Shown here one piece after another: positions 1-64,000 of a DNA stretch of 64,000 bases. Every line of letters begins with the position of its first letter. Position 1 is the stretch's first letter. The position numbers and the translations under genes were made by a program. The DNA is taken from positions 1 through 64,000 of the forward strand of contig SVPC01000007.1 in assembly GCA_015066095.1 (NCBI GenBank), given 5' to 3'. The DNA is from Oscillospiraceae bacterium. Its GTDB lineage: Bacteria; Bacillota; Clostridia; Oscillospirales; Acutalibacteraceae. The notes below the pieces were generated by a model. The model had not been told where the DNA came from. It saw only the letters and a list, made by a program, of their open reading frames with translations, and did not search any database.

Positions 1-9
1 GAAGTTATC

Positions 10-390
10 TTATGAAAAAAGAAAGCATCTAAAAATGCCATATGCAACGGCACTTTTAGATGTCGCTAAACTAATAACATTATTTTCTCCACCTTCTATA
101 ATCATTGGCACCGCATAGGTTGAAAAACGCACATTTTGGCTCATATCAAAATTATCAATTGACTTTATAAGTCCTATACACCCCACCTGAAACAGGTCAT
201 CAAGATTTTCTCCTCTGCCTGTAAAACGCTGTATTACACTTAATACCAAACGCAAATTACCATTTATTAAATCTTCACGTGCTTTCGTTTTACCATTCCT
301 TGCTTGTTTTAAAAGCTCCATTTTTTCGCTTTCTTTCAAAACCGGCAGTTTAGAAGTGTCCACTCCGCAAATCGAAACTTTATTATACAT
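10..390 (-). pseudogene. sigG: sigG 5' part, interrupted sporulation sigma factor
   Basis: A perfect ribosome binding site (GGAGGTG, 7 nt spacing) precedes an ATG at 390. Residues 1-98 match the N-terminus of RNA polymerase sigma-G, the late forespore sigma factor: the CGVDTSKLPVL start, NGNLRLVLSVIQRF (region 2.1) and DDLFQVGCIGLIKSIDNFD through TYAVPMII (regions 2.2-2.3). After PMII the family continues with GEIRRYLRD, but here the frame runs into an unrelated 28-residue tail (EGGENNVIS to FLFS) and stops. Regions 2.4, 3 and 4, which read the -10 and -35 elements, are absent, so the product cannot be a complete sigma factor (family length about 260 aa). The rest may lie beyond the window's left edge, separated by an inserted element as in sigK/skin, or it may be lost. 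Identification of the first part is firm. The cause of the break is unknown. Confidence 0.85.
26..62. repeat. Imperfect inverted repeat at the sigG break
   Basis: Two 14-bp arms (26-39 and 49-62, one mismatch) flank a 9-nt loop inside the foreign tail of the sigG fragment. On the minus strand the stem is followed by a T-rich tract (CTTTCTTTTTTC), so it could terminate the broken sigG transcript. It could also be a recombinase or transposase site at the end of an inserted element. The arms are AT-rich, so terminator strength is uncertain. Confidence 0.5.
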
Positions 391-501
391 ATAACAGCAC
401 CTCCGCAATACATTAAAAGTATTACCGTGAGATGCTGTTGTTACACTTAAAAAATATTTTTTGTTTCGACAAATTTCACTTGCATTTTCAAAAGCGACAA
501 T

Positions 502-538
502 AAAAAACACGGAAAAAGTATTTTTCACTTTTTCCGTG
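502..538 (-). terminator. Rho-independent terminator after metA
   Basis: A 12-bp perfect stem (508-519 with 527-538) is followed on the minus strand by six T residues. It lies between the metA stop and the sigG start and ends the operon that begins at the T-box. Confidence 0.85.
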
Positions 539-588
539 CTCTTATTTATAAACTCTTACCTTTTTAACAAATAAATATGATTTCTTCT

Positions 589-1509
589 TTATTTCTTAAT
601 CTCTTCAATATCATACGGTGTGGTCTGGTAAACAAAATAGTTTAGCCAGTTTGAATATAAAAGGTTTGCGTGGGCGCGCCAAGTAACCTTTGGCTCATTT
701 TTGGGGTTATCATCGGGGAAATAATTTACAGGAATTTTAATCGGTTTACCTGCATTTAAATCCCTAAAATACTCGGTTGCCAGAGTATTGGCATCATATT
801 CCGAATGACCGGTAATAAAAATCTGCTTACCCTTATCGGTAGCCATAGCATAAACACCGGCTTCTTTCGAGGTCGACAAAATTTTAAGTTCTTTACACTT
901 TTTTACATCCTCAATATCAATGGTGGTATGCCTTGAATGAGGCACCATAAACACATCATCAAAACCGCGGAACAATATAGGGTGGTTATAATCCACCGTG
1001 TGGGGGAAGATGCCAAACATCTTTTCATCCAAAGGCTTTTTATCAATGCCAAAGTGATAATAAAGACCTGCCTGTGCACCCCAACAAATGTGGAATGTAG
1101 AATGAACATGGGTTTTAGTCCACTCCATAATCTCGCACAATTCATCCCAATACTCCACTTCTTCAAACGGCATCTGTTCAACGGGAGCGCCTGTTATTAT
1201 CATACCGTCAAAAGTGCGGTCTTTGACATCGTCAAATGTTTTATAAAAAGCCAACATATGCTCTTGCGGAGTATTTTTTGACTGGTGACTTTTTGTGTGT
1301 ATTAGTTCAAGTTCTACCTGCAAAGGTGAGTTGCCGAGAAGACGAGATAACTGTGTTTCGGTTTCTATCTTTTTGGGCATAAGGTTTAGAAGAAGAATTT
1401 TTAAGGGACGGATATCCTGTGTTATGGCGCGTGTTTCGGTCATAACAAATATATTTTCATCTTCCAAAGTCTTAACCGCAGGTAAATCGTTAGGTATTCT
1501 TATGGGCAT
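589..1509 (-). CDS. metA: Homoserine O-acetyltransferase (MetA family)
   Basis: Activates homoserine for methionine synthesis in the cytoplasm. The 306-residue length and the [11 protein letters not shown] start are typical of the MetA family. The nucleophile Cys142 sits in HICWGAQAG. Residue 111 is Glu ([14 protein letters not shown]). In this family Glu111 goes with acetyl-CoA use and Gly111 with succinyl-CoA, so the product is predicted to be O-acetylhomoserine, although many databases call it a succinyltransferase. It is the last gene of the T-box operon, 20 bp after metY, whose enzyme uses exactly this product. The start ATG at 1509 is the family start, and the upstream ribosome binding site is weak. 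Confidence 0.95.
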
Positions 1510-1529
1510 ATTACTATACCTATTCTTTC

Positions 1530-2813
1530 TTAAATTTTATCAAGCGCCTGTTTAATATCTGCAATAATATCGTCTGCTTCTTCTATACCGCAAGAAAAAC
1601 GAATAAGGTCAGGTGTAATACCTGCAGCCAAAAGTTCATCATCATTCATCTGACGGTGAGTAGCGTTTGCTGGATGCAAACAACAGGTACGGGCATCGGC
1701 AACATGGGTTGCAATAGCCGCCATTTTAAGCTCTTTCATAAAGGCTTCGGCCGCTTTACGACCGCCCTTAACACCAAAACTTACAACACCGCAACCACCG
1801 TTTGGCATATACTTTGTTGCAAGGTCGTAGTTACTGTCGCCCTCTAAATGAGGGAAGCGTACCCAAGCAATTCTGTCGTCACTTTTGAGGAATTTAGCAA
1901 CTGCCAAACCGTTTTCACAATGCTTCTTTATACGAAGATGCAAACTTTCAAGACCTAAGTTTAAAACATACGCGGTCTGAGCCGATTGGCAACAACCAAA
2001 GTCACGCATTAACTGTGCGGTAGCCTTAGTAATATAAGCACCGGCAAGACCGAAACGCTCAGTATAAGTAACACCGTGATAACTTTCATCGGGTGTACAA
2101 AGACCGGGGTATTTTTCGGGGTATTTTGTCCAGTCAAACTTGCCCGAATCAACAATACAACCACCTACTGCACTGCCGTGACCATCCATATACTTGGTGG
2201 TAGAGTGAATTACAATATCTGCACCCCACTCAAACGGGCGACAGTTAACAGGTGTTGCAAATGTATTATCCATAATAAGCGGTACACCGTGGCTGTGAGC
2301 GGCATTTGCAAAGCGCTCAATATCCAAAACATTTAAAGCAGGGTTAGCAATAGTTTCCCCGAAAACGGCTTTTGTATTCTCTTTGAATGCGGCGTTCAGT
2401 TCTTCATCCGAACAGTCAGGAGAAACAAAAGTGAATTCTATACCCATACGCTTTAAAGTAACAGCAAAAAGGTTATAAGTACCGCCGTATATAGCAGAAG
2501 ATGCCACAATATGGTCACCGCAACCTGCTATGTTAAAGATTGAGAAGAAAGATGCCGCCTGACCGGAAGAAGTAAGCATAGCGGCAGTACCGCCCTCCAT
2601 CTCACATATTTTAGCGGCAACCAAATCGCAAGTAGGGTTTTGAAGACGGGCATAAAAATAACCCGAAGCCTCCAAATCAAAAAGTTTACCCATATCTTCA
2701 CTTGTATTATATTTATAAGTTGTACTTTGATAAATAGGAACCTGACGCGGTTCACCATTTTTGGGCTGATAACCACCCTGAACACATTTTGTGCCAATTT
2801 TAGTATTTTTCAT
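1530..2813 (-). CDS. metY: O-acetylhomoserine sulfhydrylase (MetY)
   Basis: A PLP enzyme of the Cys/Met metabolism family that converts O-acetylhomoserine plus sulfide to homocysteine. Its 427 residues show the family pattern: [11 protein letters not shown] near residue 26, TSSGQAA near 82, and the PLP lysine K207 in [12 protein letters not shown]. The ATG at 2813 is chosen because GGAG lies 7 nt upstream. The frame stays open a little further, but that would overlap the preceding gene without a ribosome binding site. The product of this reaction feeds methionine synthase. Together with metA it makes a direct-sulfhydrylation pathway. The gene starts 4 bp after the amidohydrolase stop, so translation is probably coupled. 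Confidence 0.95.
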
Positions 2814-2817
2814 ATCA

Positions 2818-3624
2818 TTACTCCAAACCAAATAATTTTTTTGCGTTCATATTAAGTATACTACAAATTTCGTTTTCGTCAAGTGATAGGCTTAAAAAAT
2901 ATTCAATTTCTGCCGAAGGCGACCACATTGGATAGTCAGTGCCAAACAAAACCTTATCTGCGCCGTAAGCCTTTATATATTTCTCTGCCTTTTCAGGACC
3001 GATAAAAGAGAAACATGAAGAGCAATCAACATAAAAATTCGGTATATCCAAATATGTTTCTACTGCTTTTTCCCACACCGACCAACCGCCTAAATGTGCG
3101 CCAATTACAGTAAGAAAAGGATATGCCTTCAAAACAGGCATCATTCTGTTGGGGTTGGAATAGTCGTAACGGTGGTCTCCCGTATGCATTAAAATAGGAA
3201 GCTTTTTTTCTTGGCAAAGCTCATATATTTTAAGACACTTCCCATCGTCAATTTTAAATGCCTGAATATCGGGATGAAGCTTTACTCCCTTAAGACCCAA
3301 TTCCAAAAGATGCTCCACATCACCCTTTATATCCTCACTTTCGGGATGGAGTGTGCCAAGACCTGTCATAAGACCATTTGATGACTCTACTTCGCGGTGT
3401 ATAAACTCATTTATACTCTTAACCTGATGCGGTATTGTTGCTACCGATTGCACAATGAAATGGTCTATACCTGCTTCTTTACCCCGGGCTACAAGGTCAG
3501 TGGTTGTACCCTTTCCCGCCGCATTTAAACCATAAAAATTATCGGTACCCGCCACAGCCTTTGCGGCAATTTTTTCAGGATAAATATGACAATGTGCGTC
3601 TATTGTATAAATATTGTTTATCAT
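2818..3624 (-). CDS. Amidohydrolase-family metal-dependent hydrolase
   Basis: A 268-residue TIM-barrel hydrolase of the amidohydrolase 2 type. The N-terminal metal site IDAHCHIYPEK (residues 8-18) is clear. Further family motifs are KLHPD near 117, the LMHTGDH strand, the GAHLGG strand and FGTDYPMW near 230, where Asp is the conserved catalytic or metal residue. Related enzymes include decarboxylases and lactonases, and the substrate cannot be read from the sequence. Its ATG overlaps the stop of the upstream fusion gene (ATGA). This tight coupling suggests that it acts on a product or precursor of the acyl-CoA synthetase fusion, which is an inference only. Confidence 0.85.
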   Translation of the reverse strand: MINNIYTIDAHCHIYPEKIAAKAVAGTDNFYGLNAAGKGTTTDLVARGKEAGIDHFIVQSVATIPHQVKSINEFIHREVESSNGLMTGLGTLHPESEDIKGDVEHLLELGLKGVKLHPDIQAFKIDDGKCLKIYELCQEKKLPILMHTGDHRYDYSNPNRMMPVLKAYPFLTVIGAHLGGWSVWEKAVETYLDIPNFYVDCSSCFSFIGPEKAEKYIKAYGADKVLFGTDYPMWSPSAEIEYFLSLSLDENEICSILNMNAKKLFGLE

Positions 3625-6110
3625 AATCCCAATCTCTTTGCGGCATCTTCGCGCATTTTATATTTAAGAATTTTACCTGCGGCGTTCATCGGGAAAGAAT
3701 CTACAAACTCGATATAACGCGGAACCTTGTGACGTGCCATATGGTCTGCTATGTACTGGCGCATTTCTTCTTCGGTCATACTTTCACCCTTTTTAAGGAT
3801 GATACAAGCCATAATTTCTTCGCCATAGGTTTTGTCGGGCACACCTATAACCTGTACGTCGCTTACCTTGTCGCAAGTGTAAATAAATTCTTCAATTTCT
3901 TTAGGATAAATATTTTCACCGCCGCGAATAATCATATCCTTTAAGCGTCCTGTAATACGGTAGTTGCCGTCATCATCACGACAAGCCAAGTCACCGGTAT
4001 GAAGCCAACCGTCTTTATCAATTGCTTCTGCGGTGGCTTTAGGCATTTTGTAGTACCCTTTCATTATATTATAACCGCGGGCTACAAATTCGCCATTTAC
4101 ACCATTAGGACAGTCAAGCCCTGTTTCGGGGTCTACAATCTTACACTCTACATTAGCAAAAGCACTGCCAACAGTTTCGGTACGGACTATGAGAGAATCG
4201 TAATATCTACTCATTGTACATCCTGGTGCTGCTTCGGTCTGACCGTAAACCGAAACGATTTCTTTCATATTCATATTATCAGGTTCGGTAGCCTTTTTCA
4301 TAAGGTCGGCAGGACAGTTTGCACCCGCCATAATTCCCACACGCATATGAGAAAAGTCAGTCTTTTTAAAATCTGGGTGGTTCATCATTGCGATAAACAT
4401 TGTAGGCACACCGTTAAATGCGGTAATCTTTTCGTTATGAACACACGAAAGTGATGATTTTGCCGAGAAATAAGGCATCGGACACATAGTAGCACCGTGT
4501 GTCATTGACGAAGTCATAGAAAGTACCATGCCAAAACAATGGAACATAGGTACTTGTATCATCATACGGTCGGCGGTGGAAAGTTCCATCTGGTCACCGA
4601 TGAATTTACCGTTATTCACAACATTATAGTGGGTAAGCATAACACCTTTTGGGAAGCCTGTTGTACCCGATGTATACTGCATATTACAAACATCATCTTT
4701 ATCGACAGCCGCCGCCATACGATAAACCTCTGAAACAGGTACTTCGCCCGAAAGTTCTATAGCATCTTCCCAAGTAAGGCAACCGTTTTGCTTAAAGCCC
4801 ACAGTAATAACATTACGCAAGAAAGGCAAACGCTTACTGTGAAGCGGTGAGCCCACCTTAGTATTTTGAAGTTCGGGGCAAAGCTCGGCAATAATCTGAC
4901 CATAATGACAGTCCTTTGCACCCTCGGTCATAATTAAAGTATGGGTATCTGACTGACGCAAAAGATACTCAATTTCGTGGATTTTATAAGCGGTATTTAC
5001 AGTAACCAACACTGCGCCCAATTTAACTGTAGCCCAGAATGCTATATACCATTGCGGAACATTGGAAGCCCAAACCGCAACGTGACTGCCTGCCTTTACG
5101 CCAAGCGCTATAAGAGAACGGGCAAAGGTATCTACATCATCGCGGAATTCGCTGTATGTTCTTGTATAATCAAGTGTTGTATACTTGAATGCATATTGGT
5201 CGGGGAATTCCTCTACCATACGGTCAAGTACTTGGGAAAATGTGCAATCAATAAGGCGGTCTTTTTCCCAAACATATCTGCCTGTATGTGCGCGGTTATA
5301 GTAAAGCGAATCACTTTTAGATGTGTCGCCAAACTGCTTCATAAAGTTTACGAAATGGGAGAAAATTATCTCCATATCGTCAAGTTCTTTGCACCATTCG
5401 GGTGTCCATTCGAGCGCTACAAAACCGTCGAAATTAACCGAGCGAAGACCGAGCATCATTTCCCCTATCGGCAATTCACCTTCACCGATAAGACAAAATT
5501 CGTCACCCTCTGCGGTTTTGAGTGCATCTTTAATATGAACATGCTTAACATAAGCGCCCAAATTTTTAATAGTGGTTTCAGCATCCTCACCTGCGATAAA
5601 ATAGGTGGCGTACATATCCCACAAAGCCGCCAAATTATCGTGCGCAAAACTGTCAAGCAATTCGCAAAGTTTTTTTGTATCGGCAAAAATGCCTGATGTT
5701 TCGGCAAGAATAACAATACCGTTTTCTTCCGCTTTGGGTAGAACTTTTGCTATGATTTGACGCACAAAATCATAGTTTTCTTCACCGTAAGCCTTAACCC
5801 TTACATAAGGAATATGTAAATTAGAAGCGATTTCAATACATTTTTCGATTTCACTTATAATTTCTTTCTCACTTGAAGTATCTGCCAAATTGCAAATGGT
5901 ATCAATGCAAGGAATAGACAACTTTTTTTCATAAAGTTTCCTTACCGTCTTTGCAGCAGTATAATCGTGAAACGCACCATCTTTATCAGTGAAAAGGCGG
6001 TTATGAATATTATGTAATTCTATACCTTGAAACTTTAAATCTTTTGCAATTTTACAAAAATCATCAAAAGTGCTGTTATGCCAACCTTTTGTAGAAAAAG
6101 CCAGTTTCAT
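3621..6110 (-). CDS. Sugar-isomerase TIM barrel fused to AMP-forming acyl-CoA synthetase
   Basis: An 829-residue two-domain protein. Residues 1-265 are a xylose-isomerase-like (AP endonuclease 2) TIM barrel with the usual metal-binding set: E near 137 (ILAETSG), D165 (LWDMYAT), H192 (KHVHIKD) and E234 (ALEWTPEW). Residues 285-829 are a complete ANL-family acyl/aryl-CoA synthetase: P-loop YTSGTTGFPKG (479-489), VYGQTEAAPG near 621, HTGDLACRDDDG near 704, the hinge GRLKDMIIRGGENIYP (721-736) and catalytic Lys in AAGKILKYK near 813. The ATG overlaps the stop of the LeuA-like gene (TAATG) behind a GAGGAGG site, so the fusion is genuine at sequence level with no frameshift. Both halves look catalytically competent. 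The natural substrate is unknown. Confidence 0.9.
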   Translation of the reverse strand: MKLAFSTKGWHNSTFDDFCKIAKDLKFQGIELHNIHNRLFTDKDGAFHDYTAAKTVRKLYEKKLSIPCIDTICNLADTSSEKEIISEIEKCIEIASNLHIPYVRVKAYGEENYDFVRQIIAKVLPKAEENGIVILAETSGIFADTKKLCELLDSFAHDNLAALWDMYATYFIAGEDAETTIKNLGAYVKHVHIKDALKTAEGDEFCLIGEGELPIGEMMLGLRSVNFDGFVALEWTPEWCKELDDMEIIFSHFVNFMKQFGDTSKSDSLYYNRAHTGRYVWEKDRLIDCTFSQVLDRMVEEFPDQYAFKYTTLDYTRTYSEFRDDVDTFARSLIALGVKAGSHVAVWASNVPQWYIAFWATVKLGAVLVTVNTAYKIHEIEYLLRQSDTHTLIMTEGAKDCHYGQIIAELCPELQNTKVGSPLHSKRLPFLRNVITVGFKQNGCLTWEDAIELSGEVPVSEVYRMAAAVDKDDVCNMQYTSGTTGFPKGVMLTHYNVVNNGKFIGDQMELSTADRMMIQVPMFHCFGMVLSMTSSMTHGATMCPMPYFSAKSSLSCVHNEKITAFNGVPTMFIAMMNHPDFKKTDFSHMRVGIMAGANCPADLMKKATEPDNMNMKEIVSVYGQTEAAPGCTMSRYYDSLIVRTETVGSAFANVECKIVDPETGLDCPNGVNGEFVARGYNIMKGYYKMPKATAEAIDKDGWLHTGDLACRDDDGNYRITGRLKDMIIRGGENIYPKEIEEFIYTCDKVSDVQVIGVPDKTYGEEIMACIILKKGESMTEEEMRQYIADHMARHKVPRYIEFVDSFPMNAAGKILKYKMREDAAKRLGL

Positions 6111-7480
6111 TAGTTAGCCTCCTCGTAAACAATCTTGTTTACTGCATTTATATAAGCCTTAATAGATGCGGCAATAATATCGGTCGAAATACCATTACCT
6201 GAATAAAGTTTGCCATCTTGTCTTAATTTTACAACAGCGTTACCCATAGCACCCTTACCCTCGGTAACCGACTGAATTTGAAAATCATCCAACTCATAGT
6301 GGCAACCGATAATTTGTTCAATAGCGTGGAAAGCAGCATCAATAGGGCCATCACCTGTGCTAATACCCTGTAAACTTGCACCATCTTTTTCAAGTGTTAT
6401 TTGAGCAGATGATGTGATAATATTACCGCTATTTACAACATAATTTACAAGTTTATATGTAGGTTCTACCTGCAACGCAACACTTGCAACCACAGCATCA
6501 AGTTCTTTGGCGGTAATGCGCTTTTTAGCGGCAACACGCAAAAATTCATCATAAACCTTTGCGCCGTCTTCTGTGCTTAAATCGTATCCCAACAACGAAA
6601 CCGCTTTCAAAACAGTTTCCTTATCATCATTAGCATCTAAAACAAAGCTTTCTTCCTGTGATTCAGAAATACCGATTGCGGTTTTTTGCTCTTTTGTATT
6701 ATCGTTAACCCAACCGATTTGCTTTATAATACGAGTGAGTTCGGTGAATTTAAGTGTTGATTCAAAACCATAGTTATTCCCACAATTTTTAAGGATTCCA
6801 GCAAAAGTTTCAAGCGAGGTGATGCTTCCGCCCACCGCGGTTTTAACTGTATTTACACCCTTTTGAACGGCAGTAACAGCACAAGCACAAGCCAAACCGT
6901 TACTGTCTTCACATATCACGCCAATATCTCCGTCACACTTAAACTCATCAACAAAGCCGCCAAATCCGTCAGGCATCATTTCAGCAGTAGCATCGCCGAA
7001 TGTGATAAGATTAGCACCCGATTGTTTAGCAATCTCAACCGCTTCTTTTAAAAATTCGGCTTCTGCTCTTGTAGCATCCATAGCGCAAAATTCAACATCG
7101 TCACATTTTTGCTTTGCATAAGAAACCACATCTTTAATGTGTTCAAGCATTTTTGGAGCCTTGATGTGCATTGAATATTCCATACCCACACAAGAAACGG
7201 GTACTTCCAGTCTGATTCGCGGATTTTTAGCAGTATTAAGAGCTAAAACCGCTTTTTCTACATCACTCTTTGTAACAACCGCAACCGAAATAATCCCCGA
7301 TTTAACAAATGAAGCAATTGTGCGGATAAGTAAAGCGTCTGCTTTATCATTTTCTATTTTAGGTAGTTCAACAGCGTTTACGCCTAATTTTTCAAGTTGA
7401 CGCGCAATCTCAATTTTTTCCTTAAAACCGAGAATAGCACTCTGACGACATAACGTTCTGTCTGCAATTTTAATTTTCAT
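6110..7480 (-). CDS. 2-isopropylmalate synthase-like protein with degenerate active site
   Basis: 456 residues with the LeuA architecture: an N-terminal HMGL-type TIM barrel (1-255), a linker, and a C-terminal LeuA allosteric dimer domain (340-456) with TGDGPIDAAFHAIEQIIG and DIIAASIKAYINAVNK intact. The catalytic barrel is not normal. The family motif TLRDGEQ, whose Asp binds the metal, reads TLCRQSA (9-15). The metal-binding HCHND reads ICEDS (189-193), so both His are gone. The NGIGERAGN loop is also lost. It is therefore unlikely to be a standard isopropylmalate synthase, and may have a new activity or a sensing role. The start at 7480 is chosen for its fit to the family and an AGTAGG site. 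The gene sits directly under a leucine T-box. Confidence 0.8.
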   Translation of the reverse strand: MKIKIADRTLCRQSAILGFKEKIEIARQLEKLGVNAVELPKIENDKADALLIRTIASFVKSGIISVAVVTKSDVEKAVLALNTAKNPRIRLEVPVSCVGMEYSMHIKAPKMLEHIKDVVSYAKQKCDDVEFCAMDATRAEAEFLKEAVEIAKQSGANLITFGDATAEMMPDGFGGFVDEFKCDGDIGVICEDSNGLACACAVTAVQKGVNTVKTAVGGSITSLETFAGILKNCGNNYGFESTLKFTELTRIIKQIGWVNDNTKEQKTAIGISESQEESFVLDANDDKETVLKAVSLLGYDLSTEDGAKVYDEFLRVAAKKRITAKELDAVVASVALQVEPTYKLVNYVVNSGNIITSSAQITLEKDGASLQGISTGDGPIDAAFHAIEQIIGCHYELDDFQIQSVTEGKGAMGNAVVKLRQDGKLYSGNGISTDIIAASIKAYINAVNKIVYEEAN

Positions 7481-7502
7481 AAAAATACCTACTTTCTTCA
7501 TT

Positions 7503-7768
7503 AAAAAATCCCTGAGAATGTAAAACACTCTCAGGGACGAATAGTTTATTCGCGGTACCACCCTGTTTACCATAAAAACGGTCACTCATTAAGGCTCTGA
7601 CAAGCCCTGCGCCATGATAACGGTGCGTGCCGTAGCAACTTACTTTATTTCAGCCACTCTGCTCAGGAATGAGACTTGTTTTAACCTTAGTGTACCGCAC
7701 TTGCACCAAACGGCGGCTCTCTGAACACCGAAATTAAACAATAATTCCGTCAACGCATTTAACATTTT
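7503..7768 (-). promoter_or_regulatory. T-box riboswitch, leucine type (specifier CTC)
   Basis: A tRNA-sensing leader upstream of the LeuA-like gene. On the minus strand it contains the AGAGAG motif of stem I, the distal loop GTTTGGTGCAAG, and the specifier CTC at 7673-7671 next to TTCC, which pairs with GGAA at the stem base. The hallmark T-box AGGGTGGTACCGCG is at 7564-7551. A terminator stem (7536-7510) and T-run follow. CTC is a leucine codon, so uncharged tRNA-Leu should allow readthrough into the whole five-gene operon down to metA. The specifier assignment rests on manual alignment to the leader pattern. Confidence 0.93.
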
Positions 7769-7773
7769 TAAAA

Positions 7774-7802
7774 ATTATACCACTAACAGCCTATATTGTC
7801 AA
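7774..7802 (-). promoter_or_regulatory. Sigma-A promoter of the T-box operon
   Basis: A perfect consensus promoter: TTGACA at 7802-7797, a 17-bp spacer, and TATAAT at 7779-7774. It directs transcription leftwards into the T-box leader. Confidence 0.92.
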
Positions 7803-7806
7803 GCAT

Positions 7807-8061
7807 TTATTCTATATTTTCACCTATTTCGGTAAGTCTTTCAATGCATTTTTTACACACTGTATGGCCTCCAAATTCCGCGCTTGGTCCAAGGCTTCCG
7901 CAAAACATACAGGTTGGCTCATATTTTTTGAGAACTATCTCTCCGTCACGCAAGAAAATTTCAAAACTGTCTTTTTCGTTCTCAACCTTTAATTGGTCCC
8001 TATACTCTTTCGGTATTACTACTCTGCCCATTCTGTCTATTGCACGAACTATACCATCCAT
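7807..8061 (-). CDS. AbrB/SpoVT-type transcription regulator with zinc-binding tail
   Basis: An 84-residue protein. Residues 1-48 form an AbrB swapped-hairpin DNA-binding domain (DGIVRAIDRMGRVVIPKEYR), typical of transition-state regulators such as AbrB and SpoVT. The tail carries two CxxC pairs (C51/C54 and C69/C72), a probable small zinc site. The start ATG at 8061 is 9 nt from GGAGG. The ATG at 8067 is too close. It has its own promoter and sits back to back with the T-box operon promoter, which lies just beyond its stop. It probably acts as a homodimer or tetramer on AT-rich DNA. Its targets are unknown, though the phased A-tracts upstream could be an autoregulatory site. Confidence 0.88.
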   Translation of the reverse strand: MDGIVRAIDRMGRVVIPKEYRDQLKVENEKDSFEIFLRDGEIVLKKYEPTCMFCGSLGPSAEFGGHTVCKKCIERLTEIGENIE

Positions 8062-8090
8062 AACCATAACCCTCCGTACTTTATACACGA

Positions 8091-8119
8091 ATTATAACAC
8101 TTATAATTTAAATTTTCAA
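8091..8119 (-). promoter_or_regulatory. Promoter of the AbrB-like gene
   Basis: TTGAAA at 8119-8114 and TATAAT at 8096-8091 with a 17-bp spacer on the minus strand, about 30 bp upstream of the start codon. Confidence 0.8.
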
Positions 8120-8120
8120 C

Positions 8121-8160
8121 CACTTTTTGACATTTTTTGACGCTTTTTTACGCTTTTTGA
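8121..8160. repeat. Four 10-bp phased A-tract repeats upstream of the AbrB-like promoter
   Basis: Four consecutive decamers (minus strand TCAAAAAGCG, TAAAAAAGCG, TCAAAAAATG, TCAAAAAGTG, read from 8160 down to 8121) directly abut the -35 box. The 10-bp period puts the A-tracts on one face of the helix, which is expected to bend DNA, act as an UP-like element, or form an AbrB-type binding site. Confidence 0.75.
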
Positions 8161-8167
8161 ATAAATA

Positions 8168-8824
8168 TTACCATTTTATTGGAGAAAATCCATTTTTTAC
8201 AAGTATTTCATTGGTTTTTGAAAAATGACGGCAACCGAAAAATCCCCTTCTTGCCGAGAGCGGACTTGGGTGCACACTTATAAGTTTTGTATGTATTGGA
8301 TTGGTAATGCCTTGCCCTATTTTCTCGGCATGGGCACCCCAAAGCAAGAAAACTACGGATTGTGTTTTTTGATTTAATACTTCTATCACTTTGGATGTGA
8401 AAATTTCCCATCCTTTATTTTTATGGCTTGTCGGCTGTCCATCGCGTACGGTAAGTACAGTATTAAGCATTAACACGCCCTGCATAGCCCAAGAATCCAA
8501 CTGACCGCTTTTAGGCATTTCTTTACCCACGTCACTCTGCAATTCCTTAAAAATATTACGAAGCGACGGAGGAAATTTAACACCGTCTAAAACCGAAAAA
8601 CAAAGTCCGTGCGCCTGATTTTCACCGTGATACGGGTCTTGACCAATTATTACAACTTTAACATCGCTAAAAGGGGTAAGTTCAAATGCCTTAAAAATAT
8701 TTTCCCTTTTGGGGTATACGGTCTGTGTTTGATATTCAATGTCCAAAAAAGATTCTAATTCTTTAAAATAAGGCTTTTCCCATTCATCAGCCAACACGGC
8801 ATCCCAATCGTTACCTATTTTCAT
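8168..8824 (-). CDS. ung: Uracil-DNA glycosylase
   Basis: Family 1 UNG, removes uracil from DNA to start base-excision repair. Its 218 residues carry the water-activating motif GQDPYHG (61-67, Asp63) and the DNA-intercalation loop HPSPLSARRGF near residue 185. The uracil pocket Asn lies in LMLNTVLTV. Length and motif order are normal for the family. The ATG at 8824 overlaps the stop of the upstream XRE-membrane gene (ATGA), so the two are probably co-transcribed. Confidence 0.97.
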   Translation of the reverse strand: MKIGNDWDAVLADEWEKPYFKELESFLDIEYQTQTVYPKRENIFKAFELTPFSDVKVVIIGQDPYHGENQAHGLCFSVLDGVKFPPSLRNIFKELQSDVGKEMPKSGQLDSWAMQGVLMLNTVLTVRDGQPTSHKNKGWEIFTSKVIEVLNQKTQSVVFLLWGAHAEKIGQGITNPIHTKLISVHPSPLSARRGFFGCRHFSKTNEILVKNGFSPIKW

Positions 8825-9396
8825 TTTTTCACCATTCGCGACCAGATAATAACTGCTATTTGAAGCGGTATGCCAAAAAGCAATATTTCCCAGACATTAA
8901 AGTGTAGCAACTGAATCGCAAGACATAAAAGTATGCTCCATACCAAAACCGAAACAAGCCAAAACATAATTTTGCACTTATTCCAGATAACGTCAAACAC
9001 CAAACCGACTATTGTGGAAACCGGAACACCCCAAGCAAAAGTAAGCGGATAATACTTATCGGTAAAAATATGTATGAAAACAAAGCAAACTAACGCCACC
9101 AACCATACTGCAAGTAAAGACAACAATGTGATATGAAGATATCTTTTGCGAAGGTATGAAGATTCTATCACATGCGGTTTAATTTTTTCCTCGTTAACAA
9201 TGTTATCAATGCTCACCCCATAAAGTTGGCTCAACTTATAAAAGACTTCAATTGGGGGTAAAGATTCACCCTTTTCCCATTTGGAAATTGCTTTATCGGA
9301 ATAATTTAGTTTTTCAGCCAATTCTGCTTGAGTAAGACTGTTCTTCTTGCGCAGAATTTGCAAATTTTTGCCAATCATAAAATTTAAATTTTCCAT
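8821..9396 (-). CDS. XRE-type regulator with membrane domain
   Basis: 191 residues. Residues 6-62 form a Cro/CI-type helix-turn-helix (LRKKNSLTQAELAEKLNYSD, then AISKWEKGESLPP). After a charged linker, residues from about 88 to the end contain roughly four hydrophobic segments, so this is a membrane-anchored XRE regulator of a type common in Clostridia. The ligand or signal is unknown. The start ATG at 9396 follows AAAGGAA at good spacing. An in-frame TTG two codons upstream is less likely. It overlaps ung by 4 bp. Confidence 0.85.
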   Translation of the reverse strand: MENLNFMIGKNLQILRKKNSLTQAELAEKLNYSDKAISKWEKGESLPPIEVFYKLSQLYGVSIDNIVNEEKIKPHVIESSYLRKRYLHITLLSLLAVWLVALVCFVFIHIFTDKYYPLTFAWGVPVSTIVGLVFDVIWNKCKIMFWLVSVLVWSILLCLAIQLLHFNVWEILLFGIPLQIAVIIWSRMVKK

Positions 9397-9467
9397 TTTC
9401 AATTCCTTTATATATTATTTAAATAAAACCGAAAAAAATGCCCATATTAAAAACGGGAGTGATTTTT

Positions 9468-9635
9468 TTGGGTTTAATACAATGCGCCGAAAATTGCAAA
9501 TATCAACTTGACGGATATTGCAACTTGGAAATTTGCAGTAACATAAACTCGCCCGAAAGCGACTGCCCTTATTACCTGTCAAACGATAGTTTTAATGGCC
9601 TGTCCCAAAGTAGTGACACCAATAAGTTCGATTGA
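9468..9635 (+). CDS. Small cysteine-rich protein, clostridial type
   Basis: A 55-residue protein with the spacing CAENCKYQLDGYCNLE and a later CPYY. It matches the short Cys-rich proteins of Clostridia often mislabelled hydroxymyristoyl-ACP dehydratase. The four Cys suggest a metal site. The start is taken as TTG at 9468, preceded by GGGAGTG with about 6 nt spacing. The upstream in-frame ATG at 9438 has no ribosome binding site. The last 57 bp overlap the convergent radA 3' end. Function is unknown. Confidence 0.65.
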   Translation: MGLIQCAENCKYQLDGYCNLEICSNINSPESDCPYYLSNDSFNGLSQSSDTNKFD

Positions 9636-10943
9636 TTCAGGGCAATTTGTAATTTGTTTGAGACTTGCCTTGGGCAATATACACTTAGTAAAACCTAAAC
9701 GCGCCGCCTCTATTACACGGGATTGCGCACGTGGCACTGTGCGAATTTCACCCGAAAGACCGATTTCGCCAAAAGCGATGGTATTTTGGTCAATAGGTAT
9801 ATCACGAAGTCCCGATACGAGTGACATTGCAACCGCCAAATCTGCCGCAGGTTCATCAAGGCGCATACCGCCGACGATATTTACATAAGTATCCAAATTT
9901 GAAAAATAAAGACCTATGCGTTTTTCAAGCACCGCCAGTAAAAGATTAAGGCGGTTATAATCATAGCCCGTTGCAGTTCTACGCGGATTGCCAAAACCTG
10001 TGGTGGTAACCAAGCCTTGCACTTCTGCCAAAATGGGGCGAGTCCCCTCAATAACACAGGTAATACACGCTCCCGAAACATCCAAAAGTCTGCCCGACAA
10101 AAGCATTGCCGACGGGTTTTCAACCTCGCAAAGCCCGTTTTCGTTCATTTCAAAAACGCCAATTTCATTAGTAGAGCCAAAACGGTTTTTAATGGCGCGT
10201 AAAATACGGTAAGACTGATTGCGCTCACCCTCGAAATAAAGCACGGTGTCAACAATATGCTCCATAACCTTGGGTCCTGCAATATCGCCGCCCTTATTCA
10301 CGTGACCGACAATAAAAATCGGAATATCCATTCCCTTACAGGTGCGAAGCAATAAATTGGTGCATTCTCTCACCTGAACAATACTACCTGCCATAGAAGA
10401 CAACTCACCGATTTGCATAGTCTGAATAGAATCTATCATCACAAGGTCGGGCTTTGCCGAAATTATATAATTGCTTATAACCTGCGCGTCGGTTTCGGTC
10501 ATAATTGTAACATTGTCACTCACAACGCCCAAACGATTGGCACGCATTTTAATTTGTATTGCCGATTCTTCGCCCGAAACATAAAGTATATCCTTTGCGT
10601 TTTGTAGCGCATTACATATCTGCAAAAGAATTGTAGACTTTCCTATACCGGGGTCACCGCTCAAGAGCACACCAGAGCCTTTTACAATACCGCCGCCAAG
10701 CACACGGTCAAGTTCTTTTATTCCTGTAATGTACCTTTCTTCAGCGGTAACATCTATTTGTGAAAGCGGTTTTGGTGTTGCCGAAGACAATACGGGCGTT
10801 GAAGCCTTTGCCGTCGGTTTTGAAAGCCGTACATCCTCTTCCAATGTACTCCAACTGTCACAGGACGGACATTTGCCCATCCATTTGGCAGTTTCATACC
10901 CACACTCACGGCAAATATATACAGTTTTAGATTTTGTCGCCAT
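9579..10943 (-). CDS. radA: DNA repair protein RadA
   Basis: A RadA/Sms branch-migration ATPase of recombination and repair, 454 residues. It has the N-terminal zinc finger CRECGYETAKWMGKCPSC (11-28), Walker A GDPGIGKS (96-103), the RadA-specific KNRFGS motif near 250, and a C-terminal Lon-protease-like domain (GEIGLSGEIRTVPRAQSR). The start ATG at 10943 follows AAGGAGA at 6-7 nt. The frame continues upstream inside cwlD without a site. Overlap of 17 bp with cwlD suggests coupled translation. Confidence 0.97.
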   Translation of the reverse strand: MATKSKTVYICRECGYETAKWMGKCPSCDSWSTLEEDVRLSKPTAKASTPVLSSATPKPLSQIDVTAEERYITGIKELDRVLGGGIVKGSGVLLSGDPGIGKSTILLQICNALQNAKDILYVSGEESAIQIKMRANRLGVVSDNVTIMTETDAQVISNYIISAKPDLVMIDSIQTMQIGELSSMAGSIVQVRECTNLLLRTCKGMDIPIFIVGHVNKGGDIAGPKVMEHIVDTVLYFEGERNQSYRILRAIKNRFGSTNEIGVFEMNENGLCEVENPSAMLLSGRLLDVSGACITCVIEGTRPILAEVQGLVTTTGFGNPRRTATGYDYNRLNLLLAVLEKRIGLYFSNLDTYVNIVGGMRLDEPAADLAVAMSLVSGLRDIPIDQNTIAFGEIGLSGEIRTVPRAQSRVIEAARLGFTKCILPKASLKQITNCPESIELIGVTTLGQAIKTIV

Positions 10944-11652
10944 CACCGTTCTCCTTAAAATATTCCATAATTCCGCAATATATACTAAACGCAATTTTTT
11001 GCTGATAATCTTCTTGCTTTAACAGTGCCAACTCCCCAGCATTACTTAAAAAGCCACATTCTACAAGCACCGCAGGAACAGTTGCGTTGTAAAGCAAATA
11101 TGTACTGCTTGTAGCCTTTTTGTTTACACGCATATTATCGTGCTGTACAAGATTTACTATCGAGCGCTGTATCGTATCCCCCAGCATTTTAGCATCCTCA
11201 TTATCACTATAAAACACCTGTGACCCAAATGCGGATGATGTAGTAAACTTATTAAGATGTATACTTACAAAAACCGAATCGGGATAATCTTTCATAAGCT
11301 CCAACCGATTTTTAAGGTCACTGCGCTTTTTAGACGCAATCTCACTTGATTCGGTATCTTCAGTAGAGACATCTTTTTCTCTTGTCATTATAACACAAAC
11401 TCCGTTTTGTTTCAAGAGTTTTGCCACCGTTAAAGAAATGTTTAAATTTATTTCCTTTTCTACCGTTCCGTCACTCGCTACCGCGCCCCCATCAAACCCG
11501 CCGTGACCGGGGTCGATTATGACTGTTTTTTGCTGTTTTTGGCTCAAAGAAACCGCTACGGCAGCATTATCACCCACATAAAAATATACCGATACCGCGC
11601 ACACTATCATTATTAAAAACAGCGGTAACATGGCGCGTCTTAAAATTTGCAT
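10927..11652 (-). CDS. cwlD: N-acetylmuramoyl-L-alanine amidase, CwlD type
   Basis: A zinc amidase (amidase_3 fold) of 241 residues. A membrane anchor or uncleaved signal lies at residues 7-27. The zinc ligands are seen as H50 (DPGHGG), E65 (TVEKEIN) and H132 (SIHLN), with the catalytic Glu198 in LVECGFLSN. Length and single-domain layout match CwlD, which makes muramic delta-lactam in spore cortex together with PdaA. A vegetative amidase cannot be excluded. It lies upstream of and overlaps radA. Confidence 0.88.
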   Translation of the reverse strand: MQILRRAMLPLFLIMIVCAVSVYFYVGDNAAVAVSLSQKQQKTVIIDPGHGGFDGGAVASDGTVEKEINLNISLTVAKLLKQNGVCVIMTREKDVSTEDTESSEIASKKRSDLKNRLELMKDYPDSVFVSIHLNKFTTSSAFGSQVFYSDNEDAKMLGDTIQRSIVNLVQHDNMRVNKKATSSTYLLYNATVPAVLVECGFLSNAGELALLKQEDYQQKIAFSIYCGIMEYFKENGDGDKI

Positions 11653-11763
11653 AAAATCCCCCCAAAAACACCTTTATTAAATTTATGAAAATAAGGAGAA
11701 ATATATTCAAAAAACGCTCCTATGACATACCAATCAACATCCCTACAAACATATACTTTGTAA

Positions 11764-11802
11764 CAAAAAAATGCGGTGAAAGTGTTTCTACTTTCACCGC
11801 AT
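11764..11802 (-). terminator. Terminator after phosphoglucomutase
   Basis: A perfect 13-bp stem (11771-11783 with 11790-11802) has a 6-nt loop and is followed on the minus strand by seven T residues (11770-11764). It separates the phosphoglucomutase gene from cwlD-radA. Confidence 0.9.
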
Positions 11803-11821
11803 TATCTTTTATAATTGTTTT

Positions 11822-13525
11822 TTAAAAACCTAAAAGAACGCTTCCTGCATCCAATAAGTCTTCTCGCTTTTTGTCAGCTTCCGCTTCTGTTGCACCAACC
11901 GCATTTACATAAATTTTAATTTTAGGCTCTGTACCAGAAGGACGAACAATAACGGTACTGCCGTCATTCAGTCCAAAAGACAACACATTAGCCTTGGGCA
12001 AGTTTATGACTGTTTTTTCGCCCGTTTCGGTATTAAGACAACACGAAGCCTTATAATCCTTAAACTCTATCACATCAATACCGCTAATTTCCTTTGGTGT
12101 ATCGGTACGCAACGACTGCATGATTTCCTTAATCTTTGCCATACCGCTTTGACCCTCACAGGCGAAACTCTTTTGAACACAAAGGCAATAACCATACTTT
12201 TTATAAATATCATCAAGCACCGTAATTAAATCTTTGCCAAGTGTCTTATAGTAAGCGGTCATTTCACATATAAGCATAGAAGCATTTACACCATCTTTAT
12301 CACGAACATATCCACGTGAGAGATAACCGTAACTTTCTTCAAATCCTAAAATATATCTATCTGCCTCGCCGTCTTTTTCCAAAAGGGCTATTTGCTCACC
12401 AATAAACTTAAAGCCTGTAAGCACATCGCGCATTTCAGCACCGTAATCGGCGGCGATTTTTTTGCAGATTTCGGTTGTAACAATTGTTTTAACACCCACA
12501 GGTTTTTGGGGGAGTGTACCATTGGCTTTTTTACATTTGAGAATATATTCCAAAAGCATTACACCCACTTCGTTACCTGTAAAAAGTCTGTAATCGTTAC
12601 CACAAGGCACTGCAATACCCACACGGTCACAATCAGGGTCAGTAGCAAAAAGTAAATCAGGCTTTACGGTTTTTGCAAGTTCTAATGCAGAAGCAAATGC
12701 CTCTTTTATCTCAGGGTTGGGATAGGGCGCTGTGGGGAAATTGCCGTCAGGCTCTTCCTGTTCTTTTACGACAGTCACATTCGTAACGCCGATTCTTTTA
12801 AGAATTTCGCGCACGGGTTTGTTACCACTGCCGTGCAAAGGTGAATAAATTACATTAAGACCGCTTAAATCAAGGTCGGGATTTATACGACATTTTTGCA
12901 CCTCATTAAGATAAGCCTCGATTACCTCGTCAGAAATATACTCAATCTTACCATCTTTTACGGCAAGGTCAAAGTCCATTGTCTTAACACCGTCGAAAAT
13001 ATCAACCTTATTCATTATATCAAGCACATAATCTGACGCTTCGGGGCTTAACTGACTGCCATCAGGACCATAAGCCTTATAACCGTTATATTTTGCAGGG
13101 TTGTGGCTTGCAGTAATTACCACACCCGCATCACATTTAAGGTATCTTACCGCAAAGGAAAGCATCGGCACGGGCGCTAATTCGCGATATATATATACCT
13201 TAACACCATTTGCCGCCAAAATAGCTGCCGTATGACGAGCAAATGTATCCGACTTAATACGGCTATCATAAGCTATTGCCACACAACCATTTTTGGTCTT
13301 CGAATTCACATATGAAGCCAAGCCCTGTGTAGCCTTGCCGACAGTATAAATATTCATACGGTTGGTGCCTGCGCCAATAACACCGCGAAGACCAGCCGTA
13401 CCAAATTCTAAATCCATATAAAAAGCATCTTCTATATCGGTTTCTGACATATTTTTAAGTTCAGTCACTAAATCACTATCTGCAACTGCTTTTTCCTGCC
13501 ATAACTTATATTTTTCTAAAATCAC
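11822..13525 (-). CDS. pgcA: Alpha-phosphoglucomutase
   Basis: Interconverts glucose-1-phosphate and glucose-6-phosphate, supplying sugar nucleotides for cell envelope glycans. Its 567 residues match the PgcA-type alpha-phosphohexomutases of Firmicutes. They include FGTAGLRG near 41, the phosphoserine S140 in TASHNP, the metal loop DPDCDR near 296, GFEESYG near 394 and the phosphate-binding RPSGTEPKIK near 530. The start is GTG at 13525, preceded by GAGGTGAT. Together with galE in this window it links glycolysis with UDP-sugar supply. Confidence 0.94.
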   Translation of the reverse strand: MILEKYKLWQEKAVADSDLVTELKNMSETDIEDAFYMDLEFGTAGLRGVIGAGTNRMNIYTVGKATQGLASYVNSKTKNGCVAIAYDSRIKSDTFARHTAAILAANGVKVYIYRELAPVPMLSFAVRYLKCDAGVVITASHNPAKYNGYKAYGPDGSQLSPEASDYVLDIMNKVDIFDGVKTMDFDLAVKDGKIEYISDEVIEAYLNEVQKCRINPDLDLSGLNVIYSPLHGSGNKPVREILKRIGVTNVTVVKEQEEPDGNFPTAPYPNPEIKEAFASALELAKTVKPDLLFATDPDCDRVGIAVPCGNDYRLFTGNEVGVMLLEYILKCKKANGTLPQKPVGVKTIVTTEICKKIAADYGAEMRDVLTGFKFIGEQIALLEKDGEADRYILGFEESYGYLSRGYVRDKDGVNASMLICEMTAYYKTLGKDLITVLDDIYKKYGYCLCVQKSFACEGQSGMAKIKEIMQSLRTDTPKEISGIDVIEFKDYKASCCLNTETGEKTVINLPKANVLSFGLNDGSTVIVRPSGTEPKIKIYVNAVGATEAEADKKREDLLDAGSVLLGF

Positions 13526-13601
13526 CTTATCACCTCATAGGAATTGCTTGTATTATTATTTTACCATATTTTAATATGTAAAACAAGGAAATTTTATGCT
13601 T

Positions 13602-14540
13602 TCACTTACACCACGCGCTAAATTTTATAATATCTTCTTCGCGCTCTATTTTAATGTTATTTATACCACCTTCAACAAAGTTTATATCAAAGCCTAAATT
13701 ATAAAGCAGCATTGTGCAGTTAGACTCGCTTAAAGGGTGCCCCGAACTTTGCACCATATCAAATACCTCACTCACAAGTGAAAAGCGGTGTGATTCGGGT
13801 GACTGCAAAGCTATAATTTTTTCTCTTTCAAGATATTCAGGATAATCTCCCGATAAATCAAACTGCACATAATCGTTCATGCTATGGCAGATAGTAGCAC
13901 TTCCGTTTTCACTGCACGCAAGAAGTACCTTAGATATAGTTTCGGTTGTAATCATTGGCCGTGTAGCCTCCTGAATAATTACAACATCATCAGACGCATA
14001 TTTATCTTTTAAAAACTCATAGCCATTTTTTAGAGATGCCGCACCACTGTTACCGGCAGAAATAAGTCCGCGCAATTTGCTTATACCAAACTGCACCGCA
14101 TAATCTTTTACAATATCTTCCCAACCGCGAAGACACACTACATATATATCATCCACCGACGGATGCGACTGATACACTTGCATACAATGTACAATTATAG
14201 GCTTTCCGTTTACATCTATAAATTGGTTTGGTATATTACGGCTGTTTTTACCCGTTTTACCACCCGCCAATATAACAACCGCCGTTTTATTTTTTTGAGA
14301 CCTGTCTTGTTCGGGTAGAGTCACCACTATCTCCGGCTTGGCATATCCGAATATTAAAGATTCTACCGTAGTATCAAGCACATTGGCAAATTTTTGCAAT
14401 TTTTTCTGGGAAACATCATTTTCGCCCGATTCTATTTTAGCAATAGTAGAACGGGTTTTGTAGCCCATAGCATCTGCCAACTCTTGCTGTGACATACGCA
14501 TTTCGTATCTTCTTTTTTTAATATTAGAACCTACTGACAT
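13602..14540 (-). CDS. XRE regulator fused to a degenerate IspD-like nucleotidyltransferase domain
   Basis: 312 residues. Residues 4-66 form an XRE helix-turn-helix (YEMRMSQQELADAMGYKTRS). Residues 85-312 resemble an IspD/TarI cytidylyltransferase (AVVILAGG at 87, NGKPIIVH at 111, the QEATRP box at 190, NIKIEREEDI near 295). Key residues differ. The glycine/arginine loop after AGG is KTGKNSRNI, the catalytic Lys of the PKQ motif is Asn (IPNQF), and the Asp of the DAARP box is Glu. The enzyme domain may bind CTP or a CDP-alcohol without turning it over, making this a ligand-sensing repressor. The start ATG at 14540 follows GGAGGG. It is divergent from the two genes it probably controls. Confidence 0.85.
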   Translation of the reverse strand: MSVGSNIKKRRYEMRMSQQELADAMGYKTRSTIAKIESGENDVSQKKLQKFANVLDTTVESLIFGYAKPEIVVTLPEQDRSQKNKTAVVILAGGKTGKNSRNIPNQFIDVNGKPIIVHCMQVYQSHPSVDDIYVVCLRGWEDIVKDYAVQFGISKLRGLISAGNSGAASLKNGYEFLKDKYASDDVVIIQEATRPMITTETISKVLLACSENGSATICHSMNDYVQFDLSGDYPEYLEREKIIALQSPESHRFSLVSEVFDMVQSSGHPLSESNCTMLLYNLGFDINFVEGGINNIKIEREEDIIKFSAWCK

Positions 14541-14628
14541 AAAATCCCTCCAAAAATCGTCTATATGAATATTATAAATCAACACAAGGTGATTTTCAAG
14601 TGCAAACTTTAATTTTTCAATAAATAGA

Positions 14629-14657
14629 TTGACATTTTTGGTGATTTTAAATATAAT
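14629..14657 (+). promoter_or_regulatory. Promoter of the LicC-like/transporter operon
   Basis: TTGACA at 14629-14634, 17-bp spacer, TATAAT at 14652-14657. GGTGATTTT occurs twice (14588-14596 and 14640-14648). One copy lies inside the promoter spacer, so it may be an operator of the divergent XRE-IspD protein. Confidence 0.88.
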
Positions 14658-14706
14658 TGGTATGTTGCAAAACTATGTAAAATTTTTTTGAAAGGGGTAT
14701 ACAGTA

Positions 14707-15447
14707 ATGAAAGTTGTTATATTCAACTCAGGTCTTGGTAACCGCATGGGCGAGTTTACTAAGAACAATCACAAATCTATGGCACAACTTAAAAACGGTG
14801 AAACCATTTTCCACCGTCAGATTCGTCTTCTCGCTGCAGAAGGTATTAAGGATTTCATCATCACTACCGGTCCTTTCGAAGACCAATTAAAAGCTACTGC
14901 TGCTGAATTCCCTGAACTCAACTTCACCTTTGTTCGTAATGATATTTACGACAAGACCAACTACATCTATTCTATGTATTTAGCACGCGACCTTATGGAT
15001 GACGATATGCTCTTCTTCCATGGTGACTTGGTATTTAACCGCAAACTTTTACACGACGTTCTCAATTGTGAAGACAAGTGCACAGGTACAATCAACTTCA
15101 AGAAAGCTCTTCCTGAAAAAGACTTCAAGGGCAGAGTTGTTGATGGCAAAATTCACGAAGTTTCTATTCACATCTTTGATGAAGACTGTTTCGCATTCCA
15201 ACCTTTCTATAAGTTAGACAAGGCTACAACATCTGCTTGGATTGGTAAGGTTGTAGAATTCATCCACAAGGGCGAAGACAAGTGCTATGCTGAAAACGCA
15301 CTTAACGAAATCTTCCCTGCCCTCAATATTAAGGCTTTCTCTTATGAAGACTACTTTATTGACGAAATAGATAACCTCGAAGACCATGCACGTGTAACTG
15401 CTGAAATCTTGGCTTATGACGAAGCAGATGCTAAAATCTTCGGCTAA
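14707..15447 (+). CDS. LicC-like sugar/alcohol-phosphate nucleotidyltransferase
   Basis: A 246-residue Rossmann-like nucleotidyltransferase. The N-terminal loop NSGLGNRMGEFTKNNHKSM is a variant of the GxGxR...PK pyrophosphorylase motif. The middle section (RNDIYDKTNYIYSMYLARDLM, then FFHGDLVFN) closely resembles LicC-type phosphocholine cytidylyltransferases, where Asp of the GD motif binds Mg2+. It probably joins CTP or another NTP to an imported phospho-alcohol or sugar phosphate. A ribosome binding site AAAGGGG lies upstream. It is co-transcribed with the organophosphate transporter 18 bp downstream. Codon use (CTT, TTC, GAC rich) suggests high expression. No LicD-type transferase is seen nearby. 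Confidence 0.8.
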   Translation: MKVVIFNSGLGNRMGEFTKNNHKSMAQLKNGETIFHRQIRLLAAEGIKDFIITTGPFEDQLKATAAEFPELNFTFVRNDIYDKTNYIYSMYLARDLMDDDMLFFHGDLVFNRKLLHDVLNCEDKCTGTINFKKALPEKDFKGRVVDGKIHEVSIHIFDEDCFAFQPFYKLDKATTSAWIGKVVEFIHKGEDKCYAENALNEIFPALNIKAFSYEDYFIDEIDNLEDHARVTAEILAYDEADAKIFG

Positions 15448-15465
15448 TATATAAGGAGTAAATAT

Positions 15466-16776
15466 ATGTCAACAAAAATTAAAGAAAAGTTCACTTATGG
15501 TTATAATAGTGAGCAGTTTAAAAAATTCAAAAAGTACGCTTGGCTTATGCTTTTAAGCTTTGGCTTCACTTACTTGTTCTTCTACAACGGCCGTCAGAAT
15601 ATAAACTTGGTTATGCCTCTTATGCAAGAAGCATTTGAGTCTGACTTTGGTACTCTCGGCGTTGTTTCTTCCGCACTTTTCTGGTGCTATGCATTTGGCC
15701 AGTTAGTAAGTGGCCGTCTAGGCGCTTTCTTCGGTTATAAGAAATTGATGATTTTTGGTGTTGTTGCTTCTGCTATACTCAACGTTGCAATTTCTTTCCA
15801 ACACAACCTTGTAGTTATCGCTATCCTTTGGGGTCTTAACGGCTTCTGCCAAGCAATGGTTTGGTCCAATGGTGTTGGTGTTATCAACAAATGGTGGCCC
15901 AAAGAAAAGCGCGGCTTTGCTTCAGGTCTTGCAACTGCTTTCTCTGGCGTTGCGCAGGCAGTTACATATCTCACCGTAAACTGGTGTTTGATTCTTAATC
16001 CTGAATGGGGTTGGCGTGCAGGTTTCCGTTACCCCATCATACCAATGGTAGTTATTCTTATCGCATTCATCTTGTTCTTTAAAACCAAACCCGAAGATGT
16101 TGGTCTTCCCGCTTTTGAAGAAGCAGATGCCGCTCTCGACGACAAGGATGCTGCTATGGAAGCTAAAATCAAGGAAAAAGGCTTCTTTTATCCTTACAAA
16201 CTTCTTTTCAGCGAACCCAAAGTTCTCGTTTTCTGCTTGATTTCTGCAATTGCAGGTATTGGTCGTTACGGACTTCTCACTTGGATACCTACTTACTTTA
16301 CTGAATCTTTGGGTCTTACACTCAAAAATGATATGTTCACATACATTGTTTTACCTTTGGGTCAGGCTTGCGCTATGTTCGTGTTCCCATTCATTACCGA
16401 TAAAGTATTTAAAGGCAAACGCGAACCTATGCTTGTTTTGGCTTCTATCGTTGCTTGCGTAGGTCTTGTATGCTTCCCATTCTTTAAAACACAGCTTCCT
16501 GCTACAATAATGCTCTTTGTTGTGGGCGTTTTTTCAATGGTAACAGGTGTTATCTGGGCAATCGCCGGTGATATGGGTGGCCGCGCACTTTCTTCTACCG
16601 TTGTTGGTGTTCTTGACTGGGCTGTATATATGGGTGCCGCTATTCAGGCTTCTGTATTTGGCTTCGTTAAAGAAGAATTTGGCTGGCCTGCAATATTCAT
16701 CACAATCGGTTGTCTTTACATCATCTTACTTGTTCTCACCCTTTTAGCACGTAAGATGAAAATGAAGAAACTTTAA
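15466..16776 (+). CDS. MFS transporter, organophosphate:phosphate antiporter family
   Basis: A 436-residue, about 12-helix major facilitator. The N-terminus (TYLFFYNGRQNINLVMPLM) is typical of the OPA subfamily (GlpT, UhpT, PgtP), with a conserved Arg in helix 1. The central segment WSNGVGVINKWWPKEKRG carries the family pattern W..P..RG. The likely cargo is a phosphorylated small molecule such as glycerol phosphate, a sugar phosphate or a phospho-amino-alcohol. It follows the LicC-like gene in one transcription unit (AAGGAGT site) and ends at a strong terminator, so imported organophosphate may be activated directly by the nucleotidyltransferase. Confidence 0.88.
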   Translation: MSTKIKEKFTYGYNSEQFKKFKKYAWLMLLSFGFTYLFFYNGRQNINLVMPLMQEAFESDFGTLGVVSSALFWCYAFGQLVSGRLGAFFGYKKLMIFGVVASAILNVAISFQHNLVVIAILWGLNGFCQAMVWSNGVGVINKWWPKEKRGFASGLATAFSGVAQAVTYLTVNWCLILNPEWGWRAGFRYPIIPMVVILIAFILFFKTKPEDVGLPAFEEADAALDDKDAAMEAKIKEKGFFYPYKLLFSEPKVLVFCLISAIAGIGRYGLLTWIPTYFTESLGLTLKNDMFTYIVLPLGQACAMFVFPFITDKVFKGKREPMLVLASIVACVGLVCFPFFKTQLPATIMLFVVGVFSMVTGVIWAIAGDMGGRALSSTVVGVLDWAVYMGAAIQASVFGFVKEEFGWPAIFITIGCLYIILLVLTLLARKMKMKKL

Positions 16777-16810
16777 TAAAGACAGTATGTCTTAAAACAT
16801 TTCCTTAATA

Positions 16811-16842
16811 AAAACGGCTTGGATTAAATCCAAGCCGTTTTA
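16811..16842 (+). terminator. Terminator after the OPA transporter
   Basis: A 14-bp nearly perfect stem with a tiny loop (16811-16840) and a short T-run closes the LicC-like/transporter operon. Confidence 0.9.
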
Positions 16843-16856
16843 GTATATAATCACAT

Positions 16857-17078
16857 AATTATTACAGTAATTATATCGATATTTTTGCTTCGCGAAATCG
16901 ATATATTTTCTTTCAAAAATTCGATATGTTTGTAATACAAACTCGATATGATATAAATACCTATTGCTCGTGCCTTTGGCACATATCGAGCCGTAAGGCT
17001 TATCGAGATTTATCAAAATCATATCGAAAATTCCTTTAGGAATTTATATCGTTGTAATGCGTTTTAAAACGCATTACA
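16857..17078. repeat. Hairpin array with nested linkers (array A)
   Basis: The 302 bp between the OPA transporter and uxuB hold a terminator and this array. Seven short hairpins are joined by a 7-bp linker. On the left the linker reads TCGATAT (16898, 16921, 16943; the first copy at 16873 is ATATCGAT). On the right it reads ATATCGA (16983, TTATCGA at 17000, 17021, ATATCG at 17046). The two sets are reverse complements and pair in nested order: four left with four right, three hairpins on each side, and a central GTGCC-TTT-GGCAC at 16970-16982. The array ends with a 26-bp perfect palindrome (17053-17078) that abuts the uxuB stop codon. No open reading frame is supported here. Confidence 0.85.
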
Positions 17079-17924
17079 CTACACACCCGAATATGCCGCA
17101 AAACCGCAATCTATTGGAAGCACTACGCCTGTAATAGCCGAAGCACAACCCTCGTCGCAAAGGAACAAGGTAGCACCAAGTAATTCTTCTGCATCTACAA
17201 ATCGGTTTGTAGGTGTGCCGCCGAGGATTTTTGCCGAGCGAGCGGTTGGTGTGCCGTCCTCATTAAAGAGAAGCGCCTTGTTTTGAGCCGATACCAAAAA
17301 TCCGGGAGCGATAGCATTACAGCGTATGCCTGTACCTGCAAAGTGGGTTGCAAGCCACTGAGTAAAGTTGGAAATACCCGCCTTTGCCGCCGAGTATGCA
17401 GGGATTTTGGTGAGCGGTGTATACGCGTTCATAGAAGAAACGTTTAATATGCAACCACTCTTAGCGTCTGCCATATCACGCGCAAAAACCTGTGTAGGAA
17501 GCAAAGTTCCTTGGAAATTGAGTTTGAACACAAAATCAACACCCGAAGCTTCTAAATCGAAGAAAGACTTTCCGCCCTCCTTTGCCTCGTGATGATATTC
17601 GTTATCGGTAGTAGCACGCGGATTGTTACCACCGGCACCATTAACCAATATATCACATTTACCAAGGTCGCGTAGCACCGCTTCGCGCACTTCTTCAAGT
17701 GAATCTTTTTCAAGAACATTTGCCTTGAAGCCTTCACAGATAAAGCCCTCGTCTTTTAATTCTTGGGCAAGTTTTTTAACAGCTTCTTCGTTAAGGTCCA
17801 AAGCTGCAACCTTTGCGCCGCATTGAGCAAATGCACGTGCCATAGCGCCGCATATAAGTCCGCCGGCACCCGTTACCACAACAACCTTGCCGCTATAATC
17901 TAAATTTAATGGAAGTTTTATCAT
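17079..17924 (-). CDS. uxuB: D-mannonate oxidoreductase (fructuronate reductase), SDR type
   Basis: A 281-residue short-chain dehydrogenase. It has the NAD(P)-binding TGAGGLICGAMA at residue 19, the NGAGG turn near 94, and the catalytic Ser-Tyr-Lys set (NVSSMNAY, then PAYSAAKAG). The SDR-type UxuB (YjmF of Bacillus) reduces D-fructuronate to D-mannonate in hexuronate breakdown. The assignment rests mainly on its 4-bp overlap (ATGA) with uxuA, which makes the next step. By itself the sequence only says SDR. Confidence 0.88.
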   Translation of the reverse strand: MIKLPLNLDYSGKVVVVTGAGGLICGAMARAFAQCGAKVAALDLNEEAVKKLAQELKDEGFICEGFKANVLEKDSLEEVREAVLRDLGKCDILVNGAGGNNPRATTDNEYHHEAKEGGKSFFDLEASGVDFVFKLNFQGTLLPTQVFARDMADAKSGCILNVSSMNAYTPLTKIPAYSAAKAGISNFTQWLATHFAGTGIRCNAIAPGFLVSAQNKALLFNEDGTPTARSAKILGGTPTNRFVDAEELLGATLFLCDEGCASAITGVVLPIDCGFAAYSGV

Positions 17925-19009
17925 TTCTTGTCACCTTTTAACTTTTCTAACATATCCCAAACACCTAACATATACATAATGCCAAGTGCGCGGTCATAAA
18001 GACCGTAACCGGGGCGCACTGTACCCGGCTTTTCACCCCAAAGGTGTCTGCCGTGGTCGGGACGGATATAGCCTTCATATCCACAATCGTGGTAAGCCTT
18101 TAATATATTCAAAATACCGGTATCGCCGTCACAGTCGCGATGACTAGCCTCCGAAAAATCACCGTTTTCGAAATGCTTCACATTACGGATATGCGCAAAA
18201 GCGATTCTATCACAATGCTTTCTCACAATGCTTGCGACATCGTTTTCGGGATTGGCATTAAGACTGCCCGAGCAAAGGGTTAGACAGTTGCAAGGGTGGT
18301 CCACCATTTTAAGAAAACGGTCGATGTTCTTTTCGTCGATAAGAAGCCTCGGCAGACCGAAAATATCCCATGGCGGGTCATCCATATGAATAGCCATTTT
18401 AATACCTGTTTCCTCACAAACAGGCATTAGCGCCTCAAGAAAATACTTGAGATTTGCCCACAGTTTTTCGTGGTCTACGCCCTCATAAGCCTTGAAAAGC
18501 TCGTCAAGTTTTGCCATTCTTTCAGGCTCCCAACCGGGGAAGGACATATTATATTTTTCGGTAAAATCAAGAATATACTTTGCCATAGCATTGTAATCAT
18601 CCTGAATCATACCCTTTTCGTAAAAAAGTGCGGTAGAACCGTCACCCACAGGGTGGAACAAATCTGAGCGTGTCCAGTCGAAAATCGGCATAAAATTGTA
18701 GCAGATAACCTTAACACCAAAGGTTGCCAAATTACGGATGGTTTGCTTGTAATTTTCAATGTATTTATCGCGACTGGGAAGACCGATTTTAATATCGTCG
18801 TGAACATTTACCGATTCTACAACGTCCAAATTAAAACCGTACTCGTCTAATTGACGTTTTACTTGGGCTATTTCTTCCACTTGCCAAATTTCGCCCGGCA
18901 TTTTATCGTGAAGAGCCCACACTATTCCCGTGACTCCTGGAATTTGTTTTATATCAGAGAGGGAAATATTATCATTTCCCTCACCGTACCAGCGGAATGT
19001 CATTTGCAT
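17921..19009 (-). CDS. uxuA: Mannonate dehydratase
   Basis: Dehydrates D-mannonate to 2-keto-3-deoxygluconate in the Ashwell pathway for glucuronate. Its 362 residues match UxuA: the MTFRWYGEGND start, GVTGIVWALHD near 25, metal-site segments IHMDDPPWDIFG and LCSGSLNAN, FAHIRNVKH, and RPDHGRHLWGE near the end. The operon is GH2 glycosidase, then uxuA 14 bp downstream, then uxuB overlapping. The start ATG at 19009 or, two codons later, 19003 both fit the family. Confidence 0.96.
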   Translation of the reverse strand: MQMTFRWYGEGNDNISLSDIKQIPGVTGIVWALHDKMPGEIWQVEEIAQVKRQLDEYGFNLDVVESVNVHDDIKIGLPSRDKYIENYKQTIRNLATFGVKVICYNFMPIFDWTRSDLFHPVGDGSTALFYEKGMIQDDYNAMAKYILDFTEKYNMSFPGWEPERMAKLDELFKAYEGVDHEKLWANLKYFLEALMPVCEETGIKMAIHMDDPPWDIFGLPRLLIDEKNIDRFLKMVDHPCNCLTLCSGSLNANPENDVASIVRKHCDRIAFAHIRNVKHFENGDFSEASHRDCDGDTGILNILKAYHDCGYEGYIRPDHGRHLWGEKPGTVRPGYGLYDRALGIMYMLGVWDMLEKLKGDKK

Positions 19010-19023
19010 AAACTTTTTGCCCC

Positions 19024-21297
19024 TTATTTTCTAAACTTTCTTGGCTTTCTGATTTTATTTAGTTTGGCATTTAAATCAAGTAACATCTCTTTAGTAATTT
19101 TACCTTCAGCCATCATACCGCCCATAAGGGTAACCAGACGAAGCACAGTGAAGCCGCCCATCATACTCATCATCTCTGGTGTCACTTCAAAGCCCATGGC
19201 TTCCATCTTTTTGCCTTTCTTGCTGTCATTTTTGTCGCCGCCCATAATACTCTTCATAAGCTTTACAAAAATAAGTTTGCCTCTAATTGTCGAAAGAATT
19301 TCACTCATTTTATCATTAAGTGAAAATCTGCCTTCGGGTGCATTAACATCAAACCAGTTGAGAATAGCACCCTTTTCTTTTAGACGATATTCTTCGTTAA
19401 ATTCTTCAACCTTACGAATAACACTTTCGTCCTTGCACTCGCCGGCAACAGCCAAAAGCTTGGTTTCACCCTCGTTCTTAACTTCGAAATAAAAGAAGTG
19501 GTCACTGGCAGTCTTTTTGCCTACTGATACACCGTTAGCAAAAAGTTCAACCTCAGGAAGATTTGAATAAACGGTAACCTTTGTAACATCTTCTACACGG
19601 TCAATATAACGCTTGGAGCAAATATGAACAAATGGTTCATCAGATAACCATGCTTTATAAGCATAGAATGAATCTTTCTTATATTTACGGTCGAATGTCA
19701 TAAGACCCTTATGGTTTTGTCCGTCCTCGCCGCCCTCGTTACGAGCATCGGCACCAAAGTCAAACATATTCCAAACATGGGTTGCCCACATATATTTACG
19801 AGTAAAGAGTTGCTTAATAAGTTCTTCATGATAATATGCTTGATATTCTTCGGTATAGTCACCCTGTTTGGGGTCAGAAGTATGCCAATTAAGTGCTTCA
19901 CAGCCGTACTCAGAACAGCCTATCGGGATACTCGGGTGTGTTGCGTGGAATTTATCAAACCACGGGCCATTCATATCGGTGTCACCGCCGTACCAACCAA
20001 AGTAATGGTTGTAACTTACAACATCAGGTATCTGGAGATATGGGTCATCCATTTTACACATTGAAACTGCCGCAATAGTGGTAAGACGGGTTTTATCCAT
20101 CTCGTGGCATAAATCATTAAGAATTTTATGATTTTCCAGCAAATCATCGGTACTACCGCCGATAGAAATCTCGTTAGAAAGACCCCAAACCACAATTGAC
20201 GGGTGGTTGTAGTTTTGAGTAATAAGTTCTTTCATTTGCGAAATTGTATTTTCGCGACCGGTAGGCATATGCTTTGAAATATATGGAATTTCTGCCCAAA
20301 TAACAAGACCCTTTTCATCGCACAAATCATAAAAATACTGTGCGTGTTGATAGTGTGCCAAACGAATAGTGGTGCAACCCACTTCGCAAATTAGGTCAAT
20401 ATCCTCCTTGTGATGTTCGGGCAATAAAGCGTTGCCTATTCCCCATCTGTCTTGATGGCGCGAAACACCGCGCAAGGGATATTCCTCACCGTTCAAAATA
20501 AAGCCGCGCTCGGGGTCAATCTCGAAAGTACGGCAACCAAAACGAGTAGCTACAGTATCAATTGCCTCGCCGTTTTCTATAAGTTCAACCTTAGCGGTGT
20601 AAAGATACGGGTCTTTTTTACCATTCCAAAGGTGAACATCCTTAATATCAATTACGGTTTCCAAAGCATCTGTTTCAGCCTTTGCAATCTCAGTACCATC
20701 GGCTTCAAAAACAGTATAGCAAATTTTTTGACTATCGGTCTTATTTGTTATAAAGGCTTGTATTTTAACCTTTGCATCCTTGTCGCAAATTTCGGGAGTA
20801 ACCATAAGACCCGGACCACCGTAATAATCTAAGTCAAAGTGCGAATTATTAACACCGATAATTTTTACATCACGATACAAACCACCATAAAAAGTAAAGT
20901 CTGCCATTTGGGGATACACCGTTTCATTAGGCGAGTTATCAACCGCAATAACCAAAAGGTTTTCATCCTTTAAAGTATCGGTTAAATTAACGCGCCAGGT
21001 TGAATAACCGCCATCGTGATGCGCTAATTTTTCACCATTTAAATAAACATCAGCCGAAGAATTGGCACCCTCAATTTCAAGATAGTATAAATCATTTTCG
21101 GGCAAATCAGCCTTTAAAAAACTTTTTGCATAGTAACAAGTGCCGCGATAATAATCATTACCGCCGTCTTGTCCATCAACAGCATTCCAACAATGGGGTA
21201 TATCTACGCTTTCCCATGCACTATCTATCGCAGTAGGGATACCGTCCGCCACCTTGGTAAATGCCCATTTAGCATTAAAATTGACAATGTTTCTCAT
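19024..21297 (-). CDS. Glycoside hydrolase family 2 (beta-glucuronidase or beta-galactosidase)
   Basis: 757 residues with the GH2 order: a sugar-binding jelly roll (about 1-175), an Ig-like domain (175-265) and a TIM barrel (265-555). The acid/base E376 lies in GLSNE and the nucleophile E463 in CSEYG. An N-x-K motif (GQNHKGLMTFDRK), which contacts the uronate carboxylate in beta-glucuronidases, is present, though similar motifs occur in GH2 galactosidases. A 100-residue Met-rich C-terminal module (about 655-757) follows, as in some clostridial GH2 enzymes. There is no signal peptide, so it acts in the cytoplasm. Its operon with uxuA-uxuB favours a uronoside substrate. Confidence 0.85.
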   Translation of the reverse strand: MRNIVNFNAKWAFTKVADGIPTAIDSAWESVDIPHCWNAVDGQDGGNDYYRGTCYYAKSFLKADLPENDLYYLEIEGANSSADVYLNGEKLAHHDGGYSTWRVNLTDTLKDENLLVIAVDNSPNETVYPQMADFTFYGGLYRDVKIIGVNNSHFDLDYYGGPGLMVTPEICDKDAKVKIQAFITNKTDSQKICYTVFEADGTEIAKAETDALETVIDIKDVHLWNGKKDPYLYTAKVELIENGEAIDTVATRFGCRTFEIDPERGFILNGEEYPLRGVSRHQDRWGIGNALLPEHHKEDIDLICEVGCTTIRLAHYQHAQYFYDLCDEKGLVIWAEIPYISKHMPTGRENTISQMKELITQNYNHPSIVVWGLSNEISIGGSTDDLLENHKILNDLCHEMDKTRLTTIAAVSMCKMDDPYLQIPDVVSYNHYFGWYGGDTDMNGPWFDKFHATHPSIPIGCSEYGCEALNWHTSDPKQGDYTEEYQAYYHEELIKQLFTRKYMWATHVWNMFDFGADARNEGGEDGQNHKGLMTFDRKYKKDSFYAYKAWLSDEPFVHICSKRYIDRVEDVTKVTVYSNLPEVELFANGVSVGKKTASDHFFYFEVKNEGETKLLAVAGECKDESVIRKVEEFNEEYRLKEKGAILNWFDVNAPEGRFSLNDKMSEILSTIRGKLIFVKLMKSIMGGDKNDSKKGKKMEAMGFEVTPEMMSMMGGFTVLRLVTLMGGMMAEGKITKEMLLDLNAKLNKIRKPRKFRK

Positions 21298-21381
21298 ACT
21301 TTTCCTCCAAAATATACTGTAATTATTTTAAGCCAAAACAGCATTCAATATATGAATAAAAAATTAAAATTTAGACAAAAT

Positions 21382-21411
21382 GATGTCCGACCGCAATTGC
21401 AGTCGGGCATC
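21382..21411 (-). terminator. Terminator between the GPH symporter and GH2
   Basis: A 10-bp stem (one G-T pair) at 21382-21391 and 21402-21411 lies just after the symporter stop, with T-rich sequence on both sides. It may allow partial readthrough into GH2. Confidence 0.7.
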
Positions 21412-21423
21412 TTTTTTACTTTT

Positions 21424-22836
21424 TTAAGCTTCTTCTACGTCGCGACCAAGTTCTTTGTTCATTTTAGCAAGTGTCTTCTTGTCAAGATTATAAACAAGAC
21501 CAAGACCGATAAATTGAAGTATTGCCGAGAACATATATGTTGCAGCCACAAGGTAACGCATATTAACTGCTACCTGCCAAGCCTGATTACCTTCATCGGC
21601 GCCAACATATCCGAATGCCACCATAACTATAAGCACCAAAGAAGGGCCTATACCTTGAGCAAGTTTACGGAAGAAAGAGTGAAGTGAGTAAACAGTGCCC
21701 TCTTCTCTTGCACCGGTTTTCCACTCGTTATAATCAATGGCATCACCCATCATAGCCCATGATACAGTTGAATAAATGCCAAGACCCAATGAGAAAATAA
21801 GCTGGAACACTATGTATAGTATAAGGTCAAGACCTGTGTTATCGGGAATAACTATAAACAAACCTAAACCTGCAACCATAGAACAAATAGAGCCGAATGT
21901 GGCAAGTTCTTTTTTACCAAACTTTGCAACTGCGGGACGCGCTAATGGGGTAAATAAAACTATCGGAATCATTGCAAAAAGTTGAACTATACCAGAGATT
22001 TGTACATTTTTAAAGTATGATTGGAAAATAACTGTAACTGCTGTAGCTGCACCCTGCATACCGATAAACATACCCATAGCAGCAATTGTTGCGCCAACTG
22101 CAGGTCTGTTCTTTATAAAGTTTAAAAATGCCTTAAATACATTGAATTTGGGAGTGTCCTCATTCAATTCAACATTTTGTTCAACACGAATAGTGGTGTT
22201 TTTAATCATAAATTGGAAACAGATAAAACCTAAAACACCCATAATGAGAGCGGCGATAAATACTCTTTCACCGATTAGGTTGTTGTTCTTATCGTAAATG
22301 ATGAACGGAAGAATAACCATAGGCAACATATTACCAAATATAGAACCTACTGAACGCCAAGCTGAAAGCGAGGCACGGTCTTTAACATCATTAGAGATAA
22401 GCGAAAGTAATGAACCATAAGGAACATTTGCTACTGTATAGAAGGCATCCCATACAACGTAACCTGCTATAAAGATTATAAACTTAGCCCAAGTGGGTGC
22501 ATTGGGGAAAGGTAAGAAACAACAAGCGCCGCCCACGATAAGACCGATAGAGCCGGCCCAAATGTAAGCTAAAAACTTGTTGCGCTTATACTTGCGCTTG
22601 TCAGCATCAATAATCGAGCCTATAAGCGGGTCATTGATAGCATCCCACACCTGAACAATGATAAGCAATAATGCATACCATAAGTCCATCTTCATAAACT
22701 GTGTCCAGAAAATTGCCATAGTTCCTTTGAGTGCAAAGCTCATATTGCATCCCAAGTCGCCTGCTGCATAGGCTATACTGTCGCGTATACCGAACTTGCG
22801 ATAGCCATTAGCATCCAATTTTGGTTGTTTCGCCAT
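21424..22836 (-). CDS. GPH-family glycoside/hexuronide:cation symporter
   Basis: A 470-residue, 12-helix transporter of the glycoside-pentoside-hexuronide family (MelB, GusB, UidB). Family features are AYAAGDLGCNMSF near 16, WDAINDPLIGSIID with the cation-site Asp pair near 65, VPYGSLLSLISND near 140 and MGDAIDYNEWKTGAREEG near 365. It probably imports a beta-glucuronide or related glycoside with Na+ or H+ for the downstream GH2 enzyme and the Uxu pathway. It is separated from GH2 only by a modest terminator. Confidence 0.92.
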   Translation of the reverse strand: MAKQPKLDANGYRKFGIRDSIAYAAGDLGCNMSFALKGTMAIFWTQFMKMDLWYALLLIIVQVWDAINDPLIGSIIDADKRKYKRNKFLAYIWAGSIGLIVGGACCFLPFPNAPTWAKFIIFIAGYVVWDAFYTVANVPYGSLLSLISNDVKDRASLSAWRSVGSIFGNMLPMVILPFIIYDKNNNLIGERVFIAALIMGVLGFICFQFMIKNTTIRVEQNVELNEDTPKFNVFKAFLNFIKNRPAVGATIAAMGMFIGMQGAATAVTVIFQSYFKNVQISGIVQLFAMIPIVLFTPLARPAVAKFGKKELATFGSICSMVAGLGLFIVIPDNTGLDLILYIVFQLIFSLGLGIYSTVSWAMMGDAIDYNEWKTGAREEGTVYSLHSFFRKLAQGIGPSLVLIVMVAFGYVGADEGNQAWQVAVNMRYLVAATYMFSAILQFIGLGLVYNLDKKTLAKMNKELGRDVEEA

Positions 22837-23054
22837 TGAAAAATACCCCTTTTCTTTTTTAAAATTATAATATTGAAACCGCCCGAGGCGGAAAATGCGT
22901 AAAATTTTGATAAAAATGCATAAATTTTCCTAAAAATTTTACCAAAAAATCATACAATTTAATTATAAATTCAAGTCTTAAAAATGTCAAGAAATTTATG
23001 TCGTTTTTTGCACAAATCTTAGACTTTGGGCATTTCACGCGCACTACTTATTCC

Positions 23055-23083
23055 TTGACAAACACATACATATAATATAAAAT
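23055..23083 (+). promoter_or_regulatory. galE promoter
   Basis: TTGACA at 23055-23060, a 17-bp spacer, and TAAAAT at 23078-23083. A strong AAGGAG site follows before the galE ATG. Confidence 0.85.
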
Positions 23084-23117
23084 AAGCATAGGTAAACACA
23101 AAAAAGGAGCAATTTTT

Positions 23118-24131
23118 ATGTCAATTTTAATCACCGGCGGCGCAGGTTACATAGGAAGTCATACCTGTATTGAAATGCAAAATGCAGGTTATGATATTAT
23201 TGTTATTGACAACCTTGATAACAGCAGCAGCGAGTCCTTAAAACGAGTAGAAAAAATCACAGGTAAGGCTGTAAAATTCTACCAAGAAGATGTTAGAAAT
23301 AAAGATGCTTTACGCAAAATTTTTAAGGAAAACAATATTGAGGCGGTTATCCACTTTGCAGGTCTTAAGGCGGTTGGTGAATCGGTAAGAGAACCAATTA
23401 TGTACTATGACAATAACCTTATAAGCACCCTTGTTTTGCTGGAAGTTATGGACGAATTCCAAGTTAAAAAGATTGTTTTCTCGTCTTCTGCCACCGTTTA
23501 CGGTGTCGCAACCGAAATGCCCCTTGTGGAGGATATGCCTTTAGGCGCTATCAACCCCTATGGCAGAACAAAATACTTTATTGAAGAGATACTACGCGAC
23601 CTTTATGTAGCCGACAAAGATTGGTGCATAGCGCTTCTTCGCTACTTTAACCCCATAGGCGCGCACGAAAGCGGAACAATAGGCGAAGACCCCAAGGGCA
23701 TCCCCAACAACTTAATGCCCTATATTTCACAGGTGGCGGTTGGCAAACTCGAAAAATTACACGTTTTCGGTAACGATTATAAAACTGTTGACGGCACAGG
23801 TGTGCGTGACTATATCCATGTGGTAGACCTTGCAAACGGCCACGTTAAAGCGGTTGATTGGGCTCTCCAAAACACAGGCTGTGAGGCTTTTAACTTAGGT
23901 ACCGGTAACGGCACAAGCGTTTTACAACTTCGCAAAGCATTTGTAAAGGCAAGTGACATTGATGTGCCCTATATTATTGACCCGCGCCGTCCCGGTGACC
24001 CTGACGAGGTTTACGCAAACGCTGACAAGGCAAAGAATATTCTTGGTTGGGAAGCAAATTTCGGCATAGACGAAATGTGCCGTGATACTTGGAACTGGCA
24101 AAAAAACAATCCCAAAGGTTATGAAAAATAA
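23118..24131 (+). CDS. galE: UDP-glucose 4-epimerase
   Basis: Interconverts UDP-glucose and UDP-galactose (possibly also the N-acetyl forms). Its 337 residues show the extended-SDR signature: GGAGYIGSH at residue 7, FAGLKAVGESV near 79, SSSATVYG near 122, the catalytic NPYGRTK near 150, the sugar-binding ALLRYFNPIGAH, and DYIHVVDLA near 235. It is monocistronic with its own promoter and terminator. Its UDP-sugars could supply the polysaccharide locus 6 kb downstream. Confidence 0.96.
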   Translation: MSILITGGAGYIGSHTCIEMQNAGYDIIVIDNLDNSSSESLKRVEKITGKAVKFYQEDVRNKDALRKIFKENNIEAVIHFAGLKAVGESVREPIMYYDNNLISTLVLLEVMDEFQVKKIVFSSSATVYGVATEMPLVEDMPLGAINPYGRTKYFIEEILRDLYVADKDWCIALLRYFNPIGAHESGTIGEDPKGIPNNLMPYISQVAVGKLEKLHVFGNDYKTVDGTGVRDYIHVVDLANGHVKAVDWALQNTGCEAFNLGTGNGTSVLQLRKAFVKASDIDVPYIIDPRRPGDPDEVYANADKAKNILGWEANFGIDEMCRDTWNWQKNNPKGYEK

Positions 24132-24147
24132 ACCTTTCGGTTTATTT
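24126..24147 (+). terminator. galE terminator
   Basis: A 9-bp stem AAATAAACC/GGTTTATTT with a TTTC loop overlaps the galE stop codon. The T-rich tail is short. Confidence 0.65.
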
Positions 24148-24215
24148 CTCATAATTTGGAATGCGTAATTCGTAATTCGGAATTATTTATGCATTAAAAT
24201 TTTAACTATCATAGC

Positions 24216-24240
24216 GGGAGGGGCAACCCCTCCCCTACAA
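24216..24240. repeat. GC-rich palindromic repeat, single copy
   Basis: A GGGAGGGG-CAA-CCCCTCCC hairpin is followed by CTACAA. It is the same unit as the pair at 29214-29285. Just upstream (24158-24185) is an AT-rich stretch with repeated AATTCGTAATTCG. Both look like dispersed non-coding repeats. Confidence 0.7.
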
Positions 24241-24261
24241 TGTATCATAAATAATATATTT

Positions 24262-24338
24262 CCGCCTGTGGCGCAGCTGGATAACGCAGCAGATTCCGAT
24301 TCTGAAGAACGGGGGTTCAAATCCTCTCAGGCGGGCCA
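24262..24338 (+). tRNA. tRNA-Arg (anticodon CCG)
   Basis: 77 nt, CCA encoded. The acceptor stem CCGCCTG pairs with CAGGCGG, followed by discriminator G and CCA. The D arm is GCGC-AGCTGGATA-ACGC (one mismatch). The anticodon loop TTCCGAT gives anticodon CCG, reading CGG. The T arm is GGGGG-TTCAAAT-CCTCT. The first anticodon-stem pair (G27-A43) is a mismatch. Confidence 0.93.
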
Positions 24339-24372
24339 AAAACAAAGCATCGCGAAAGCGGTGCTTTGTTTT
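24339..24372 (+). terminator. Terminator of tRNA-Arg
   Basis: It starts directly after the tRNA CCA: an 11-bp stem extended by CGC-GAAA-GCG and ending in TTTGTTTT. Confidence 0.85.
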
Positions 24373-24374
24373 AT

Positions 24375-24490
24375 CCAATCCGAAGGATTGGTATGTAATC
24401 CGCGTTAGCGGAATGTAATCACGCGACAGCGTGTATGTCATCACCGTAGGTGTATTTCTTTCGAATTGATTACATTCACACCTGCGGTAT
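24375..24490. repeat. Hairpin array with linkers (array B)
   Basis: Four clear hairpins: CCAATCC-GAA-GGATTGG at 24375-24391, TCCGC-GTTA-GCGGA at 24399-24412, CACGC-GACA-GCGTG at 24420-24433 and CACC-GTA-GGTG at 24442-24452. They are separated by the linker ATGTAATC (24393, 24413; ATGTCATC at 24435). A weaker ATTTC-TTTC-GAAT follows, then the inverted linker GATTACAT at 24468. The design matches array A at 16857, but the linker sequence is different and the right half looks eroded. The 24132-24628 gap otherwise holds the tRNA, its terminator, one GC-rich repeat and a promoter. Confidence 0.8.
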
Positions 24491-24575
24491 GGTTTAACAT
24501 GCAGTGGTTCGAACATATAGGTAAAAAATTCAAGGACATCAAATTCGTACAACCTTTCCAATAAATAACTACCCA

Positions 24576-24604
24576 TTTACTTTTAACCTTTTTTATGATA
24601 AAAT
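24576..24604 (+). promoter_or_regulatory. Promoter of the SGNH lipoprotein gene
   Basis: TTTACT at 24576-24581, a 17-bp spacer, and TAAAAT at 24599-24604, followed by an AAAGGAGG site. Confidence 0.7.
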
Positions 24605-24628
24605 AAATGTATAAAAGGAGGTTTTACT

Positions 24629-25792
24629 ATGAAAAGATTATTTTCAATTTTTCTTACTTTCATTACTATTCTTTGTCTTTGCTCTTGTGAAACCCCTGAA
24701 AATACTAAAACCGCCATCTCTTATGCCGAACTCGTCTGCCGTAGTATACCACATGATGAATGGCAAGTTTTAAAATTCAAAAACCCCGAAAATAATATGG
24801 CTTTACAACTGTCTATGCCCGATGACTGGAAGATAAAACCCATAAATGACAACACGCTGAATATTGCGCGTAACGATAAAGTAATCGGTATTGTATCAAC
24901 CAAAAAATTACAAAACTCAAAAGAGAGTTTTCAACACAATAGCGAATCCAAAGCCAATACCGATGTTTCTATGCAAATTGATTTAACTTCCCATAATAAA
25001 TACTACCGTTCCTATCAGATGCAAGGTTTCCAAAATGAGAACTATATAACCCTTAATATGCAAATTGATTACACCGAACTTGACGAAGATGCCGCCTACA
25101 AAATAATGAGTTCGGTAATCTGCCCCCCTAAACTAGCATCTATACCCAAACCCGAAGAAACCAACGGCGCGAAACAAATTTTGGTTATAGGCAATAGTTT
25201 TATAAACACTTCTGAAATTGGTTCATTTTTAGAAACTATGCTTGATAACGATAATAACGGTTATACGGTAGAAGCACGTTCGATAGGTATGGCATCGGTA
25301 ATCACCTTTGCCGATAACCCCGAAATTTGTAATGATATTGAGTACGGATATTACAGTTATGTGTTTATGTGCGGTTTTTACTCGCAAGAAGATATTAGCA
25401 AATTCCACACCATAAAGAGTGCTTGTGATGTGTCAGATACCAAACTTGTTATCTTCCCTGCCCATAACGAAAGCCGTGCCGTGATAGACGCGGCACTATT
25501 AGAGCATGATGACGTGTACTTTTTAGATTGGAAAGGCGAAATTGACGCACTTATAGATACGGGTATAGATTATTTTGATTTTTGTATGGACGACTACCAC
25601 AAACACAGTACACCACTTGCAGGTTATGTGGGTGCGCAAATGATTTTCACATCCCTTTTTGACACCCCTATTAAGGAAGTTTCAGATTATCTGCCCATAG
25701 ATGCCGATTATCTAGACCTGAAATTAGGTGATTATATCGCTTCGGGTGGAAAAATAGACGGATATACCGTACAGATTTATAACATAAAATAG
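24629..25792 (+). CDS. Lipoprotein with SGNH/GDSL-like C-terminal domain
   Basis: A 387-residue secreted lipoprotein. The signal peptide ends in the lipobox LCSC, with the lipidated Cys near residue 20. Residues 40-170 form an uncharacterised domain. From about 185 an SGNH-like fold begins: ILVIGNSFINTSEIG holds the block I position, with Ser in GNSF. The late DDYHKHSTPLAGYVGAQMIF segment gives a DxxH-type catalytic pair. It may deacylate or bind an envelope glycan. The substrate is unknown. An AAAGGAGG site precedes the ATG. It is followed by rsmE in the same direction. Confidence 0.75.
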   Translation: MKRLFSIFLTFITILCLCSCETPENTKTAISYAELVCRSIPHDEWQVLKFKNPENNMALQLSMPDDWKIKPINDNTLNIARNDKVIGIVSTKKLQNSKESFQHNSESKANTDVSMQIDLTSHNKYYRSYQMQGFQNENYITLNMQIDYTELDEDAAYKIMSSVICPPKLASIPKPEETNGAKQILVIGNSFINTSEIGSFLETMLDNDNNGYTVEARSIGMASVITFADNPEICNDIEYGYYSYVFMCGFYSQEDISKFHTIKSACDVSDTKLVIFPAHNESRAVIDAALLEHDDVYFLDWKGEIDALIDTGIDYFDFCMDDYHKHSTPLAGYVGAQMIFTSLFDTPIKEVSDYLPIDADYLDLKLGDYIASGGKIDGYTVQIYNIK

Positions 25793-25825
25793 ATTTTACA
25801 GGAACTTATTAAAGGTTGGGCTATT

Positions 25826-26578
25826 ATGTTTAATTTTTTTGCTGACATTGAGAATAAACAAAACTCACACTATATAATTGACGGCACAGATTATAACCAT
25901 ATAAAAAATGTTCTTCGTATGGAGATTGGCGACACCTGTCTTATAAGTTGTGACGGCAAGAGTGATTTATGCCGTATTGATGCATTTTTAGACGATACCG
26001 TTTCTTTTGAAATAATAGAAGAAGACTACACCGACACCGAACTGCCCGTTAAAATATATCTTTTCCAAGGTCTTCCAAAAGGCGACAAGATGGAATATAT
26101 CATTCAAAAATGCGTAGAACTGGGCGTTTATGGGATTGTACCGGTCGAAATGAAGCATTGTATAGTAAAACTCGACGATAAAAAAGCCAAATCTAAACAA
26201 TTGCGTTGGCAAAGTATTGCCGAAAGCGCCGCAAAACAAAGCAAACGCAATATTATCCCCGAAGTTTTAGATGTATCTTCTTTTGACAAGGCGCTCGATT
26301 TTGCAAAAACTCTCGATTTGATTTTGGTTCCTTACGAAAACAAAGAGGGAATGCGTGCCACCGCCGAAGCATTATCACAACTCGAAAATGTCCAAAGCAT
26401 CGGTATTTTCATAGGTCCCGAAGGTGGTTTCGAAAAGGCGGAAATCGAAAAAGCACTACAAAACAATGCTAAAATAATATCGCTCGGAAAAAGAATTTTG
26501 CGCACAGAAACCGCCGCTGTGACGGCTGTGGGTATGTGTATGCTCCATACGGAAATGTTTGAAGGTAATAACAAATGA
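25826..26578 (+). CDS. rsmE: 16S rRNA m3U1498 methyltransferase RsmE
   Basis: A SPOUT-fold methyltransferase that methylates U1498 of 16S rRNA. In 250 residues it has an N-terminal PUA-like domain (HYIIDGTDYNHIKNVLRMEIGD) and the knotted C-terminal domain with FIGPEGGFEKAEIE near 195 and LGKRILRTETAAVTA near 218, which form the SAM pocket. The stop overlaps the start of the next rRNA methyltransferase (ATGA). Confidence 0.95.
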   Translation: MFNFFADIENKQNSHYIIDGTDYNHIKNVLRMEIGDTCLISCDGKSDLCRIDAFLDDTVSFEIIEEDYTDTELPVKIYLFQGLPKGDKMEYIIQKCVELGVYGIVPVEMKHCIVKLDDKKAKSKQLRWQSIAESAAKQSKRNIIPEVLDVSSFDKALDFAKTLDLILVPYENKEGMRATAEALSQLENVQSIGIFIGPEGGFEKAEIEKALQNNAKIISLGKRILRTETAAVTAVGMCMLHTEMFEGNNK

Positions 26579-27927
26579 AACCACTACCAATAGAGTTTGA
26601 AAACCGAATGAAGCATTTGTTGGGCTCAGATTTTGAAAGTTATCTTTCAGAACTTAAAAACCCACCAATAAAAGCGTTTCGCGTTAATACCGATAAAATA
26701 AGTGTGCAAGAATTTGAAAAAATAAACCCATTCGGCAAAGAAAAAATACCTTATGTAGAAAACGGGTATTATCTCGACTACCAAAAGGTTGGCAACCACC
26801 CTTACCACCACGCGGGGCTTATTTATGTGCAAGAGCCTGCCGCAATGGCACCTGGCGAATGTGTGAATATTGAGCCCGATTGGCGCATACTTGATATGTG
26901 TGCTGCTCCCGGTGGCAAAAGCACCCAACTCAAAAACAAACTGGGAGAAAACGGTGTGCTTGTATCTAATGAAATTATCGCTTCGCGTTGTAAAATACTT
27001 ACAGGCAATATTGAACGATTAGGTCTTCAAAACGCCGTCGTCACCTGTATGGATACCGGTAAACTTGCTCGTATATTCCAAGATACATTTGATTTGGTTA
27101 TGGTAGATGCTCCCTGTTCGGGCGAAGGAATGTTCAGAAAAGAAGAAATCGCCATTGACGAATGGAGCCAGGAAAATGTAACAATGTGCGCGGCTCGACA
27201 AGCGGAAATTTTAGAAAATGCCGTAAAAACGCTTAAAAGCGGCGGTTTTATAGTGTACGCCACCTGCACTTTTTCGCTCGAAGAAAATGAAATGACGGTT
27301 GACTCTTTCCTGCAAAACCACCCTGATTTTGAAATTATCCCTGTTAATCAAAAGGTGGCAAAATCAACCTGTGACGGTATTAAATTCGATGGTTGCAACT
27401 GCGAAAATATCCACTTTGCCCGTAGATTTTACCCACATAAAGCAAAGGGTGAGGGTCAATTTATGGCGGTATTACACCATAAGGGTGAAAAAATACCCGA
27501 AAACACCATCGCACCCAAACCACAAAAAGCAGACAAAATCGTCACCGATTTTTTAAACGACACCCTTACCGAATATAACCCCGATTATATTAACGAATAT
27601 AACAAAAACCCGATATATTACAACAACCGTCTGTCGATAAAAGACGGTCAGGCATTTTGTTGCGGTGTAACCATCGGCGAAATCAGAAAAAATTATATCC
27701 TGCCGCACCATCAGTTTTTTATGGCTTTAGGTCACAAATTTAAGCGCAAAATCAACCTGTCACCCGATAGTGATGAACTCAAAAAATATCTGCACGGTGA
27801 AGAGTTTGACACCGATTGCGAAAACGGTTGGGCGGTAGTAACGGTTGACGGCTACTCACTCGGCGGCGTTAAAGTCACAAACGGCAAAGCCAAAAATCAT
27901 TACCCAAAAGGGCTTCGGGTGAAATGA
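26575..27927 (+). CDS. RsmF/RsmB-family 16S rRNA m5C methyltransferase
   Basis: A 450-residue NOL1/NOP2/Sun-type methyltransferase. The SAM-binding motif is DMCAAPGGKSTQ near 105, and the two catalytic cysteines sit in DAPCSGEGMFRK near 180 and ATCTFSLEENE near 230. A C-terminal RsmF-type RNA-binding extension (from about 300) follows. The likely target is a cytosine in 16S rRNA, as for YebU/RsmF. It is translationally coupled to rsmE. Confidence 0.92.
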   Translation: MKPLPIEFENRMKHLLGSDFESYLSELKNPPIKAFRVNTDKISVQEFEKINPFGKEKIPYVENGYYLDYQKVGNHPYHHAGLIYVQEPAAMAPGECVNIEPDWRILDMCAAPGGKSTQLKNKLGENGVLVSNEIIASRCKILTGNIERLGLQNAVVTCMDTGKLARIFQDTFDLVMVDAPCSGEGMFRKEEIAIDEWSQENVTMCAARQAEILENAVKTLKSGGFIVYATCTFSLEENEMTVDSFLQNHPDFEIIPVNQKVAKSTCDGIKFDGCNCENIHFARRFYPHKAKGEGQFMAVLHHKGEKIPENTIAPKPQKADKIVTDFLNDTLTEYNPDYINEYNKNPIYYNNRLSIKDGQAFCCGVTIGEIRKNYILPHHQFFMALGHKFKRKINLSPDSDELKKYLHGEEFDTDCENGWAVVTVDGYSLGGVKVTNGKAKNHYPKGLRVK

Positions 27928-27960
27928 TTTTTTATTTAAAGAAAATCGCAACTAAACACA

Positions 27961-28028
27961 AAAAGTGGCAGTAACATCATACTCTTTAAGTATTTTTATA
28001 AGTTTTTCGGCATCATCATTCCCCCACG
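27961..28028 (-). pseudogene. Remnant of a pdaB-like deacetylase gene
   Basis: 68 bp align without gaps, with 7 mismatches by eye, to 29805-29872 inside the intact pdaB-like gene, in the same orientation. Only the stretch around the catalytic SFDAAWGNDD motif is preserved here, and no frame is open. It is probably a leftover of a partial duplication or recombination event. Confidence 0.75.
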
Positions 28029-28051
28029 ATAAAAGTAAAAAGGTACAAAAT

Positions 28052-28088
28052 AACCCCACAACACCGATTTTCCCTGTGTTGTGGGGTT
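28052..28088. terminator. Bidirectional terminator between rsmF-like and XRE genes
   Basis: A 13-bp perfect stem (28052-28064 with 28076-28088) is followed by TGCTTTT on the plus strand, with T-rich sequence on the minus side. It serves the convergent genes. Confidence 0.85.
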
Positions 28089-28092
28089 GCTT

Positions 28093-28377
28093 TTACTTGT
28101 TTCTTAATCTATCTACTAATGCCTGAATATACTGTTTATCCTTTTCGGATAACCCCGAAATATCTATAGTTTCGCTCTTTTCTATTCCGAGCAATATATC
28201 TGTACTGATATGGAGTGCTTTTGAAAGTTTTATGAGTGCCTCTAATGACGGCTTTCTGTCGCCAACCTCGTAAAAACTGATAACGCTATTTTTTACACCT
28301 ATAAGGGTTGCAAGTTCTTTTTGAGTTAATTTTCTTTCTTTGCGAAACTGTCGCAATCTGTCGCCAAATTCTACCAT
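28093..28377 (-). CDS. Small XRE-family repressor
   Basis: 94 residues. Residues 5-60 form a Cro/CI helix-turn-helix (FRKERKLTQKELATLIGVKN, then SVISFYEVGDRKPS). A short helical tail (GLSEKDKQYIQALVDRLRNK) probably dimerises it. Divergent from the four-helix membrane protein at 28546, with shared CTACTA boxes in between, so it likely represses that gene and itself. Confidence 0.9.
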   Translation of the reverse strand: MVEFGDRLRQFRKERKLTQKELATLIGVKNSVISFYEVGDRKPSLEALIKLSKALHISTDILLGIEKSETIDISGLSEKDKQYIQALVDRLRNK

Positions 28378-28390
28378 TTAGTACACCTCA

Positions 28391-28491
28391 ATTCTACTAC
28401 TATTTTAACCCTTTTAAATATACAAATGGTGGAGTTATTATATATAAAATTCTACTATGTAGTTGACTTTTGAAGAAATTAGTAGTATAAT
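28391..28491 (+). promoter_or_regulatory. Promoter with repeated CTACTA operators
   Basis: Promoter TTGACT at 28463-28468, a 17-bp spacer, and TATAAT at 28486-28491 for the membrane protein gene. CTACTA boxes lie at 28394 and 28452 (both in ATTCTACTA) and inverted (TAGTAG) at 28480-28485, touching the -10 box. They are candidate binding sites of the divergent XRE repressor. Confidence 0.72.
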
Positions 28492-28545
28492 GTTGAAAAG
28501 TGAACTTTTGTGTCGCTAAAAATAAAAAAGGGGTTATGAATAATC

Positions 28546-29031
28546 ATGGCTAAAAAAGAAAGAAAAAAAGAGAAATTATTTGAAGAAGTCCAGTTTAAAG
28601 ACATTGAAAGAGCAAAAAGAGAAGTGACATTTGCTAAAATAAATCAAATTAGAATATTAATAGGTTTTATTTTTTCACTTATTGCAATTGTTTTCACAGC
28701 TCTTATGATATGGGGTAATCCCGAACAACAAACCACCTTTATGGGTATTGCAGTTGTTCTTGCTATTCCGTCATACATAATCGGTGGTGGTATTTTCAAA
28801 GCATTAAAGGTTGCTTGGAAAATCACTAAAATCGGTTGGTTTTTAGTTCCTGCATTCCCTGCTGATATTCTTATCGCTCTTGCGTGTTTCTTCTTTGCTG
28901 TTTTCGGACTTTTGTTTGTGCCTGTTATTTTTGTTGGTCTAAACTATGTTCAGCACAAAAAGACTTTGGATGCCGCAACAAGCTATTTAGCACAGTGCGG
29001 TGAAGTTGTAGAAACAGCTACTGCCGAATAA
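28546..29031 (+). CDS. Four-helix integral membrane protein of unknown function
   Basis: 161 residues. A highly charged N-terminus (MAKKERKKEKLFEEVQFKD) is followed by four hydrophobic segments at about 38-56, 65-82, 97-112 and 115-133. The soluble tail has one Cys. There are no catalytic motifs. The gene is preceded by a good promoter overlapped by probable XRE operators and is followed by its own terminator, so it forms a one-gene unit controlled by the adjacent repressor. Not recognised as a known family. Confidence 0.75.
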   Translation: MAKKERKKEKLFEEVQFKDIERAKREVTFAKINQIRILIGFIFSLIAIVFTALMIWGNPEQQTTFMGIAVVLAIPSYIIGGGIFKALKVAWKITKIGWFLVPAFPADILIALACFFFAVFGLLFVPVIFVGLNYVQHKKTLDAATSYLAQCGEVVETATAE

Positions 29032-29041
29032 TAAAAATATT

Positions 29042-29075
29042 AAAACTCACACTTTTTTCGGTGTGAGTTTTTTTA
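29042..29075 (+). terminator. Terminator of the membrane protein gene
   Basis: A perfect 11-bp stem AAAACTCACAC/GTGTGAGTTTT is followed by a T-run. Confidence 0.9.
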
Positions 29076-29090
29076 TCAAACACAGTCGAA

Positions 29091-29168
29091 CACACAGGAA
29101 CACAGAGGCGGTTCGAAAACACAGGGGACGGTTCTGCGAAAACACAGGGGACGGTTCTGTGTGTTTGC
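29091..29168. repeat. REP-type tandem repeats (CACAGGGGACGGTTCTG)
   Basis: Two adjacent 23-bp units (29115-29137 and 29138-29160) are identical except for the last base. A degraded copy lies upstream, and the final TGTGTTTGCG extends the pattern. The sequence resembles REP elements spread by IS200/Y1-type (RAYT) transposases in Firmicutes. No such transposase is present in this window. Confidence 0.75.
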
Positions 29169-29180
29169 GATACATAAATT

Positions 29181-29209
29181 AAGACGGTGCTATTCGGCAC
29201 CGTCTTTTG
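29181..29209. terminator. Hairpin with T-run
   Basis: A 9-bp stem AGACGGTGC/GCACCGTCT is followed by TTTG on the plus strand. It may be a second terminator or part of the repeat cluster, since no gene ends directly before it. Confidence 0.55.
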
Positions 29210-29213
29210 TCTT

Positions 29214-29285
29214 TTGTAGAGGAGGGGTCTCCCCTACCGATAAATTCGTCAATAAAAAACGGGAGGCGAAATGCCTCCCCTGCAA
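29214..29285. repeat. Inverted pair of GC-rich palindromic repeats
   Basis: Unit 1 (29214-29239, begins TTGTAGAGGAGGGG) and unit 2 (29260-29285, its inverted form, ends CTCCCCTGCAA) are each palindromic and lie head to head around a 20-bp AT-rich spacer. A third copy is at 24216. The layout resembles a BIME or small MITE. Unit 2 abuts the pdaB stop codon. Confidence 0.7.
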
Positions 29286-30044
29286 TTATTCGTTTTCAAT
29301 TTTACACTGCATTCCGTCGTGTTTGATTTCGTAGTTTTCTTTTAAAATCAAATCGCTTATAAACACAAATTCATACCCCTCGTCTTTAAGGCATTTGAGG
29401 ATGTTGGGCAAAGCGGCAGGTGTATGGTCAGCATCGTTGTGAAACAGCACAATACTACCATTTTTCACCTTGCTCGTCACACGCTGACAAATACTGTCGG
29501 GTGTGGCATTTTCTTTCCAGTCGAGACTGTCAACATCCCACTGAATAGTGTGCATTTTAAGTTCTTGCATGGTTTCAATAAGCGCGTTATCATAGTCACC
29601 ATAAGGCGGTCGCAAAAGGGTTGGTTGCACCCCTGTTACCGCCTTAATTTTATCATTACAACTCTCAATTTCATCCTTCATTTGCGCCTTCGATAACTGC
29701 GGCATATGCGGGTGAGTATTAGAGTGATTTTGTATTTGATGCCCCGCATCACTAAGCGCTTTTACCGATTCAGGATACTTATCAACCCACGCTCCCACAA
29801 CAAAAAAAGTGGCAGGAACATCATACTCTTTAAGGATTTTTATAAGGTCATCGGTATCGTCATTCCCCCACGCCGCGTCAAAGGAAATTGCCACCTGTTT
29901 TTTATCGGTTTCAACGCAATAAATGGGCAACAATCGGTTATTATCGGCCGAAATATTTACCGCTCCCACAACCGCAAAAACACAAGCCAAAACAAAGCAA
30001 AAAACCATCATCAAATGCTTTTTGGTAATAACAATATATTTCAT
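29286..30044 (-). CDS. pdaB: Polysaccharide deacetylase, PdaB type
   Basis: A 252-residue NodB-fold deacetylase. An N-terminal membrane anchor lies at about 11-30. Metal and catalytic residues are in SFDAAWGNDDT (54-64), H107 and H111 (NHSNTHPHM), RPPYGDYD near 145 and VLFHND near 210. The AAWGNDDT motif is typical of the sporulation deacetylases PdaA/PdaB rather than chitooligosaccharide deacetylases. It is likely to modify spore peptidoglycan. A GAAAGGGTG site precedes the ATG. Confidence 0.85.
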   Translation of the reverse strand: MKYIVITKKHLMMVFCFVLACVFAVVGAVNISADNNRLLPIYCVETDKKQVAISFDAAWGNDDTDDLIKILKEYDVPATFFVVGAWVDKYPESVKALSDAGHQIQNHSNTHPHMPQLSKAQMKDEIESCNDKIKAVTGVQPTLLRPPYGDYDNALIETMQELKMHTIQWDVDSLDWKENATPDSICQRVTSKVKNGSIVLFHNDADHTPAALPNILKCLKDEGYEFVFISDLILKENYEIKHDGMQCKIENE

Positions 30045-30156
30045 AAATTACACCCTTTCGTATTTAAAAATATGTACATTGGCTTGTATAATATTCTGAA
30101 AAATGCAGCACTGGAAACCGCAAAAGTCTAAGCCCTTTTCACCAAAGACTAATTTT

Positions 30157-30190
30157 AAAACTCCGTTTGCCTAAACAGACGGAGTTTTGT
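30157..30190 (+). terminator. Isolated terminator upstream of the polysaccharide locus
   Basis: A stem AAAACTCCGT/ACGGAGTTTT with T-rich tail. No gene precedes it on the plus strand, so it either ends an unannotated short transcript starting near a TATAAT at about 30090 or insulates the locus from antisense reading. Confidence 0.7.
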
Positions 30191-30226
30191 TGTATATTTA
30201 ACCAAATTTTAGCGGCATTTTTTAGT

Positions 30227-30255
30227 TTGACTTATTATGTGTAGTATGTTATTAT
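30227..30255 (+). promoter_or_regulatory. Promoter of the polysaccharide locus
   Basis: TTGACT at 30227-30232, a 17-bp spacer, and TATTAT at 30250-30255, about 65 bp before the first gene. It is the only promoter readily seen for the 25-kb co-directional locus. Confidence 0.78.
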
Positions 30256-30321
30256 ATATATGTATAACTATATTTTGCTTTAAGTGGCCCATAATTTTTT
30301 CGGAAAAGAGCGTGAAAACAA

Positions 30322-31449
30322 ATGGAAAAGCGATTGTTCCTCTCAACACCTACAATGCACGGTGAAGAAATGAGATTTATCGAAGAGGCGTTTGATAAAA
30401 ACTGGATAGCACCATTAGGTTTTAATTGCGATAATTTCGAAAAAGAGATGGGCGAATTTTTATACAATGGTAAAACTACCACTCACTGTTTGGCTTTAAA
30501 TTCAGGTACATCAGCTTTACATTTAGCGGTTAAGTTAGCAGGCGTAAAACAGGGTGATATTGTTCTTTGTAGTGATATGACCTTTTCGGCTACTGTTAAT
30601 CCCGTTGTTTATGAAGGCGGTGTGCCCGTTTTTATCGATAGCGAAAAAGACAGTTGGAATATGGACCCTGTTGCTTTAGAAAAAGCTTTCCAAAAATATC
30701 CGCAAGCAAAAGTTGTAATGTTAGCTCACCTATACGGCACACCTGCCAAAATGGATGAGATTTTAGAAATCTGCAACAGACACAACGCAATCTTAATAGA
30801 AGATGCTGCCGAAGCACTTTCAGCCAAATACAAAGGCACCGAATGCGGCACTTTCGGTAAATATTCCGCAATTAGTTTTAACGGCAATAAAATCATCACC
30901 ACCTCAGGTGGCGGTATGCTTTTAACCGAAGATAAGACAGCGCGTGACAAAGCGTTTTTCTGGGCAACTCAATCTCGCGAACCTTACCCTTGGTATGAGC
31001 ATAAAGAAATCGGCTACAACTATCGTATGAGTAATGTGGTCGCAGGTATAGGCAGAGGTCAACTTTTGCACCTTGAAGAACACCGCCAAAGAAAAACCGA
31101 AATTTACAACCGTTATAAAAAAGGTTTTGAGGGTTGCCCCGTTACTATGAACCCTTACTTGGAAGATACCGTTCCAAATTTTTGGCTTTCTTGCATACTG
31201 CTTGATGAGAATGTTAAAATCTCACCCATTGAGATAATGGAAAAACTGAACGAGCACAACATCGAAACCCGTCCTTTGTGGAAGCCAATGCATATGCAAC
31301 CGGTTTTCAAAAATAATGATTTCATAACTGCAGACGGCAACGCAGTAAATGAAGATTTATTTGCGCGCGGTCTTTGTCTGCCCAGCGATATTAAAATGAC
31401 TCCGGACGAACAGCAAACCGTTATCGACTTGATAAAATCCTTACTTTAA
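30322..31449 (+). CDS. DegT/DnrJ/EryC1 sugar aminotransferase (PglE/EpsN type)
   Basis: A PLP aminotransferase of 375 residues that probably converts UDP-4-keto-6-deoxy-GlcNAc to the 4-amino sugar. The PLP lysine is K190 in FNGNKIITTSGGG. Other family signs are LNSGTSALHLAV near 59, the DMTFSATVNP strand and LIEDAAEALSA near 159. The next two genes (PglC-like and PglD/NeuD-like) make it likely that the product is a bacillosamine-type sugar, as in Campylobacter PglE-C-D and Bacillus EpsN-L-M. The matching 4,6-dehydratase (PglF/EpsC) is not in the window. Confidence 0.9.
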   Translation: MEKRLFLSTPTMHGEEMRFIEEAFDKNWIAPLGFNCDNFEKEMGEFLYNGKTTTHCLALNSGTSALHLAVKLAGVKQGDIVLCSDMTFSATVNPVVYEGGVPVFIDSEKDSWNMDPVALEKAFQKYPQAKVVMLAHLYGTPAKMDEILEICNRHNAILIEDAAEALSAKYKGTECGTFGKYSAISFNGNKIITTSGGGMLLTEDKTARDKAFFWATQSREPYPWYEHKEIGYNYRMSNVVAGIGRGQLLHLEEHRQRKTEIYNRYKKGFEGCPVTMNPYLEDTVPNFWLSCILLDENVKISPIEIMEKLNEHNIETRPLWKPMHMQPVFKNNDFITADGNAVNEDLFARGLCLPSDIKMTPDEQQTVIDLIKSLL

Positions 31450-31461
31450 GGTGGTTACATA

Positions 31462-32085
31462 ATGTACGCAAAATTTATAAAGCGGCCTTTAGACTTTACT
31501 CTAAGCCTTTTAGCCCTTATAGTACTGTCCCCTGTTTTGATAATTTTAATCGTAATGGGCGCTATAGGGATGAAAGGCAACCCATTTTTCACCCAACTGC
31601 GTCCAGGTAAAAACGAAAAGATTTTTAAACTTATAAAATTCCGTACAATGACAAACGAAAAAGATGCCGATGGTAATCTATTACCTGACGAAAAACGATT
31701 AAACAAATATGGCAAATTCTTGCGTTCAACATCACTTGACGAACTGCCCGAACTTATAAACATCTTAAAAGGCGATATGTCTATAGTCGGCCCTAGACCA
31801 CTTTTAGTACAATATCTACCCCTTTATAATGAACGGCAAAAAAGACGTCACGAAGTAAGACCCGGTCTTACAGGGTTTGCCCAAATCAATGGCAGAAACA
31901 CCGTTACATGGGAACAAAAATTTGAAGACGATGTAACCTACATAGAAAACATCACATTTTTGGGTGATATGAAAATAATTTTCAAAACCGTCGTTTCGGT
32001 TTTAAAGCGAGAAGGTATCTCTCAAGAAAACAACGCCACTATGGAAGAATTTAAAGGAACACAAGAGGAGACTGCAAATGTCTGA
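31462..32085 (+). CDS. Initiating phosphoglycosyltransferase (PglC/EpsL type)
   Basis: A 207-residue monotopic phosphoglycosyltransferase that transfers a sugar-1-phosphate from UDP-sugar to undecaprenyl phosphate and so starts repeat-unit assembly. A re-entrant membrane helix lies at about 11-33. Signature segments are IFKLIKFRTMT near 57, the catalytic Asp-Glu in LRSTSLDELPELINIL near 90, and MSIVGPRPLL near 112. The short size fits PglC, not the polytopic WbaP form. It starts 12 bp after the aminotransferase and overlaps the acetyltransferase gene. Confidence 0.93.
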   Translation: MYAKFIKRPLDFTLSLLALIVLSPVLIILIVMGAIGMKGNPFFTQLRPGKNEKIFKLIKFRTMTNEKDADGNLLPDEKRLNKYGKFLRSTSLDELPELINILKGDMSIVGPRPLLVQYLPLYNERQKRRHEVRPGLTGFAQINGRNTVTWEQKFEDDVTYIENITFLGDMKIIFKTVVSVLKREGISQENNATMEEFKGTQEETANV

Positions 32086-32683
32086 TTTGATTATAATTGG
32101 TGGTGGCGGTCATGCTAAGGTCATCGCTGATATCGCCACCGCAAACGGCTACAAAATTTTAGGCTTTTTAGATGATAACCCAAATATTTCAAAACTTTTG
32201 TGCCATAGTCATTTGGGCGGCATAAACGATGCGGTAAAATTTGCTGACAAAGCTAAATTTGTTATCGCAATCGGTAATAACAATGTTCGTAAAACCATAA
32301 GCGAAAAATTTAATTTAAAATTTGCAACACTTGTTCATCCTACTGCCGCTATAGGCTCCGAAGTGGAAATAGGAGAAGGCAGTGTGGTTATGGCAAATGC
32401 AGTAATTAACGCTTGTGCAAAAATCGGCTCACACTGCATCGTCAACACTTGTGCCGTAATAGAACATGATGGAATCATTGACGATTTCACACATATATCA
32501 CCAAACGCAACGCTGTGTGGAACTGTAAAAATCGGTAACAACTGTCATATAGGCGCAGGTGCGACGGTTATTAATAACAAAAGTATTTGCGATAACTGTA
32601 TTATCGGCGCCGGAGCCGTTGTAACAGAAAATATTGAAACCCCGGGAACCTATATAGGCATTCCTATGAGGAAAATAAAATGA
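32078..32683 (+). CDS. NeuD/PglD-type sugar O/N-acetyltransferase
   Basis: 201 residues. An N-terminal UDP-sugar-binding Rossmann-like part (IIGGGGHAKVIADIA) is followed by a left-handed beta-helix of hexapeptide repeats. The catalytic His lies in CAVIEHDGIIDDFTHISP near 127, as in PglD (acetylates the 4-amino group of UDP-bacillosamine). It closes the aminotransferase/transferase/acetyltransferase trio. The start overlaps the preceding gene by 8 bp and the stop overlaps the next start (ATGA). Confidence 0.9.
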   Translation: MSDLIIIGGGGHAKVIADIATANGYKILGFLDDNPNISKLLCHSHLGGINDAVKFADKAKFVIAIGNNNVRKTISEKFNLKFATLVHPTAAIGSEVEIGEGSVVMANAVINACAKIGSHCIVNTCAVIEHDGIIDDFTHISPNATLCGTVKIGNNCHIGAGATVINNKSICDNCIIGAGAVVTENIETPGTYIGIPMRKIK

Positions 32684-33813
32684 AAAAAATTTGTTATGTT
32701 ACAACACTCTCAATTTCTATATGTGCATTCTTTATCGAACAACTGAATTTTTTGAGTGAAAATGGTTTTTCTGTGACGGTAATTTGTTCTCCCGATGATA
32801 ATCTTAAAGGAAAATTAGGCAAAAACATTAAATTTATTCCGGTGAATATCCCTCGCGGAATTCACCCGTTAGGTATGATTAAAGCTATTTTAAATTTGCA
32901 AAAAATTTTTTCAAAAGAAAAATTTGATTTCGTTCAGTACTCTACACCTAACGCGGCATTTTGCTCTTCTATTGCTTCGCGTCTCGCTAAAATCGGTGTG
33001 CGCAATTATCACCTTATGGGTTTGAGATACTTAGGTGAAAAAGGGGCAAAAAGAAAGCTCTTGTTCTATATGGAAAAATTAGCATGTTCTCAATCTACAG
33101 CTATAGAATGCGTCAGCAAATCAAACCTTGACCTATCAATAAAAAGCGGTTTATTCCCGAAAGAAAAAGGTGCTGTTGTATTTAACGGAAGTAGCGGGGG
33201 GCTAAATTTACAAAAATACAATAAAAACTTTAGAACTGAATATCGCACAAATATAAGAAAAAAGTATAATCTTCCTCTTGATGCATTTGTTTTTGGATTT
33301 GTAGGGCGTATTACTCGGGATAAGGGCGTAAATGAAATTTTAGGTGCTTTCAAAACCTTTGAAAACACGTATCTTATGATGATAGGCAACGAAGAAGACA
33401 TAGCCGGTATTGATGGCGAACTTTATAAGTGGTCAAAAGAAACATCAAAGATTATTTATACAGGTCAAGTAGAAGACATTGAAAAATACTACTGTGCATT
33501 AGATGTTTTGTTGTTTCCCAGTTATCGCGAAGGGTTTGGAAATGTGGTTATAGAAGCTGCTGCTATGGGAACGCCTGCTATAATAAGCCGCATTCCCGGT
33601 CCAATAGATGCTGTCATAGAAAACAAAACCGCTTTGGTTGTTGATGTTAAAAATGAAACCCAACTAAAAGAAGCAATGAAAAAAATAATGCAAAATGAAT
33701 TATTTATCAGCATGTCGGATGAAGCATCAGATTTTGTACGTTCACGTTTTGACAGTAAACTTCTAAACGCAAAAATTTTAGAACGTAAAAATTTTCTTCT
33801 AAAAGGAAACTAA
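32680..33813 (+). CDS. Glycosyltransferase family 4 (PglA/CapM-like)
   Basis: A 377-residue GT-B enzyme. The donor-binding C-terminal half has FVGRITRDKGVNEIL near 208 and the EX7E-type SYREGFGNVVIEAAAMGTPAI near 286. Position right after the bacillosamine genes and resemblance to PglA-type transferases suggest that it adds the second sugar to the lipid-linked first sugar. Acts at the inner membrane face. Acceptor and donor are inferred, not seen. Confidence 0.85.
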   Translation: MKKICYVTTLSISICAFFIEQLNFLSENGFSVTVICSPDDNLKGKLGKNIKFIPVNIPRGIHPLGMIKAILNLQKIFSKEKFDFVQYSTPNAAFCSSIASRLAKIGVRNYHLMGLRYLGEKGAKRKLLFYMEKLACSQSTAIECVSKSNLDLSIKSGLFPKEKGAVVFNGSSGGLNLQKYNKNFRTEYRTNIRKKYNLPLDAFVFGFVGRITRDKGVNEILGAFKTFENTYLMMIGNEEDIAGIDGELYKWSKETSKIIYTGQVEDIEKYYCALDVLLFPSYREGFGNVVIEAAAMGTPAIISRIPGPIDAVIENKTALVVDVKNETQLKEAMKKIMQNELFISMSDEASDFVRSRFDSKLLNAKILERKNFLLKGN

Positions 33814-33814
33814 T

Positions 33815-34945
33815 ATGAAAAAAATCGCAATTATTAATCGCTCTAATTTTAAAAATTATGGTTCGGTTTTACAATGTTATGCTCTTTGCGAAACTGTTCG
33901 CTCACTTGGTATGGAAAGCGAACTTGTGTGGGTAAAAGGCAATTTAAGTCAAAATTATGATTTTCGGTTAAATAAAATTGTCAGTTCATTGTTTAAGTTA
34001 GCAACACATCCTTACCTTTTAAAATCAACCGTAAAAAATGTTGGTGATTTAAATTCGCGTGTCATAAACGAAAAGACTATTGAACTATTTAATGACTTTA
34101 CCCAAAATTATATCAATCAAAAGCTCTATACAATAAGTGGGTTAAAAAAGGCTTCGCGAAATGTTTATGACAAAATTATATGCGGAAGTGACCAAATATG
34201 GTGTTCCACTACACTCTATGTGGACCCTCTTATGTATTTGCGATTTGCACCTAAAAACAAACGCATTGCATATGCTCCCAGCATAGGCAGAGATTATATA
34301 CCAAAATACAATTCATACAAAATGAAGCGGTATATTTCTCAAATACCTTGTCTTTCGGTAAGGGAAAAGAAAGGCAAAGAGCTTATAAAAGAACTCACCG
34401 GTAGAAATGCCGCTTTAGTGTGTGACCCGACGCTTTTATTAAGCAAAAAACACTATAGAACAATGCAAAACAAGGTTGAAGGTGTTAACAATACTCTCGT
34501 TTGTTATTTTCTTGACACCCCTTCGGAAAAAACACAAAAGAAAATAGCAGACTTTGCTAAAAATAACGGAGATAGGATTGTATGTTTGGGCTGCCGCCTT
34601 ACATATCTTGAAAAGGTTTGCGATGTTGCATATCCCGAGTGTGGACCGAAGGAGTTCTTGTATGTAATTGACCACGCACAAAGAATTTTTACAGATTCTT
34701 ATCACGGAATGTTATTTTCATTAATATTTGAAAAAAATTTTCTTTCCATAGAACGCGAATATAGCGAATTTAACCAATCGTCAAGACAAAAAACAATTAT
34801 TGAAATGTTTGGGCTTAATGATTTGTACATTACAGAGAATGATGATATTCTCGAAAAGGAAATAGATTATAAATCGTTTTCCAAAGAAAAAGATGTTTTT
34901 ATACATGATTCTTTAAAGTTTTTAAAAGAGAGTATCACTGAATAA
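33815..34945 (+). CDS. Polysaccharide pyruvyltransferase family protein
   Basis: A 376-residue GT-B-like protein of the polysaccharide pyruvyl transferase family (CsaB/WcaK relatives). Signature segments are NYGSVLQCYAL near 14, ICGSDQIW near 122, SVREKKGKEL near 185, VCDPTLLL near 205 and TDSYHGMLFSLIFEKNFL near 297. It probably adds ketal pyruvate to a sugar of the repeat unit, with phosphoenolpyruvate as donor. One gene away is the ferredoxin/F420-hydrogenase-beta-like partner commonly found beside such genes. Confidence 0.85.
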   Translation: MKKIAIINRSNFKNYGSVLQCYALCETVRSLGMESELVWVKGNLSQNYDFRLNKIVSSLFKLATHPYLLKSTVKNVGDLNSRVINEKTIELFNDFTQNYINQKLYTISGLKKASRNVYDKIICGSDQIWCSTTLYVDPLMYLRFAPKNKRIAYAPSIGRDYIPKYNSYKMKRYISQIPCLSVREKKGKELIKELTGRNAALVCDPTLLLSKKHYRTMQNKVEGVNNTLVCYFLDTPSEKTQKKIADFAKNNGDRIVCLGCRLTYLEKVCDVAYPECGPKEFLYVIDHAQRIFTDSYHGMLFSLIFEKNFLSIEREYSEFNQSSRQKTIIEMFGLNDLYITENDDILEKEIDYKSFSKEKDVFIHDSLKFLKESITE

Positions 34946-34966
34946 AACATAAAAAGGAGAACACTT

Positions 34967-35803
34967 ATGAGCGAACGCAAATTAGAAGTTCTTATGAGCG
35001 CAATGCACCAAAGCGATTTTTCGCTTGCTTATAAAAGCAACATTCAAAGCGACCTTCTCATAATAAATCAATGTGACAAAGACGGCTATGACGAAATCGA
35101 AGAGAATGGCTATCTCTGGCGTATGATTTCCACCACCGAACGCGGCGTTTCTAAAAGTCGCAATATGGCAATAAATAATGCTAAAGGCGATATTTGTTTG
35201 TTATGTGACGATGATGAAACTTTTTTTGATGGATATAAAGAAGGAATTTTATCAGCATATGAAGAAATTGGTGATGCCGATGCAGTAGTGTTTAATCTAA
35301 AAAGAATAAATTACACCATGAAAAAAACCTACTATAAAATATCTTCTATTCGCCTGGCTCCAAAATATCGTGGTTATTCCAGTCAGATGCTTAGCTTTCG
35401 TTTAAATAAGATTCTCGAAAATAACATCCTTATGAATGAGACTTTTGGTTCTGGCACACAATGGGGCGGTGGAGAAGAAATTTTATTTGAACAAGAGATA
35501 AAAGAAAAAGGCTTAAAGCTGTACGAACATCCATTCACAATTTCTACTATTGATTATTCAAATGGGAGTGCATGGTTTAATGGTTACAACGAAAAATATT
35601 TTTATAATTTAGGGGCATTTATAGGCTTCCAATTTAAGAATAAATTTATTCTTCGTCAGCTTAGAATGTTGCTATCATGCTATCGTGTAAGGTATGAAAA
35701 AGAGCTTTCCTTCATGCAAAAAATGAAATGGATGCGAATCGGAATGAAACAATTTAAAAAAGGTCTCCCCTATGCTGAATATAAGAAAGGAAACAGCAAA
35801 TGA
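34967..35803 (+). CDS. Glycosyltransferase family 2 (GT-A)
   Basis: 278 residues. A divergent GT-A fold: the first strand is short, then TERGVSKSRNMAINNAKGDICLLCDDDETF, where CDDDE near 76 is the metal-binding DxD region. The C-terminal half contains TFGSGTQWGGGEEILFEQEI, typical of family 2 enzymes with an ED-type catalytic base. Donor and acceptor are unknown. The stop overlaps the next gene (ATGA). Confidence 0.8.
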   Translation: MSERKLEVLMSAMHQSDFSLAYKSNIQSDLLIINQCDKDGYDEIEENGYLWRMISTTERGVSKSRNMAINNAKGDICLLCDDDETFFDGYKEGILSAYEEIGDADAVVFNLKRINYTMKKTYYKISSIRLAPKYRGYSSQMLSFRLNKILENNILMNETFGSGTQWGGGEEILFEQEIKEKGLKLYEHPFTISTIDYSNGSAWFNGYNEKYFYNLGAFIGFQFKNKFILRQLRMLLSCYRVRYEKELSFMQKMKWMRIGMKQFKKGLPYAEYKKGNSK

Positions 35804-36984
35804 CAAATACTTTGCCGGAGAAAAATTTTTGTTGCGGTTGTTCTGTTTGCAGTAATGTTTGTCCAAAAGATGCTATTACTATGGAATACGATGATGAAGG
35901 TTTTTTATATCCTAATGTGATTGAAAATAAGTGCATTGATTGCGGTCTGTGCGCAAAAATATGCCCAAACAATCACGCTCCCGATTTAAACAACCCATTT
36001 TTAAAGGTGTACGGCGGTTATTCACAAGACTCTGAGATTATGGAAAACTGCACTTCGGGCGGATTCATAACAGAGTTGTCTAAACTTGTGATTCATTACG
36101 GTGGTATTGTAGCCGGTGTGCGTTATACAAGTGATTATATAAAATCAGAGTATGATATAGCAACTACACCTGAAGAATTAAAAGCCTTTATGGGCTCAAA
36201 ATATGTTCAATCAGAAAAAAACGATATCTATATCCATGTTAAAAACCATCTTGAATTTTCTGAAAAACCGGTTCTTTTTGTGGGTTGTCCCTGCGATGTG
36301 TATGGGCTCAAACGCTTTTTAAATAAAGACTATCAAAACCTTATAACCTGTGAGCTTGTTTGCATGGGTGTTACATCTTATAAAATTGCCGAAGATTACA
36401 AAAAATATACCCAGAAGAAAAACCGCTCTGCGCTCGTGTATATAAACGCCAGAAGCAAAAAGAATGGCTGGTATGTTCCTCATTTAGAGGAAGTGTTTGA
36501 AAACGGCAAAACAAAGTTATCTACACTGTATGGGACTATGTATGGTTACGGTTCACAGGTTTATAATCGTCCAAGCTGTTTTAACTGCTATTATCGTGGC
36601 GAGAATGGTGTTGGCGATTTCAGAGTGGGCGATTTTTGGGGCATTAAACCAACCGATGAATTTTGGAATCCAAATGGTGTCTCTTGCATTTTCGTTCGTA
36701 CAAAAAAAGGAATGGAATATGCAAAAAAATTATCAAAACACAATTTTTCTATTTTTGAAACTACATATGATTATGCAACAAAGAATAATATGAGTTCAAG
36801 AATAAATAAATCGGAAAAATATGTATTATTAAGAAAAAAATTTGCAGAAATTTATAAAAAGCAAGGTCTTATTAAGGCCTGTAAAAAAACCGAAAATTTT
36901 AGTTTCAAAATCAAAAGATTTATGCCCGATTTTATGAAAGTTTGGGCTAAAAAAACATACCACTATTTTAAGGACAAGAGTTAA
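35800..36984 (+). CDS. Ferredoxin / F420 hydrogenase beta-subunit-like protein
   Basis: 394 residues. The N-terminus has two 4Fe-4S clusters (CCGCSVCSNVC at 11-21; CIDCGLCAKIC at 45-55). It is followed by the coenzyme F420 hydrogenase/dehydrogenase beta-subunit N- and C-terminal domains (GGFITELSKLVI, VGCPCDVYGLKRF, RPSCFNCYYRG). Such proteins recur beside polysaccharide pyruvyltransferases in surface glycan loci. Their redox role is not established. It is probably a flavin-dependent reductase acting on a sugar or on a nucleotide-linked precursor. Confidence 0.85.
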   Translation: MTNTLPEKNFCCGCSVCSNVCPKDAITMEYDDEGFLYPNVIENKCIDCGLCAKICPNNHAPDLNNPFLKVYGGYSQDSEIMENCTSGGFITELSKLVIHYGGIVAGVRYTSDYIKSEYDIATTPEELKAFMGSKYVQSEKNDIYIHVKNHLEFSEKPVLFVGCPCDVYGLKRFLNKDYQNLITCELVCMGVTSYKIAEDYKKYTQKKNRSALVYINARSKKNGWYVPHLEEVFENGKTKLSTLYGTMYGYGSQVYNRPSCFNCYYRGENGVGDFRVGDFWGIKPTDEFWNPNGVSCIFVRTKKGMEYAKKLSKHNFSIFETTYDYATKNNMSSRINKSEKYVLLRKKFAEIYKKQGLIKACKKTENFSFKIKRFMPDFMKVWAKKTYHYFKDKS

Positions 36985-36991
36985 AAAAGAT

Positions 36992-38296
36992 ATGCGTATT
37001 TTATTACTTACAAGTGAAGTGTGGAACGACGAACTCTTCCCCAACAATAATATGAGTAACTGGTTTTCCGGCTTTAAAGATGTAGAAGTTGCTAACATTT
37101 ATTCTTCGCCGGGCACACCACTAAACAAATGTTGCAAAAAATATTTTCAGTTTACCGAGAAAATGATGGTGAAGAGTATTTTTGGTAAATACAAAGCGGG
37201 TAAAAAGGTTGTGTTTGACGATTTTCCCCATACATATTCCGAACTTGACAAAACCGAGAGATTAAGTCGCAAAGAGAACAAAATGTATGCCGTTTTGCGA
37301 AGCTTTTCATCAGAAGCCGTAAGATTATTACGTGATATACTATGGAGTTTAGGAAGATTTAACTATTGCGAATTAAAATCTTTTATCGACGAATTCAATC
37401 CCGATGTGATATTCACCCAAAGAAAAGCGTCAATAAAAATGTGTCGTATAGAGCGCTTGGTTTTATCTCTTTGTGATGCTCCCATGGTGGCTTATACCGG
37501 CGATGACGAATATTCGCTTAAACAATTCTCACTATCTCCCATTTTTTGGATGCGACTTTTTTGGTTAAGGAAAAAATTGAGAAAAAACATCCCAAATTAC
37601 AAGATTTTTTACTCTCAATCAAAAGAACAAATGAAAAAATTTCAAGAAGAGTTTAACAGCAACACAAAGTTTTTGGTTAAATGTGGAGATTTTTTAAAGA
37701 GTAATGTGCACACTTCGGTGGGCAAACCAATAAATCTGGTATATGCCGGAAAATTATATTGCAATCGATGGAAAACCCTTTCCATGTTAGCAGATTGTAT
37801 TCGCGAAGTGAACAAAGACGGTATTAAGTTTGTTTTGAACATTTATACAAAAGACCATGTCACCAAAAAACAAAAAATGCGATTATCCGACGGGGTAAAT
37901 TCTTTCATAAGGGAGCCTGTTTCCGCTTCCGAACTAAAAAAAGTATTCGAGAAAGCGGATATTGCCTTGCATGTTGAAGGATTTGATTTAAAAAACAAAC
38001 TTCTTGTTAAATATTCATTTTCTACCAAAATTATGGAATGTCTTTCAAGCGGATGTGCGGTAATGGCAATTTGCGATGAAAATCAAGCAGGATATATCTA
38101 TTTAAAGGAAGAAAACGCCGCGTTTGTAGCAACCGACAAACAAGGAGTCATCGATATTTTAACCAAAGTATCAAATTCTCCTGATTTAATCGTTAAATTT
38201 TCAAACTCCGCCTTTGAATGCGGAGTCCGTAATCACCAACGAGATTGCATACAAAAAAAATTGTTAGAAGATTTTTCTGATATATCAAATAATTAA
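36992..38296 (+). CDS. Glycosyltransferase, GT-B fold
   Basis: 434 residues, GT4-like. The N-terminal half is divergent (LLLTSEVWNDELF, FNPDVIFTQRK). The C-terminal half has LVYAGKLYCNRWKTLSMLADCI near 247 and STKIMECLSSGCAVMAI near 346, which correspond to the donor-nucleotide site of family 4. Substrates are unknown. Its codon use is like its AT-rich neighbours. Confidence 0.75.
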   Translation: MRILLLTSEVWNDELFPNNNMSNWFSGFKDVEVANIYSSPGTPLNKCCKKYFQFTEKMMVKSIFGKYKAGKKVVFDDFPHTYSELDKTERLSRKENKMYAVLRSFSSEAVRLLRDILWSLGRFNYCELKSFIDEFNPDVIFTQRKASIKMCRIERLVLSLCDAPMVAYTGDDEYSLKQFSLSPIFWMRLFWLRKKLRKNIPNYKIFYSQSKEQMKKFQEEFNSNTKFLVKCGDFLKSNVHTSVGKPINLVYAGKLYCNRWKTLSMLADCIREVNKDGIKFVLNIYTKDHVTKKQKMRLSDGVNSFIREPVSASELKKVFEKADIALHVEGFDLKNKLLVKYSFSTKIMECLSSGCAVMAICDENQAGYIYLKEENAAFVATDKQGVIDILTKVSNSPDLIVKFSNSAFECGVRNHQRDCIQKKLLEDFSDISNN

Positions 38297-38330
38297 ATAC
38301 CATTAAGATGATAAAAAATAGGAGTTACGA

Positions 38331-39392
38331 ATGGTTATATATGGCACACTAATTGCAATAATCTTGCTTAGTAAATTTTTGTTAGACAGCAAAAAATTTT
38401 CTAAATTGCAATATTGTATTCTAATTGGCGTTGCGTTCACACTAGTCACCGGGCTTAGAGGAGTGGATGTCGGCGCCGATACAACAGTATATTATTTGGG
38501 ATACGAATCTTTAAAAAGAATAGATATGTTTTCACAGTTGTACGCAACTCATGAAAGTGATTTTGCATATTATCTTTTTACATGGGTTTTAGGAAAGCTT
38601 GGCGCTCCATTTTGGGTTGTCACGCTTTCGGTAAGTGCTCTCTTTTATTATTCTGTATCAAAAATTATCTATAAATTTTCGGAAGATGTTAGTCTTAGTT
38701 ATCTCTTACTAATGGCGTTTAACTTTTTCCAATTTTCAATGACAGGTATTAGACAGACCGTTGCTTTTTCATTTGTTCTCTTGGTCCTATACGATGTTTA
38801 TAATAAAAAATTCAAATTTACAAAAACAATTATATTGATTTTATTGGGTTCGTGGTTCCATTTTTCTTGTTTGATTTCCCTACTAATCATTCCAATAGCG
38901 TTATCAAAAAAGACTTCAACACCAATGAAATTGATAATAACTATTTTTGCTCTCGCTTTAGGTTTTTTGTTCCGCTCATCTTTAACAGATATTATTTTGC
39001 AAATTTCAGAAGATACTCGATTTAATGAGTTTACAGCTGAAAATTCGGGTGGCGGAATTACAACATATCTTGTTTATTTTGGGTTATACATTTTAGGATT
39101 ATTCTACTACAATAAATATTGTGCAAATTTTCAAAAAGGGCAAATTGATTTTAAAATATTGTTTTTAGGCATTCTGTTTTTAGGTTTAGTTCCGGTTCAA
39201 TCAATAATGTTCCGATTAGCATGGTATTTTTCAATAATATTAATTATTTACTTGCCAAGGTTATTAAATACAATGAATATAAAAGAACAAGTATTTGTAC
39301 AACCTATGGTTTATGCCGCTGTTTTATATATGTATTTCTTCATCACTAAAAGTAGCGCTGCAGTTTTGCCATATTCATTTTTTTGGAATTAG
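38331..39392 (+). CDS. EpsG-family polysaccharide polymerase (Wzy type)
   Basis: A 353-residue membrane protein with about ten helices. The EpsG signature is visible: TGLRGVDVGADTTVYY near 42, MTGIRQTVAFSFVLL near 136 and SWFHFSCLISLL near 178. These proteins polymerise lipid-linked repeat units on the outer face of the membrane. Its presence implies a Wzy-type route, but no Wzx flippase is encoded in this locus. Instead an ABC exporter follows 1.2 kb downstream. Confidence 0.85.
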   Translation: MVIYGTLIAIILLSKFLLDSKKFSKLQYCILIGVAFTLVTGLRGVDVGADTTVYYLGYESLKRIDMFSQLYATHESDFAYYLFTWVLGKLGAPFWVVTLSVSALFYYSVSKIIYKFSEDVSLSYLLLMAFNFFQFSMTGIRQTVAFSFVLLVLYDVYNKKFKFTKTIILILLGSWFHFSCLISLLIIPIALSKKTSTPMKLIITIFALALGFLFRSSLTDIILQISEDTRFNEFTAENSGGGITTYLVYFGLYILGLFYYNKYCANFQKGQIDFKILFLGILFLGLVPVQSIMFRLAWYFSIILIIYLPRLLNTMNIKEQVFVQPMVYAAVLYMYFFITKSSAAVLPYSFFWN

Positions 39393-39406
39393 TTAAAGGT
39401 GAAATA

Positions 39407-40630
39407 ATGAAAGTTTTACAAATCAATGCCGTATATGGAAATAAGAGCACAGGAATTATCGTCAAAGATATTGAAAATATGCTTAAAAATTATGGCCAAG
39501 AGGTACATATAGCATGTATGGAATATGATGAAAAAAATGAAAATGTTTTTATTTTTAATAATAAAACAGAACAGAAATTCCATGCGTTAATGACCCGTTT
39601 AATTGGCAAGCAAGGGTTTTGGAGTTTCTTTGAAACCAAAAAGTTTATTAAAAAAATAAAACAAATTAATCCTGACATTATACATCTTCATAATTTACAC
39701 AGCAATTTTATAAATCTTCCCATTTTATTGAAATATTGTGCAAGGAATAAAAAGAATGTGATTTTAACACTTCATGATTCTTGGTTTTTTACGGGCAAAT
39801 GTTATCATTTTCAAGATGTCGGTTGTATGAAATGGGAAACCCAATGCAAAAAATGTCCTAAACGAAACTTAGAGATTCCGAGTGTGCTTTGCGATAGCAG
39901 TCGTGTTGTTTTTAGTTTAAAAAAGAAACTATTTTCTCAAATTGAAAATTTACATATTGTGGGTTGCAGTAATTGGATTGCTGAAAACGCAAAACTGTCC
40001 CCTATATTTGAAAATAAAGAGTTTTCCACCATATATAACGGTGTTGACACAAAAATTTTTTCTCCTAAAAATTCTAAAGAAGATTATGATAAGAACAAAA
40101 AATTTAGAATTTTAGTGATGGCAAACAAATGGTTTTTGCCGGAAAATAAAATAATAAGAGAGCAACTATGCAAAAGGCTTGACGAATCATTTGAAATAAT
40201 TGTTGTCGGTTGTTCAAACAATCAAATTGAACTTAACGAAGATAATAAAGTCATTAAACTGGGGTATGTTTCAGAGCGAAATAAACTCGCAAGTTTATAT
40301 AGTTCTGCCGATGTTTTCCTTAATTTAACTTTTGTTGATACACTCCCTACAGTAAATATGGAATCAATATGTTGCGGCACACCGGTAATCACATATAATT
40401 CCGGCGGCAGCCCCGAACTTGTTGTAGAGGGAAAGACCGGATATGTTGTTAATCAATTAGATTTGGAAGGTATTATCTCTTCAATATTATCTGTAAAAAA
40501 TGGTAAAATCGACCGTGAAAATTGCGCAAAAATAGGCAAGCAATTTTTCGACAAAGAAAATAATTATAAAAAATATTTTGAATTATATAGTCAGGTTTTG
40601 AAAAATTCCACAACTAAACGAAAGGATTAA
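39407..40630 (+). CDS. Glycosyltransferase family 4
   Basis: 407 residues, GT-B. N-terminal MKVLQINAVYGNKSTGIIVKD and IIHLHNLHSNF near 96 are typical of WcaC-like family 4 enzymes. The C-terminal half has IYNGVDTKIFSPK near 208 and NMESICCGTPVITYNSGGSPELV near 318. A Cys-rich segment (CMKWETQCKKCP near 143) occurs in several members. The start is set at ATG 39407 with an AAAGGTG site. The frame is open eight codons further upstream but overlaps epsG. Confidence 0.85.
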   Translation: MKVLQINAVYGNKSTGIIVKDIENMLKNYGQEVHIACMEYDEKNENVFIFNNKTEQKFHALMTRLIGKQGFWSFFETKKFIKKIKQINPDIIHLHNLHSNFINLPILLKYCARNKKNVILTLHDSWFFTGKCYHFQDVGCMKWETQCKKCPKRNLEIPSVLCDSSRVVFSLKKKLFSQIENLHIVGCSNWIAENAKLSPIFENKEFSTIYNGVDTKIFSPKNSKEDYDKNKKFRILVMANKWFLPENKIIREQLCKRLDESFEIIVVGCSNNQIELNEDNKVIKLGYVSERNKLASLYSSADVFLNLTFVDTLPTVNMESICCGTPVITYNSGGSPELVVEGKTGYVVNQLDLEGIISSILSVKNGKIDRENCAKIGKQFFDKENNYKKYFELYSQVLKNSTTKRKD

Positions 40631-40633
40631 AAG

Positions 40634-41491
40634 ATGAATAAAGAATTTCAAACTGTTTTAAAAAGTAAAAATGGTTGGTTTGATTTGAATATAAAAGAGC
40701 TATTCAAATACAAAGATTTAATCTATTTATTTGTAAAGAGAGACTTCATTTCTCTTTACAAACAGACCGTTTTGGGGCCGCTATGGGCAATAATACAACC
40801 ATTGCTTACCACTGTTGTTTATACTTTGATTTTTGGCAATGTGGCAGATTTAGCCGCTCCGGGCGTACCATCATTTTTATTTTATCTTTCCGGAACAATT
40901 TGTTGGACATATTTTTCAACATCAATTACTAATACTGCAAACACTTTTGTTAACAACAGTTCAATTCTCGGTAAGGTTTATTTCCCAAGATTAGTAATGC
41001 CGATATCTACCGTGATTTCCGGTTTAATAACAATGGCAATTCAATACGTATTTTTAATTGGATTTTTAGTATATTACATGATTTCAGGTGTTCCTATTGA
41101 AATAAATCTATATGTCTTATTTACACCATTACTTATTTTACAATTATCCGTTTTAAGTCTTGGTTGCGGTGTGGTTATATCCGCATTAACCACAAAATAC
41201 CGTGATTTAAAAATGCTTGTATCTTTTGGTTTACAATTATGGATGTACGCCGCTCCCGTAGCATACGATATGTTTAAATTAGAAATTTTCGCCCCCGGCG
41301 GTGCACTGCATAATCTTTATATGCTTAACCCTGTTACTCCAATTATCAATATATTCAGATATGGTTATTTAGGAATAGGCGTTATTGAATGGGATTTTTA
41401 TTTAATCAGCTGGGCAACTTCTATTCTTTTATTGTTAGCAGGCATTGTACTTTTCAGTAGAGTTGAAAAAACCTTTATGGATACTATTTGA
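40634..41491 (+). CDS. wzm: Polysaccharide ABC exporter permease (Wzm type)
   Basis: A 285-residue ABC-2 type permease with six membrane helices. The N-terminal amphipathic gate (LFKYKDLIYLFVKRDFISLYKQTVLGPLWAIIQP) is characteristic of Wzm/TagG exporters that move lipid-linked glycans across the membrane. Next gene is its ATPase. Only 4 bp separate it from the preceding glycosyltransferase. Confidence 0.93.
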   Translation: MNKEFQTVLKSKNGWFDLNIKELFKYKDLIYLFVKRDFISLYKQTVLGPLWAIIQPLLTTVVYTLIFGNVADLAAPGVPSFLFYLSGTICWTYFSTSITNTANTFVNNSSILGKVYFPRLVMPISTVISGLITMAIQYVFLIGFLVYYMISGVPIEINLYVLFTPLLILQLSVLSLGCGVVISALTTKYRDLKMLVSFGLQLWMYAAPVAYDMFKLEIFAPGGALHNLYMLNPVTPIINIFRYGYLGIGVIEWDFYLISWATSILLLLAGIVLFSRVEKTFMDTI

Positions 41492-41503
41492 GGTAAAGCA
41501 ATT

Positions 41504-42814
41504 ATGAATGATGTAATTATAAATATTGAAAATGTCGTTAAAGAATATCGGTTAGGTTCTATTGGCGGCGGTACATTAACCGCCGACTTGCAAACCTTTA
41601 TTGCTAAATTAAGAGGTAAAGAAAACCCTAACAGTCTTATCGGCAGTAAACAGGTTGATAACAAAGGAGATACATTCCGTGCGTTAGATGGCATAAATCT
41701 TCAAATACGCAAAGGTGAAACCGTTGGTATAATAGGTCATAACGGCGCGGGAAAATCAACTTTACTCAAACTTTTATCAAGAGTAACTGCTCCAACCTCC
41801 GGAACCATTTCTTATGACGGAAGAATCGCCAGTATGCTTGAAGTCGGCACAGGTTTTCACCCAGAACTAACAGGCAGAGAAAACATATATATGAACGGTG
41901 CCATTTTAGGCATGACTAAAAAAGAAATCGATAGCAAATTTGACGAAATAGTCCGCTTCGCTGAAATGGAAAAATTTATCGACACACCTGTAAAGCGCTA
42001 TTCAAGCGGAATGTATGTTAAATTGGCATTTGCTGTTGCTGCTCATCTCGATTCAGAGATTATGATTATGGATGAAGTGCTGGCGGTGGGCGATATGGCT
42101 TTTCAAACCAAATGTCTGGATAAGATGAGCGACGTTTCAAAGAAGGATGGTCGCACCATCCTGTATATAAGCCACAATATGACTACTATTCGCCAACTTT
42201 GCGAACGCTGCATTGTGTTGGATCATGGCACAGTCATTTTTGACGGTGACGTAGAGCAGGCAATTGCAATTTATCAAAACAAAGGAAAAATATCATTTCC
42301 ATCAGCCATTGATTATTCCAACTTAAAACGGATGGATGTCGTTCACACAGATACACAGGCGGTATCGTTTGAATCCTTGCAATTCCCGGGGCGAAAGGAA
42401 GCCACGTTTAATGATGAAAACATTATGCCGCTCATATTAGAGGCTTGCGTAAAGAAGCCGGTAAAAAATGCAGCGTTGAGAATCGAGTTCTATACAATGG
42501 ATGATCGTGGTGTCTGCGCAGTGTTTTCTCAGGAATTTGATTTGGAACAGGTTGGACGTAAGACTATGGAATTTGACATTAATATCAGCGAGCTTGTAGC
42601 GGGTGAATACAAGGGTGTCATTTCCTTGTATTCCGTAAATGAATATGGTACCAAATATGAAATAGATGCCGTAGCGCCGGCATTTTGCGTTAAAATTAAC
42701 CGATTTATGAATATCGAATGGCTGTATAGATATTGGGGTAACGTTAAATTAAACAATTTTGCCGTTACTGTTGCAAATAAACAGAACGGCATTGCAAATG
42801 AAAGGAGAACGTGA
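41504..42814 (+). CDS. wzt: Polysaccharide ABC exporter ATPase with C-terminal carbohydrate-binding domain (Wzt type)
   Basis: 436 residues. The N-terminal nucleotide-binding domain has Walker A GHNGAGKST near 79, signature RYSSGMYVKLAFA near 165, Walker B IMIMDE near 187 and the H-loop SHNMTT. A C-terminal domain (about 265-436) resembles the Wzt_C beta-sandwich, which reads the non-reducing end of the glycan in O-antigen exporters. Base composition changes inside this gene at about codon 190: the first half is AT-rich like its neighbours, the second half is richer in GC. This suggests a recombination joint. Confidence 0.9.
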   Translation: MNDVIINIENVVKEYRLGSIGGGTLTADLQTFIAKLRGKENPNSLIGSKQVDNKGDTFRALDGINLQIRKGETVGIIGHNGAGKSTLLKLLSRVTAPTSGTISYDGRIASMLEVGTGFHPELTGRENIYMNGAILGMTKKEIDSKFDEIVRFAEMEKFIDTPVKRYSSGMYVKLAFAVAAHLDSEIMIMDEVLAVGDMAFQTKCLDKMSDVSKKDGRTILYISHNMTTIRQLCERCIVLDHGTVIFDGDVEQAIAIYQNKGKISFPSAIDYSNLKRMDVVHTDTQAVSFESLQFPGRKEATFNDENIMPLILEACVKKPVKNAALRIEFYTMDDRGVCAVFSQEFDLEQVGRKTMEFDINISELVAGEYKGVISLYSVNEYGTKYEIDAVAPAFCVKINRFMNIEWLYRYWGNVKLNNFAVTVANKQNGIANERRT

Positions 42815-43797
42815 TGGCTGCGATTAGTGTGATAGTCCCTGTTTATAATGCCGAAAGCTACTTAAATAGATGCGTTGAGAGCATTCTTTGTCAAACATAC
42901 GCTGACTTTGAACTCATATTGGTCGATGATGGAAGCACGGATTCTTCCTATGAAATGTGTAAGCAATTCCAAGAAAAGGATTGCCGTATTCGGGTATTTC
43001 ACAAGGAAAACGGCGGTCATGCATCTGCTAGAAACAAAGGTATTGATTTAGCGTTCGAATCGGACTCTCAATGGATCACATTTATTGATAGTGACGACTG
43101 GGTGGATTTGCGGTATTTGGAATATCTACATAAAGCCGTAGAAGAAATCGACACGGCTATCTCCATGTGTGCATACGAACGTGTAAGCCTTGCCGATGAG
43201 GCAGTGTGCGGTGCCTATAGCGCGAGGGTCTATGATGCTCAAACGATTTGGTGTGAGAAACGGATAAATGCCACGTTACCCTGCGGGAAGCTCTTTCGAA
43301 AGTCGTTATTTAATACCCTTCGTTGGCCCCAAAAATGCCACGATGACGAGCATATGACATATCTGCTTCTTTTCTCAAATCAGGAGGTTGCCTTTGTGGA
43401 TGCTGCCCTGTATAGGTATTATTATAACACCCATAGCGTAATGTCATCCGGATGGAGCATCAAACACATTGATTCGGTATATGCAATACGAGAGAGACGC
43501 GAGTATTTTTTGAAAAACGGCTATCGAAAAGCATACGAGCTTGATTGCAGACTGTATTTGGAGGAATTGTACAATACACTGTTAGAGCTAAAAAAAGCGA
43601 AGGAATATCCCGCAGATGTTTATCGAGATTTTCGTAAATCATTCAGAAAAGAGCTACGCAAAAACGGTAAAGAACTTGGCTATATCTGGAAAAAACATAA
43701 ATATATGTACATATACGCATATCCCGCTATGAAATGGTTCGCCTTTTTGGAATCTAAGATTACTAAGTTAACGCGGAGATTCAGGCATGAAAAATAA
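42814..43797 (+). CDS. Glycosyltransferase family 2
   Basis: A 327-residue GT-A enzyme with the classic pattern: VIVPVYNAESYL at the start, LVDDGSTDSSYEMC near 36, NGGHASARNKGID near 67 and the metal site FIDSDDW near 90, with CGKLFRKSLF and DDEHMTYLL later. The start ATG at 42814 overlaps the wzt stop (TGATG) and follows AAAGGAG. An in-frame GTG three bases upstream is less well spaced. GC-richer than the surrounding locus. Confidence 0.9.
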   Translation: MAAISVIVPVYNAESYLNRCVESILCQTYADFELILVDDGSTDSSYEMCKQFQEKDCRIRVFHKENGGHASARNKGIDLAFESDSQWITFIDSDDWVDLRYLEYLHKAVEEIDTAISMCAYERVSLADEAVCGAYSARVYDAQTIWCEKRINATLPCGKLFRKSLFNTLRWPQKCHDDEHMTYLLLFSNQEVAFVDAALYRYYYNTHSVMSSGWSIKHIDSVYAIRERREYFLKNGYRKAYELDCRLYLEELYNTLLELKKAKEYPADVYRDFRKSFRKELRKNGKELGYIWKKHKYMYIYAYPAMKWFAFLESKITKLTRRFRHEK

Positions 43798-44872
43798 TCC
43801 TCCCAAAATCAGCATTGTTATACCCTTTTACAATGCGGAAAAATATATTAGTCAGTGTATAGAGAGCATACTAGCTCAACCTATTTCAAGCTACGAAGTA
43901 ATCCTTGTTGATGACGGATCGACAGACGATGGCTTTTCGATATGTAAAAAATACGCTTTGCAAGATGGAAGAATCACCGTCCTTCACCAGAAAAATCAAG
44001 GAGTCAGTGCGGCGCGAAACAGGGGTATCACTGCAGCCTGTGGTGAGTATGTCGGATTTGTGGATTCGGATGATTACATTAGGCCGGATATGTTTCAGGT
44101 TCTGCTCGGACATGCAGAGCGATACGATGCGGACGTGACATTGTGTGATTCGATTGCCATATCTGACGATGGTGTTCAAGAACATGAGACGATTGGTTCT
44201 TTAGGCACCACTGGATTACTTCAAAAGGCGGCGATACAGCCCTCTGTATTGCTGGAGATGGCAGGTGCCGTTTGGAGATGTATCTATAAGACAAGTTTTC
44301 TAAGGAACTACCGCATACAATTTCCTGTAGGCCTAAAAATTGCGGAAGACCGTATTTTCAATTTGTATGCCATGGGGTACGCAGAAAGAATGGTATATGT
44401 CAAAGAACCTCTGTATTTTCGGACTTTAAATGACAATAGCACTGTACACCGCTATCATGCGGATTATCCGGCAATTGTTGAGCGGGGGCGGGTTGCAACG
44501 GTTGAAGCGCTGGAAAAAGCGTGGGATAACCATCCCAAATTCCAAATCTGCTACAAACGGCAATATGTGGAGGGCTGTCTAAACGCCATTGAAAACGAAA
44601 AACGAGCCGATGCACATCACTCTTTTTTGAGACGATATCTCGAAATTCGGTCAATTTGCCGTAATGAAAAACTTATTGATGCAATTACTTCCACAAGTTA
44701 TCAGCAGGAAAACCTTACGTGCAAATGGATACTGCAAAAGAGGTATGGCATCGTATCCCTGCGAAATCAGAAAATCTTGCGCAGAGCAGACTCTGTTATG
44801 AGTCAGATTCAAAAAGGCGGGGTGCGTAAGTATATCGGCCGACTTGTCAAAAAGGTGGTGAAACGTCGATGA
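43787..44872 (+). CDS. Glycosyltransferase family 2
   Basis: 361 residues, GT-A. KISIVIPFYNAEKYI near 6, LVDDGSTDDGFSICKKY near 40, NQGVSAARNRGITAA near 70 and FVDSDDYIRPDMF near 91. The late IAEDRIFNLYAMGYAERMVYV holds the ED catalytic-base motif. Overlaps the previous gene by 11 bp and the next by 4 bp. It shares the raised GC content of the preceding gene and probably arrived with it. Confidence 0.9.
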   Translation: MKNNPPKISIVIPFYNAEKYISQCIESILAQPISSYEVILVDDGSTDDGFSICKKYALQDGRITVLHQKNQGVSAARNRGITAACGEYVGFVDSDDYIRPDMFQVLLGHAERYDADVTLCDSIAISDDGVQEHETIGSLGTTGLLQKAAIQPSVLLEMAGAVWRCIYKTSFLRNYRIQFPVGLKIAEDRIFNLYAMGYAERMVYVKEPLYFRTLNDNSTVHRYHADYPAIVERGRVATVEALEKAWDNHPKFQICYKRQYVEGCLNAIENEKRADAHHSFLRRYLEIRSICRNEKLIDAITSTSYQQENLTCKWILQKRYGIVSLRNQKILRRADSVMSQIQKGGVRKYIGRLVKKVVKRR

Positions 44873-45774
44873 GATTTACCGTATTCACGCCCACTTATAA
44901 TCGGGCACATACCTTAGACCGTTTATACCACTCTCTGCAAAGGCAGACCTTCCGCGATTTTGAGTGGATAGTTGTTGATGACGGCTCTACCGATAATACA
45001 AGAAACACTATAAAGCGCTTTATTGATGAAAAACCGTTCTTTGAAATCAAGTATTTTTATACCGAAAACGGTGGTAAACACCGTGCTATCAACCGAGCGA
45101 TAAGCGTTGCCGAGGGCAACCTGTTCTTTATTGCCGATTCGGATGACCACTTAACTGATGACGCTTTGTATAAAGTAGATGAAATCGAAAAAACCATACC
45201 GTCTGACAAAAAAGACCAATTTGCAGGTGTCTGTGGCTTAGATGGATATGATTTTAAAACGCAGGTTGGCACAACATTTAGCGACTTAGAATACTTAGAT
45301 ATAACTGGTTTTGAGAGAGAAAAATACAATATTAAAGGTGATAAAAAAGAAGTATTTTATACTGATGTGCTAAGAAAGTATCCTTTTCCCACATTTGATA
45401 ATGAAACTTTCATCAGTGAAGGAATTGTATGGGACAGAATGGCTAAGGACGGCCTAAAGTTAAGATACTTTAACGAAATAATATATTTGTGTGAATATCA
45501 ACCTGAAGGTATATCAAATAATCAAAGCACTTATTTTGTAAATTCACCAAAAGGCTGGGCTTTATTTATTAACGAATATATTGTTAATTACAAATTGGGC
45601 TTTAAAAGCAAGTGGAATATGATTTATGGATACTACGGCTCCATGAAAAAATTCTTGCCTATAAAAACAATGGCAAATAGCTTTAATGTAAATACAGTGT
45701 ATTTTAAAATAATAATGTTTATCATTAGGTTTCACAAGAAATTATCAAATTTACTAAAGGATGTGCATTTATGA
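44869..45774 (+). CDS. Glycosyltransferase family 2 (paralogue of 46550-47485)
   Basis: 301 residues. FTVFTPTYNRAHTLDRLYHSL, VVDDGSTDNT near 37, ENGGKHRAINRAI near 64 and ADSDDHL near 91 define GT-A with DxD. It is strikingly similar to the gene two places downstream through at least the first 220 residues (shared ENGGKHRAIN and KGDKKEVFYT/AGDKGEVFYT segments). Composition returns to AT-rich along this gene. Confidence 0.88.
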   Translation: MRFTVFTPTYNRAHTLDRLYHSLQRQTFRDFEWIVVDDGSTDNTRNTIKRFIDEKPFFEIKYFYTENGGKHRAINRAISVAEGNLFFIADSDDHLTDDALYKVDEIEKTIPSDKKDQFAGVCGLDGYDFKTQVGTTFSDLEYLDITGFEREKYNIKGDKKEVFYTDVLRKYPFPTFDNETFISEGIVWDRMAKDGLKLRYFNEIIYLCEYQPEGISNNQSTYFVNSPKGWALFINEYIVNYKLGFKSKWNMIYGYYGSMKKFLPIKTMANSFNVNTVYFKIIMFIIRFHKKLSNLLKDVHL

Positions 45775-46544
45775 TACCAAAGGTCATTCATTACTGTTGG
45801 TTTGGCAACGGAGAGAAATCCGATTTAGAACTTAAATGTATCAATAGTTGGAAAAAGTATTGTCCCGATTACAAGATTATTGAATGGAATGAATCAAATA
45901 TAGATTTATCCGGCAATCTTTTTTCAAAGCAGGCATATGATGCTAAAAAATGGGGTTTTGTTCCTGATTATTGGCGTCTTTGGATTATTTATAACCATGG
46001 CGGAATATACCTGGATACCGATGTTGAAATTATTAAGTCATTTGACTCGTTGCTTAAATTAGATGCTTTTGCCGGCTTTGAGGACAATTCTCATGTTGCT
46101 TTAGGCTTAGGTTTTGGCGCAAAAAAAGGGAACCCTGTCATAAAGGATATAATGCAACCGTATGAAACCATTAAATTCATTTTAGACGATGGTTCCATGA
46201 ATCTCACACCAAGTCCTTTATATAACACCTTGGTTTTAGAAGACAAATATAAATTGGCACCATGTAACGGGAGTATACAAAAACTTGATGGCATTACAAT
46301 TTTCCCCAAAGAATATTTTTGCCCAATGAATCATGATACTGGAAAGATTAAAAAAACTAAAAAAACCTATTCTATTCACCATTTTGAAGGCACTTGGTGC
46401 GACAAAACAGGCAGTTTGCGACGTAATTATTATCGCAATATGCTTAACAATATATTGCACTTTCCACATAGAATTCTTTTAAAAATAATTGGTGATAAAA
46501 AATACAAGCTATTAAAAAGCAAAAAACAAAATGAAAAACGGTAA
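45771..46544 (+). CDS. Glycosyltransferase family 32 / capsular OCH1-like
   Basis: 257 residues. MIPKVIHYCWFGNGEKS, the acceptor-side WKKYCPDYKIIEWNESN near 27 and the DXD metal site YNHGGIYLDTDVEII near 75 are the hallmarks of GT32 (alpha-glycosyltransferases, often mannosyl, galactosyl or GalNAc). It lies between two paralogous GT2 genes with a 4-bp overlap on its 5' side. Confidence 0.9.
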   Translation: MIPKVIHYCWFGNGEKSDLELKCINSWKKYCPDYKIIEWNESNIDLSGNLFSKQAYDAKKWGFVPDYWRLWIIYNHGGIYLDTDVEIIKSFDSLLKLDAFAGFEDNSHVALGLGFGAKKGNPVIKDIMQPYETIKFILDDGSMNLTPSPLYNTLVLEDKYKLAPCNGSIQKLDGITIFPKEYFCPMNHDTGKIKKTKKTYSIHHFEGTWCDKTGSLRRNYYRNMLNNILHFPHRILLKIIGDKKYKLLKSKKQNEKR

Positions 46545-46549
46545 ATAAT

Positions 46550-47485
46550 ATGAAAATAACAGTTTTTACTCCAACCTATAATCGTGGATATATTATTGAA
46601 AAGCTATACGATTCTCTTAAAAGACAAACCTGCTTCGATTTCGAATGGCTTGTTATTGATGACGGCTCGACCGATAACACACAACAACTTTTTGAGGCCT
46701 TTCAAAAGCAAGATAACTTTTTCCCAATAAGATATTACAAAGTGGAAAACGGTGGAAAACATCGAGCAATAAACAAGGCCGCAAACCTTGCAAAAGGCGA
46801 ATTGTTTTTCACTGTAGATTCTGATGATTATTTGCCGGATGATGCTATTGAAAACATAACAAAACAAGCTTTTAAGACCGAAAAAAAATATTCTGCAAAT
46901 TCTTCCACAAAAATTGCAGGTTTTTTCGGTTTAAAAAGCTATCATAACGGAAACATAATCGGCAAAACCTTCGAGGGCGAGTACATAGATATTTCAATGT
47001 TTGAAAAAGGCAAATATAATATAGCCGGCGACAAAGGCGAAGTATTTTATACTTCCATTTTAAAACAATATCCATATCCGGAATTTGAAGATGAAAAATT
47101 TTCCACTGAGAGTATTGTTTGGGACAGAATTTCTCACAATGGATATAAATATCGTTTCTTCAATAAAAGTATATGTATTTGCGAATATTTGAATGATGGT
47201 CTGACGCACCAAGGTTGGGGATTATATGCAAAAAATCCTAAACAATGGGGATTGAGCATAGGTCAAAATTATCTATTTGGAAAACACAGTTGGTATAGTG
47301 TATCGGTACAGTTGTATATCTATCATTTATACTTAAGAAAAAAATATTCCATAAGCCAACTTTCACAAATGACAACCCTTTCAAAACGACAAATAAGATT
47401 GTCCGTCTTGCTCCAATCAAGTTTAGATATACTTAGAAAATTATTTAGAAAACCCCTAGTTAAATCACAGTATAAGGAAGATTAA
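46550..47485 (+). CDS. Glycosyltransferase family 2 (paralogue of 44869-45774)
   Basis: 311 residues. TVFTPTYNRGYIIEKLYDSL, VIDDGSTDNTQQL near 37, ENGGKHRAINKAA near 66 and TVDSDDYL near 91. It is a paralogue of the gene flanking the GT32 gene on the other side. The pair may add similar sugars at two positions, or represent a tandem duplication into which the GT32 gene inserted. Confidence 0.88.
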   Translation: MKITVFTPTYNRGYIIEKLYDSLKRQTCFDFEWLVIDDGSTDNTQQLFEAFQKQDNFFPIRYYKVENGGKHRAINKAANLAKGELFFTVDSDDYLPDDAIENITKQAFKTEKKYSANSSTKIAGFFGLKSYHNGNIIGKTFEGEYIDISMFEKGKYNIAGDKGEVFYTSILKQYPYPEFEDEKFSTESIVWDRISHNGYKYRFFNKSICICEYLNDGLTHQGWGLYAKNPKQWGLSIGQNYLFGKHSWYSVSVQLYIYHLYLRKKYSISQLSQMTTLSKRQIRLSVLLQSSLDILRKLFRKPLVKSQYKED

Positions 47486-47487
47486 AA

Positions 47488-48051
47488 ATGATTAAATTTG
47501 CGGGAAAAATGTTGCGCCGAATTTTAAATGCATCCGAGTTATCCGAAGATAAAAAATCTGAAATTTTAATTGCTCGTATAAGAAGTAAAGGCGGTACTGT
47601 TGGCGACAATGTCGATATAATCTCCTCTAATATAGATATGGGAGAACCGTATTTGCTTTCCATAGGTAGTAATGTGACTATAACAGGTGTTAAAATTCTC
47701 ACTCATGATGCCAGTACATATAAAGAACTAGGCTACACAAAAGTTGGCAGTGTAACAATTGGCAATAATGTTTTTGTAGGATGGGGCACTATTATTTTAC
47801 CCGACACAAAAATTGGCAATAAAGTTATTATCGGCGCGGGTTCGGTGGTTGCAAAAGATATTCCGGACAATAGTGTAGCGGCAGGTTCGCCTTGCAAAGT
47901 TATTTGCACCTACGATGAATATATGCAAAAAATCAAAAACCGCATGGCAGAACAACCGTGTTTCGACTTATTGCCGGAAGAGCTAATGCTTGACCAACAT
48001 AAGACCGAACGCGATGAATTAATAAAACACTCAAAGGGATTTATAAAGTAA
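47488..48051 (+). CDS. Hexapeptide-repeat O-acetyltransferase
   Basis: 187 residues with a left-handed beta-helix: GNNVFVGWGTIILPDTKIG and KVIIGAGSVVAKDIPDNSVAAGSPCKVI. Conserved His in ILTHDAST near 74 is the usual catalytic residue of maltose/galactoside-type acetyltransferases. Probably acetylates a sugar of the repeat unit. Only 2 bp follow the previous stop. Confidence 0.87.
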   Translation: MIKFAGKMLRRILNASELSEDKKSEILIARIRSKGGTVGDNVDIISSNIDMGEPYLLSIGSNVTITGVKILTHDASTYKELGYTKVGSVTIGNNVFVGWGTIILPDTKIGNKVIIGAGSVVAKDIPDNSVAAGSPCKVICTYDEYMQKIKNRMAEQPCFDLLPEELMLDQHKTERDELIKHSKGFIK

Positions 48052-48062
48052 GGAGCAGTGTT

Positions 48063-49217
48063 ATGACCCGAAAAAAGATTGCTTTTGTCAATACCACTAT
48101 GAATATTGGCGGTATCCCAAAAGCGAGTATCCCGTTTCTTGAACAGTTGCAAAAAATATATGATGTAACATTATTTTTAACCGATGGTGAGGGTGAACTT
48201 ATAGACAGTGTGCCAAAAGGTATTAAAATTGTTATTTTGCCCAATGAAAATTATAAGAGTCAAATTTTAGGTGCGCTTAAACAGTTAAAGTTTTATAAAA
48301 CCATAAAGAGCATGGTTTCATATTTTTTAGCGAAAAATTGGATTGAAAGAGTGAAAGCCAGAATAAAGTTAAAAGATACTCAGGAAGAACATTTTGATGC
48401 CGCAATTGCTTATTTTGGGATGAATGCAAAATGTTTATTTACTACATTATATAATATAAAAGCAGATAAAAAGATTGCATTTATTCATGGTGATCATCCG
48501 TTCGAAAAAAAAGAATTTTCAACAATGGAAAAAATCTATCTTGAATTTGATAAGATTTTTTGTGTCTCAAAAGCAAATGTAAAAAGTTTTTTATCTGATT
48601 TTCCTAAATGCAAAACAATTGTTGACTTTTTACATTGTCTAATTGATGTGAATGGGCCCATTTCAAAGTCAAAGGAGTATTCTGCTTTTTCTAAAAAAAG
48701 CGATGTGCCTAATATATTATCAGTGGGAAGATTGAGCCCTGAAAAAGGTCAAGATATGATTCCGCAAATTGCCGAAATTTTAAAGAATAAAGGCTTTGAT
48801 TTTATTTGGACATTAGTCGGCGATGGAGAATTGATGGAACAAATAAAAACCGAATCAATAAGTCGCGGCGTTTTCGATAAGATTTCCTTTGCAGGTGCTC
48901 AACAAAATCCTTATCCTTACTTTGCAAATTGCGATATTTTTGTGCACCCATCATATACGGAAGGTTATCCCATAGTGACCAAAGAAGCTGCTATTTTTGA
49001 AAAACCCATCATTGCAACTAATGTAGGCGGACAATCTGAAGGTTTTACAAATGGTGTCGATATTTTGCTTGTAGAGCCAAATGTTGAAGAAATCTCCAAC
49101 GCTTTAATACGACTTTTAAGTGACGATGAAATGCGCAATCACTTATCTCAAAATATATCTCGCAAAGATTTTTCTAATCTTGGTGAAATGAAAAAAATTG
49201 TGAGTTTTATCAATTAA
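48063..49217 (+). CDS. Glycosyltransferase family 4
   Basis: 384 residues, GT-B. IAFVNTTMNIGGIPKASIPFL at the start, LSVGRLSPEKGQDMIPQIAEIL near 220, LVGDGELMEQIK and HPSYTEGYPIVTKEAAIFEKPIIATNVGG near 299 (EX7E motif). Donor and acceptor cannot be named. Follows the acetyltransferase by 11 bp with an AAGGAG site. Confidence 0.88.
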   Translation: MTRKKIAFVNTTMNIGGIPKASIPFLEQLQKIYDVTLFLTDGEGELIDSVPKGIKIVILPNENYKSQILGALKQLKFYKTIKSMVSYFLAKNWIERVKARIKLKDTQEEHFDAAIAYFGMNAKCLFTTLYNIKADKKIAFIHGDHPFEKKEFSTMEKIYLEFDKIFCVSKANVKSFLSDFPKCKTIVDFLHCLIDVNGPISKSKEYSAFSKKSDVPNILSVGRLSPEKGQDMIPQIAEILKNKGFDFIWTLVGDGELMEQIKTESISRGVFDKISFAGAQQNPYPYFANCDIFVHPSYTEGYPIVTKEAAIFEKPIIATNVGGQSEGFTNGVDILLVEPNVEEISNALIRLLSDDEMRNHLSQNISRKDFSNLGEMKKIVSFIN

Positions 49218-49235
49218 TAAAAAGAGGTTTTAGTT

Positions 49236-50213
49236 GTGGAAAAACTAGTAAGTATTATTGTGCCTGTCTATAATATGATAGATTATCTGCAAAAATGTGT
49301 AGATAGCCTAGTTGGACAATCATACAAAAATATTGAAATTATTTTGGTTAATGATGGTTCGACTGATGATAGTGGCACATTGTGTGATGAACTAGCAAAA
49401 AAAGACTCTCGGATTCGCGTTATTCATAAATCAAACGGGGGGTTATCAAGCGCTAGGAATGCCGGTTTGGATATAGCGCACGGAGATTATATTTCTTTTG
49501 TTGACAGTGATGATTTTTTAAATACAGCTACCATTGAAAAAATGGCCCAGTGTTTGCAAACTTATGATTGTGATATAGCATGTGTTAAATGCGATATTAT
49601 TGACTCAGAAGGAAATATTACACGCACTTTTTCAAATAATACTAATCAAGTTGAAATTTTAAAATCTAAACAATATATTCAAGGTATATGTGAAAAAAGG
49701 TTATCAGAATCTGTTTGTGATAAATTGTTTGCCAAAAAATTGTTAAAAAACCGGCGTTTTGAAGTCGGAAGATTAAATGAAGATTTTTTCTTTCTTTCCA
49801 AGCTTTTACTTCAGGGCAAAAACATTGCACTAATTGATTTTGCAGGATACAATTATGTTAAGCATGAAGGAACTATAACTTCTGACAGAAAAAATTTTGC
49901 ATCTTTAAAAGATGCTATTCAAAATTCTTGTGAATTAATTGAAATTTCAAAAAAATTAGGAATAGAAACAGAAACTTTTTTTGCTTATTCTGCGCTATTC
50001 CAAATACGCGTACTTTTGATTGTTTTGCCTTCTGATAAAATAAACCGATATTCAAAAGATTTCTTATTTGCAAAAGAAAAATATTATTTGTGCTCTCCAT
50101 ACTTTAAAAAAGTAAATTTAAAAATTTCAGATAAACTATTATTGAAAATTTTTATGCATTTCCCTAAATCAACAAAATTTATCGTTGATAAATTAAGGAA
50201 CATATTACAATAA
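49236..50213 (+). CDS. Glycosyltransferase family 2
   Basis: 325 residues, GTG start at 49236 (site AAAAAGAGG). VSIIVPVYNMIDYL, LVNDGSTDDSGTLCDEL near 38, NGGLSSARNAGLDIA near 67 and FVDSDDFLNTATIEKM near 88. CDKLFAKKLL and LNEDFFFLSKLLL match the acceptor and base regions. Strongly AT-rich with many A-runs in the second half. Confidence 0.9.
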   Translation: MEKLVSIIVPVYNMIDYLQKCVDSLVGQSYKNIEIILVNDGSTDDSGTLCDELAKKDSRIRVIHKSNGGLSSARNAGLDIAHGDYISFVDSDDFLNTATIEKMAQCLQTYDCDIACVKCDIIDSEGNITRTFSNNTNQVEILKSKQYIQGICEKRLSESVCDKLFAKKLLKNRRFEVGRLNEDFFFLSKLLLQGKNIALIDFAGYNYVKHEGTITSDRKNFASLKDAIQNSCELIEISKKLGIETETFFAYSALFQIRVLLIVLPSDKINRYSKDFLFAKEKYYLCSPYFKKVNLKISDKLLLKIFMHFPKSTKFIVDKLRNILQ

Positions 50214-50242
50214 AATTATTGAAATCGCAAGGGGTATATAAA

Positions 50243-51304
50243 ATGAGTTCATTTAAAAACAAAACACTTTTAATCACAGGCGGTACCGGTAGCTTTGGCA
50301 ATGCTGTGCTAAACCGTTTTTTGGCTACCGATATCGGTGAAATCCGTATTTTGTCACGCGATGAGAAAAAGCAGGACGATATGCGCCACGAATTTCAGGC
50401 AAAAATGCCCGAAGTTGCCGAAAAAATCACCTTTTACATCGGCGATGTGCGTGATTTGTCATCGGTTAAAAATGCTATGCACGGCGTTGATTATATTTTC
50501 CACGCCGCCGCTTTAAAGCAGGTGCCTTCTTGCGAATTTTTCCCCATAGAAGCGGTTAAAACCAATGTTTTGGGTACAGAAAATGTGCTCACTGCCGCTA
50601 TTGAAGCAGGGGTACAAAACATCGTTTGCCTTTCAACCGACAAAGCAGCATACCCCGTTAATGCTATGGGCACCAGTAAAGCTATGATGGAAAAGGTTAT
50701 TGTTGCAAAGTCGCGCACGGTAAGTCCTGAACAGACAAAAATTTGTTGCACACGTTACGGCAATGTTATGTGCAGTCGCGGTAGCGTTATTCCGCTTTGG
50801 ATAGAACAAATCAAAGCAGGTAAAGACATCACCATCACTGAACCTTCTATGACTCGTTTCATAATGTCACTTGATGAAGCGGTCGACCTTGTGCTATTCG
50901 CCTTTGAAAATGGCAAATCGGGTGATATTTTGGTGCAAAAGGCTCCTGCTTGTACCATTGAAACACTTGCCAAAGCTGTTACTGAGCTATTTAACCCCGA
51001 CACAAAAATCAAGGTTATCGGTATTCGCCACGGCGAAAAAATGTATGAAACTCTTCTCACCAATGAAGAATGCGCCAACGCTACCGATATGGGTAATTTT
51101 TATCGTGTTCCTTGTGACAACCGCGGTCTTAACTACGATAAATACTTCAAAAACGGCGATACAGACCGTAATCCTTTGACAGAGTTTAACTCAAACAATA
51201 CAGAACTTTTAAATGTAGAACAGGTTAAAGAAAAACTTTTAAGCCTTCAGTACATCCGCGATGAATTAGCCGCTTGGGAGAAAAATAATGAAATCAATAT
51301 TTAA
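50243..51304 (+). CDS. capE: UDP-GlcNAc 4,6-dehydratase/5-epimerase (CapE/FnlA/WbjB)
   Basis: First step of UDP-N-acetyl-L-fucosamine synthesis: UDP-GlcNAc to UDP-2-acetamido-2,6-dideoxy-L-arabino-hexos-4-ulose. 353 residues from the ATG at 50243 (AAGGGG site). Extended SDR: GGTGSFGNAVL near 13, ILSRDEKKQDDMRHEF, HAAALKQVPSCEFFPIEA near 85, STDKAAYPVNAMGTSK near 125 and the C-terminal IGIRHGEKMYETL. High identity to CapE-type proteins is evident. Its 3' end overlaps the DUF1919 gene by 17 bp. Confidence 0.95.
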   Translation: MSSFKNKTLLITGGTGSFGNAVLNRFLATDIGEIRILSRDEKKQDDMRHEFQAKMPEVAEKITFYIGDVRDLSSVKNAMHGVDYIFHAAALKQVPSCEFFPIEAVKTNVLGTENVLTAAIEAGVQNIVCLSTDKAAYPVNAMGTSKAMMEKVIVAKSRTVSPEQTKICCTRYGNVMCSRGSVIPLWIEQIKAGKDITITEPSMTRFIMSLDEAVDLVLFAFENGKSGDILVQKAPACTIETLAKAVTELFNPDTKIKVIGIRHGEKMYETLLTNEECANATDMGNFYRVPCDNRGLNYDKYFKNGDTDRNPLTEFNSNNTELLNVEQVKEKLLSLQYIRDELAAWEKNNEINI

Positions 51305-51980
51305 AAAATTTATTCCCTATACCAAACAAAAATTTTTCACCTTTATACATTTTTTACGATTGAAAATTAGAAAAATTCCTTTAAAAAAACGCATCAAATC
51401 CCTCAACAATAAAAACTTTACGTTAATTTCCAACAACTGTAATGGTGGTGTTTTGCTTCACGAATTAGGACTAAGATTCAATTCTCCATTCGTTAATTTG
51501 TATGTTAATACTGAAGATTACATTAAATACTTGCAAAATTTCGATTATTATAATACCCTTGAGGTTGAATTTTTAAATGATACTGATAAATCATATCCCG
51601 TTGGAAGACTTGGCGATTTAACCGTTGATTTTGTACATTATAAATCCAACAGTGAAGCCAAAACAAAATGGAATGAGCGAACACAGCGAATTAACAAAGA
51701 CAATATCTTTGTAATTTTAACTGAACAAGATGACTGCACATTTGATTGTTTGAAATCTTTTGATAATCTTAATTTTGAAAACAAAGTTGTATTTACTTGC
51801 AAACGTTATCCCGAAATAAAATCCTCTGTATTTGTTAAAAAGTATTACAACAATCCAAAAGGCGTTTTTATGTTTTTAGATTTTCCTAATCGGTTTTCTA
51901 TTAAAAGAAATTACGATGTGTTTGATTTTGTGTCGTGGTTCAACGGCGAAAAAGACTTAAATAAATTAATGGGAGAATAA
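51288..51980 (+). CDS. DUF1919 exopolysaccharide-associated protein
   Basis: 230 residues matching the DUF1919 pattern: FTLISNNCNGGVLLHELGLRFNSPFVNLYV near 44, YPVGRLGDLTVDFVHYKS near 103, WNERTQRINKDNIFVILTEQDDC near 127. Members occur in capsule and exopolysaccharide loci and their reaction is not known to me. The basic N-terminus (residues 1-36) may contact the membrane. It is inserted between capE and capF with overlapping or 3-bp junctions, so it is expressed with the FucNAc enzymes. Confidence 0.8.
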   Translation: MKSIFKKFIPYTKQKFFTFIHFLRLKIRKIPLKKRIKSLNNKNFTLISNNCNGGVLLHELGLRFNSPFVNLYVNTEDYIKYLQNFDYYNTLEVEFLNDTDKSYPVGRLGDLTVDFVHYKSNSEAKTKWNERTQRINKDNIFVILTEQDDCTFDCLKSFDNLNFENKVVFTCKRYPEIKSSVFVKKYYNNPKGVFMFLDFPNRFSIKRNYDVFDFVSWFNGEKDLNKLMGE

Positions 51981-51983
51981 ATA

Positions 51984-53144
51984 ATGAGGATTCTTATAAC
52001 CGGTGCTAACGGTTTTGTTGGCAAAAATTTGACCGAAGCGCTAAAAAATATACGTGACGGCAAAGACCGTACTCATCCCGAAATTTCTATTGACGAAATT
52101 TACCTTTACGATATTGATTCCACTGCACAAGAACTTGATGAGTATTGCCAAAAAGCAGACTTTGTGTTTAATCTTGCAGGTGTAAACCGTCCTAAAAATA
52201 CGGAAGAATTTATGCAAGGTAATTTCGGTTTCGGTTCTACATTATTAGAAACCTTAAAAAAGCACGGCAACACCTGCCCTATTATGCTTTCTTCGTCTAT
52301 TCAAGCAACACTTGAAGGTCGCTATGACAACGACTATGGCAGAAGCAAAAAAGCAGGTGAAGACCTGTTCTTTGGTTATGCTAGAGAAACAGGCGCTAAA
52401 GTCTGCATTTATCGTTTCCCAAACCTTTTTGGCAAGTGGTGCAAACCTAATTACAACAGTGTTATAGCCACATGGTGCTATAATATTGCCAACGATTTGG
52501 ATATCACAATAAATGAACGCACTGTAGAGCTAGAACTACTTTACATAGATGATTTAATTAACGAAATGCTTTTATGCCTTGGCGGCAACCAACATAAAAT
52601 AGGTGATTTTTGCATTTGCCCCCTCACCCATAAAGTGACTTTAGGTGAAATTGCAGACCTTTTATTCTCATTTAAAGCACAACCGCAAACACTTATAATG
52701 CCCGAAATCCCTGATAACAGTTTTGCAAAAAAACTATATTCCACATATCTTTCGTATTTGCCAAAAGAAAAGGTTTCTTTTCCGCTTAAAATGAATGTGG
52801 ACAACCGCGGAAGTTTTACCGAATTTTTAAAAACCGCAAATTGCGGACAGTTTTCGGTAAATATTTCAAAACCTGGTATCACAAAAGGTCAACACTGGCA
52901 TAATACCAAATGGGAATTTTTTATTGTGGTTAGCGGTGATGGACTTATAGAACAACGCAAAATTGGTACGGATGAAGTTTTACGCTTCCGCGTTTCAGGC
53001 AAAAAAATTGAAGCCGTACATATGTTGCCCGGCTATACACACAACATTATAAATTTAAGTGAAACCAGCGATTTAGTAACGATTATGTGGGCAAATGAAC
53101 AGTTTGACCCCACACATCCGGACACATTTTTTGAAGAGGTGTAA
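51984..53144 (+). CDS. capF: UDP-2-acetamido-2,6-dideoxy-hexulose reductase (CapF/FnlB/WbjC)
   Basis: Second step of UDP-L-FucNAc synthesis. 386 residues in two domains, as in CapF: an SDR domain (GANGFVGKNL near 7, FNLAGVNRPK near 62, NDYGRSKKAGEDL near 115) and a C-terminal cupin (from about 262: NVDNRGSFTEFLK, KPGITKGQHWHNTKWEFF with zinc-binding His, HMLPGYTHNIIN). The cupin carries out the epimerisation step and the SDR the reduction in characterised homologues. Confidence 0.95.
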   Translation: MRILITGANGFVGKNLTEALKNIRDGKDRTHPEISIDEIYLYDIDSTAQELDEYCQKADFVFNLAGVNRPKNTEEFMQGNFGFGSTLLETLKKHGNTCPIMLSSSIQATLEGRYDNDYGRSKKAGEDLFFGYARETGAKVCIYRFPNLFGKWCKPNYNSVIATWCYNIANDLDITINERTVELELLYIDDLINEMLLCLGGNQHKIGDFCICPLTHKVTLGEIADLLFSFKAQPQTLIMPEIPDNSFAKKLYSTYLSYLPKEKVSFPLKMNVDNRGSFTEFLKTANCGQFSVNISKPGITKGQHWHNTKWEFFIVVSGDGLIEQRKIGTDEVLRFRVSGKKIEAVHMLPGYTHNIINLSETSDLVTIMWANEQFDPTHPDTFFEEV

Positions 53145-53149
53145 TTTCT

Positions 53150-54352
53150 ATGCTCAGTCCACAGCAACAAGCGCTATTAGGTCTATTAAATGCAAATAGT
53201 GATTCCGATTTTTTGGTGCTTTCGGCTGATGATTGGGAAATGGTTTTAAAAGAAAGTATCAAACAAGCTGTCACTATACAGGCTTTTGATTGTGCTGAAA
53301 AACACAAACAGATAATTCCACGAAGCACCTATAAATCTTGGTTTGATTTATGTATGCAATACTTTATAAACAATTCGAAAGTACTTACGGCACAAAACAA
53401 TCTTATAAAAATCTTAGACGATAATAAATTTTCTTACATTATATTAAAGGGACTTTCCTCTGCTTCCTTTTATCCAGACCCGAAAAAACGTCTTTTGGGC
53501 GATGTGGATTTTCTTATTTGTCCCGAACAGCAAAAAGCCGTAGAAGATGCGCTGATTAACGCAGGGTATAAAAAAGAACTCGATGAGCATATTTGCCATC
53601 GCGTTTTCAAAAAACCGCACGAGCATTTAGAAATGCACTTTGAGGTTGCAGGGATTCCGCACGGTAAGGCTGGTGAACTTTTTCGTGATTTTTTGAAAAA
53701 TGCCACCCAAAAATTTGAACAACATGAAACGCCCAGCTTCAAAAAACCGTTACCAAAATTTCATTGTGTTATAATTTTTTTACACACCATACATCATTTG
53801 TTAGGTGAAGGTTTGGGGCTTCGCCACCTTTGTGACTGGGCGTATTTTGTAGATAAAACCCACAAGGAGCCCTTTTGGGAAACTGATATTCTACCACTTT
53901 TCAAAAGGAGCGGCACATTAAATTTTGCTTCTATAATCACAAAAACCGCACATATCTATTTAGGTACAGCTTGTCCCGAATGGGCAAGACGGGTTGACGA
54001 TTCCCTGTGCGAAGAAGTTATTTCAGACATTTTTGCCTCAGGAAACCTTGGACATAAAGACAAAGACCGCGCAGGCTCCGCCAAAATGATTTCACAGCAT
54101 GGAAAAAGTGGTACCAAAAACGGAAAAATTAAAAATCAATACTTAACACTGATAAACTCTATGTACTATCTATATCCGTTTTTACACAAATGGAAAATAC
54201 TTTATCCTATAATTTTTATTTGGCGAATTATTAGATACTTAATTCTAATGTTTATTGGTAAAAAGCCATCACTAATAAAAGCAAATGCCTATGCAAATCA
54301 GCGTTTGGCACTTTATAAACAATTCAAACTCTATGAAAGTACGGAGGAATGA
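53150..54352 (+). CDS. Putative nucleotidyltransferase (NTP_transf_5 family)
   Basis: 400 residues. KGLSSASFYPDPKKRLLGDVDFLICP (100-125) is the core of the uncharacterised nucleotidyltransferase family NTP_transf_5, with a GDVD metal motif at 117-120. Later HTIHHLLGEGLGLRHLCDWAYFVD near 210 is also typical. A hydrophobic stretch lies near 345-370. Members recur in surface-glycan loci, but the substrate is unknown. It sits between capF and capG, 5 bp after one and overlapping the other. Confidence 0.82.
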   Translation: MLSPQQQALLGLLNANSDSDFLVLSADDWEMVLKESIKQAVTIQAFDCAEKHKQIIPRSTYKSWFDLCMQYFINNSKVLTAQNNLIKILDDNKFSYIILKGLSSASFYPDPKKRLLGDVDFLICPEQQKAVEDALINAGYKKELDEHICHRVFKKPHEHLEMHFEVAGIPHGKAGELFRDFLKNATQKFEQHETPSFKKPLPKFHCVIIFLHTIHHLLGEGLGLRHLCDWAYFVDKTHKEPFWETDILPLFKRSGTLNFASIITKTAHIYLGTACPEWARRVDDSLCEEVISDIFASGNLGHKDKDRAGSAKMISQHGKSGTKNGKIKNQYLTLINSMYYLYPFLHKWKILYPIIFIWRIIRYLILMFIGKKPSLIKANAYANQRLALYKQFKLYESTEE

Positions 54353-54354
54353 AA

Positions 54355-55497
54355 ATGTCCAAACTTAAACTTATGACTATTGTCGGCACTCGCCCCGAAA
54401 TTATCCGTTTGGCAGCAGTAATTAAAAAATGTGACAAATATTTCGATCATATATTGGTTCATACAGGTCAAAACTATGACTATACTCTTAACCAAATATT
54501 CTTCGAAGATTTAGGGCTTAGAAATCCCGATTATTATCTTGATGCCGTAGGTGACAATTTAGGTGAAACCATCGGTAACATTATTGCTAAATCTTATAAA
54601 CTTATGAACGAACTGAAGCCTGACGCTTTGCTTATTCTAGGCGATACCAACTCCTGTCTTTCGGCAATTGCAGCCAAACGTCTTCATATACCCATCTTCC
54701 ATATGGAAGCAGGTAACCGCTGTAAGGATGAATGTTTACCGGAAGAAACTAACCGCCGTATTGTAGACATTATTAGCGATGTAAATTTGGCTTATTCAGA
54801 ACACGCCCGTAAATATTTACACGAATGCGGTCTTCCAAAAGAACGTGTTTATGTAACCGGTTCACCAATGGCGGAGGTTTTAAGGGAAAACCTTGAAAAA
54901 ATAGACGCTTCTGATATTCATAACAAACTCGGTATTGAAAAAGGAAAATATATCTTACTTTCAGCACACAGAGAAGAAAATATTGAGACTGAAAAGAACT
55001 TTCTTTCACTTTTCGGTGCAATAAATGCTATTGCCGAAAAATATCAAATACCTATTCTTTATTCGTGCCATCCACGCTCTAAAAAGCGTATTGAACAAAG
55101 TGGATTCAAACTCAACGAACGTATTATAAGACACGAGCCATTAGGTTTCCACGATTATAACTGCTTACAGAAAAACGCGTTCGCAGTTATATCCGATAGC
55201 GGAACATTACCCGAAGAATCAAGCTTCTTTACGAGTGTTGGTTGTCCGTTCCCTGCGGTTTGTATCCGCACCTCCACAGAACGCCCCGAAGCACTTGACA
55301 AGGCTTGTTTTGTACTTGCAGGCATTGATGAAAACAGCCTTTTACAAGCCGTAGAAACCGCGATAGAGATGAATAAAAACGGTGATTACGGTATCCCTGT
55401 TCCCGATTACATCGACGAGACAGTATCAACCAAAGTAGTAAAACTTATTCAAAGTTATACCAGTGTTGTTAATAAAATGGTTTGGCGCAAATTTTAA
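54355..55497 (+). CDS. capG: UDP-N-acetylglucosamine/fucosamine 2-epimerase (CapG/FnlC type)
   Basis: 380 residues of the WecB-like non-hydrolysing epimerase family: TIVGTRPEIIRLAAVI at the start, HTGQNYDYTLNQIFFEDL near 38, HMEAGNRCKDECLPEETNRRI near 114, AHREENIETE near 203, SDSGTLPEESSFF near 280. The flanking capE and capF make UDP-L-FucNAc formation (third step) the likely role, rather than ManNAc synthesis. The start ATG at 54355 lies 7 nt after GGAGG. The ATG at 54349 is too close. Confidence 0.93.
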   Translation: MSKLKLMTIVGTRPEIIRLAAVIKKCDKYFDHILVHTGQNYDYTLNQIFFEDLGLRNPDYYLDAVGDNLGETIGNIIAKSYKLMNELKPDALLILGDTNSCLSAIAAKRLHIPIFHMEAGNRCKDECLPEETNRRIVDIISDVNLAYSEHARKYLHECGLPKERVYVTGSPMAEVLRENLEKIDASDIHNKLGIEKGKYILLSAHREENIETEKNFLSLFGAINAIAEKYQIPILYSCHPRSKKRIEQSGFKLNERIIRHEPLGFHDYNCLQKNAFAVISDSGTLPEESSFFTSVGCPFPAVCIRTSTERPEALDKACFVLAGIDENSLLQAVETAIEMNKNGDYGIPVPDYIDETVSTKVVKLIQSYTSVVNKMVWRKF

Positions 55498-55509
55498 TAT
55501 AAAAAAATT

Positions 55510-55537
55510 AACCCGCTCTAACGAGCGGGTTTTGTTT
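55510..55537. terminator. Bidirectional terminator closing the polysaccharide locus
   Basis: A 9-bp stem AACCCGCTC/GAGCGGGTT with a TAAC loop, T-runs on both strands. It also serves the convergent M23 peptidase gene. Confidence 0.92.
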
Positions 55538-56776
55538 TTAATATCCAATATATGGTGCAGGGTTTATTTGTTTGTCGTTTTTCAAAATTTCGAAATGCAA
55601 GTGAGGTCCTGTTGAACGGCCGGTATTACCTAACTTCGCAATCTGTTGACCCTGACTTACAGTAGCACCCTTCTTAACACAAAGTGCGCTATTGTGTGCG
55701 TAACGTGTTTTGTAACCATTACCGTGGTCAATCACAACTGCGTAGCCATAGTTACCATCCCAGCCTGAGAAGATAACCTTACCTGCTTTTGCAGCAAAAA
55801 TGGGAGAGCCTGTATCACCTGCCAAGTCCATTCCTCTGTGGCCTCTGCCATCACCCCAATAAGCGGTAATGAGTTTTACATCACCTTTATTCATAGGACG
55901 GATAAAACCTGCCGACTTAGCATTTGCTTTGCTTGTTGCGGTTGCAACCGGAACGGCAGTACCCTTTAAAACAACCTTTTCTACAGGCTTTTTAAGAACT
56001 TCTTTAGAAAGAACTGTTTTTGCAATTTGCTTACCGTTTACAGTTTCTACAACTGCTGTTTCAGTTTCAAGACCTTTTTCACCCTTTGTTTGTACCTTTT
56101 CATAGGAGCGGTCTTTTTTGCTTGTGTAAAGAGTTTTAGTAGTATACTTTATTGCGGTTTCGGTAGTAACAGTAGAAACTGTCTTAACCTCCAACGCACT
56201 AACTATTGCTTGGATATCCTGAGCAGACTTAATATCGTCTTTCAAACAACAGCCTTCAACAATCTCAACATCATCAGTAAAAGTAGAGGTGTTTTTTGCA
56301 CCTTTCACATAATACTTGCAAAGTGCAGCGTCTACGATTTTGTCAAGTTCTTCCCTGTCGCCGTATGCTAAAACTTTACCATTTACAGTGAGTGCTGAAG
56401 AAAAACTAATTTCCTTAGTATTATCGATAATAGCATCTGCGAGATTTTGTTCACAACAAATATTATCGGTTGTGGTCACTGTTAAAGAAAATTCAGGTTC
56501 TTCAATTACGCTTTCCTTATCTTCGGAATTTATGTTTGAAAGAACCACTTTTTTAGCTTTTTCAAAAACATTGGTATTGCTTACAACAGCAATATTTTTA
56601 CCTGCATACTCAACATTAAAACCAATAGTTATGCCACAAGTAACAATGCTTAAAACCAAACCAATTACAGCAACCATAATAAATGCTGTAAATCTAACAA
56701 ATATTCTGTTTTTCTTTACGAATTTGGAAGCTTTGTTAAATGCTTCAATAGTCAAATCCTTAAAAATAACAGTCAC
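55538..56776 (-). CDS. Membrane-anchored M23 endopeptidase with G5 domain
   Basis: 412 residues. A membrane helix at about 28-50 is followed by an extracellular LysM-less stalk (50-205), a G5 domain (about 205-282, VETVNGKQ...SKEVLKKPVEKVVLKGT) and a C-terminal M23 peptidase (from 290). The peptidase has zinc ligands in GHRGMDLAG, the RYAHNS strand and GPHLHFEI near 395. It probably cleaves peptidoglycan cross-bridges. Similar proteins act in growth or sporulation. The start is given as GTG 56776, but the AAGGAT site is very close, so the true start is uncertain. Confidence 0.9.
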   Translation of the reverse strand: MTVIFKDLTIEAFNKASKFVKKNRIFVRFTAFIMVAVIGLVLSIVTCGITIGFNVEYAGKNIAVVSNTNVFEKAKKVVLSNINSEDKESVIEEPEFSLTVTTTDNICCEQNLADAIIDNTKEISFSSALTVNGKVLAYGDREELDKIVDAALCKYYVKGAKNTSTFTDDVEIVEGCCLKDDIKSAQDIQAIVSALEVKTVSTVTTETAIKYTTKTLYTSKKDRSYEKVQTKGEKGLETETAVVETVNGKQIAKTVLSKEVLKKPVEKVVLKGTAVPVATATSKANAKSAGFIRPMNKGDVKLITAYWGDGRGHRGMDLAGDTGSPIFAAKAGKVIFSGWDGNYGYAVVIDHGNGYKTRYAHNSALCVKKGATVSQGQQIAKLGNTGRSTGPHLHFEILKNDKQINPAPYIGY

Positions 56777-56817
56777 ATCCTTACCAAAAGTTACAATTTG
56801 TAATATTTACAAGTATC

Positions 56818-56846
56818 ATTATAACAAAAAGGTTACAAAATTGCAA
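56818..56846 (-). promoter_or_regulatory. Promoter of the M23 peptidase gene
   Basis: TTGCAA at 56846-56841, a 17-bp spacer, and TATAAT at 56823-56818. The -35 region overlaps a hairpin (AAAAAGGTTACAA/TTGCAACCTTTTT, 56826-56855). Confidence 0.72.
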
Positions 56847-57104
56847 CCTTTTTTTAATATTTTTTTAACTTTTTTTGATTTTATACAAATTTTCTCAATA
56901 AAGATTCTTTTTTAAAGCCCTACGTATAATATATATACAAAAATAACGCCCTTTTAGAGTACTGCCAACTGTAATTATTTTTTATAATAAACTCACTGCA
57001 AATTTCAACTATTTTAAATACCAAAATCCTTAATGATAATAATGTCGAAAATACTCGAAATGATTTACATAATTATTATATGGTCATTATATACAAGACG
57101 CCAT

Positions 57105-57202
57105 TTATCCAACTTATCCACATGGTTTTCCACTGTTTTCGTGAAAAAAAGCCCTTTTTAATGTGGTACAAGCCCTGAAAATGTTAAAATCTCTGTGGAT
57201 AA
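57105..57202. other. Cluster of DnaA-box-like sites in an AT-rich intergenic region
   Basis: The 492-bp gap 56777-57268 is AT-rich and encodes no plausible protein. It contains TTATCCAAC (57105-57113), a perfect DnaA box TTATCCACA (57114-57122), the related TTTTCCACT (57126-57134) and, on the other strand, TGTGGATAA (57194-57202). Two perfect and two near-consensus 9-mers within 98 bp next to an AT-rich stretch are typical for DnaA binding regions. No dnaA or dnaN gene is present in the window. Confidence 0.7.
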
Positions 57203-57268
57203 GTTGAAAAACTTTTATGGTTATTTTAGTTTACATAACAACAAAAATCGTAAAATTTCGGTCATTTT

Positions 57269-58486
57269 TTATTGCTCTTTTTTAAGCAAAATATCCATTA
57301 CCTTAGGACCGTGTTCTATGAAGATTTTTGTGGCCGCCGCATTGGCTTCAGTAAAGGATTTTACACCATTTTGGGACTCTTTACTATCATAAATCATAAA
57401 GGGTACCGGCTCTCGTGAGTGGGTCATTGTATCAAGCGGAGTTGGATGGTCGGGCATAATTAAAATTCTAAAATCTTCACCACAATTTTCAAGATACGAA
57501 AGTATCTGCTTTAAAGAACGCTGTTCTATAAGTTCTATTGCCCGAACCTTATTTTGTACTTCGCCGCGGTGTCCGCATTCGTCAGGTGCTTCGATATGTA
57601 CATACACAAGGTCGCATCCGTTTTGGAAGGCTTCTATCGCCGCTTGTGCTTTGCCTTCGAAATTTGTATCAAGGTAACCCGTAGCATTTTCCACATCAGG
57701 AGTTTGCATATTAGCACAAATACCGATACCTTTTAAAAGGTCTACGGCACTTACAACCGCACCTTTAACTCCGTTCTTTTCATAAAAATCTTGAAGCATG
57801 GGCTTTTTACCTTCGCCCCAAAGCCAGATAGAATTTGCCTCGTTAAGACCTTTCTTACGGCGCTCGATATTTACAGGGTGGTCTTTTAGTATATCATAAC
57901 TTTTTTTCATAAGGTCAATAAGTGGCTTGGCATTTTGTGAGTCACTTAAATAACTGCCGATAACCTTACCACTTATATCATGCGGGGGTGTCATTTCGCC
58001 CAAATCGGTTGTGCCGTTTTGCCAAACAAGGCAATGACGGTAACTAACACCGCCATAGAATTTATAAATCTCATTGCCCAAATTTTCTTCTACGGTTTTG
58101 ATAATTTCGTGCGCTTCTTTTGTAGAAATATCACCCGCACAATAATCTACCATAGTTTTATCTTCATACTTTTCTTCATCCGATAGAGTTACAATATTAC
58201 AACGAAGTGTTACATCTGTATCCTTTAAATCAATACCGATGGATGCCGCTTCCAAAGGTGAACGGCCTGTGTAGCAAACCAAGGGGTCGTAGCCCATAAC
58301 CGATAAATTTGCAACATCACTACCGGGTTTAAGACCTGCGCCTACTGTACGACACATACCCACGACAGATGTGTTTGCCAATTTATCCATAAGCGGTTTT
58401 TGAGCCAATTCCATAGGCGTCTTGCCGCCAAGTGCTTCATTTGGAGTATCCGCCATACCGTCACATAATAAAACTAAGTATTTCAT
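57269..58486 (-). CDS. apgM: Cofactor-independent phosphoglycerate mutase (ApgM type)
   Basis: 405 residues of the archaeal-type iPGM branch of the alkaline phosphatase superfamily. YLVLLCDGMADTP holds the first metal Asp. GLKPGSDVANLSVMGYDP near 50 has the catalytic Ser, with HIEAPDECGHRG near 295 and MPDHPTPLDTMTHSREPVPFMIY near 343 for the second metal site. In glycolysis it interconverts 3- and 2-phosphoglycerate. In some bacteria homologues lie in threonine/homoserine operons, and here it stands alone. Confidence 0.93.
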   Translation of the reverse strand: MKYLVLLCDGMADTPNEALGGKTPMELAQKPLMDKLANTSVVGMCRTVGAGLKPGSDVANLSVMGYDPLVCYTGRSPLEAASIGIDLKDTDVTLRCNIVTLSDEEKYEDKTMVDYCAGDISTKEAHEIIKTVEENLGNEIYKFYGGVSYRHCLVWQNGTTDLGEMTPPHDISGKVIGSYLSDSQNAKPLIDLMKKSYDILKDHPVNIERRKKGLNEANSIWLWGEGKKPMLQDFYEKNGVKGAVVSAVDLLKGIGICANMQTPDVENATGYLDTNFEGKAQAAIEAFQNGCDLVYVHIEAPDECGHRGEVQNKVRAIELIEQRSLKQILSYLENCGEDFRILIMPDHPTPLDTMTHSREPVPFMIYDSKESQNGVKSFTEANAAATKIFIEHGPKVMDILLKKEQ

Positions 58487-58604
58487 ATTATCATTCCTTT
58501 TAAAATTCGATAAATCTATTATACCAATTATATTTTAACTTGTAAAGAAAAAAGGCTTTTCTTTTTTTCTAATTTAATGTAATATATTAGTAGAGGTGAA
58601 AGCA

Positions 58605-60662
58605 ATGCTCGAAAACCAAAAAGGTGAAATTCTTTCCCCCGTAGGGTCTAAAGAAATGCTTTACGCCGCTGTACGCAGCGGTGCTGATGCCGTATACCTT
58701 GGGGCTAAAGATTTTTCGGCAAGACGAAATGCCGAAAATTTTGATACTTTCGAACTTTGTGACACCATAAAATACTGCCATATAAGAGGGGTTAAGGTTT
58801 ACCTTACACTGAACATTCTTATAAAAGACGACGAATTTGCTGACGCCGTTGCCCTTGCAACCGAGGCGTATAATGCGGGAATAGATGGTGTGATTGTTCA
58901 AGATTTGGGACTTGCCGAGTTTTTGCATAACACTCTTCCCGAATTGCCCTTACACGCTTCCACCCAAATGAGTATACATTCACCTGCCAGTCTGCCTTTA
59001 CTAAAAAAATTGGGTTTTAAACAGGTGGTAGTAGCCCGTGAAATGTCTTTTGATAATTTAAAAATCTTTTGTGCCGAAGCCACAAAACTAGACATTATAG
59101 TAGAGGCCTTTGTTCATGGCGCTTTGTGTATGAGTGTATCAGGTCAGTGCCTTTTATCAGCCTTTTTGGGCTCCCGTAGCGGTAACCGCGGTCTTTGTGC
59201 AGGACCTTGCCGCCTGCCATTTAAAGCAGAAAACGGCACAGGCTATGATTTAAGTCTTAAAGACCTTTCTTTAATAGATTATATTCCGCGCCTTTACGAA
59301 ATAGGTGTGCGTTCTTTCAAAATAGAGGGCCGCATGAAGCGCCCCGAATATGTTGCCGCCGCCACAAAGGCCTGTAAAGACGCGCTTATAAAAGGGGTTA
59401 TAGATAACGAATTAAAACAAACACTCGTTAATGTTTTCTCCCGTTCAGGCTTTACCGCAGGATATTTGGAAAACAAACTCGGCAGAGATATGTTTGGTAT
59501 CCGCACAAAGGAAGATGTGGTTTCCGCTGATAAAGCGTTCCCCATTTTGCATGAACTTTACCGCAAGGAAAACCAAAGCGTTGCTATAAGTGTTAAGGCT
59601 GTTATAAAAGAAAATGAACCCATAACCCTTACATTATCGGATGGAGAAAACTCTGTTACCGCCACAGGAAATATTCCGCAAAAGGCAAAAAGCAAAGCCC
59701 TTTCTTACGAAGAGGCACTTAAAAACCTTACAAAATTCGGTGACACGCCATATTTTGACGAGGGCGGAAGCGTCAATTTGGATGACGGACTTTTTGTATC
59801 GGTTAGTGAACTTAACGCCCTGCGCCGTACGGCTTGTGAAATGTTGGACAACGAGCGTTGCAAAATAACACGCAAAAAAGCAACTGTTCCGTTTATACCA
59901 TCACTTTATAGTGACAGCGAAAACAAAACACCCGATATTATAATAAGGTTAGAGCATCCGTACCAAATGCCTAATGATTTAAGTGGTATAAAAGCGGTTA
60001 TCGTGCCACTTGAAAAAGATTTCGAAAGAATAGACGGCGTCGAAAATATCGTCGATATCCCACGCGGAATAATAAATGAAAAAACCATTGCTAACCGCCT
60101 TTTACTCTTTAAATCAAAAGGCTTTGAAGCCTGCCTTTGCGGTAATCTTTCAGCGGTGGAAATTGCAAAAAATCTGGGTTTCAACATAATAGCCGATACA
60201 GGTCTTAATATTCATAATTCACACTCGGCAAACGCTATAAATGACCTTGGCGCGAAAGCGGTTATTTTATCCCCTGAACTTACCTGTGATGCAGTTAAAA
60301 ACCTTGCATCCCCCGTTCCAAAAGGAATTATCACCTACGGCAATATTCCGCTTATGCTGTTTAAAAACTGCCCTATTAAAAACGGAAAATCTTGTAGCGA
60401 GTGCGATAAGACTGACTTTTTAACCGACAGACTTGGCACACAGTTTCCTGTGCGTTGCCGTATGGGATATAGTGAACTTTTAAACTCGGTACCGCTATGG
60501 ATGGCAGATAAAAAGGAAAACCTTACAGGACTTGATTTTCAACTTCTTTTCTTTACAAGTGAAACGCCCGAGCGTGTAGCCCATGTTATAAACGCTTATA
60601 AAAACGGTTTTTCGGCAGACTGCAAATTTACCCGTGGTCTTTTCTTTAAAGGAACAATATGA
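58605..60662 (+). CDS. Peptidase U32 family protein with DUF3656-type region
   Basis: 685 residues. The U32 core covers about 1-300: ILSPVGSKEMLYAAVRSGADAVYLGAKDFSAR, LHASTQMSIHSP near 115, VEAFVHGALCMSVSGQCLLSA near 165, and GNRGLCAGPCRLPF with the conserved cysteines near 200. SFKIEGRMKRPEYVAA follows. The long C-terminal extension with further Cys (NCPIKNGKSCSEC) is typical of the large clostridial form. Relatives such as RlhA and UbiU/V are RNA or quinone hydroxylation factors, so protease activity should not be assumed. The start ATG 58605 follows AGAGGTG. Confidence 0.9.
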   Translation: MLENQKGEILSPVGSKEMLYAAVRSGADAVYLGAKDFSARRNAENFDTFELCDTIKYCHIRGVKVYLTLNILIKDDEFADAVALATEAYNAGIDGVIVQDLGLAEFLHNTLPELPLHASTQMSIHSPASLPLLKKLGFKQVVVAREMSFDNLKIFCAEATKLDIIVEAFVHGALCMSVSGQCLLSAFLGSRSGNRGLCAGPCRLPFKAENGTGYDLSLKDLSLIDYIPRLYEIGVRSFKIEGRMKRPEYVAAATKACKDALIKGVIDNELKQTLVNVFSRSGFTAGYLENKLGRDMFGIRTKEDVVSADKAFPILHELYRKENQSVAISVKAVIKENEPITLTLSDGENSVTATGNIPQKAKSKALSYEEALKNLTKFGDTPYFDEGGSVNLDDGLFVSVSELNALRRTACEMLDNERCKITRKKATVPFIPSLYSDSENKTPDIIIRLEHPYQMPNDLSGIKAVIVPLEKDFERIDGVENIVDIPRGIINEKTIANRLLLFKSKGFEACLCGNLSAVEIAKNLGFNIIADTGLNIHNSHSANAINDLGAKAVILSPELTCDAVKNLASPVPKGIITYGNIPLMLFKNCPIKNGKSCSECDKTDFLTDRLGTQFPVRCRMGYSELLNSVPLWMADKKENLTGLDFQLLFFTSETPERVAHVINAYKNGFSADCKFTRGLFFKGTI

Positions 60663-60672
60663 TAATTATTAT

Positions 60673-60705
60673 AAAAAGGTTGCTACAAAAGTAGCAACCT
60701 TTTTT
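60673..60705. terminator. Bidirectional terminator between U32 and AraC genes
   Basis: A 14-bp perfect stem (60673-60686 with 60691-60704), AAAA loop, T-runs on both sides. Confidence 0.92.
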
Positions 60706-61490
60706 CATTTTAGATTTTGTTCCTTGGCTATTTCAAGAAAATTATAAAAATATTTAGATGGACTAACACCCATTATCCGCTTAAACTCGGTCGAGAAATA
60801 TTTATAATCGGTAAAACCGCTCTTTTCGCTCACTTCTGAAAGTGAATAATAACCCATGGCAATAAGCGCTGCCGCCTGTTTTATACGCAAATTTATTATA
60901 TATTTCTTAGGAGAAACCGAAAATTCTTCTTTAAAAAGTTTTCTGAAATACACTTCACTCATATTTGACTTTTCAGCCGCCACATTTACCGTTAATTCGG
61001 CATCGGTGAAATTATGGTTTATATATCTAACCGCATCACGAATTTTAGGATTTATGGCATTCCCCTTATAGTTTTGTCTATATATCTCAGCAAAAATTTG
61101 ATAAAACAACGCCGTACAAGTATACCTATATCCACGCGAACGTTTTTTCCAAACATCAAGTATTTCTTTAAACAGACTCTCTATTTTCTCATACTGCTTT
61201 GGACTAAACATTTCAATTTCTTTATAAGAATATCCAAAACTGTTAAAATGGATAACTATTGTATTTTCGTGATTAGATATTCGCGTATAATCTGCGCCCG
61301 CCGGAAAATAACATATTGATTTATCCTTAAGTTCAAAAGTGTTTTCACCTTGTTTTATAATGGTATCTGCTTCCACTCTGAAAGAAAGCGCTTCAAAGTT
61401 TCTGCCACTATTAAAAGTTTTAACATTCTTTTGTTTTAATGCAAACACATCTAAAAGTTTAAAAGAAACGTCATCTTTTTCGAAAATCAA
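60705..61490 (-). CDS. AraC-family transcription regulator
   Basis: About 261 residues from a TTG start at 61490, which has GGGGG nine bases upstream. An ATG at 61514 is in frame but has no site. The N-terminal half is a cupin-like ligand-binding domain (SGRNFEALSFRVEADTI, CYFPAGADYTRIS). The C-terminal 100 residues are two helix-turn-helix motifs (AAEKSNMSEVYFRKLFKEEFSVSPKKYI and SEVSEKSGFTDYKYFSTEFKRIMGVSPSKY). Divergent from the dehydratase/GH13 operon, so it probably responds to the sugar handled by that operon. Confidence 0.9.
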   Translation of the reverse strand: MIFEKDDVSFKLLDVFALKQKNVKTFNSGRNFEALSFRVEADTIIKQGENTFELKDKSICYFPAGADYTRISNHENTIVIHFNSFGYSYKEIEMFSPKQYEKIESLFKEILDVWKKRSRGYRYTCTALFYQIFAEIYRQNYKGNAINPKIRDAVRYINHNFTDAELTVNVAAEKSNMSEVYFRKLFKEEFSVSPKKYIINLRIKQAAALIAMGYYSLSEVSEKSGFTDYKYFSTEFKRIMGVSPSKYFYNFLEIAKEQNLK

Positions 61491-61565
61491 TACTTTTTGC
61501 CCCCTTTTTATCATAATTTTAACATATTTGTTTCGTTTTTTCAACCTTTTTGTTCGTTTTTTGGG

Positions 61566-61594
61566 TTTACTTAATTTAATACACAAAATATAAT
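61566..61594 (+). promoter_or_regulatory. Promoter of the dehydratase/GH13 operon
   Basis: TTTACT at 61566-61571, a 17-bp spacer, and TATAAT at 61589-61594. The weak -35 fits activation by the divergent AraC regulator. Confidence 0.72.
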
Positions 61595-61624
61595 TTACTT
61601 ATAAAAAACTTAAAGGAGAAAGTT

Positions 61625-62962
61625 ATGAATTATTGCTCTAATCCAACCGATTTAAGAATCACCGACATGCGCTTTGTCGACATTGACGGCGCACCAAAAA
61701 GATGTACGATTTTACGCATTGACACAAACCAAGGCATCAGCGGTTTTGGCGAAGTGCGTGACGCATCTTCTAAAACCTACGCGCTTATGCTCAAAAGCCG
61801 TATTATAGGTGAAAACCCTTGTAATGTGGATAAAATCTTCCGCAAGATAAAGCAATTTGGCGGTCCTTCCCGTCAAGGCGGCGGTGTAAGCGGTATTGAA
61901 ATCGCCCTTTGGGACTTGGCTGGTAAAGCATACGGTGTACCGCTTTATCAACTTTTGGGTGGTAAATTCCGTGATGAGATTCGTGTATATTGCGATACCG
62001 ATGTTGACGGAAAACACACTGGCCACGATATGGGCTTAGCTCTCAAAAAGCGAATGGATATGGGCTTCACTTTCCTTAAAATGGACCTTGGTATTGGTCT
62101 TTTACTCGACGAGCCCGGCACACTCAATGCTCCGCTTGGCTTTATTGATGATATGAAAAAATATGCCAGTCATATTCTTAATGTTCAGGGCGGTAGTGTT
62201 ACTGCCGATATGGTGCGTCACCAAAAGAGTTACGATATAGTAACCACCGCACACCCACATACAGGCATACACTTAACCGAAAAGGGTCTCGATTACCTTG
62301 AAAACTATGTGAAAGAAGTTCGCGAGGTTATCGGCTACGAGGTACCCCTTGCTATCGACCACTTTGGTCATATCTGTGTTGAAGACTGCATTAAGTTTGC
62401 TCGCAGAATGGAACCCTATAATCTTGCTTGGATAGAGGATATGGTGCCTTGGATGTACACAGACCAATACGTTAAACTTGCAAACAGCACCACCATCCCC
62501 GTTTGTACAGGTGAAGATATTTACCTTAAAGAAGGCTTTGAAAAACTTATGAAAGCAGGTGGCGTTTCGGTAATTCACCCTGATATATTAACCTGTGGCG
62601 GCGCACTAGAACTCAAAAAGATAGGCGACCTTGCTGACGAATATGGCGTTGCAACCGCAATACATATGGCAGAAAGCCCTGTGGCTTGTCTGGCTGCTGT
62701 TCACACAGCTGCTGCTATGCATAATGTATTGGCGCTCGAGTTCCACTCGGTAGATGTTCCGTGGTGGGCAGATATGGTAACAGGTATAGATAACCCAATA
62801 TTCAAGGATGGATTTATCAAGGTTCCCGAAAAGCCGGGACTTGGTTTTGACGACCTTAATGAAGAAGTAATAAAACAACACATCAATCCTAATATCCCCG
62901 GTTACTTTGAACCTACGGATGAATGGAATAAGGAATTTTCTAACGATAGAATTTGGAGTTAA
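61625..62962 (+). CDS. Enolase-superfamily (mandelate racemase/muconate lactonizing) sugar-acid dehydratase
   Basis: 445 residues. An N-terminal capping domain (ISGFGEVRDASSKTYAL) is followed by a barrel with KMDLG near 155, metal residues in AIDHFGH (Asp near 240), WIEDMVPW (Glu near 266) and CTGEDIYL (Glu near 292), and IHMAESP near 345 with a catalytic His. The pattern is that of acid-sugar dehydratases or racemases. The substrate cannot be fixed by eye. Followed 5 bp later by a GH13 gene, so it may act on a sugar acid linked to the same glycan. Strong AAAGGAG site. Confidence 0.85.
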   Translation: MNYCSNPTDLRITDMRFVDIDGAPKRCTILRIDTNQGISGFGEVRDASSKTYALMLKSRIIGENPCNVDKIFRKIKQFGGPSRQGGGVSGIEIALWDLAGKAYGVPLYQLLGGKFRDEIRVYCDTDVDGKHTGHDMGLALKKRMDMGFTFLKMDLGIGLLLDEPGTLNAPLGFIDDMKKYASHILNVQGGSVTADMVRHQKSYDIVTTAHPHTGIHLTEKGLDYLENYVKEVREVIGYEVPLAIDHFGHICVEDCIKFARRMEPYNLAWIEDMVPWMYTDQYVKLANSTTIPVCTGEDIYLKEGFEKLMKAGGVSVIHPDILTCGGALELKKIGDLADEYGVATAIHMAESPVACLAAVHTAAAMHNVLALEFHSVDVPWWADMVTGIDNPIFKDGFIKVPEKPGLGFDDLNEEVIKQHINPNIPGYFEPTDEWNKEFSNDRIWS

Positions 62963-62967
62963 TTATT

Positions 62968-64000
62968 ATGAAACATGTTACACCCGATTGGTTTAAAAAG
63001 TCTGCAGTTTATCAGATAAACCCTCGTACTTTTTGCGAAGAAGGTACTATTAAAGCGGTTACAAAGGAACTTCCAAAACTTGCAGAATTAGGCTTTAAAA
63101 TTATGTATCTTTGTCCGATTTTTGAAGAAGATGCTTCGGAAGACAGAAGTTTTTGGAGTGACAGACAGAAAAGCTCAAAAACCGAAAACCCAAAAAACCC
63201 ATATCGTATGAACGACTATTTCAAAATCGATGACGAATATGGCTCAATGGACGATTTGCGCGAGTTTGTCGCAGAAGCCCACAAATTAGACCTTAAAGTT
63301 TTTCTCGACTTGGTTTATTTGCATATTGGTCCTAATGCTCCTATTTTGAAAACACACCCCGAATTTACAAATTTGGATGAAAACGGAAACATCCTTTTAG
63401 GACGTTGGAATTTCCCGCTTTTCAACTATGAAAGTTTAGGTGCACGTGAATATCTTTGGGGTAATATGGTTTATTACATCGGTGCTATTGATGTAGACGG
63501 TTTCAGATGCGATGTAGGTGACGAAGTTCCGCTTGATTTCTGGACCGAAGGCGTACGCCGTATAAAAGCCATAAAACCCGATGCTGTTATGATAAACGAA
63601 GGCGTAAAGGCTGATTACTTAACCGTATTTGATGCCAACTATGGTTTCCCTTGGCATACTTCTTTGTATCAAATTTTGCATAAAGAAATAATTGCTACCG
63701 ACGTTATAAACAAATATAACGAAATATCAGGTGAATATCCCGAAGATGGTCTTGTTTTGCGCGACATGGATAACCATGACACCGCTACCGATTGGCCTTA
63801 TAGAATAGAAAAACATTTCGGTCATGATTGTATGGAGCTTATTTTGGCTATCAATTATACTATCGACGGTGTACCCATGGTATATTGCGGTAATGATATT
63901 GCCGATACTACCCGTCATTCAATGTTTGCTAACCGTTTCCACAGAGGCGTTTATGAAGTTGCTGACCGTAACGCCACAGGTGAAGCTGTTGACCACCGTA
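62968..64000 (+). CDS. GH13 alpha-amylase-family enzyme (truncated by window end)
   Basis: An ATG at 62968 (GGAG site inside the preceding stop region) opens a frame that continues past the window edge (344 codons seen). SAVYQINPRTFCEEG and the first GH13 region lie at the start. LDLVYLHIGPNAP is region I. DVDGFRCDVGDEVP carries the nucleophile Asp. AVMINEG holds the acid/base Glu. RDMDNHDTATDWP is the third-acid region. No signal peptide, so cytoplasmic. Subfamily and linkage cannot be assigned. Sucrose or trehalose-type enzymes are possible. Confidence 0.88.
   Translation, partial: MKHVTPDWFKKSAVYQINPRTFCEEGTIKAVTKELPKLAELGFKIMYLCPIFEEDASEDRSFWSDRQKSSKTENPKNPYRMNDYFKIDDEYGSMDDLREFVAEAHKLDLKVFLDLVYLHIGPNAPILKTHPEFTNLDENGNILLGRWNFPLFNYESLGAREYLWGNMVYYIGAIDVDGFRCDVGDEVPLDFWTEGVRRIKAIKPDAVMINEGVKADYLTVFDANYGFPWHTSLYQILHKEIIATDVINKYNEISGEYPEDGLVLRDMDNHDTATDWPYRIEKHFGHDCMELILAINYTIDGVPMVYCGNDIADTTRHSMFANRFHRGVYEVADRNATGEAVDHR

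Follow-up and report, generated by a model that had tools for sequence, protein, structure and literature searches.

In organisation, the closest analogy to the feature analysed here is given by the REP/BIME repeats with their RAYT gene (REP-associated tyrosine transposase), extragenic palindromes that flank the gene and coevolve with it (PMC2817692, in the part available). Our feature lies at positions 16876-17078 of the window, by which we mean the whole stretch of 64,000 nucleotides analysed, and it differs in that its partner is not a known nuclease and in being a nested ladder of two halves. The intervening sequence (IVS) of 23S rRNA, with its S23p ORF, has been called selfish; in Coxiella it sits in helix 45 of 23S rRNA and its leader has tandem heptamers (as given in the accessible portion of PMC4990558). 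The protein family PF05635 is common to the IVS ORF and the partner gene of the ladder, whereas the window ladder is found between protein genes and not inside 23S rRNA (Rfam gave no rRNA match in the window), and the Coxiella heptamers do not form a ladder. Gut-1 RNA (RF01706) has been recorded only from the human gut and is placed among noncoding RNAs without a link to an mRNA (PMC2864571, in the excerpt at hand). Its consensus of three linker-hairpin units and a last linker, with UGAAAU linkers, equals half of a ladder of the TGAAAT class described below, but the model has no inverted second half and leaves the window copy unmatched, with no match at the gathering level (50 bits) and none at E up to 5 for 16780-17120. 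It does match L266, L269 and L273 among the 15 chosen loci searched.

The Avd protein of diversity-generating retroelements (DGRs) is a four-helix bundle, and a hairpin or cruciform target together with such a protein recalls our hairpin ladder with its helix-bundle gene. The DGR target needs a DNA hairpin or cruciform with a GRNA loop, of which the structure and not the stem sequence matters, and group IIC introns often lie a short way behind terminator hairpins (both from the available part of PMC3240598). Some ladders share this placement behind terminators, although ladder plus gene measure about 0.7 kb, and no intron family matched at the 15 loci. Within the literature searched, in the parts available, the whole two-half ladder was not found, and the accessible text of PMC8040213 names neither Gut-1 nor four-helix proteins under the terms used. 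The initial annotation, made from the letters of the window, knew of no described element with this layout; this stands for the whole ladder but is not fully right, because Rfam already lists one half of a sister class as Gut-1 RNA. A known repeat model covering the full length was looked for in Rfam and discarded, no family matching the window ladder. By the membership tests run on it, which covered Gut-1 RNA, REP/RAYT, the 23S rRNA IVS, MITE target duplications and intrinsic terminators, the window copy belongs to none of these groups.

The reading we prefer, with a probability of roughly 0.68, is that the window feature belongs to a selfish DNA element of two parts, as a copy without the gene. 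One part would be the ladder, made of short linkers with a hairpin behind each, followed by the same linkers inverted; the other, if present, would be a small S23p/PF05635 gene of the four-helix-bundle family, starting a short way after the ladder and lying on the other strand from window +.

The ladder in the window and its fold

The window ladder sits between two protein genes and has no helix-bundle gene beside it. It has eight hairpins, and of its eight linkers of the CGATAT type four are direct and four inverted; a hairpin stands behind each linker and one is at the centre. The four left linkers, the four inverted right linkers and the hairpins between them lie where the initial annotation had placed them.

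15466-16776, + strand: flanking gene, MFS transporter (context only)
16811-16841, + strand: palindrome behind the MFS gene, with 15-bp arms; also in G043, there with a different sequence after it
16876-16882, + strand: left linker L1, TCGATAT (linker match, family alignment)
16883-16897, + strand: hairpin 1 (family alignment, fold)
16898-16904, + strand: left linker L2, TCGATAT (linker match, family alignment)
16905-16920, + strand: hairpin 2 (family alignment, fold)
16921-16927, + strand: left linker L3, TCGATAT (linker match, family alignment)
16928-16942, + strand: hairpin 3 (family alignment, fold)
16943-16949, + strand: left linker L4, TCGATAT (linker match, family alignment)
16950-16961, + strand: central segment GATATAAATACC, which across the family is able to form an alternative fold with R1 and the 3' arm of hairpin 7
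16970-16982, + strand: hairpin 4, at the centre (fold)
16983-16989, + strand: right linker R4, ATATCGA (linker match, family alignment)
16990-16999, + strand: hairpin 5 (family alignment, fold)
17000-17006, + strand: right linker R3, TTATCGA (family alignment)
17007-17020, + strand: hairpin 6 (family alignment, fold)
17021-17027, + strand: right linker R2, ATATCGA (linker match, family alignment)
17028-17045, + strand: hairpin 7 (family alignment, fold)
17046-17052, + strand: right linker R1, ATATCGT (family alignment)
17053-17078, + strand: hairpin 8, terminal, 11 bp in the predicted fold, abutting the end of the minus-strand gene
17079-17924, - strand: flanking gene, short-chain dehydrogenase (context only)

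Two details of the annotation needed adjustment. Its first linker, ATATCGAT, overlaps the TCGATAT at 16876-16882 within a palindrome, and we take this TCGATAT as L1; its seven hairpins are all present, but the eighth, terminal one also falls inside its range. Of the 16 ATATCGA motifs in the 64 kb, where 7.3 would be expected, seven fall at 16873-17027. The window element does not score as an intrinsic terminator: a consensus scan (a GC-containing hairpin, then a T run) gave no terminator-like site on either strand at 16780-17120 and no terminator score for the palindrome at 16811-16841, and no sigma-70-like promoter was found by consensus scan at 16780-17120.

The check by RNA and single-stranded DNA folding that had been suggested gave energies below those of all 200 shuffles in both cases, 6.75 sd below them for RNA and 8.57 sd for DNA (0/200 as low in each). 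The nested stem proposed for the whole stretch is, at -41.5 kcal/mol, almost optimal as DNA (optimum -42.2, 0.7 below); as RNA it is not the optimum, reaching -53.6 kcal/mol, 4.6 above the best fold at -58.2. In the alternative pairing, 16950-16961 joins the 3' arm of hairpin 7, with one mismatch in the window copy. A chance origin of the ladder is rejected by the shuffle energies, the linker excess and the pairing kept across copies.

Recurrence and covariation

The layout recurs and is not a one-off. The genome of the window holds two further ladder copies, C9 and C26; a similarity search found a ladder match in 21 of 99 genomes, this one included, and a core scan of named genomes gave at least 117 ladder-core stretches in gut Clostridia. 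Core conservation is partly ascertained because the scan requires the core, but the similarity matches in the 99-genome set show it without that requirement. The 80 matches with titles come from MAGs of Clostridia, Clostridiales, Oscillospiraceae or Ruminococcus, and 60 of them, among the matches listed, name a ruminant gut sample. The phage collection contained no ladder match, and four stretches matching the ladder were found in viral contigs. We parsed 98 copies, of which 77 were kept by a stem-score limit and 64 were non-redundant and complete. All copies kept run in the order L1-hp1-L2-hp2-L3-hp3-L4-GATATAAA-hp4-R4-hp5-R3-hp6-R2-hp7-R1, which the parsing imposes, and other copies are without some modules or have extra ones. 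At L093 three ladder cores stand in series and at L070 two ladders are 394 bp apart. A left flank near ATCAGTGAACGATTTAGATGCCA recurs beside the ladders of L027, L058, L073, L085, L102, L106 and L149, in named genomes and G076.

Pairing is kept while sequence changes. Across the 64 non-redundant complete copies, a set in which the stem-score limit favours well-paired copies, hairpins 1-3 and 5-7 together have 2003 stem cells, of which 1844 are Watson-Crick pairs, and single stem positions show several Watson-Crick pair types; the observation that stems differ while linkers are constant extends from the window to these copies. Covariation also links hairpin 7 to the central segment: in 62 copies, 219 of 248 positions are complementary, compared with 163 ± 5.4 after shuffling, so that the alternative pairing does exist. 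As for the nested order 1-8, 2-7, 3-6, 4-5 that had been read from the linkers, their first base pairs best in this order among all 24 orders, although the support within the CGATAT class is modest (101 against 93.7 ± 3.1, with 81 of 5000 shuffles as high). Taken together, the interpretation of a real and recurrent layout whose fold appears to be under selection is supported, and such an element would be evidence that nested DNA folds are selected in several genera.

The helix-bundle gene and the linker classes

The window copy stands without a gene; elsewhere the element is often tied to one that could not be seen from the window, the ladder lying at many loci directly upstream of a four-helix-bundle gene of PF05635 ('23S rRNA intervening sequence protein'). 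When 425 flanking reading frames were clustered, the largest cluster (n=9) was this protein, seven of its members being the first frame left of the ladder and transcribed away from it, and the remaining two being one site fetched twice, 1.5 kb from the ladder. The first 70 residues of the L080 gene match PF05635 at 44.1 bits, above the Pfam cut-off of 33.8, which places it in the family, and the nearest solved structure to the L090 protein is 2rld (E 4.2e-21). A motif search using a slightly looser core pattern found the helix-bundle gene on the same side and strand at 12 loci, 11 of them within L049-L169, a set with 125 core matches; most ladders there are therefore without a helix-bundle gene beside them.

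Seen from the gene, 3-9 CGATAT linkers occupy the 330 bp upstream of 14 of the 16 nearest homologues of the query (56-82% identity); in L259 and L262 these come from one half only, and L263 and L264 carry different linkers. The distance between ladder end and start codon in the CGATAT class is 14-97 bp, at most 26 bp in 17 of 21. Some units carry a second, partial ladder behind the gene, and the L262 gene lies between two halves. More distant PF05635 genes have ladders of like architecture with other linkers (TGAAAT, GATGAAATC, AATGATG, GTGATG, GTGATAT and ATGAATTG), and across these non-CGATAT ladders the linker changes on both sides together. With a detector that demands inverted linkers, and with shuffles and other windows as controls, an any-linker ladder scoring at least 5 was found in 34 of 57 upstream regions compared with 0/570 shuffles and 2/261 control windows; such ladders are present at 24 of the 30 loci picked because their protein resembles a ladder-linked one and at 10 of the 27 picked by family alone. 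In an enlarged set, 72 of 107 upstream regions have a ladder at this score and no ladder was found upstream of the other 35 genes (32 at score 4). Outside this class of the phylum, none of the 13 PF05635 genes located (of 30 loci) reaches a ladder score of 5. At least four loci from those other classes (L297, L299, L300 and L302) have, at the ladder's place upstream of PF05635 genes, short direct repeats such as GGAGTCAGGAGACA, comparable to the Coxiella heptamers (PMC4990558, available part).

Linker type is inherited with protein type. On a protein tree of 75 rows, 71 of them labelled with nine linker classes, the linker changes 11 times, against 44.1 for shuffled labels (0/200 as low). From this co-inheritance we infer recognition of the linker by the protein; joint travel of ladder and gene would also cluster linker types on the tree, without any recognition. 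Matching linker and protein classes would provide a directly testable substrate for helix-bundle proteins, the pairing of ladder and gene may help explain the spread of these small genes, and the Gut-1 'RNA' of Rfam gains a new context as half of an apparent DNA structure. The genome of the window has no CGATAT-class gene; it has two PF05635 genes, with 47% and 40% identity to the query, whose ladders carry AATGATG and GTATGT linkers and follow tRNA genes.

Siting, movement and competing explanations

The neighbourhood of terminators is preferred. With a purpose-made detector, a terminator-like hairpin was found within 16 nt before the ladder start in 22 of 71 gene-bearing ladders against 1/195, and seven of 109 copies (0/325 in the comparison) lie inside an interrupted inverted repeat with a score of at least 11, six of these seven also showing a terminator's A and T runs. 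Near-identical copies occupy separate loci, one pair in G026 (179/180) and three pairs in G099 (195-198/202). The ladder start or the preceding hairpin is repeated behind the gene over at least 16 nt in 9 of 69 cases compared with 1/682, one of the nine being inverted and one a tRNA-like stretch. At L269 a second copy of the terminator follows the gene, and its loop is inverted (GAAA against TTTC), as though the other strand had served as template.

Empty sites in relatives had been suggested as a way to reveal mobility. The dispersed near-identical copies and the interrupted palindromes support mobility, but the window copy is without a clean empty site, its flanking genes having different neighbours in the relatives examined. 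The C9 copy has no clean empty site either, its right flank matches nothing elsewhere, and no ladder follows in the next 200 bp of the eight orthologous gene ends compared. In the genomes compared no movement of the ladder was seen. Empty sites are found at the positions of L238 and L247 when G099 is set against G051 and G026 against G015, G102 and G051; there the relatives are without a composite of about 480-510 bp of which the ladder is only one part, so that another element may have carried the ladder. The composite (in L238, L246-L248, L376 and L378, of G026, G099 and G100) has ends like TTTAAATTATAGTTTGTCG and CGATAAACCCCAATTTA, which look like inverted repeats, and exchangeable contents, either a ladder or other hairpin repeats. 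The short direct target duplication expected of a MITE is not general (5/114 against 8/567 at score 11). At C9 some 20 bp, made up of a terminator arm and the bases upstream of it, are imperfectly repeated on the two flanks, a single case that carries no weight because the test over 114 copies was negative.

One alternative would make the ladder a structured RNA, acting on its own as a small RNA or else forming the mRNA leader of the helix-bundle gene; the Rfam entry for Gut-1 supposes as much for the sister half-ladder. The Gut-1 matches at three of 15 loci and the RNA folding energy speak for it, and the ladder is close enough to the start codon in the CGATAT class that it could be transcribed. 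The wobble pairs of that class (G-U 19 and A-C 24 of 2003 cells) are uneven between halves, with G-U 14 and A-C 7 on the right and G-U 5 and A-C 17 on the left; the 3' half of each strand therefore tolerates G-U or G-T more, a pattern that RNA could also give. Against RNA, however, G-U makes up only about 1% of stem cells, and across all classes, with a scoring that favours G-U, it amounts to 18 of 1584 (A-C 5). In the right half of the window strand, GNA accounts for 44 of 66 triloops and GNNA for 58 of 90 tetraloops, just 25 of these 58 being GNRA, while the left half has none; the opposite strand mirrors this in its own 3' half (GNA 32/62, GNNA 21/44), so these loops belong to the 3' half of either strand. 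The loop-closing pair of the C-GNA-G and C-GNNA-G types is C-G in 92 of 102 on the window strand and 45 of 53 on the opposite one. GNA and GNNA loops are very stable in DNA, and stem pairs and loop types together favour folded DNA rather than RNA. The ladders starting right behind a terminator (22/71) also argue against transcription into RNA, as does the absence of a sigma-70-like promoter, by consensus scan, at 16780-17120 of the window. Where ladder and gene are 40 bp or more apart, the gap contains a -10-like box in 31 of 36 units, but a promoter there was set aside as weak, since 66% of shuffles also show the box. Overall we consider the RNA explanation quite unlikely.

Somewhat less improbable, yet still unlikely, is the view that a transposase, Y1 or another, moves the ladder as a REP/BIME-like or MITE-like repeat and that the helix-bundle gene is a passenger. 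Ladders are dispersed, palindromic and extragenic, those of G026 and G099 lie inside the composite just described, and Y1 genes are found in 17 of 21 ladder-bearing genomes compared with 43 of 78 others. Among the places listed, though, none of the Y1 genes of these 60 genomes (of 99) stands beside a ladder, the only shared contig being in G024 at a distance of about 84 kb. Stems vary and linkers stay constant, where a REP would conserve the palindrome sequence; the linker type tracks the helix-bundle protein, and target duplications are not general. The remaining alternative, functionless palindromes kept by replication template switching and unit duplication, could draw on the near-perfect stems, the gain and loss of hairpin-linker modules, the fused or neighbouring copies (L093, L070) and the inverted loop of the repeat at L269. 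Drift of this kind would not be expected to produce the linker order, the central inversion and the covarying central segment, nor loop types that differ between the halves and co-inheritance with a single protein family. PF05635 genes are present in 20 of the 21 genomes with a ladder match and in 49 of the other 78; we regard this alternative as very improbable.

The two-part selfish element remains our preferred reading. In it the ladder would fold as single-stranded or cruciform DNA, the helix-bundle protein, a pentamer in a relative, would recognise the linkers of its own class, and an enzyme from elsewhere would copy ladder and gene into or behind terminator-like hairpins. Gene-less ladders would come from gene loss or from spread in trans. 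Against it count the lack of observed movement and of clean empty sites, the composite inserts, the absence of general target duplications, the PF05635 genes without a ladder, the modest support for nested linker pairing and the uneven wobble pairs; in addition, the genome of the window has no gene of the CGATAT class, and Y1 transposases, too, are commoner in ladder-bearing genomes. A bolder version, which we hold only tentatively and think somewhat doubtful, is a new class of mobile element working on folded DNA. Here a ring of four-helix-bundle proteins, without a known catalytic motif, would read class-specific linkers on the hairpin ladder and insert it into or behind hairpins such as terminators, and classes would diverge by a linker swap on both halves together with the protein. 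If true, the long-unexplained intervening sequences of 23S rRNA and Gut-1 RNA would be offshoots of the same system.

Two minor observations may be added. A T-box leader (110 bits) lies at 7530-7762 of the window on the minus strand, upstream of a minus-strand frame at 6110-7585. At G030:C34:30639-30861, next to a ladder match, 32 residues of the helix-bundle query of the CGATAT class find a match in a fragment that is perhaps a decaying unit.
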